Shown here: piece after piece, positions 1 to 21,051 of the stretch
Position numbering within the stretch: position 1 is the first letter of the stretch
Layout: the number at the start of each line of letters is the position of its first letter
IMG/VR virus record: IMGVR_UViG_3300020411_003861
Coordinates: 1 to 21,051 of that record
Strand: one strand, 5' to 3'
Origin: a virus
DNA: 21,051 nucleotides
Made by a program: the position numbers and the translations under genes
The notes under the pieces: model-generated
What the model saw: the letters and a program-made list of their open reading frames with translations, nothing else
What the model was told of the DNA's origin: nothing
The model's database searches: none

Positions 1-1596
1 CCTGATTTAATTACTTGTCAAGTATTTGATGGGGAGTCTCTTTTTTATATTGAAAGATGCGACTTAGATAAATTTTTACAAATGCATTCAGAAAAAAATT
101 TCATATTTGCTAACGCACCTTTTGATATAGATGTTTTAGAAAAAGCTACTAATTGGAAATGTAATAAACAAATTGAACAAGGAAAAATATATGATGTTTT
201 GGTTATGTATCGTTTATATATTTTGGCTGTTAGGGGCGTTGTGCCTAGGCGGTTTAGCCTTGCTAAGATTTCGGAGGAATTCTTACAAGTTAGCCTTTCA
301 AAAGAGGAAGAAATTCGAAATAATTTCGGGAGGTTTAAAGAAAAAAAGATAAAAGATATACCTAGGGAGTTTTTAGAATATGGAGCTAGTGACGTAATAG
401 CCACTCATGACGTATTCTATCAACTTCTTAATAGGATTAATTGCACTAAATCCACTACTCTACTTTCACATAATATCCAAGTAGCTGGGAATCTAGCATT
501 GAATAGAATTTATAAAAATGGAATCGGAGTAGATAGAAAAAAAGCTGAAGAGTTATTGGTTCAAATAGAGAGGGAACTAAGGATTTTAGGAATTAAACTA
601 TCAACTTATGGTTGGGTACGAGGGGAGAAAGGTAATCAAAAATTCTATAATGAGATAATAGAATATCTTGGTCTAGATGAAAAATTACCTAAAACAGCAA
701 CTGGGGGATATAGTATGAAAGAGGACGATTTAGTAGCTCATCGAAATATCCCCTTTATTGACATGTATTTAAAATATAAGTCTCTAGAAAAGACCACACA
801 TTTTTTAAAGAATTTAGACTCTGATAAAGTTCATCCAAGGTATGATTTATTGAAAAACACAGGTAGAACAAGCTGCTCTTCACCTAATTTCCAGCAGTTA
901 CCTAGGGATGGAGATATTAGGAGTATGTTTAAAGCAGCAGAAGGAAGTACTTTTATAATTACGGATTATTCAGCTATAGAATTATCTACATTGGCACAGG
1001 TACTTTATGACGAATTTAGACATTCAGTAATGAGGGATAAAATAAATGAGGGAGCCGATTTACATAGATATTATGCATCTGTCCTTTTTGGTGTAGAAGA
1101 GCATAAGGTAGAGAAATGGCAAAGACAGGCTGCAAAGGCAGCTAATTTCGGATTTCCTGGAGGATTAGGTACAGAAACCTTTACTAAATTTGCTAAAGGA
1201 TATGGAATAGATATTACAGAGTCGGAGGCTAGGAACATGCGAGATGCTTGGTTTAATGCTTTTCCTGAAATGAAAGAGTACCTAAAAGGGGAGAAAGGAT
1301 ATGTTATAACTAGGACAGGTAGAGTTAGGGCAAATACTACCTTCTGCGCAGAGAAGAATACGCCTTTTCAAGGACTTGCAGCGGATGGCGCTAAGATAGC
1401 ACTTTATAATTTAATGGAAGCGGGGTTTAAAATAGTCGGTTTTGTTCATGACGAAATAATTACGGAAGTGCCAAAAAATAGAATAAAAGACTTGACAAAA
1501 CAACAAGAAAAGATTATGATAGACTCAATGAAGGTAGTTGTTCCAGACGTGGTGATTAAAGTAGAGTCTACAATTTCGGAGAGGTATTGTAAATGA
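1..1596 (+). CDS. Family A DNA polymerase with 3'-5' exonuclease domain (5' partial)
   Basis: Replicative phage DNA polymerase of the Pol I family. The frame is open from base 1, so the start and exonuclease motif I (DxE) lie left of the window; an internal ATG at 82 is probably not the start. Numbering from that Met: exo II N11-x3-D15 (NAPFD), exo III Y100-x3-D104, template/primer motif TGRTSCSSPNFQQLP at 260-274, motif A DYSAIE at 295-300 (catalytic Asp and steric-gate Glu), motif B R348...K352...F356, motif C HDE at 456-458. Both catalytic aspartates are present, so the enzyme should be active. In motif B the canonical O-helix tyrosine is a glycine (NFGFPGGLG), and the motif A arginine (IELR) is a serine. 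The next gene starts inside the stop (ATGA). Identification is firm; only the left boundary is unknown. Confidence 0.97.
   Translation, partial: PDLITCQVFDGESLFYIERCDLDKFLQMHSEKNFIFANAPFDIDVLEKATNWKCNKQIEQGKIYDVLVMYRLYILAVRGVVPRRFSLAKISEEFLQVSLSKEEEIRNNFGRFKEKKIKDIPREFLEYGASDVIATHDVFYQLLNRINCTKSTTLLSHNIQVAGNLALNRIYKNGIGVDRKKAEELLVQIERELRILGIKLSTYGWVRGEKGNQKFYNEIIEYLGLDEKLPKTATGGYSMKEDDLVAHRNIPFIDMYLKYKSLEKTTHFLKNLDSDKVHPRYDLLKNTGRTSCSSPNFQQLPRDGDIRSMFKAAEGSTFIITDYSAIELSTLAQVLYDEFRHSVMRDKINEGADLHRYYASVLFGVEEHKVEKWQRQAAKAANFGFPGGLGTETFTKFAKGYGIDITESEARNMRDAWFNAFPEMKEYLKGEKGYVITRTGRVRANTTFCAEKNTPFQGLAADGAKIALYNLMEAGFKIVGFVHDEIITEVPKNRIKDLTKQQEKIMIDSMKVVVPDVVIKVESTISERYCK
1492..1520 (+). promoter_or_regulatory. 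Candidate sigma70-type promoter inside the polymerase 3' end
   Basis: TTGACA at 1492-1497, a 17-base spacer, then TATGAT at 1515-1520: a perfect -35 box and a -10 box one base from TATAAT at optimal spacing. A transcript would start near 1527, about 65 bases before the next gene at 1593, and could raise expression of the small early genes. In a sequence this AT-rich a chance match is possible, so this is a candidate only. Confidence 0.45.
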
Positions 1597-1967
1597 AAAC
1601 AGGGAGATACAAAATAGGAGACGAGGTTTTGATAACGAAGCTCGGAGTCCATAATAGAGAAGTAGGTATTGTTAGAGACGTTACACATGTTGCAGCAAAA
1701 CTGACAATGGCGGGAAAACCTTGGTTTATATATACTATTGAAACTATAGATTGGGGAGTTATAAGTGGAGGTAAAGATACACTCTTATTAACCCTGGAAG
1801 AGGGTGATATAGCTCCTTACAAGTTAATAAAAGATGATGACGTGGTGTGTGAATGTGGGGGGATGTATTTAACTATTGAGCATCATTTACCTTATTGTCC
1901 TAAATACAAAGGAGGCTCTAATGACCAAAGTGAGGAATATACAGACAGAAAAAGACAAATTAATTGA
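1593..1967 (+). CDS. Hypothetical protein with SH3-like N-terminus and Cys/His cluster
   Basis: A 124-residue protein of unrecognised function. The first ~70 residues (GRYKIGDEVLITKLG...) look like a small beta-barrel of the SH3/KOW sort, judged from the alternating hydrophobic pattern and the 'GDxV' opening. Near the C-terminus C86, C88, H97, H98 and C102 form a compact cluster that could bind zinc. The Asp-Asp-Asp stretch before it (81-83) may be a linker. The ATG overlaps the polymerase TGA (ATGA), which suggests translational coupling. The last 47 bases overlap the next gene in another frame. The metal-binding idea is inference from residue spacing alone. Confidence 0.75.
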   Translation: MKTGRYKIGDEVLITKLGVHNREVGIVRDVTHVAAKLTMAGKPWFIYTIETIDWGVISGGKDTLLLTLEEGDIAPYKLIKDDDVVCECGGMYLTIEHHLPYCPKYKGGSNDQSEEYTDRKRQIN

Positions 1968-2121
1968 TCGTCTTATTGAGGACAAAAACGCTTTGTATAA
2001 AAGATATAAAAATTTAGAGAGGGAACACTCTATATTAAAAAGTCAATTAAGAAGTTTAAAAAAAACATATAGAGAGTTAAGTAAAAGACATAGAGAAGTA
2101 TTAAATGAATTATTAGAGTAA
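1921..2121 (+). CDS. Small coiled-coil protein
   Basis: A 66-residue, strongly charged protein rich in Lys, Arg, Glu and Leu. From about residue 8 to the end it shows a heptad-like spacing of Leu/Ile/Tyr, as expected for one long alpha-helical coiled coil; there are no cysteines and no membrane segment. The frame is open upstream to 1876, but ATG 1921 is chosen because GGAGG at 1911-1915 sits 5 bases before it. It overlaps the C-terminal codons of the preceding gene. The function is unknown; small phage coiled-coil proteins of this type are often host-takeover or scaffold-like, but nothing here decides that. Confidence 0.7.
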   Translation: MTKVRNIQTEKDKLIDRLIEDKNALYKRYKNLEREHSILKSQLRSLKKTYRELSKRHREVLNELLE

Positions 2122-2142
2122 TAATTTAACCTAGGGGGAAAA

Positions 2143-2751
2143 GTGTTAAGTATTAGATTTAAATTAACTAAAGATGATTTGCAGATTGCAACCCAATTCG
2201 CAGAAGATCGCGCTAACTTATCTTATGACCAGTATTCTAAAAGAGGACAAAGTTGCCTAGATAGAATAAAGGGAGATATTGTTACGGGAGCTTTAGGGGA
2301 GTTAGCAGCCTACAAATTATTAAGCAAGTTTACAGATGTAGACCACCCGGATTTTAAAGTCTATGAAAAAAGAAAGAAGAGCTGGGCAGCGGATTTTGTA
2401 GATGGAAAAGGATATAAATTCCACTGTAAATCGCAATCTGAAGAGAGTCGTAAAAAGTATGGACCTAGTCATATTTTACAGTATGGTGGAAATGGTCACG
2501 GGAATGTGGATAAATTATTTACAAATCGTTCTGAGCTGGATTATTTGGTTTCTTGTCAAGTAAATCAAAAAGAAATGTATGTAGATATTTATGGGGTATA
2601 TCCTGTAGAAACTCTTTTTGAAATGGATTTTATTAGAATGCCAGCAAATCCGTGGTTCAAAGATACTAAAAGAGCTGTATATCTAGATGATTTGTTAAAT
2701 TTATCAGAGGCTGAAAGATGGGGCATTATTATGCCGGGGAGGGGCGAATGA
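2143..2751 (+). CDS. Possible PD-(D/E)XK-type nuclease
   Basis: A 202-residue protein. The GTG start at 2143 is supported by GGGGG at 2134-2138. Residues 44-96 have the layout of a restriction-endonuclease-like core: a helix with GE (E53) in ALGELAAYKLL, PDF at 69-71, D84 in a predicted strand, then HCKS with K96. In active family members the residue two before the lysine is usually Asp, Glu or Gln; here it is H94, so activity is uncertain. After the core come an aromatic middle part and a C-terminal 'YVDIYGVYP' strand. Its place in the replication arm fits a role in host DNA breakdown or recombination. The final codons overlap the dCTP deaminase start (ATGA). Family assignment is tentative. 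Confidence 0.6.
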   Translation: MLSIRFKLTKDDLQIATQFAEDRANLSYDQYSKRGQSCLDRIKGDIVTGALGELAAYKLLSKFTDVDHPDFKVYEKRKKSWAADFVDGKGYKFHCKSQSEESRKKYGPSHILQYGGNGHGNVDKLFTNRSELDYLVSCQVNQKEMYVDIYGVYPVETLFEMDFIRMPANPWFKDTKRAVYLDDLLNLSEAERWGIIMPGRGE

Positions 2752-3287
2752 TCTTAGCGGATTCTGCTATATTAAAAGCTATTGATAAGAAAGAAATCGT
2801 AATTTCGCCTTTTAATAGAGAGTGTTTAGGTAGTAATAGTTATGATGTGCATTTAGGAAAAATTTTAACTTGTTACAATAAATCTCAATTAGATTCGAAA
2901 AAAGATAATGAAACTATAAATTTCACTATCCCAGATCAAGGTCTACTTTTAGTCCCAGGTAGAATTTATTTAGGTGTTACGAAGGAATACACAGAATCTC
3001 ACAAGCACGTACCTTTTTTAGATGGAAAATCCTCAATTGGGAGATTGGGGATTTTTATCCATGCTACTGCAGGAAGAGGTGACGTAGGGTTCTGTAACAG
3101 ATGGACTTTGGAGTTAATTGTTACGCAACCTGTAATAGTTTATGCAGGTATGAAAATAGGACAGTTATTTTTCTATGAAACAAGTGGAGAAGTATTAGTT
3201 CCATATAATAAAAAGAAAGATGCGAAATATACAGAGGTTAGTAGTGAACCACAGTCTTCACAGATGCATTTAAACTTTAAGGAGTAG
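2748..3287 (+). CDS. dcd: dCTP deaminase (dUTPase/dCTP deaminase superfamily)
   Basis: Converts dCTP to dUTP and ammonia, feeding thymidine nucleotide synthesis. A start at 2748 gives 179 residues and the classic N-terminus (MILADSAILKAI), preceded by GGGGAGGGG; a longer frame from 2718 is unlikely. Family signatures: SYDVHLG at 31-37; GKSSIGRLG at 93-101 (the Ser-Ser-x-x-Arg signature); HATAGRGDVGF at 105-115; and TLEL with E122, the position of the catalytic glutamate. KYTEV and SSQ near the C-terminus match the nucleotide-covering tail. No dUTPase or thymidylate synthase lies in the window, so whether it is mono- or bifunctional (dCTP deaminase/dUTPase) cannot be told by eye. It is translationally coupled to the gene before it. 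Confidence 0.93.
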   Translation: MILADSAILKAIDKKEIVISPFNRECLGSNSYDVHLGKILTCYNKSQLDSKKDNETINFTIPDQGLLLVPGRIYLGVTKEYTESHKHVPFLDGKSSIGRLGIFIHATAGRGDVGFCNRWTLELIVTQPVIVYAGMKIGQLFFYETSGEVLVPYNKKKDAKYTEVSSEPQSSQMHLNFKE

Positions 3288-3291
3288 ACAG

Positions 3292-3507
3292 ATGGAAATT
3301 ACATGGAAATTTGCCGATAATGGAGAAGAAAGATATTTTAAACGTATGTTTGAAAAGGGAAGGGCTTATAATAAATTGCAAAAGTTGGTGTATGAAAAAA
3401 AACAATTAGATGTGGGAGAGGCTAAATTAACTTATATAGAACTAGGTAATTTACTAGAGTCTTTAGAAGATACGTTAGCTTTAAAGGATTATAAAGAGTA
3501 TGATTAA
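3292..3507 (+). CDS. Small hypothetical early protein
   Basis: A 71-residue, mostly helical, charged protein without recognisable motifs. AAGGAG at 3279-3284 lies 7 bases before the ATG, a strong ribosome binding site. It begins 4 bases after the dCTP deaminase stop and overlaps the next small gene by 8 bases, so it belongs to the same operon. There are no cysteines and no membrane segments; an aromatic/basic first half (residues 4-30) is followed by an acidic helix. The function is not recognisable. Confidence 0.72.
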   Translation: MEITWKFADNGEERYFKRMFEKGRAYNKLQKLVYEKKQLDVGEAKLTYIELGNLLESLEDTLALKDYKEYD

Positions 3508-3670
3508 TTTATTAATATTTTATGGATTTGGAGTAATAATGGGAACAATTATTGGAGGACAGGATTGTTCTAAACCAATAGTCAAGCCTTTAAAAACAAA
3601 ACCTATCAAGGTACGTCCTCTTGTAGATAGAAGACCCTTCTTACCTTGGGAGATAAGGAGAAATAGATAG
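3500..3670 (+). CDS. Small Pro/Lys-rich protein with hydrophobic N-terminus
   Basis: A 56-residue reading frame filling the gap between two good genes. From ATG 3500 it has a hydrophobic first 20 residues, then Cys23 and a basic, proline-rich tail (KPIVKP, KTKPIKVRP). That shape recalls phage outer spanins (Rz1-like lipoproteins), but the residue before the cysteine is Asp (GGQDC), which is not a lipobox. A second start, ATG 3539, has a better ribosome site (GGAG 3530-3533, spacing 5) and would remove most of the hydrophobic segment. The stop TAG shares its G with the GTG start of the next gene. The tight packing supports a real gene; the function is unknown. Confidence 0.5.
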   Translation: MINLLIFYGFGVIMGTIIGGQDCSKPIVKPLKTKPIKVRPLVDRRPFLPWEIRRNR

Positions 3671-3975
3671 TGGAGATTATAGGGTACGTTAGCGGAATTA
3701 TGCTTGCTTTATGCGGATTACCGGAAGCCATTAATTGCTATTTTAGAAAAAGATGCGACATTGGGTGGGGATTGCTCCTAATGTGGTTAGGAGGAGAAAT
3801 TGGGCTTTTGGTTTATGAGATACCTACAATGGCTATGCCTAGGGTAATAAATTATGTTTGTAATATTGTATTTATTAGTGTAATGATCTATTATAAGATG
3901 AAAAGAAATAAATGCGGATTTTGTGATGTTCCTTGTAATAATTCTTGGTGTAGTTTTGGAGGTAAAGGTGAATAA
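3670..3975 (+). CDS. Three-helix PQ-loop/SemiSWEET-like membrane protein
   Basis: A 101-residue integral membrane protein. It has three predicted helices at about 3-22, 33-50 and 58-76, with P18-E19 at the end of helix 1 where PQ-loop proteins carry Pro-Gln, and the usual short basic loop after it (FRKRCD). This is the layout of a single triple-helix repeat, as in SemiSWEET sugar carriers, which act as dimers. The C-terminus adds a soluble cysteine cluster C82-x2-C85-x3-C89-x4-C94 that could bind metal and is not a family feature known to me. The GTG start at 3670 is preceded by AAGGAG at 3655-3660 (spacing 9). Assignment rests on topology plus the Pro-Glu position, so it is moderate. Confidence 0.6.
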   Translation: MEIIGYVSGIMLALCGLPEAINCYFRKRCDIGWGLLLMWLGGEIGLLVYEIPTMAMPRVINYVCNIVFISVMIYYKMKRNKCGFCDVPCNNSWCSFGGKGE

Positions 3976-4246
3976 AGGTATAAAATTTGATTTTGATAAA
4001 CTACAATATGATTTAATTGATCCTTATGCTTTAGAGGATATGGCAAAAGTATTGACTTTAGGTGCTAAAAAGTATGATAGGTATAATTGGAAAAACGTAG
4101 AGGAGTATAGATATGTGGCAGCTTCAATGCGTCATTTTGAAGCTTACAGAAAAGGGGAAATATGCGACCCAGAATCGGGAGTATCTCACCTGGCTCATGC
4201 TATGGTTAACTTAATGTTTTTATATTGTTTTGAAAATGAAAAATAG
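3968..4246 (+). CDS. dATP/dGTP diphosphohydrolase, DUF5664-type
   Basis: A 92-residue, all-helical nucleotide pyrophosphohydrolase of the phage DUF5664 (MazG-related) type, expected to hydrolyse purine dNTPs to dNMP and PPi. Signature blocks: KFDFDKLQYDLIDPYALED with LTLGAKKYDRYNW (residues 6-41), and RHFEAYRKGEICDPESG followed by SHLAHA (55-78). These hold the acidic and histidine residues E64, D67, E69, H74 and H77 expected at the metal site. The start is GTG 3968 with GGAGG at 3958-3962; the frame is open further upstream but only this start gives the normal N-terminus. It overlaps the preceding gene by 8 bases. With the dCTP deaminase it makes a small dNTP-pool module. Confidence 0.85.
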   Translation: MNKGIKFDFDKLQYDLIDPYALEDMAKVLTLGAKKYDRYNWKNVEEYRYVAASMRHFEAYRKGEICDPESGVSHLAHAMVNLMFLYCFENEK

Positions 4247-4388
4247 AGATTTTGTTAGATTTATATTAAAATGCATATATGTTTTAATTGAAATAGGGTG
4301 TATATTTATTTTTGCAACTATTTTTATTTATATACTGAAGACAGCCCTTATGATTGACTTGTTCCCAGGGTGGTCACTGTTTCATTAA
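4236..4388 (+). CDS. Small single-span membrane protein
   Basis: A 50-residue frame overlapping the last codons of the DUF5664 gene and ending one base before the convergent holin gene. It has a short basic N-terminus (MKNRDFVRFILK), one hydrophobic helix at about residues 13-34, and a C-terminal segment ending GWSLFH. No other gene occupies these bases and coding space in the window is otherwise fully used, which favours it being real. No convincing ribosome site precedes the ATG, as it would be read by coupling from the upstream gene. The function is unknown. Confidence 0.5.
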   Translation: MKNRDFVRFILKCIYVLIEIGCIFIFATIFIYILKTALMIDLFPGWSLFH

Positions 4389-4389
4389 T
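4388..4389. other. Convergent junction of the early and late arms
   Basis: The last + strand stop codon ends at 4388 and the complement of the - strand holin stop begins at 4389. I see no GC-rich hairpin with a T-run on either strand nearby, so transcripts from the two arms should run into each other. Confidence 0.75.
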
Positions 4390-4778
4390 TATTTACCAAA
4401 TTTCGATACTTTAACTACTTTTTCCAGTGTGCGCCCGCCACAGTACGCGCCAAGAAGGATTTTAGTTAATTCATATACCTCTTTATCAGGATTACCTATT
4501 CCGTAAGCTGATAATACAACCAATAGTATAAGGCTTAAAGCGGCGACTGGGCGCCAAATAGCCGTAACAGTATGAGGACTCTGGGCTTCGGCAATCATGA
4601 GCTTAGAACGAGCCTCAACCACCTTAGCTTCGTAATCTAGCATCTGTTTTTGCGCTTGTGCTTGGATACCGGCTAATTCGTTTCGTAATTTACCTTTTTC
4701 CTCATCTGAAACGTGAAGTTCGTCTACAAGGTCTGCAGCGGGCTTGAATAAATTACTTATAAAGGAAAATATGGACAT
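4389..4778 (-). CDS. Holin of the GTA 3TM family
   Basis: Forms lesions in the inner membrane at the end of infection so that the endolysin can reach the cell wall. 129 residues. An N-terminal amphipathic helix (MSIFSFISNLFKP) is followed by DELHVSDEEKGKLRNEL (19-35), a charged coiled stretch rich in Ala/Gln, then IWRP at 74-77 leading into a membrane helix (78-95), and the conserved GAYCGGRTLEK at 110-120. The DELHxSDEEK, WRP and GGR-x-x-EK blocks are the hallmarks of the 'holin of 3TMs, for gene-transfer release' family. GGGGA at 4785-4789 precedes the ATG, which directly follows the upstream stop. The gene is clearly richer in G+C than its neighbours, with scattered CG-rich codons, suggesting a separate origin. 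Confidence 0.88.
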   Translation of the reverse strand: MSIFSFISNLFKPAADLVDELHVSDEEKGKLRNELAGIQAQAQKQMLDYEAKVVEARSKLMIAEAQSPHTVTAIWRPVAALSLILLVVLSAYGIGNPDKEVYELTKILLGAYCGGRTLEKVVKVSKFGK

Positions 4779-4925
4779 TTAATCCCCAGGTCTAGATTCA
4801 TTAACCTTACCAATCCGCAAAGGTTTAACTGCCCTTTTCCACCACTTTTTCTTTGCTTTTTCTTTTACCTTTTTCTTCTCTTTACACCCTTTACAAGTAG
4901 GACAGGTTTTACAAGGATCGTGCAT
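4779..4925 (-). CDS. Tiny Cys4/Lys-rich protein
   Basis: 48 residues. The first 14 hold four evenly spaced cysteines, C5-x2-C8-x2-C11-x2-C14, followed by a run of lysines (16-27) with Trp-Trp at 28-29 and a basic tail. The spacing suits a small zinc or iron-sulfur site. The ribosome site is excellent: AGGAGG at 4931-4936, 5 bases from the ATG. The stop codon abuts the holin start, so holin translation is probably coupled to it. Position in the lysis cassette makes a holin regulator or a lysis accessory protein possible, but I do not recognise a family. Confidence 0.65.
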   Translation of the reverse strand: MHDPCKTCPTCKGCKEKKKVKEKAKKKWWKRAVKPLRIGKVNESRPGD

Positions 4926-4929
4926 AATT

Positions 4930-4936
4930 ACCTCCT
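4930..4936 (-). promoter_or_regulatory. Strong ribosome binding site overlapping an upstream stop
   Basis: AGGAGGT reads right to left here, 5 bases from the ATG at 4925. The same bases supply part of the TAG stop (4935-4937) of the preceding tiny reading frame, so the two are physically linked. Confidence 0.75.
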
Positions 4937-5045
4937 AATATCTAGAGCCTGTTTTGGCTATTTTTATCATTTTTTTAAGCAACCTTTTTTTAGCTACCTT
5001 TTTTTCCATTTCTTTTTTCTTGTTTTTATTCTTCTTCTTTTTCAT
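4935..5045 (-). CDS. Tiny very basic peptide (possible gene)
   Basis: A 36-residue frame, with a possible shorter 24-residue form from ATG 5009. About half of the residues are lysine; the C-terminal part (KRLLKKMIKIAK) could form a cationic amphipathic helix. It fills the only gap between its two neighbours, overlaps the upstream gene by 20 bases and ends within the ribosome site of the next one. The upstream ribosome site (GAGAAG) is weak. It may be a real lysis-region peptide or simply A-rich spacer DNA that happens to stay open. Confidence 0.35.
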   Translation of the reverse strand: MKKKKNKNKKKEMEKKVAKKRLLKKMIKIAKTGSRY

Positions 5046-5199
5046 CTTCTCTACTCAGTTCTTCACTATCAATTCTTTCATTGACAATGGCATTTTTAAC
5101 TAAATCTTTGTACTGGTTCGCCACTTCTTTCTTTTCCTTGTTTTCCTTCAACTTCTTTATCCACATTTTTTTTGTCATCGAATTTTTGAATTTTGGCAT
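5026..5199 (-). CDS. Small Lys/Glu-rich protein overlapping the M15-like gene
   Basis: 57 residues, basic at the N-terminus and ending in an acidic run (residues 43-57). ATG 5199 is chosen because AGGAG at 5206-5210 sits 6 bases upstream; the frame is open a little further back. It overlaps the 3' end of the preceding gene by 104 bases in a different frame, so one of the two readings of that overlap may be less constrained. An A7 tract leads into the start and an A8 tract at 5166-5173 lies inside the overlap, so a small indel would fuse or alter the two products. No family recognised. Confidence 0.5.
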   Translation of the reverse strand: MPKFKNSMTKKMWIKKLKENKEKKEVANQYKDLVKNAIVNERIDSEELSREDEKEEE

Positions 5200-6130
5200 T
5201 TTTTTCTCCTTTTTTATATACCACTTTATCTGGGCTAAACCCATCTCTAAAAATATCTGTGTCGGCTGTAATTGTATTTAATTTATTAAGTAATCTATTA
5301 TTACTCTGAGGATCTTGGGGAAATTCTTTTGAAAAATTTTCTTTTAAAAAAGGTTTAATAGACTCGTATAGATTGTCATCGGTGGTCCAAATATCTTCGC
5401 CTTTTTCAGGATTACTACCTGTATACACTTTTCCAAAAAGATTAAATTTAACTCCAAATCTACTTAACCCAGTAGCTTCGGGATTATATTCTAAATGGAG
5501 ATGATTTTTTTCATCCAATACCTTATATCCCTTTTTTAAATAATATTTTATAGTTTCTAGTTTTTCTTCTTTGGGAAGAGTGGACCAAGAAGTGCCCTTT
5601 ACTGAAGAAATATCCCTAGCTAAATTTTGCATATGTTTTGTGGAGTATATGCCCGGGTTAATAGATAAGAGTTGATTATCTACCTCCTCCCATATACTGT
5701 CTTTTTGATCTTGATATTGATCCTTAACTTTATATCTAGGATTAACGTCGTCTGTATTAGATCTTTCAAAATAAGTATTTCTATAATTACGAATAGAATC
5801 CCAAGTAGAATTAGATACACCTTGGGGCTTATTACTATAGACTTGCCAATAATATATCTGTCTTTGATCTTCTTTTGTTCTATGGGAGCTAGAAAAAGAG
5901 TCTATATCTCTTTTATAATAAAATGATTTTTTCCTTAAATCTTTTCTTGTATTTAATAATTGTTTCCATTCTTTTAATTTTTCTTTTTTCTCTGCTCTTT
6001 TAAGTCCTGTGCCTTTTTTAAACTTATATTTCCCAGGATATTTTTTGGATCTTTCAAAATAAGTGTTTTTAAATTCTTCTATATCAGAATTTGTTTGCTC
6101 TAATGTATTTTCAAAAGAGGTTTCACTCAC
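5096..6130 (-). CDS. Lys-rich protein with cryptic M15-like zinc peptidase signature
   Basis: A 344-residue protein, GTG start, overlapping the upstream gene by 4 bases (GTGA). The N-terminal half is Lys/Tyr-rich with a repeated NTYFERS motif (22-28 and 118-124). Residues 155-220 resemble the core of M15-type peptidoglycan peptidases: H166-x6-D173 in STKHMQNLARD (compare SxHxxGxAxD, with Asn for the Gly), then YLKKGYKVLDEKNHLHLEYNP with E207-x2-H210 (ExxH). That supplies three zinc ligands and the catalytic base at family spacing. Function by inference: a cell-wall hydrolase, either the endolysin beside the holin or a virion lysin. The C-terminal 40 residues are Lys/Glu-rich and share DNA with the next gene. 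The peptidase reading is motif-based and not certain. Confidence 0.6.
   Translation of the reverse strand: MSETSFENTLEQTNSDIEEFKNTYFERSKKYPGKYKFKKGTGLKRAEKKEKLKEWKQLLNTRKDLRKKSFYYKRDIDSFSSSHRTKEDQRQIYYWQVYSNKPQGVSNSTWDSIRNYRNTYFERSNTDDVNPRYKVKDQYQDQKDSIWEEVDNQLLSINPGIYSTKHMQNLARDISSVKGTSWSTLPKEEKLETIKYYLKKGYKVLDEKNHLHLEYNPEATGLSRFGVKFNLFGKVYTGSNPEKGEDIWTTDDNLYESIKPFLKENFSKEFPQDPQSNNRLLNKLNTITADTDIFRDGFSPDKVVYKKGEKNAKIQKFDDKKNVDKEVEGKQGKERSGEPVQRFS
5760..5780 (-). repeat. Internal repeat, copy 2 (NTYFERS)
   Basis: This 21-base stretch matches 6048-6068 at 20 of 21 positions. Both encode NTYFERS in the same protein, followed in each case by a short Lys/Tyr-rich strand (KYKFK versus RYKVK). Confidence 0.8.
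6048..6068 (-). repeat. Internal repeat, copy 1 (NTYFERS)
   Basis: Partner of the repeat at 5760-5780. The copies are 288 bases apart and in the same frame, so the pair marks two copies of a small protein motif rather than a recombination site. Confidence 0.8.
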
Positions 6131-6363
6131 TTCATTTTTTCCTTTATGATAAAAAAAATTATACTTCCTAATAAGGTTACCAAAAATAAAAGATGTTTAT
6201 AATTTGCCTTAAACCAAGCCCATACATATAAAGGTCTTAAAGCTTTTGCATGTTGTTCTATTCTTTCCTCTAAAGCGTCGGTTCTACGGATATGATGCTT
6301 TAAGTCAATTTCCATCCTTATCTGGGATTCTCGAATTACTTTTATACTTTCTTCAATATCCAT
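6127..6363 (-). CDS. Small C-terminally membrane-anchored helical protein, XhlA/spanin-like
   Basis: 78 residues: a charged helical region (1-45, with IRRTDALEERIEQHAK looking like a coiled coil), an aromatic linker (YVWAWFKANYKH) and one membrane helix at about 57-74 ending in a Lys-rich tail. Phage lysis accessory proteins such as the XhlA family have this order (soluble coiled coil, then one C-terminal span). Its place between the ejection-protein genes and the lysis genes supports that. It starts directly after the upstream stop (TAA-ATG) and overlaps the next start by 4 bases. Assignment is by architecture and context, not by a diagnostic motif. Confidence 0.6.
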   Translation of the reverse strand: MDIEESIKVIRESQIRMEIDLKHHIRRTDALEERIEQHAKALRPLYVWAWFKANYKHLLFLVTLLGSIIFFIIKEKMK

Positions 6364-8529
6364 TTAATAGTCCTTTTTAAGTTTGTCTTGAGCTTTTCTA
6401 TATACAATTTGCCTCATTGGCTCTTTACCATCTTTTCCTTCTAGCATTTCTTGAGGAATATTTCGCGTTGTTTCAAAATCTTTGTTTAAGTACATTTTTT
6501 TCTTAAGACTTGGGATAGATTCTATCCAAGTTTTAACCTGGGTAATATCTTTTTCTGTAAAAGCTTTACCATCCCACCCTAGACCTGGTTGTACAAAAAC
6601 CCTACCCTGAGGCTCTTCTGCTAAAGTTGCCATTAAAGTTCCTATAGCACCTGTATTATTATCATCTAAAGCTGCTTGTAATTTTTTTGCCATATCTGGG
6701 AATTTATTTTTTATTAGAGGTAAAATGTGATGAGCTTGTTCATATACAGCTTGAGTATTTCTAGAAATAGGGTTTTCTGACAACAGTATTTCACTTTCCG
6801 CTGTTGCAATAGCTCTAGAAAAAGCTCTTACAGAGTGGGCAGAAGCTGCTAATATATTTGAAGCAATTCTACCTCCTATTTCAGGCTTTCTACCTATAAA
6901 ATTAGCTATATTTTTTAATCCTACTGCTAAATTAGCTGGAGCAGATCCAGAGTTTATAAATTGATTAAAAGAAGCTAATAATCCTAAAGAAGCTGCTTCA
7001 TTTACTCCTGCAGTCCTAGCTCCTCCTCTAACTAAATAACCGCTCCCTCTAACACTATCTTTTAATTTACCTATGAGCCCTCCGTCCAAAGTGTCAATTT
7101 TTTGGGTAATAAACCTTTCTGCTAAAAATAAATCTGCGTCCTGTCTTTTCATTCCCTTATAAGAAGCGTAAAGAACTTCATCATCTAATTCTGTTTCAAC
7201 CGCGTCTTGGATTATATTTTTTAACCTACCTCCTAATTTTTCTTTTTCTGCAATTAATAATAAATTATCATCTGATACAATCTGTTGTCCACTAGGAGTT
7301 GTTCCAGAAGAGTTTTTTGTATGTTTATATATTTTATTTTTTAAGATATTTAATTCTTTTAGACTTACATTATCTCTAAATTTTGCAACATTCTTAGTAG
7401 TTGTTTTAGTATCTGTCACAGTTCTCATAACGGGCTGACCCGCATCATCTAAAACTCCTGTAGCTACTTGTCTAGGTATATGTTCTACAGTTTCTTCAGG
7501 AACTACTTCTATAAAAAGATCGTCTAAATATTTTTTTAAATTATTTCCTACTTGTCTATGAGTAGGTTCTTGCAAACCTCCCTCCATAGTAAGAGGATCT
7601 ACAAAATCTCTTTTTAATTCTCTATATATATCTTTAGGTCTAAATTTAGCTCCTATTCGGTCATCTACCTGGGATAATACAGTATTTAAGTTAAAATCTA
7701 ATTGTTCTTTTTTTCTAACTACTTTATCTAAAGTCTCTACAAAATTTTGACCGCCTTTAAAAAGAGGTTCTCCATCCACTTTCATATTAAATAAATCGTC
7801 TGCAAATTCTTGTGTAGTTCTATTTCCATTTTTAACTAAATGATTTCTAAAATCTCTTCTAGCCAATTTTCCAGTTATGCCTAAAGCGTTTAGTAAAGAT
7901 CCAGATGAAAATTCTTTAGCAGTTTCTCTAACATATTTTCCTGCCTTAGTTATACCTCTACCTACCCCTTCTCCAAATACTGATAAACCTCCTCCTATTA
8001 CAGCATCTTCTGCAGCTTCTTCTAAAGTTTTTCTTTCTGATCTAAGATATCCACTCGCCATTCCCATAGCTACCGATTTAGCTAAATTTAGTTCGCCTGC
8101 ACCATAAGCAAAAGATCCTATAGTTCCTACAACATCTCCTGCCATATACCACCAAGGGTTATCTTTTCTAGCTTTTTCTAAAGATCTTCTTTCATCTTGT
8201 AAATTTTTATCGTAAACAGTAGACATTCCACTCAAAGTTAAAGGTTTTCCAGATACTCTTTGAGCAGCTATTTGTACAGCCATGTCATAAGCTGTTTGAA
8301 CTCCTGCCTGTAATTCATCACTAGCTCCAGCAGTTACGCCCTGGACCAACCCTTTTGTAAGAGAATCCGAAGAAGGCTGTACAGGAGATTCTTCTACAAG
8401 AATGTCTTCAGGTTCTCCTTCAAGTTCTTGAGCAGATTCTTCCGCAAAAATTTCTTCTTGTTCTTCCTCTTCTCCAAACTGTTTTAACAGCTCTTGGTAT
8501 CTTTTTTCTTCTTTAGGTGTTAATGCCAT
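6364..8529 (-). CDS. Large internal virion / DNA-ejection protein
   Basis: 721 residues, probably packaged in the head and ejected with the DNA. The order is: an acidic N-terminus (Glu-rich, ~14-48); a GVTAGASDELQAG motif (64-76) of the kind found in podovirus internal proteins; glycine-rich hydrophobic segments (~131-160 and 176-195, including VIGGGLSVFGEGVGRG) that could line a membrane channel; a long mixed helical middle; another Ala/Gly-rich hydrophobic stretch (~510-580); and a basic C-terminus. It has almost no cysteine. I see no lytic transglycosylase motif. The ribosome site (GGCGGGA) is only fair, and the gene starts 14 bases after the previous stop. Its position after two other internal-type proteins fits an ejection-protein trio. 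The role is inferred from composition and context. Confidence 0.65.
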   Translation of the reverse strand: MALTPKEEKRYQELLKQFGEEEEQEEIFAEESAQELEGEPEDILVEESPVQPSSDSLTKGLVQGVTAGASDELQAGVQTAYDMAVQIAAQRVSGKPLTLSGMSTVYDKNLQDERRSLEKARKDNPWWYMAGDVVGTIGSFAYGAGELNLAKSVAMGMASGYLRSERKTLEEAAEDAVIGGGLSVFGEGVGRGITKAGKYVRETAKEFSSGSLLNALGITGKLARRDFRNHLVKNGNRTTQEFADDLFNMKVDGEPLFKGGQNFVETLDKVVRKKEQLDFNLNTVLSQVDDRIGAKFRPKDIYRELKRDFVDPLTMEGGLQEPTHRQVGNNLKKYLDDLFIEVVPEETVEHIPRQVATGVLDDAGQPVMRTVTDTKTTTKNVAKFRDNVSLKELNILKNKIYKHTKNSSGTTPSGQQIVSDDNLLLIAEKEKLGGRLKNIIQDAVETELDDEVLYASYKGMKRQDADLFLAERFITQKIDTLDGGLIGKLKDSVRGSGYLVRGGARTAGVNEAASLGLLASFNQFINSGSAPANLAVGLKNIANFIGRKPEIGGRIASNILAASAHSVRAFSRAIATAESEILLSENPISRNTQAVYEQAHHILPLIKNKFPDMAKKLQAALDDNNTGAIGTLMATLAEEPQGRVFVQPGLGWDGKAFTEKDITQVKTWIESIPSLKKKMYLNKDFETTRNIPQEMLEGKDGKEPMRQIVYRKAQDKLKKDY

Positions 8530-8543
8530 TATTCCCGCCTTAT

Positions 8544-9806
8544 TTACTCTTTATTTTTTTTACTAAATTTTTTTGCTTTGAGTTCTTGTAATTCTTCCCA
8601 ATTAGCTATTCTTTGTTTTAATTTTACATCTTTAGTAGCTTTCCATCCTTTAGGGGCAGTTTTTTCAGCTTTTGTATATATCTTTTTAAGTTCTTCTTCT
8701 ATTTTATCTGTATCTCCATAATGTTTATTTAAAACGTTTATTTTTTCTCTATAAACTTTTGCCAATGTTTTAGCTTTCCATATAAATGTTGCAGGAGGAT
8801 CGTTAGGGCTAGGTATAATTCTTTCTGACATTTTTAGTTCTTGATCACTATAGGCTGTTCCCGATAAAGCCCTAACATAGTTCTTTAATAATTGTCTAGA
8901 TCTACTTATAAGTTCATAAGCAAATTTCTGATCTTTTTCTGTTCTACCTGGTATGCCTGTAGTTGCGGCAATTGCTTGTATAGTTCTGCCAGCTAAAGGA
9001 CCTAGTAGATTAGAAGATGCTTCAGGATTTGCCTCAAAATGAGAAATAAGATTAGAGGTTTCGCTTTCTAATTCTAAATAAGAAGCTGTTTCTTTTTTAC
9101 GAACCTTATCCATTGTTCTAGCATATTTAGCTTCATCTTGTTTTTTATAAAATCCATGTCTTCCTTCTTGTCTAACATCCCTCGGATCTACTACTTTAAC
9201 ATGCCCAGGAACGGAAGCTAACTGCCCGTCTCTGGTTCTAAATACATGTCCAGACCCTGGGTTAAAATAGACATAATGTTTTTCTCCTCTTTCATCAATA
9301 AAATATTTTCCTTCTGTTTGTTGCAGTTTTGTCTTATCTGTTAATCCTAATATTTGAGCCCTTTTTAAATTAAATTCTGCATCTTTTCGTTTTTGTTCGT
9401 CTACTCCTATTCTAACTTTATTGGCATGTCGCAACCCTTCTAAAGCTCCTCTTTCTCCTCCTAAAGCATATCCCAACATTCCTCCTATTATATCTGGAGT
9501 AAAATAAGCTAAAGCTTTCCCTAAGTTTTCTCCTGAAAAAGAGTCTCCTATACCTTCCCAAAAACCTTTCTTTTTCTTCTTTCCTTCTTTAGGTAGAGGT
9601 AAAGGTTCTTTTTCTTCAAATTCTGCTATTTCTTTTTTAGAAAACTCGTCTTCATGACTTTTAATAGCTTCTTTCTTTTTCTTTTTCTTCATCATTTTCG
9701 GCATCTTCTTTTTAACTACTTGAGGAACAACTTCTTTAGAAGGTGTTGTATTTGTTTCTATTTTTGTTGGAAGTTCTTCTCCAGTACCAATTGTCTTGCG
9801 TACCAT
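8544..9806 (-). CDS. Internal virion protein with TIGTGE N-terminal tag
   Basis: 420 residues. It begins with KTIGTGEEL (4-12), closely matching the start of the fibre-type protein at 17191-17694. Then come Lys-rich and Glu-rich low-complexity stretches (32-80), a Gly-rich hydrophobic patch (IIGGMLGYALGG, about 106-117), a short beta-rich part (YFIDERGEKHYVYF), and a helical C-terminal domain with LLKNYVRALSGTAYSDQE and ERIIPSPNDPP, a pattern I associate with phage internal/ejection proteins. The ATG overlaps the previous stop (TAATG) and has GGAGGA 4 bases upstream. It probably acts with its neighbours in genome delivery; this is inference. Confidence 0.65.
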   Translation of the reverse strand: MVRKTIGTGEELPTKIETNTTPSKEVVPQVVKKKMPKMMKKKKKKEAIKSHEDEFSKKEIAEFEEKEPLPLPKEGKKKKKGFWEGIGDSFSGENLGKALAYFTPDIIGGMLGYALGGERGALEGLRHANKVRIGVDEQKRKDAEFNLKRAQILGLTDKTKLQQTEGKYFIDERGEKHYVYFNPGSGHVFRTRDGQLASVPGHVKVVDPRDVRQEGRHGFYKKQDEAKYARTMDKVRKKETASYLELESETSNLISHFEANPEASSNLLGPLAGRTIQAIAATTGIPGRTEKDQKFAYELISRSRQLLKNYVRALSGTAYSDQELKMSERIIPSPNDPPATFIWKAKTLAKVYREKINVLNKHYGDTDKIEEELKKIYTKAEKTAPKGWKATKDVKLKQRIANWEELQELKAKKFSKKNKE

Positions 9807-10588
9807 TACATCCTCCTACCTAGGAACTTACATAAAGGTATACCTATTTTAAGTAAGAGCCTACCTAATAGATTTGATTCCCCAGAACCATTATGTCTAA
9901 AAGCTGCTTCGTTTGCCCAAGCCCACGCAAATGGCGCTAAAAAATAAGTTAATAAAGGAAATTGTTTCATTGTTCTAGCCACTGGGATGCCCCAGCTATG
10001 ATATCCTCGCATAACCTCTCTAGGTAGAGTGCGACCATATGCCTCATCTGCTCTAAGTATTGCAGGACATAGTAATCCTTGACGCATAGTTTGAGTACAT
10101 ATTACTTTACCACCCTCTGCGTCCGCCATTCTAGCTTTTTCAATTTCCGCATCTTTCTTTAATTGTTCGGATTCTTTTAAATGTTTTAATTGCTTATCTT
10201 GAGATTCTCTTAAATATGTTTGACTTAATAAACTACTAGTTCCTGCCATAATAGTAGCTTCTCTTCTTTTCATATCTTCTTTCTCATCTCTTCTCTCTTC
10301 TAATTCAGCTTTTTGTCTTTCACTAGTTAACATTTGGCTGTAGTCTCTGTCTATATTATACATTGCAGCAGCTTGATTAGCTCCTCCCATGGTAGACATT
10401 CTTCTTTGGGCTCCAAATTTACCACTAGCTATTCTTTTAACTAGTGCAGAATCTGACATTTCTTTTTCTGCAGTAGTCCTAGGTTTAAAACTAGAAAACC
10501 CTTTGGTTAGGTCCTCCATTTTTCTTTTTGCCTTAGTTACATCTTTTTCGGTTTCGTCTAAATAATTACTAGTTGTTTTTTCACTCAT
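9806..10588 (-). CDS. Internal virion protein with conserved C-terminal domain
   Basis: 260 residues from ATG 10588 (GAGG at 10594-10597, spacing 5); a longer frame to 10663 has no better start. Residues 80-157 form a highly charged coiled coil. Residues 158-260 make a compact domain starting GGKVICTQTMRQGLLCPA, then YGRTLPREVMRGYHSWGIPVA and FAWAWANE, ending with a basic amphipathic helix. I recall this CT-x-x-x-RQG ... GYHxWxxP pattern from virion proteins of several environmental phages; its exact role is unknown to me. The stop overlaps the next start (TAATG). Context between the tail nozzle and the large ejection protein suggests an ejected or tail-internal component. Confidence 0.68.
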   Translation of the reverse strand: MSEKTTSNYLDETEKDVTKAKRKMEDLTKGFSSFKPRTTAEKEMSDSALVKRIASGKFGAQRRMSTMGGANQAAAMYNIDRDYSQMLTSERQKAELEERRDEKEDMKRREATIMAGTSSLLSQTYLRESQDKQLKHLKESEQLKKDAEIEKARMADAEGGKVICTQTMRQGLLCPAILRADEAYGRTLPREVMRGYHSWGIPVARTMKQFPLLTYFLAPFAWAWANEAAFRHNGSGESNLLGRLLLKIGIPLCKFLGRRM

Positions 10589-10590
10589 AT

Positions 10591-10935
10591 TTACCTCATA
10601 AAAAATATTTTTGTTACACAAGCTTCGCCTGTATTTACTAAATATAATGTATTTGTGGTCCATTCCACTGCAGTAGGATAAAATTCATCTTTTTGTTGCT
10701 GTCTTACAGCATAATAATCTCTACTAATATTTCCTGCTCCTACCATATCTAATATTATAAATCCGGAAGGTATAAAGTCTACCTCATTAGGTATATTCCT
10801 TTTTTCTCTCTTATTGAAGTTTAAAGTTACTATAAACCCTTCTACATTTTCAACAAAAGTTAACTTCTCTAATCCAGGAGTTAATTCTGTTTTCAATTCT
10901 TCTACAGTTGTTAAATTTTCAAAAGAAAACTTCAA
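10591..10935 (-). CDS. Small tail-associated protein, TTG start
   Basis: 114 residues, mostly beta-strand. Residues about 45-114 (IPNEVDFIPSGFIILDMV ... WTTNTLYLVNTG ... KIFFMR) have the alternating pattern of a small beta-sandwich often found beside phage tail nozzles. The start must be TTG 10935: no ATG or GTG is available, the codon overlaps the nozzle gene's TGA (TTGA), and GGAG lies 8 bases upstream at 10944-10947. The function is unknown; a tail-tip plug or adaptor is possible from position only. Confidence 0.65.
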   Translation of the reverse strand: MKFSFENLTTVEELKTELTPGLEKLTFVENVEGFIVTLNFNKREKRNIPNEVDFIPSGFIILDMVGAGNISRDYYAVRQQQKDEFYPTAVEWTTNTLYLVNTGEACVTKIFFMR

Positions 10936-13900
10936 TGTTTAATCTCCGGTCTATATGGAGAAGCTACCTCAAATTCATATCCACTTAATAATACATTTTT
11001 ATTAAGTTCCTCATTTTTAAAACCAATCTGAATAGAAGTAGCTTTTCTACCAGATAATTTAGTCTTTAAAAATTTATTTCTTTCAGTGGGATTACCATAT
11101 TCTTTTTTACCGTAATCTAAAGCATTCCAACCTGCATACCATTTTGAAAAATCTAATTCCGTCCGACCTACAATAACACTATTATAGTTTAAACTAGTAG
11201 TTACATCAAATTTATATCCAGTTGTTTCAAAAGTTTTATCTGAGTCGGTAGAAAATACTTTTAATCTTAAAAACCTCTTTAATTGGGTACTATCTCCTAA
11301 ATTCACCCAGTTTGACGTGTATACAAATGGAATAGGAACGGAATGGTCTGAATAATCCTCAGTTATATTTAAATCTTGATTTACACAAAGCAAACTATCA
11401 CTTTCATTTAAAAAGAACATTCTACCTGTAGAATTTTGAAAAGCAACTCCTCTACTACATTCTACATTAGTCCATAAACTCCAAGACTCTCTAACTGTAT
11501 CGTAAACTAAATCTAAATTTTCTTTTTCTTTAAATTGTATATAAGGAGGTATAGATATAATATATAGATCTTCAGAATTCCAGTTTATGGCTAAAGCTCT
11601 ATTAAGATCGAATGTTTTCATTTCAATTAAAGGTTCTATTAGGGACCCTATAGCAATAGGAGGGGCTCCTGGAGCTACTTTATAAATTCCTTTATCACTT
11701 AAAAACCATAATTCTCCATTTACTTCTTTTATAGTAGCGTTAGCTGCGCAACCTATTCCCATGCTAGGTGAAGAGATAACGTTAATTCTTACTTGTCCTG
11801 TAGCAACATTTCCTCCCATGATACTTATAGCCTTTTCTTGGAAAACATATAGCATTTTATTTAATACCCCTAAACCAGTTATTTTACCTCCACTATCCGA
11901 GGATACAGTGAAAAAAGAACCTAGACCTGTATATACTTCAGGGTATCCAGCTTCCATCTTGTAAACAGTTCCAACACTTTCAGGATTTCCTGAAGATATT
12001 AAAGTATTTGATATACTGGTTAAATACCTACTTTTAGGTAGAGGGTATTGTTTATGAGCGTAAGGTAATTCTACTAAATCTTCATAAAGTAGACTTATTT
12101 GAGAGTCATATTTTTTATCTGAATAATATCTTTGAGGATCTAAATTTTGTGCCGGAACTTCTTCCACTAAATAATAATTTGGCTCACCTTGGAACAAATA
12201 ACCTAAATTTCTTGTTCGCCATATCTGAAGACGTAGTCCAGCCGAGACGGAATCATTTTGTTTTAAAGAAAACCAATATTTATCATCTCCAGTAAAATCT
12301 GCTCCAGTATCTCTTTTAGCAGTAACGTGAACAACTACTGTAGTATCTGTTACAGAAAGAATTTCAAAAAATCTAAATACATCAGATCCTTCTTTATAAG
12401 TATGGTAATGATCTTTAAATAATAAAAAATCCCCTGCTTGGAAGGTATGTTTTAAAGTAGCGTGTAAATTTATAGTAGCGGTTCTTCTATCATTTACATC
12501 TTCTTGTATATTGTCACTAGGAGCAATACTAGAACCTTCAAAATCTATATTATCATATACAAAACTTCCTCCAACTTCTTTACCTACTTTTGAATCATCG
12601 AAATTTTGATCAGCAGAAACTATTCCGCAAGCTGTATGGAAACCTTCTTCATCTGTAATATTGGGCATATTGAATCTAATTTCTCCAAAGCCTTTTATAG
12701 GTACTCTAGTAGCCGATATTTCTGAAGAAGTAGAAGGCACGCTTGCTTTATCAACAGAAACAGTCCATTCTGTATCATATCTTTTAGTATCTGCTCTTGA
12801 CATAGTTAATTTTAATTCTTTACTATCCGCTCCTGTAACTATATTTCCATTTCTATCTTTCATCATGTAGGTCATTTTCCAACGCCATTCATTATAAGCA
12901 TCTTGAGCAGGATTCCATTTATAATCAGACCCTTGATTTTCACAAGTTGCCCAATCACTACTAGAAGCAGCATTTGGAGTCCAAGTGTTTCCAGCATTTG
13001 TACAGGCATATTCTGTTGTATGGGATGTAGTCGTACCAGAGGAATTTGTACAAACTCCTCCAGGAACACTATTTCCGTATCCACTACTATTGTTTCCACT
13101 TTCATATTCTATTCCAGTACCTGGATGAGTATATATACATTGACCTGTTAAATGGTCTGTCCACAATCCTCCTGCAGCAACACAATCAGTAGAAGAAAGG
13201 TATAATTCTCCATTATCTTTTCTTATAGAGCAAAAACCTACGTCATCTTGAGGGTAAAAAGGTCCTGTATTAGTTAAAGAAACTGGAATTTGTTGACTAA
13301 CCTCTATATCCAAATTAAGAAAATTTTCTGACCAATAATCTGTTTCCCCAACATACCAGAGGTCTGTAGGCATTTTTTGAATAACTAGTGTAGAAAGGTC
13401 AATATCCGTAGGAAAATTAACTTGTATAACATCTTTTAATTCTAATGTATTCATTTTAGATTTTGAGGCATCTAATCTAGGTAACCACCCTTTATTAGTA
13501 GCTACTTCCCTATTCAAAGCAGACCCTGAAGGAAGTTGAAGTCCGTAAGGATTATTATAATGATCTTTAGCACCATTTGGAAAATTGTTAAATCTTTGGT
13601 GGACACATGTGTTGGCATGTCCATCATAAGGAGTCCAAGGAATTTTTCCAGCGGGGTCCGGGCTAGAAGGGTTGTAGTAACCGCCTGTAAGTCCTGGGTA
13701 ACTAGTTTGTTCTGTATGAGTTCCTGTTTTACCTAAACTATTGCTTAACCAAGGAGCATTTTCTAAAAACGTTTTTAATTCTTCTAAAGTAGTAGTTCCT
13801 TTAGTTACATTAAATTTCTGACTAACAGCTACCGTATCATTCGATTGATCTATAGTTCCCCAATCAAAACCATCTTCTACCCCGTGTTTTAGAACGTGTT

Positions 13901-14225
13901 CAAACCAAAATCCTCTATAAGAATACTTATCGTACCAATCGTCTCTTTCTGCAACACTAGTACCTGTTTTATTGGTTAGAGTAGGAAGTAAAACGGAATC
14001 ATTATCAACAAATTTTAATTTATCCCTGCGTCTTCTTATTTTAACTTGAACGTCATAATTGTTAGGTCCATTTTCGGTTATATGTATCCAAGCCCTATCT
14101 CTGTACCAGTGAGGAGCTTTTTCAAAATATTCTGAATAACTAGTATGAATAGGTTTTTGAACTTGTCTAGATCTAGATTCTTTAGGATTAACTAGATCTA
14201 TAACAGCTTGTACTATAGCTCCCAT
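10932..14225 (-). CDS. Tail nozzle protein, C-terminal part (P22 gp10-like propeller)
   Basis: 1097 residues. The C-terminal ~650 residues carry the signatures of the podovirus tail nozzle/stabilisation protein (P22 gp10 type): YNEWRWKMTYMMKDRNGN (444-461), YYLVEEVPA with a later RYLTSISNTLISSGNP, LYVFQEKAISIMGG (792-805), NGELWFLSDKGIYKVAPG (836-853) and DTVRESWSLWTN, i.e. successive beta-propeller blades. The first ~330 residues look unlike a nozzle, with basic and Trp/Tyr-rich stretches. Residues 332-430 are a Cys-Gly-Trp insertion with repeated C-x3-G-x2-W units. The usual N-terminal nozzle blade is absent and is instead found in the gene at 14576-15745, so the protein appears split. The ATG overlaps the acetyltransferase stop (TAATG). 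Confidence 0.82.
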   Translation of the reverse strand: MGAIVQAVIDLVNPKESRSRQVQKPIHTSYSEYFEKAPHWYRDRAWIHITENGPNNYDVQVKIRRRRDKLKFVDNDSVLLPTLTNKTGTSVAERDDWYDKYSYRGFWFEHVLKHGVEDGFDWGTIDQSNDTVAVSQKFNVTKGTTTLEELKTFLENAPWLSNSLGKTGTHTEQTSYPGLTGGYYNPSSPDPAGKIPWTPYDGHANTCVHQRFNNFPNGAKDHYNNPYGLQLPSGSALNREVATNKGWLPRLDASKSKMNTLELKDVIQVNFPTDIDLSTLVIQKMPTDLWYVGETDYWSENFLNLDIEVSQQIPVSLTNTGPFYPQDDVGFCSIRKDNGELYLSSTDCVAAGGLWTDHLTGQCIYTHPGTGIEYESGNNSSGYGNSVPGGVCTNSSGTTTSHTTEYACTNAGNTWTPNAASSSDWATCENQGSDYKWNPAQDAYNEWRWKMTYMMKDRNGNIVTGADSKELKLTMSRADTKRYDTEWTVSVDKASVPSTSSEISATRVPIKGFGEIRFNMPNITDEEGFHTACGIVSADQNFDDSKVGKEVGGSFVYDNIDFEGSSIAPSDNIQEDVNDRRTATINLHATLKHTFQAGDFLLFKDHYHTYKEGSDVFRFFEILSVTDTTVVVHVTAKRDTGADFTGDDKYWFSLKQNDSVSAGLRLQIWRTRNLGYLFQGEPNYYLVEEVPAQNLDPQRYYSDKKYDSQISLLYEDLVELPYAHKQYPLPKSRYLTSISNTLISSGNPESVGTVYKMEAGYPEVYTGLGSFFTVSSDSGGKITGLGVLNKMLYVFQEKAISIMGGNVATGQVRINVISSPSMGIGCAANATIKEVNGELWFLSDKGIYKVAPGAPPIAIGSLIEPLIEMKTFDLNRALAINWNSEDLYIISIPPYIQFKEKENLDLVYDTVRESWSLWTNVECSRGVAFQNSTGRMFFLNESDSLLCVNQDLNITEDYSDHSVPIPFVYTSNWVNLGDSTQLKRFLRLKVFSTDSDKTFETTGYKFDVTTSLNYNSVIVGRTELDFSKWYAGWNALDYGKKEYGNPTERNKFLKTKLSGRKATSIQIGFKNEELNKNVLLSGYEFEVASPYRPEIKH
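10944..10947 (-). promoter_or_regulatory. Ribosome binding site supporting a TTG start
   Basis: GGAG on the - strand, 8 bases before TTG 10935. It lies within the last codons of the upstream gene and is the main reason to accept the rare TTG start. Confidence 0.6.
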
Positions 14226-14566
14226 TAATCTAACCTCTTAATAAAGTATATCATAGAATTTTTCTCGTCTAATTTTTTAATTTTAAAGTCTCCACATATT
14301 ATAGGTATTATACTAATTTCAGGATTTTGAGCATTAATAGAAATAGATGTAACTATACAAGATTTATTTAATTCTAAAGCTATTTTTTCTATATAGTTTA
14401 AAAAATTTCTAGCGTGCCCTTTTCCTCTACACTCTTGTAACACATACATATCTTGTAAATATATATTATCTGACCCTATAGTGTAGGTTACAAACCCATA
14501 TTTATTTTCAAAATAATGCTTATTTTCTCTTTCTAATATATATTTAGCATATAATGAGTTTTGCAT
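14225..14566 (-). CDS. GNAT-family N-acetyltransferase
   Basis: 113 residues. Acetyl-CoA binding motif A is clear: IYLQDMYVLQECRGKGHARNFL, with R47-G48-K49-G50-H51-A52 fitting the R/Q-x-x-G-x-A pattern, preceded by the usual beta4 strand and followed by the helix LNYIEKIALELNKS. The beta5 region (CIVTSISINAQNP) has Asn where GNATs often carry a structural residue. It is short for the family but covers beta2 to beta7. AAGGA lies 6 bases before ATG 14566; the gene sits 9 bases after the N-terminal nozzle gene and overlaps the C-terminal one. The substrate is unknown; modification of a virion protein or of a host target are both possible. Confidence 0.83.
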   Translation of the reverse strand: MQNSLYAKYILERENKHYFENKYGFVTYTIGSDNIYLQDMYVLQECRGKGHARNFLNYIEKIALELNKSCIVTSISINAQNPEISIIPIICGDFKIKKLDEKNSMIYFIKRLD

Positions 14567-14575
14567 AAATTTTCC

Positions 14576-15745
14576 TTAGTGCCAAAAAGGGTTTCTTTCA
14601 GTCCACCATTCTGTAACAGTTCTGCTACCAGTTTGTCTAGTAGCACTTGCTGAAAAAGAATAAGGTTCGTGATTAAAATGATGAACTCTATCATCATCTA
14701 ATCCAGACATATCAGTAGGCTGTTCATGTGTCCAATAACTTGAATCTTTGGGCTGTACTCCCATAGTTACTGTAAAAGTTTTAAATAAAAGTCCGTCTAC
14801 ATCTCCACCTGCTAAAGAGGTGTCCGGAGCTTTTTTCATACCTGCATTATACACTCTATTTCCGTCATATTTTTTTAAAGGAGAATGTCCAGAAGCAATA
14901 TATAAATTATTATTTAAATTATGGAAATCATATACTTCAGATACTTCATAATCCTGTTTTAAACCAGTTTCTTTAAAAGTATGAGAAACTCTATTGTTTC
15001 CTCCATTACGTATTTTTTGCCACTTGTTGTAATATAACTTAGAAGGAACTGCTCCAGACTCTGAAAAAGTGTAGCCAGCTTCGGGTGTAACATCCCTAGT
15101 AATTTTTTCTCTAACTATTTTATTTAAAAAGGCTGCAGGAATATCTTCGTGGTCTGAAGGAAGAGTACCTAATGTAAATTTTCCTGAGGGCGGGGCTCCA
15201 TCACCTGTTCCTTGAATCCAGTCACTTAAATTTTTTAAAGTGATAAAAGTAGGTCCTTTAACTTCTCTTGTATATACGTCTTCTGTCCAATCAAATTCAA
15301 ATCCTTCTCCTAAAGAGAAAGTATATATTACAGAATCAGCGTCTTTAAATTCTTCTGATATTTCAAAAATAATTTCATATTTTTTAGAGTCGGTGTTTTG
15401 ATTAGCTTTTATTGTGTAATAAGCTGCATTAGTGTCTACAGAAGTTACATATTTAAAATCCAAATTATATTCTTTTAAACAATGTAAGTTTTTATCTGCA
15501 GCTACTAAGGTTTCTGTTATTTCTCCTGTGTCCATATCTGATCTATAATGAAAAGATAGTCCCTTTTTACCTACTCCTTGAGCTAAAACATGATGTCCTT
15601 TTCTTTTTTCAATTCCTCCATCTTCTCTAAATTTAGTATTTATTGCTATTTGAGCATAGCGAGGGTCTTCTACTATATTAGAAGTTCTTTCATCCATTCC
15701 TCTAAAATTACTAAATATTTTAAATAATTTATGTATTACACCCAT
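14576..15745 (-). CDS. Tail nozzle protein, N-terminal part
   Basis: 389 residues. It has the features that open P22 gp10-like nozzle proteins: DPRYAQIAINTKFREDGGIEKRKGHHVL (27-54, the 'many rows then kR-x-G' entry strand), a FHYRSD...ETLVAADKNLHCL blade (65-90), and LNNNLYIASGHSPLKKYDGNRVYNAGMKKAP (277-307), the strand that in intact nozzles precedes the Y-x-Y-x-x-x-Y-x-x-x-D-x-x-GN segment. That segment is found in the gene at 10932-14225 instead. ATG 15745 is chosen over an in-frame TTG at 15757 because GGAG at 15752-15755 lies 6 bases upstream and the codon overlaps the adaptor stop (TAATG). The last 60 residues are polar and Trp/His-rich. It probably assembles with the C-terminal part into one nozzle. 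Confidence 0.78.
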   Translation of the reverse strand: MGVIHKLFKIFSNFRGMDERTSNIVEDPRYAQIAINTKFREDGGIEKRKGHHVLAQGVGKKGLSFHYRSDMDTGEITETLVAADKNLHCLKEYNLDFKYVTSVDTNAAYYTIKANQNTDSKKYEIIFEISEEFKDADSVIYTFSLGEGFEFDWTEDVYTREVKGPTFITLKNLSDWIQGTGDGAPPSGKFTLGTLPSDHEDIPAAFLNKIVREKITRDVTPEAGYTFSESGAVPSKLYYNKWQKIRNGGNNRVSHTFKETGLKQDYEVSEVYDFHNLNNNLYIASGHSPLKKYDGNRVYNAGMKKAPDTSLAGGDVDGLLFKTFTVTMGVQPKDSSYWTHEQPTDMSGLDDDRVHHFNHEPYSFSASATRQTGSRTVTEWWTERNPFWH

Positions 15746-16662
15746 TATATACTCCAACCATCGTCATTTATTAACGGAATATTTCTAATATCATCACTAA
15801 TTACTGAATAACTATCCAAAATGTCATTTTCCATTTGCATTAACTCTAAAGCTGCTTCTTTAGAGTCTACAGAAGAATCTCTTTTTAATATCTTCCAAGA
15901 GCAGTAAGCAATTAGATATCTTTCTAAATTTTGAGGCAAGTCTGAATGAGAGGTAGCGTCTTTCCCTCCTAGTACATAGTCTCCTACGGATATAGATTCT
16001 CCAGCTTCTGCTAAATGCGCACCTAAAATTAAACTTGTAGCACTATTTACTGAAGTTAAAGGGATGTTTTTCATTTTGTTTTCCCCATAAGCGTTCACTA
16101 TACATATATGTTGATGTTCTTGAAGAGAAGTTGTAGATGTAGTAAAATTATCATTATCTAATTCTAAAGTAGCTCCACTAGAAACGTCTGATACAGCGGT
16201 TTTAACTAATCCTCTTCTTAAATCTAAATCTAATACTCGTTTAATATAATTAATTCTAATTTTTCCTTGAGAAGGTACGGGAGCTAAAAGCAATTTTCCG
16301 GACTTTCTTATATACTTGGATGGAGATCCTTCAATGCCTGAAGATCTTCTTTTTAAGGAAGCTTCTTCTAAAGTATAGAAATCTTCCTCATTTCCAGTAA
16401 AAGAATATTCTACATTGTTTACTTTATTTCCTAAAAATGCATTTGAAGGTAAGGCATAAGATTCTTGACCAGATACTATATCTATTGTAACCTCTTCTAC
16501 AAATACTGAAGGATGTTGAGCTACAATTTTTGACTGTAACCTAGATTGAGCATCATTTAAGTATTGAAGAAATTCAGAGTCTTGTATACCAATAAAATCA
16601 TTAACCTCTTCGTTTTCTGTCTCTCTTCTAACTTGGTCTATTATATATTTTACATATCTCAT
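15745..16662 (-). CDS. Head-tail adaptor protein (P22 gp4-like)
   Basis: 305 residues. It joins the portal ring to the tail nozzle. The N-terminal helix pair with FLQYLNDAQSRLQSKIVAQHP (31-51), followed by QESYALPSNAFLGNKVNNVEY and IRINYIKRVLDLDLRRG, is the standard architecture of podovirus adaptor/connector proteins. A beta-rich insertion (~155-230) is followed by the C-terminal helices (NLERYLIAYCSWKILKRDSS), typical of the part that docks on the portal. GAGG precedes the ATG closely. The gene order adaptor-nozzle matches other short-tailed phages, which strengthens the call. Confidence is good for the role, less for the exact family. Confidence 0.75.
   Translation of the reverse strand: MRYVKYIIDQVRRETENEEVNDFIGIQDSEFLQYLNDAQSRLQSKIVAQHPSVFVEEVTIDIVSGQESYALPSNAFLGNKVNNVEYSFTGNEEDFYTLEEASLKRRSSGIEGSPSKYIRKSGKLLLAPVPSQGKIRINYIKRVLDLDLRRGLVKTAVSDVSSGATLELDNDNFTTSTTSLQEHQHICIVNAYGENKMKNIPLTSVNSATSLILGAHLAEAGESISVGDYVLGGKDATSHSDLPQNLERYLIAYCSWKILKRDSSVDSKEAALELMQMENDILDSYSVISDDIRNIPLINDDGWSI
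15752..15755 (-). promoter_or_regulatory. Ribosome binding site deciding ATG 15745
   Basis: GGAG on the - strand, 6 bases before ATG 15745. It would lie inside the coding sequence if the TTG at 15757 were the start, so it argues for the shorter N-terminus (MGVIHKLFK). Confidence 0.7.
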
Positions 16663-16670
16663 TATTACCT

Positions 16671-17180
16671 CTAACCTAAAATAGCTTTATTCATTGAGTA
16701 AGCTAAATTTTGCATTGCGGAAGCTTTCTTTTGTCCATATTGTTGTTCAGAAGAAGCTATATTTAATTTAGTATCAGCTTCAATATTTTTTTCTCGCATT
16801 TTTGCTAAAGCTGCATTATATTCTTCAGCCTGCTTATTTCCAAGATAGGTAGATAATCCTCCTATAGTTGCTCCCACTACTGCCATAGCAGCTCCAGTGA
16901 CTGGGTCGGGAGACTTGGTTGCTCCCGAAACAGCTCCTTTAGCCATAGAGGCACCTACATTTCCTTTACTCATATATCCTGTACTTGTTTCCTTAGGTTC
17001 GGAAGAGCCAAAAGCTAAGTCTATGGTTGAATGAGACATTTGCTCTATAGTTCCAGAATCCGTAGAAGTAAATCCTTTCTGTACATCTCCTACCCATTTT
17101 TCAAAACCAGTGGGCTCTCTACCTTGGGCGCCTATTGTTCCATCTGGTCTTGCTCCTGGTAATGCTCCATATTCTGACAT
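16671..17180 (-). CDS. Gly/Ala-rich internal virion protein
   Basis: 169 residues. A Gly/Pro-rich polar N-terminus (to ~75) is followed by a hydrophobic glycine-zipper segment, AAMAVVGATIGGLSTYLG (97-114), and a charged helical C-terminus ending in a small hydrophobic patch (NLAYSMNKAILG). This composition is typical of small head proteins that are ejected and insert into the host membrane, such as P22 gp7-type proteins, but there is no sequence motif that proves it. TGGAG precedes the ATG. It lies next to the adaptor gene, away from the other internal proteins. Confidence 0.55.
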   Translation of the reverse strand: MSEYGALPGARPDGTIGAQGREPTGFEKWVGDVQKGFTSTDSGTIEQMSHSTIDLAFGSSEPKETSTGYMSKGNVGASMAKGAVSGATKSPDPVTGAAMAVVGATIGGLSTYLGNKQAEEYNAALAKMREKNIEADTKLNIASSEQQYGQKKASAMQNLAYSMNKAILG

Positions 17181-17190
17181 TTTTACTCCA

Positions 17191-17694
17191 TTATTGGTTA
17201 AATTTTATATTATATGAGAAAATATCTCCTGCAGTTCCTGTAACTTCTAGTCCTGTATTTCCAGAATTCCATGTAAAAGTAATATTAAGGTTAGTTCCTA
17301 TATAACTATCTACAATTGAAGAGCCTTTAATACATTCTATTGTACCAAATTGGTATAAAAAAGTTCCTGGGTTGCTAGAATCTTCTCTTTTTACTTTATA
17401 CTTTATTTCAGCAACATCCTTATTAGTGTCAAAAACCCAAGCAGCTCCAGTCTCATCCTCAAAAGCTTCTGCAGTACTTGTTGCTGCTATTGTTTGAGTA
17501 AATACTCTTAAACTTTCTGCTAAATCAGGAAGGACTGCAACACCCTGTCCATTTTGATTGGTAGTTGTTGCTGAATGATCATGAGTGGCAATTTTTTCAA
17601 AAGCTTCTCTTAAAATAGGAGCCCAATCCGTAGTTCCTTCTTTAGGGAGTTGAAATTGTAATTGCTCTCCTGTTCCTATAGTTTCTTTCGCCAT
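17191..17694 (-). CDS. Fibre/appendage protein with TIGTGE tag and HDH motif
   Basis: 167 residues. It opens with ETIGTGEQL (4-12), nearly the same as the protein at 8544-9806. Then comes DWAPILREAFEKIATHDHSA (23-42): a helix and His-Asp-His pair seen at the base of many phage fibre or spike proteins, where such H-x-H pairs may bind metal. The rest is beta-rich and Thr/Ser/Asn-rich with no cysteine cluster, ending FSYNIKFNQ. GGAG lies upstream of the ATG. It probably attaches fibres to the virion; the receptor-binding part may be in its neighbours. Fibre role is inferred. Confidence 0.6.
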   Translation of the reverse strand: MAKETIGTGEQLQFQLPKEGTTDWAPILREAFEKIATHDHSATTTNQNGQGVAVLPDLAESLRVFTQTIAATSTAEAFEDETGAAWVFDTNKDVAEIKYKVKREDSSNPGTFLYQFGTIECIKGSSIVDSYIGTNLNITFTWNSGNTGLEVTGTAGDIFSYNIKFNQ

Positions 17695-17706
17695 TTTTTA
17701 TTTCTC

Positions 17707-18681
17707 CTATAAATCGTATAATTTTACTACTTTAACATAGCAAAAACTATCATTTACATTTGTGTAAGTATTAGCAGTTCTACACTCTTGATCTTCTGAA
17801 AAGTAATGTTTAATATTTATCCCTAAAGTCTGAGTTGAGGTTGCCTTCACTATTGCAGTAAGTGTAGAAGCTGGGGAAGTATCATTATAAGTATATACCT
17901 CATCTCCTCCAGTAAGTGAAGTAGTAGATCCCGTAGCCTGTTGTTGATGATAAGGAGTTCCTCTTATTGTATTCCGTACTACATCTAAAGAATCATATAG
18001 CCGAGCCTCTATGTTAAACTCGTTATGAGGATGCAAATCTCCTGTATCTTCGTCATCTAATTGAACCCTAGCAGTTACTAAGTACATTGCATAGGTAGGA
18101 AATACAATTCGACTATAATAAGTATTACTGCCTACAGTTAACGTATTATTTGAAGTATCCCATGCATTAGAAGTATTACCTACACTATAACTTCCGGATG
18201 CCATTGTCCAATAAATAGGTTCATCAGTATAATCATACCAAGAATTTGATGTAGACGAAAAATCGTGTGCATAAGTTACAATTCCATCAACGTGAAAAGG
18301 AGAAGCAAACGCATCTGCACCATCTGCACCATCTGCACCATCTGCACCGTTAGCCCCATCTTGTCCTGGGGGTCCGGAAGGTCCTTGAGGTCCTTGAGGT
18401 CCATCGGGTCCTTCGGGTCCTGCAGCTCCTTGAGGTCCTGCGGGACCTTGGGCTCCATCATTTCCTGGAGGTCCTGCAGCTCCATCAGCCCCATCAGGTC
18501 CTGCGGGTCCCCTAGGACCAGGTGCTGAGGTTATCCAAGAACTTCCATCCCAAGTCTTTAGTACGTTATCATTATCATCAAAAACTATAACACCTTTTTC
18601 TAAATTTTGGGTAGGGAGAGAAGAAACAGATTCTACTCTTATTCCTCCTTTAAACTTTTTTGTATTCTTTGCATCTGACAT
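17707..18681 (-). CDS. Collagen-like fibre protein with C-terminal jelly-roll-like head
   Basis: 324 residues. Residues 1-54 form a small attachment domain (EKGVIVFDDNDNVLKTWDG, a beta motif common at the start of phage appendage proteins). Residues 55-123 are 23 unbroken Gly-X-Y triplets, rich in GPx, GAD and GPQ, which should make a collagen triple helix and hence a trimer. Residues ~128-324 are a beta-rich head with YAMYLVTARVQL (a C1q/TNF-like strand) and FCYVKVVKLYDL at the end; they include a few His/Asp sites. Probably a receptor-binding or decorating fibre. GAGG before the ATG overlaps the previous gene's stop. Strong call for the repeat, moderate for the head fold. Confidence 0.85.
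   Translation of the reverse strand: MSDAKNTKKFKGGIRVESVSSLPTQNLEKGVIVFDDNDNVLKTWDGSSWITSAPGPRGPAGPDGADGAAGPPGNDGAQGPAGPQGAAGPEGPDGPQGPQGPSGPPGQDGANGADGADGADGADAFASPFHVDGIVTYAHDFSSTSNSWYDYTDEPIYWTMASGSYSVGNTSNAWDTSNNTLTVGSNTYYSRIVFPTYAMYLVTARVQLDDEDTGDLHPHNEFNIEARLYDSLDVVRNTIRGTPYHQQQATGSTTSLTGGDEVYTYNDTSPASTLTAIVKATSTQTLGINIKHYFSEDQECRTANTYTNVNDSFCYVKVVKLYDL
18313..18519 (-). repeat. Collagen repeat tract with 9-base tandem units
   Basis: Encodes 23 Gly-X-Y triplets. At its 3' end (18313-18350 area) the unit GGTGCAGAT repeats nearly exactly, giving GAD-GAD-GAD-GAD; elsewhere units vary by codon. Such short tandem units can expand or shrink by slippage and so change fibre length. Confidence 0.9.
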
Positions 18682-18684
18682 AAT

Positions 18685-19011
18685 TTACCTCTTACTTACA
18701 CGAAAATACATTCTAACATATTCAGGGTCAGTCCCAGAGTCTAAATGATACCCTAAATAAGGAAGTGTATCATTAGTGTTAGATAACTTGAAGTATAGAA
18801 AAGCATTTCCACTACTACTATTTATATTTCCCATTAGAGTGTGGGTGATTGTAGAAAAATCAACATCAGGATCATGTCCCATTACAACATCAATTTGAAA
18901 ACCATCAGTTCCATTTGCTTTAGCTACTAAACAAAGTCCTTCTGCGTAGGGAGGAAGTGGTTCACTCCACCCGTCTTTAGTTAAAGTTATATAATTACTT
19001 AATACTGCCAT
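18685..19011 (-). CDS. Small virion protein, beta-sandwich-like
   Basis: 108 residues, low in charge and rich in beta-type residues. The pattern KDGWSEPLPPYAEG ... MGHDPDVDFST ... PEYVRMYFRVSKR resembles small phage decoration or fibre modules of about 110 residues, and loosely mirrors the next gene upstream (19022-19423), which ends MQYVRVILH...VTVHW. Only one cysteine. GGAG upstream of the ATG. A duplicated module is possible, but the similarity is weak and needs a profile comparison. Confidence 0.6.
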   Translation of the reverse strand: MAVLSNYITLTKDGWSEPLPPYAEGLCLVAKANGTDGFQIDVVMGHDPDVDFSTITHTLMGNINSSSGNAFLYFKLSNTNDTLPYLGYHLDSGTDPEYVRMYFRVSKR

Positions 19012-19021
19012 ATACTACTCC

Positions 19022-19423
19022 TTAAAAAGTTGTCCAATGTACTGTTACTTTACAAGATCCACCTGAAGTTGTTCCATCATGTAAAATTACTCTTACATAT
19101 TGCATCATCGGTGCTGAAACTACTTTACATGTACATGTACCTGCAGGCTCTACTGCACAAGTTATATCTTTACAAGCTTCTTGAGCAGCATCTACACAAT
19201 CGCACCAATTTACCCCATCAGGACTCATTTCTATAGTCATTTTACAAGCACAGACTGAACATATTGCGCAAAATGCAAAATCCCTTGCCTGCGAAGGCAT
19301 TATAAAAGTTTTACTGTAATTTTTACCTGCTCCAATGGTAGGACATTTTCCAATATCATCATCGGAACCTCCTCCTAAAGAGGTGTTATCAAATTTAAAC
19401 GTATGGTGAAATGATGACGCCAT
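19022..19423 (-). CDS. Cysteine-rich small virion protein
   Basis: 133 residues with 12 cysteines (27, 52, 55, 58, 60, 74, 76, 84, 89, 97, 99, 124), about 9% of the protein; most are spaced one or two residues apart (FCAICSVCACK, WCDC, TCTC). The remainder looks like a beta-sandwich with MSPDGVNW, a loop common in decoration and carbohydrate-binding modules, and a YVRV strand. Residues C-x-C in strands would face opposite sides, which suits several disulfides after lysis or a metal cluster. AAGGAG precedes the ATG, which overlaps the previous stop (TAATG). No exact family recognised. Confidence 0.68.
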   Translation of the reverse strand: MASSFHHTFKFDNTSLGGGSDDDIGKCPTIGAGKNYSKTFIMPSQARDFAFCAICSVCACKMTIEMSPDGVNWCDCVDAAQEACKDITCAVEPAGTCTCKVVSAPMMQYVRVILHDGTTSGGSCKVTVHWTTF

Positions 19424-21051
19424 TATTTCTTTCTCCTTCTAAACCAAAGTTGGGCTCGGCATTTATCGTCCCCCAAATCACAACTCCCTGAACCACTCCA
19501 TTTAACTCTCATGTGTGGTAATTTCGGTGCTAAAACGCCCTGTTGCTGACATTTATCTGCTCCACACCCACTAATTTTTACATTTTTTACTGTTAATCCT
19601 CCCGCTGTAGTACTAGTAGTTTTTTCAACATACATTTTATATGTACCGCTATTATCATAAGTTAAATCTTTTGCAAAATCTGTAGATTCTGAGGCGTCTG
19701 TATTTAAAACAGTAGCATGTTCCATAGATCCTTCTGCACTCAGATCTCTTTTAAGCGATGCGGGAGAGCTTTCATGTGATTTAACGTCTCTAATAGATTC
19801 AGAACAATCTCCAAAAGTATCCCCCCATCTATAGTAAACTTCCAGTCCCCCAGTATCATTAGATGCCGCATCATATGGGTTGGGATTAACATATTGGTTT
19901 GATCCTGAGGTAGCTCCAATACTAGAGGGATCTCTTAAATCATAAGGAGCCCTACGAGTTAACTGCTCTGTTTCTAAGCCTCCTGTATTTCCATATATAG
20001 TTTTTGCTTTTTCTTTATTATATGCATTAGGATCTAAAGTACCATCTGCAGTCACCCACCAATTATCACTATGGAAAGATGAATCATCAAATCCACCCTG
20101 AAAAGCGTATTTACTATCTCCGCTATCTTCTACCATACCTGAAGCTAAATAAGTAGTAGGTACATAAGTTCCTGAAGAATTAGTATGTCTAAGATCTTTT
20201 TGCTCAATAACAAAACCTGCTTCCATTTTTCCTGAAGCCAATTTTTTACTAACGTCCCAGCCTGTAATTCCTGATAACGCTGAACCTGTCCCATCATCTA
20301 CTTGATCAGCAGATCCGCCGGGGACTAAATTTTCTAACGTTTGCCCATCAAAAGATACGGAAATGTGGTAATTTTGTATTACACTTCCTTGCGTAACGGG
20401 TCCAAATCTAATTTCATTATCAGCTAAATATGTAGTACCTGAATTATCTGTAGTTCCTTGAAAAGATATTACTACATTATGCCATAAACCATCTAATAAA
20501 TTTGTTGCTTTAGATAAACCTGTTTGATTTACATTGTAAGCAACAAAATGATCTGCTGCAGATTCTATTCCATTAAAAGATAGAACTAGTCGGGTAGTTT
20601 GATCATTTGTAGTTACCCAAGATCCATCATCTTTTAAATTCTTTGTTATAGATACTGTAAAACCTTCTCCTACTGCTCTACCTATAGGAGGAATATATAT
20701 ACTTTGCCCTAAGTTTGAAGTTAAGTTATTTCCATTACTATCAAAATACTTTAAAGTTAAATCTATATTGTTACTAGTTTTATCATTTACTACTGTAGTA
20801 GAATCGCCTCCCTCATCAAAAGTCCACCAGCCTTCAACATTTGCATAAGTTAAAGACTTAGACATCTGATAATTATGTGGCTGCCCTTCATAAGTAGTAT
20901 CTTTACCATAGAATTCTTTAGCTTTAGTTAAATTTGTACCTTCACTATGTAGAGATAATTGATCAAAGGCTCCCTGAAATGCATTAATATAATCGGTTGT
21001 TGCTCCTGTTTCTTTCCATCCAGACGCACCAAAAGTTCCTGGAATAAAAGT
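19423..21051 (-). CDS. LamG-domain virion protein (5' partial)
   Basis: At least 542 residues; the frame stays open to the right window edge, and an internal ATG at 20865 is probably not the start. The visible N-terminus ends one concanavalin/LamG-type unit (FQGAFDQLSLHSEG-TNLTKAKEFYG, the usual 'G-x-hDxhxhh ... Lt' ending), and ANVEGWWTFDEGG starts a second, with LLDGLWHNVVISFQG, the classic 'dGxWHhv' strand. A polar, Ser/Asp-rich middle follows. The C-terminal ~70 residues form a beta module with two Cys pairs (GCGADKC and CDLGDDKC) and a basic tail. LamG units commonly bind glycans, so this is probably an adhesin or tail/capsid appendage. The cysteine-bearing C-terminus resembles the next gene's end. 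Confidence 0.8.
   Translation of the reverse strand, partial: TFIPGTFGASGWKETGATTDYINAFQGAFDQLSLHSEGTNLTKAKEFYGKDTTYEGQPHNYQMSKSLTYANVEGWWTFDEGGDSTTVVNDKTSNNIDLTLKYFDSNGNNLTSNLGQSIYIPPIGRAVGEGFTVSITKNLKDDGSWVTTNDQTTRLVLSFNGIESAADHFVAYNVNQTGLSKATNLLDGLWHNVVISFQGTTDNSGTTYLADNEIRFGPVTQGSVIQNYHISVSFDGQTLENLVPGGSADQVDDGTGSALSGITGWDVSKKLASGKMEAGFVIEQKDLRHTNSSGTYVPTTYLASGMVEDSGDSKYAFQGGFDDSSFHSDNWWVTADGTLDPNAYNKEKAKTIYGNTGGLETEQLTRRAPYDLRDPSSIGATSGSNQYVNPNPYDAASNDTGGLEVYYRWGDTFGDCSESIRDVKSHESSPASLKRDLSAEGSMEHATVLNTDASESTDFAKDLTYDNSGTYKMYVEKTTSTTAGGLTVKNVKISGCGADKCQQQGVLAPKLPHMRVKWSGSGSCDLGDDKCRAQLWFRRRKK

Follow-up and report, generated by a model that had tools for sequence, protein, structure and literature searches.

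The podoviral tail nozzles (T7 gp12, SU10 gp17, P22 gp10) are the closest described systems. In SU10, the Ig-like nozzle domains sit between propeller blades 2 and 3 (PMC9509320). In T7, the chain runs outward to the nozzle tip through a loop of blade 3, three strands of the C-terminal platform come from the first 45 residues, and the propeller closes like velcro, its first strand lying against its last (PMC6702177). Phage proteins encoded in pieces are known among enzymes: nrdA of Aeh1 is split by mobE and the T4 topoisomerase genes by mobA. The product of Aeh1 nrdA is functional, and 43A and 43B of Aeromonas phage 25 co-purify and have polymerase activity (PMC2988022). For a split nozzle, we found no reported case within a limited open-access search. 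Among marine podoviruses, Cobaviruses carry a GNAT gene by the genes for tail tubular and internal virion proteins, and a correspondence to T7 gp13 has been proposed (PMC6775973).

The locus studied here belongs to an uncultured short-tailed phage known from one metagenomic contig. The window, meaning the whole stretch of 21,051 bases that was analysed, is an entire IMG/VR virus record and probably a fragment of the genome. On its minus strand, an adaptor gene is followed by nozN, a GNAT gene, nozC, g114 and then three larger genes:

15745-16662, minus strand: adaptor of the SU10-adaptor family (PF24175, E 1.3e-11), directly upstream of the nozzle
14576-15745, minus strand: nozN, whole gene, 389 aa counted from the ATG
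14810-15745, minus strand: nozN residues 1-312, the nozzle N-terminal part (platform strands and first propeller blades)
14579-14809, minus strand: nozN residues 313-389, a C-terminal tail without counterpart in relatives
14225-14566, minus strand: GNAT-family acetyltransferase gene, 113 aa (PF00583, 26.2 bits, cut-off 20.7)
10932-14225, minus strand: nozC, whole gene, 1097 aa
12900-14225, minus strand: nozC residues 1-442, a phage-specific extension (no detectable family; low-confidence model)
12906-13238, minus strand: cysteine-rich stretch C..TxxxCxxxGGxW within the extension, nozC residues 330-440
12126-12899, minus strand: nozC residues 443-700, predicted nozzle-tip (Ig-like) region, aligning to L011, L007 and L030
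10932-12125, minus strand: nozC residues 701-1097, remaining blades and C-terminal platform, 31-34% identical to the C-terminal parts of closer relatives
10591-10935, minus strand: g114, a small gene found right behind the nozzle in most of the relatives that showed it
6364-10663, minus strand: three genes of 285, 420 and 721 aa; relatives have their homologues in matching order

An alternative TTG start for nozN lies 4 codons upstream of the ATG. At the first junction, the TAA of nozN is followed by a 9-base gap and the ATG of the GNAT gene, with an AAGGA ribosome-binding site; at the second, the GNAT and nozC genes overlap in TAATG, with AAGAGG upstream. The coordinates and tight junctions are as the original prediction had given them. 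The GNAT gene shares its reading frame with nozN, and readthrough of the nozN stop codon would fuse both. The three larger genes probably form the DNA-ejection protein cluster, as judged from size and order by comparison with P22 gp7, gp20 and gp16. As in other podoviruses, the nozzle genes follow the adaptor, the fold of nozC matches known nozzles, and the conserved N-terminal part is present, in nozN. Unlike those nozzles, the one in the window has two chains, with a 442-aa extension on the second and a tail of about 77 aa on the first. We consider it quite likely that an ancestral nozzle gene was split at its propeller-to-tip loop, that a resident GNAT gene now lies inside it, and that the two chains co-fold into one nozzle.

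The relatives were reached through the adaptor, which served as bait and retrieved L002 and L003 at 57% identity; further loci were found via family alignments. Direct searches with nozC, nozN or the extension found no relatives, neither half alone matched Pfam or the named PHROG families, and the nozC alignment used as query found no prophage relatives in bacterial genomes. In L002 and L003, a single nozzle gene of 769-777 aa lies between the adaptor and g114, the same gene borders as in the window. When the L002 nozzle was compared by BLASTP, its residues 1-269 corresponded to nozN 1-320 (E 1e-24), and its residues 270-301 and 322-769 corresponded to nozC 443-474 and 657-1097 (E 4e-63 for the long segment). 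The closest single chain, that of L011, is 34.5% identical to nozN (residues 1-312 region against L011 residues 5-290, E 1.5e-42) and 33.6% to nozC (E 1.6e-85). The alignments confirmed that nozN and nozC cover successive stretches of one nozzle protein, with no overlap. This is what the original prediction had proposed: searched against phage proteins, the two genes matched consecutive parts of single-chain nozzles, the opposite of halves that are complete and unrelated in homologues. The two parts thus resemble the enzymes encoded in pieces in aligning consecutively to one ancestral gene. By contrast, those enzymes are cut by homing endonucleases or associated elements, whereas the protein split in the window is a structural virion protein and the gene inside it a resident GNAT.

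We then counted the arrangement with profile models of each half. Both halves lay in one reading frame in all 52 related viral loci (a few of them near-copies or without the 3' end) and were split in none; three more loci, distant or cut by the contig end, stand outside this count. In the adaptor tree, the window falls inside a seven-member group (support 96/93) in which every other member has a single-chain nozzle, and since it is nested among single-chain phages, the split is a derived state. At larger distances, the sequence alignment to the SU10 and P22 nozzles was weak, as was the match of the nozN profile to residues 23-75 of the A4 tail tubular protein B (E 0.034). Among the nozzle homologues, those of the phage records H39, H41, H54 and H55 and of phrog_5107 bear the names 'amidase' or 'dimodular nonribosomal peptide synthetase', apparently propagated misannotations. 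The nozzle of L080 reaches 1484 aa, and the distant relative L010 reverses the usual order, with its adaptor downstream of a nozzle-like gene.

The break comes after the KYDG..VYNAGM strand, at which nozN residues 1-312 end (KYDG at residues 292-295), and before the Y.YR..Y...D.KGN strand (Y...Y...D..GN at nozC residues ~445-461). The predicted tip region of nozC begins at the WKMTYMMKDRNGN strand, and its identity as a tip follows from position in the SU10 and T7 architecture. By the same analogy, the break is most likely the exit of the chain from the propeller to the tip domains. A break between these two strands had been predicted, and the split of the gene is real; most likely it falls at the propeller-to-tip exit and not inside a propeller blade. 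In most relatives, the same loop has about 28 residues, and four relatives (L036, L073, L075 and L076) carry insertions of roughly 100-185 residues at the break site with the chain unbroken, sizes that are approximate and read from the sequences, as the pattern-based linker measurement is unreliable for some rows. These nozzles are like that of the window in having inserts between the same two strands. In L036 the insert is also cysteine-rich, and its cysteine-rich stretch aligns to nozC residues 390-470 (E 0.005). They differ in that their chains are uninterrupted, and the inserts of L073, L075 and L076 have no similarity to that of the window. That unsplit relatives carry insertions here suggests how a loop insertion could have led to a break in the chain. 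In nozzles of 1215-1247 aa, the inserts of L073, L075 and L076 (~165-185 aa, residues ~490-680) are alike each other. Cysteine-rich C..TxxxCxxxGGxW repeats also occur in several nozzle loops, namely at about residues 111-137 and 238-268 of L016, at about 579-620 of L036 and at nozC 330-440 of the window.

The 442-aa extension itself had no match in IMG/VR, Pfam or PHROGs, and its only detectable relatives appear at the cysteine-rich stretch. The nozN tail (~77 aa, residues ~313-389) had no significant match in any relative. The probability that 442 codons stay open by chance is about 1e-15, which excludes chance for the reading frame of the extension. The GC content is 0.38 in the nozN tail and 0.36 in the nozC extension, with 0.31-0.32 in the nozzle core and 0.24 in the GNAT gene. 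The similar base composition of tail and extension suggests that they may be parts of a single older insertion into which the GNAT gene later broke. The original prediction had proposed, as one of two options, a new interface formed by the ~440 N-terminal residues of nozC. An added tip domain is a more likely role than an interface evolved for rejoining the halves, because single-chain relatives accommodate large insertions at the break site. The extension was also considered as a duplicated nozzle N-terminus, a candidate that we rejected, as the two show no resemblance.

For structural comparison, nozN and nozC were modelled separately with AlphaFold from shallow alignments of 24 rows each. 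The nozC model had a mean pLDDT of 56, with much of residues ~730-930 at about 75-93 and the extension mostly unpredicted. Its best PDB matches by Foldseek were nozzle proteins, with SU10 at the top (7z4f, E 2.5e-13) and further matches to Pa223, Pan3, cyanophage A4, VP1, Pam1 and T7 gp12. The model of nozC, taken by itself, thus has the nozzle fold of propeller, tip and platform. The nozN model alone had a mean pLDDT of 63, with low values at residues 1-53 and 310-389 and with pLDDT < 50 over most of the tail (313-389). This weak model found no structural match in the PDB, which fits an incomplete fold without proving it.

These results bear on whether nozN is a dying remnant, with nozC alone forming the nozzle and its extension replacing the lost N-terminal strands. 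The large extension at the N-terminus of nozC and the nozzle matches of nozC alone would fit such a reading. Nevertheless, the extension does not resemble the nozzle N-terminal part, and nozN is intact, with start and stop coupled. We compared how the two halves keep the residues of the family. nozN keeps 15/15 invariant and 26/31 near-invariant residues, and nozC keeps 15/18 and 44/52, respectively. Both halves keep fewer conserved residues than those of most relatives. In this comparison, the nozN and nozC identities were 35.6 and 36.6% to L011, and 29.1/31.6, 33.1/31.9, 31.4/30.6 and 27.8/28.2% to four other relatives. On these measures neither half decays faster, and the nearest relative is common to both. 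Equal divergence and a shared nearest relative argue against both a remnant and a mosaic origin, and we regard the remnant as improbable. The sequences support equal constraint on both halves, so that a two-part nozzle is the best reading.

The split could also have been produced by a chimeric contig or by sequencing errors, since the locus is known from one metagenomic contig and a near-identical second copy of the arrangement was not found. However, ribosome-binding sites and operon-type spacing are present at both junctions, and the inserted frames are long and codon-like, with a GC3 of 0.18 near that of neighbouring coding stretches. The halves also share their nearest relative and their divergence, and no repeat points to misjoining. 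An assembly artefact is thus quite improbable.

The gene between the halves had been predicted to encode an acetyltransferase, and the match to PF00583 above its cut-off bears this out. The protein also reaches the cut-off of PF13508 (27 vs 27) and contains the acetyl-CoA motif R-G-K-G-H-A. It belongs by sequence to the GNAT family, with putative acetyltransferase activity. All six members of this GNAT family that were examined match general GNAT families. Against the Pfam family of T7 gp13 and P22 gp14 there was no match; P22 gp14 itself matches PF11039, and a single-sequence comparison of the GNAT with P22 gp14 gave 40 columns at E 0.0084. In 13 relatives a homologue of the GNAT was found; it lies downstream of the nozzle every time, at one of several places within the tail/ejection cluster, and never inside the nozzle gene. 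In L016, L025 and L026 the homologues are 46-50% identical and lie directly after g114. This distribution indicates that a resident GNAT of the tail cluster was probably relocated into the nozzle gene, and no convincing direct repeats were found around it as insertion marks. The Cobavirus GNATs share the fold and the neighbourhood, whereas the one in the window sits inside the nozzle gene.

From the position of the GNAT gene, the original prediction had suggested that the enzyme may modify the nozzle. One such reading is that it acetylates one or both halves and came to lie between them to do so. Its position, the tight junctions, the RGKGHA motif and the frame common with nozN could be read in this way. 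The positions of the homologues in the 13 relatives speak against this reading, and many relatives are without a GNAT in the DNA examined. Moreover, a virion-morphogenesis role like that of T7 gp13 has been suggested for such GNATs (PMC6775973). We hold acetylation of the nozzle to be very improbable. Finally, introns and inteins often interrupt phage genes, but it is extremely improbable that one rejoins the halves before or after translation, because Rfam gave none at gathering scores and none credible at lax scores, no intein family was found in either protein, and the long in-frame coding extensions have their own stop and start. Unlike in genes split by mobile elements, the intervening gene is a GNAT, which is not known to be mobile.

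We arrive at a model in which the ancestral nozzle gene broke at the loop that leads out of the beta-propeller to the tip domains, possibly by way of a loop insertion that preceded the chain break. The stop codon, the relocated GNAT gene and the new start codon would now lie within the enlarged loop insertion. Under this model, the platform strands of the N-terminus and the first blades of the propeller would come from nozN; nozC would provide the tip domains, all other blades and the platform at the C-terminus. Translated together from neighbouring genes that are coupled, both chains would most likely co-fold as a single nozzle subunit. The platform strands and the velcro closure of T7 imply that the halves would interlock, through platform and blade-1 strands of both. 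Six such subunits would form the tail tip, where the 442-aa extension may serve as extra tip material. We judge it likely that this is a natural two-chain nozzle, cut at the propeller-to-tip exit, with the tip thereby freed for a large N-terminal domain. If so, a structural virion protein split at a domain exit would imply that a nozzle can be built from two chains. It would also mark a position that tolerates added tip domains, and how a broken propeller closes could then be tested directly.

Several other genes of the window were also recognised. The structural cluster includes a collagen-like Gly-X-Y repeat protein (17707-18681, PF01391, E 1.5e-14). A dCTP deaminase-like gene (2718-3287) and a dATP/dGTP diphosphohydrolase-like gene (3923-4246) possibly have nucleotide-pool or base-modification functions. 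A small multi-pass membrane protein of SemiSWEET-like appearance, without a Pfam match, is encoded at 3670-3975, and a holin-like protein with three TM segments (4389-4778, PF11351, E 2.2e-9) is kept in L002.
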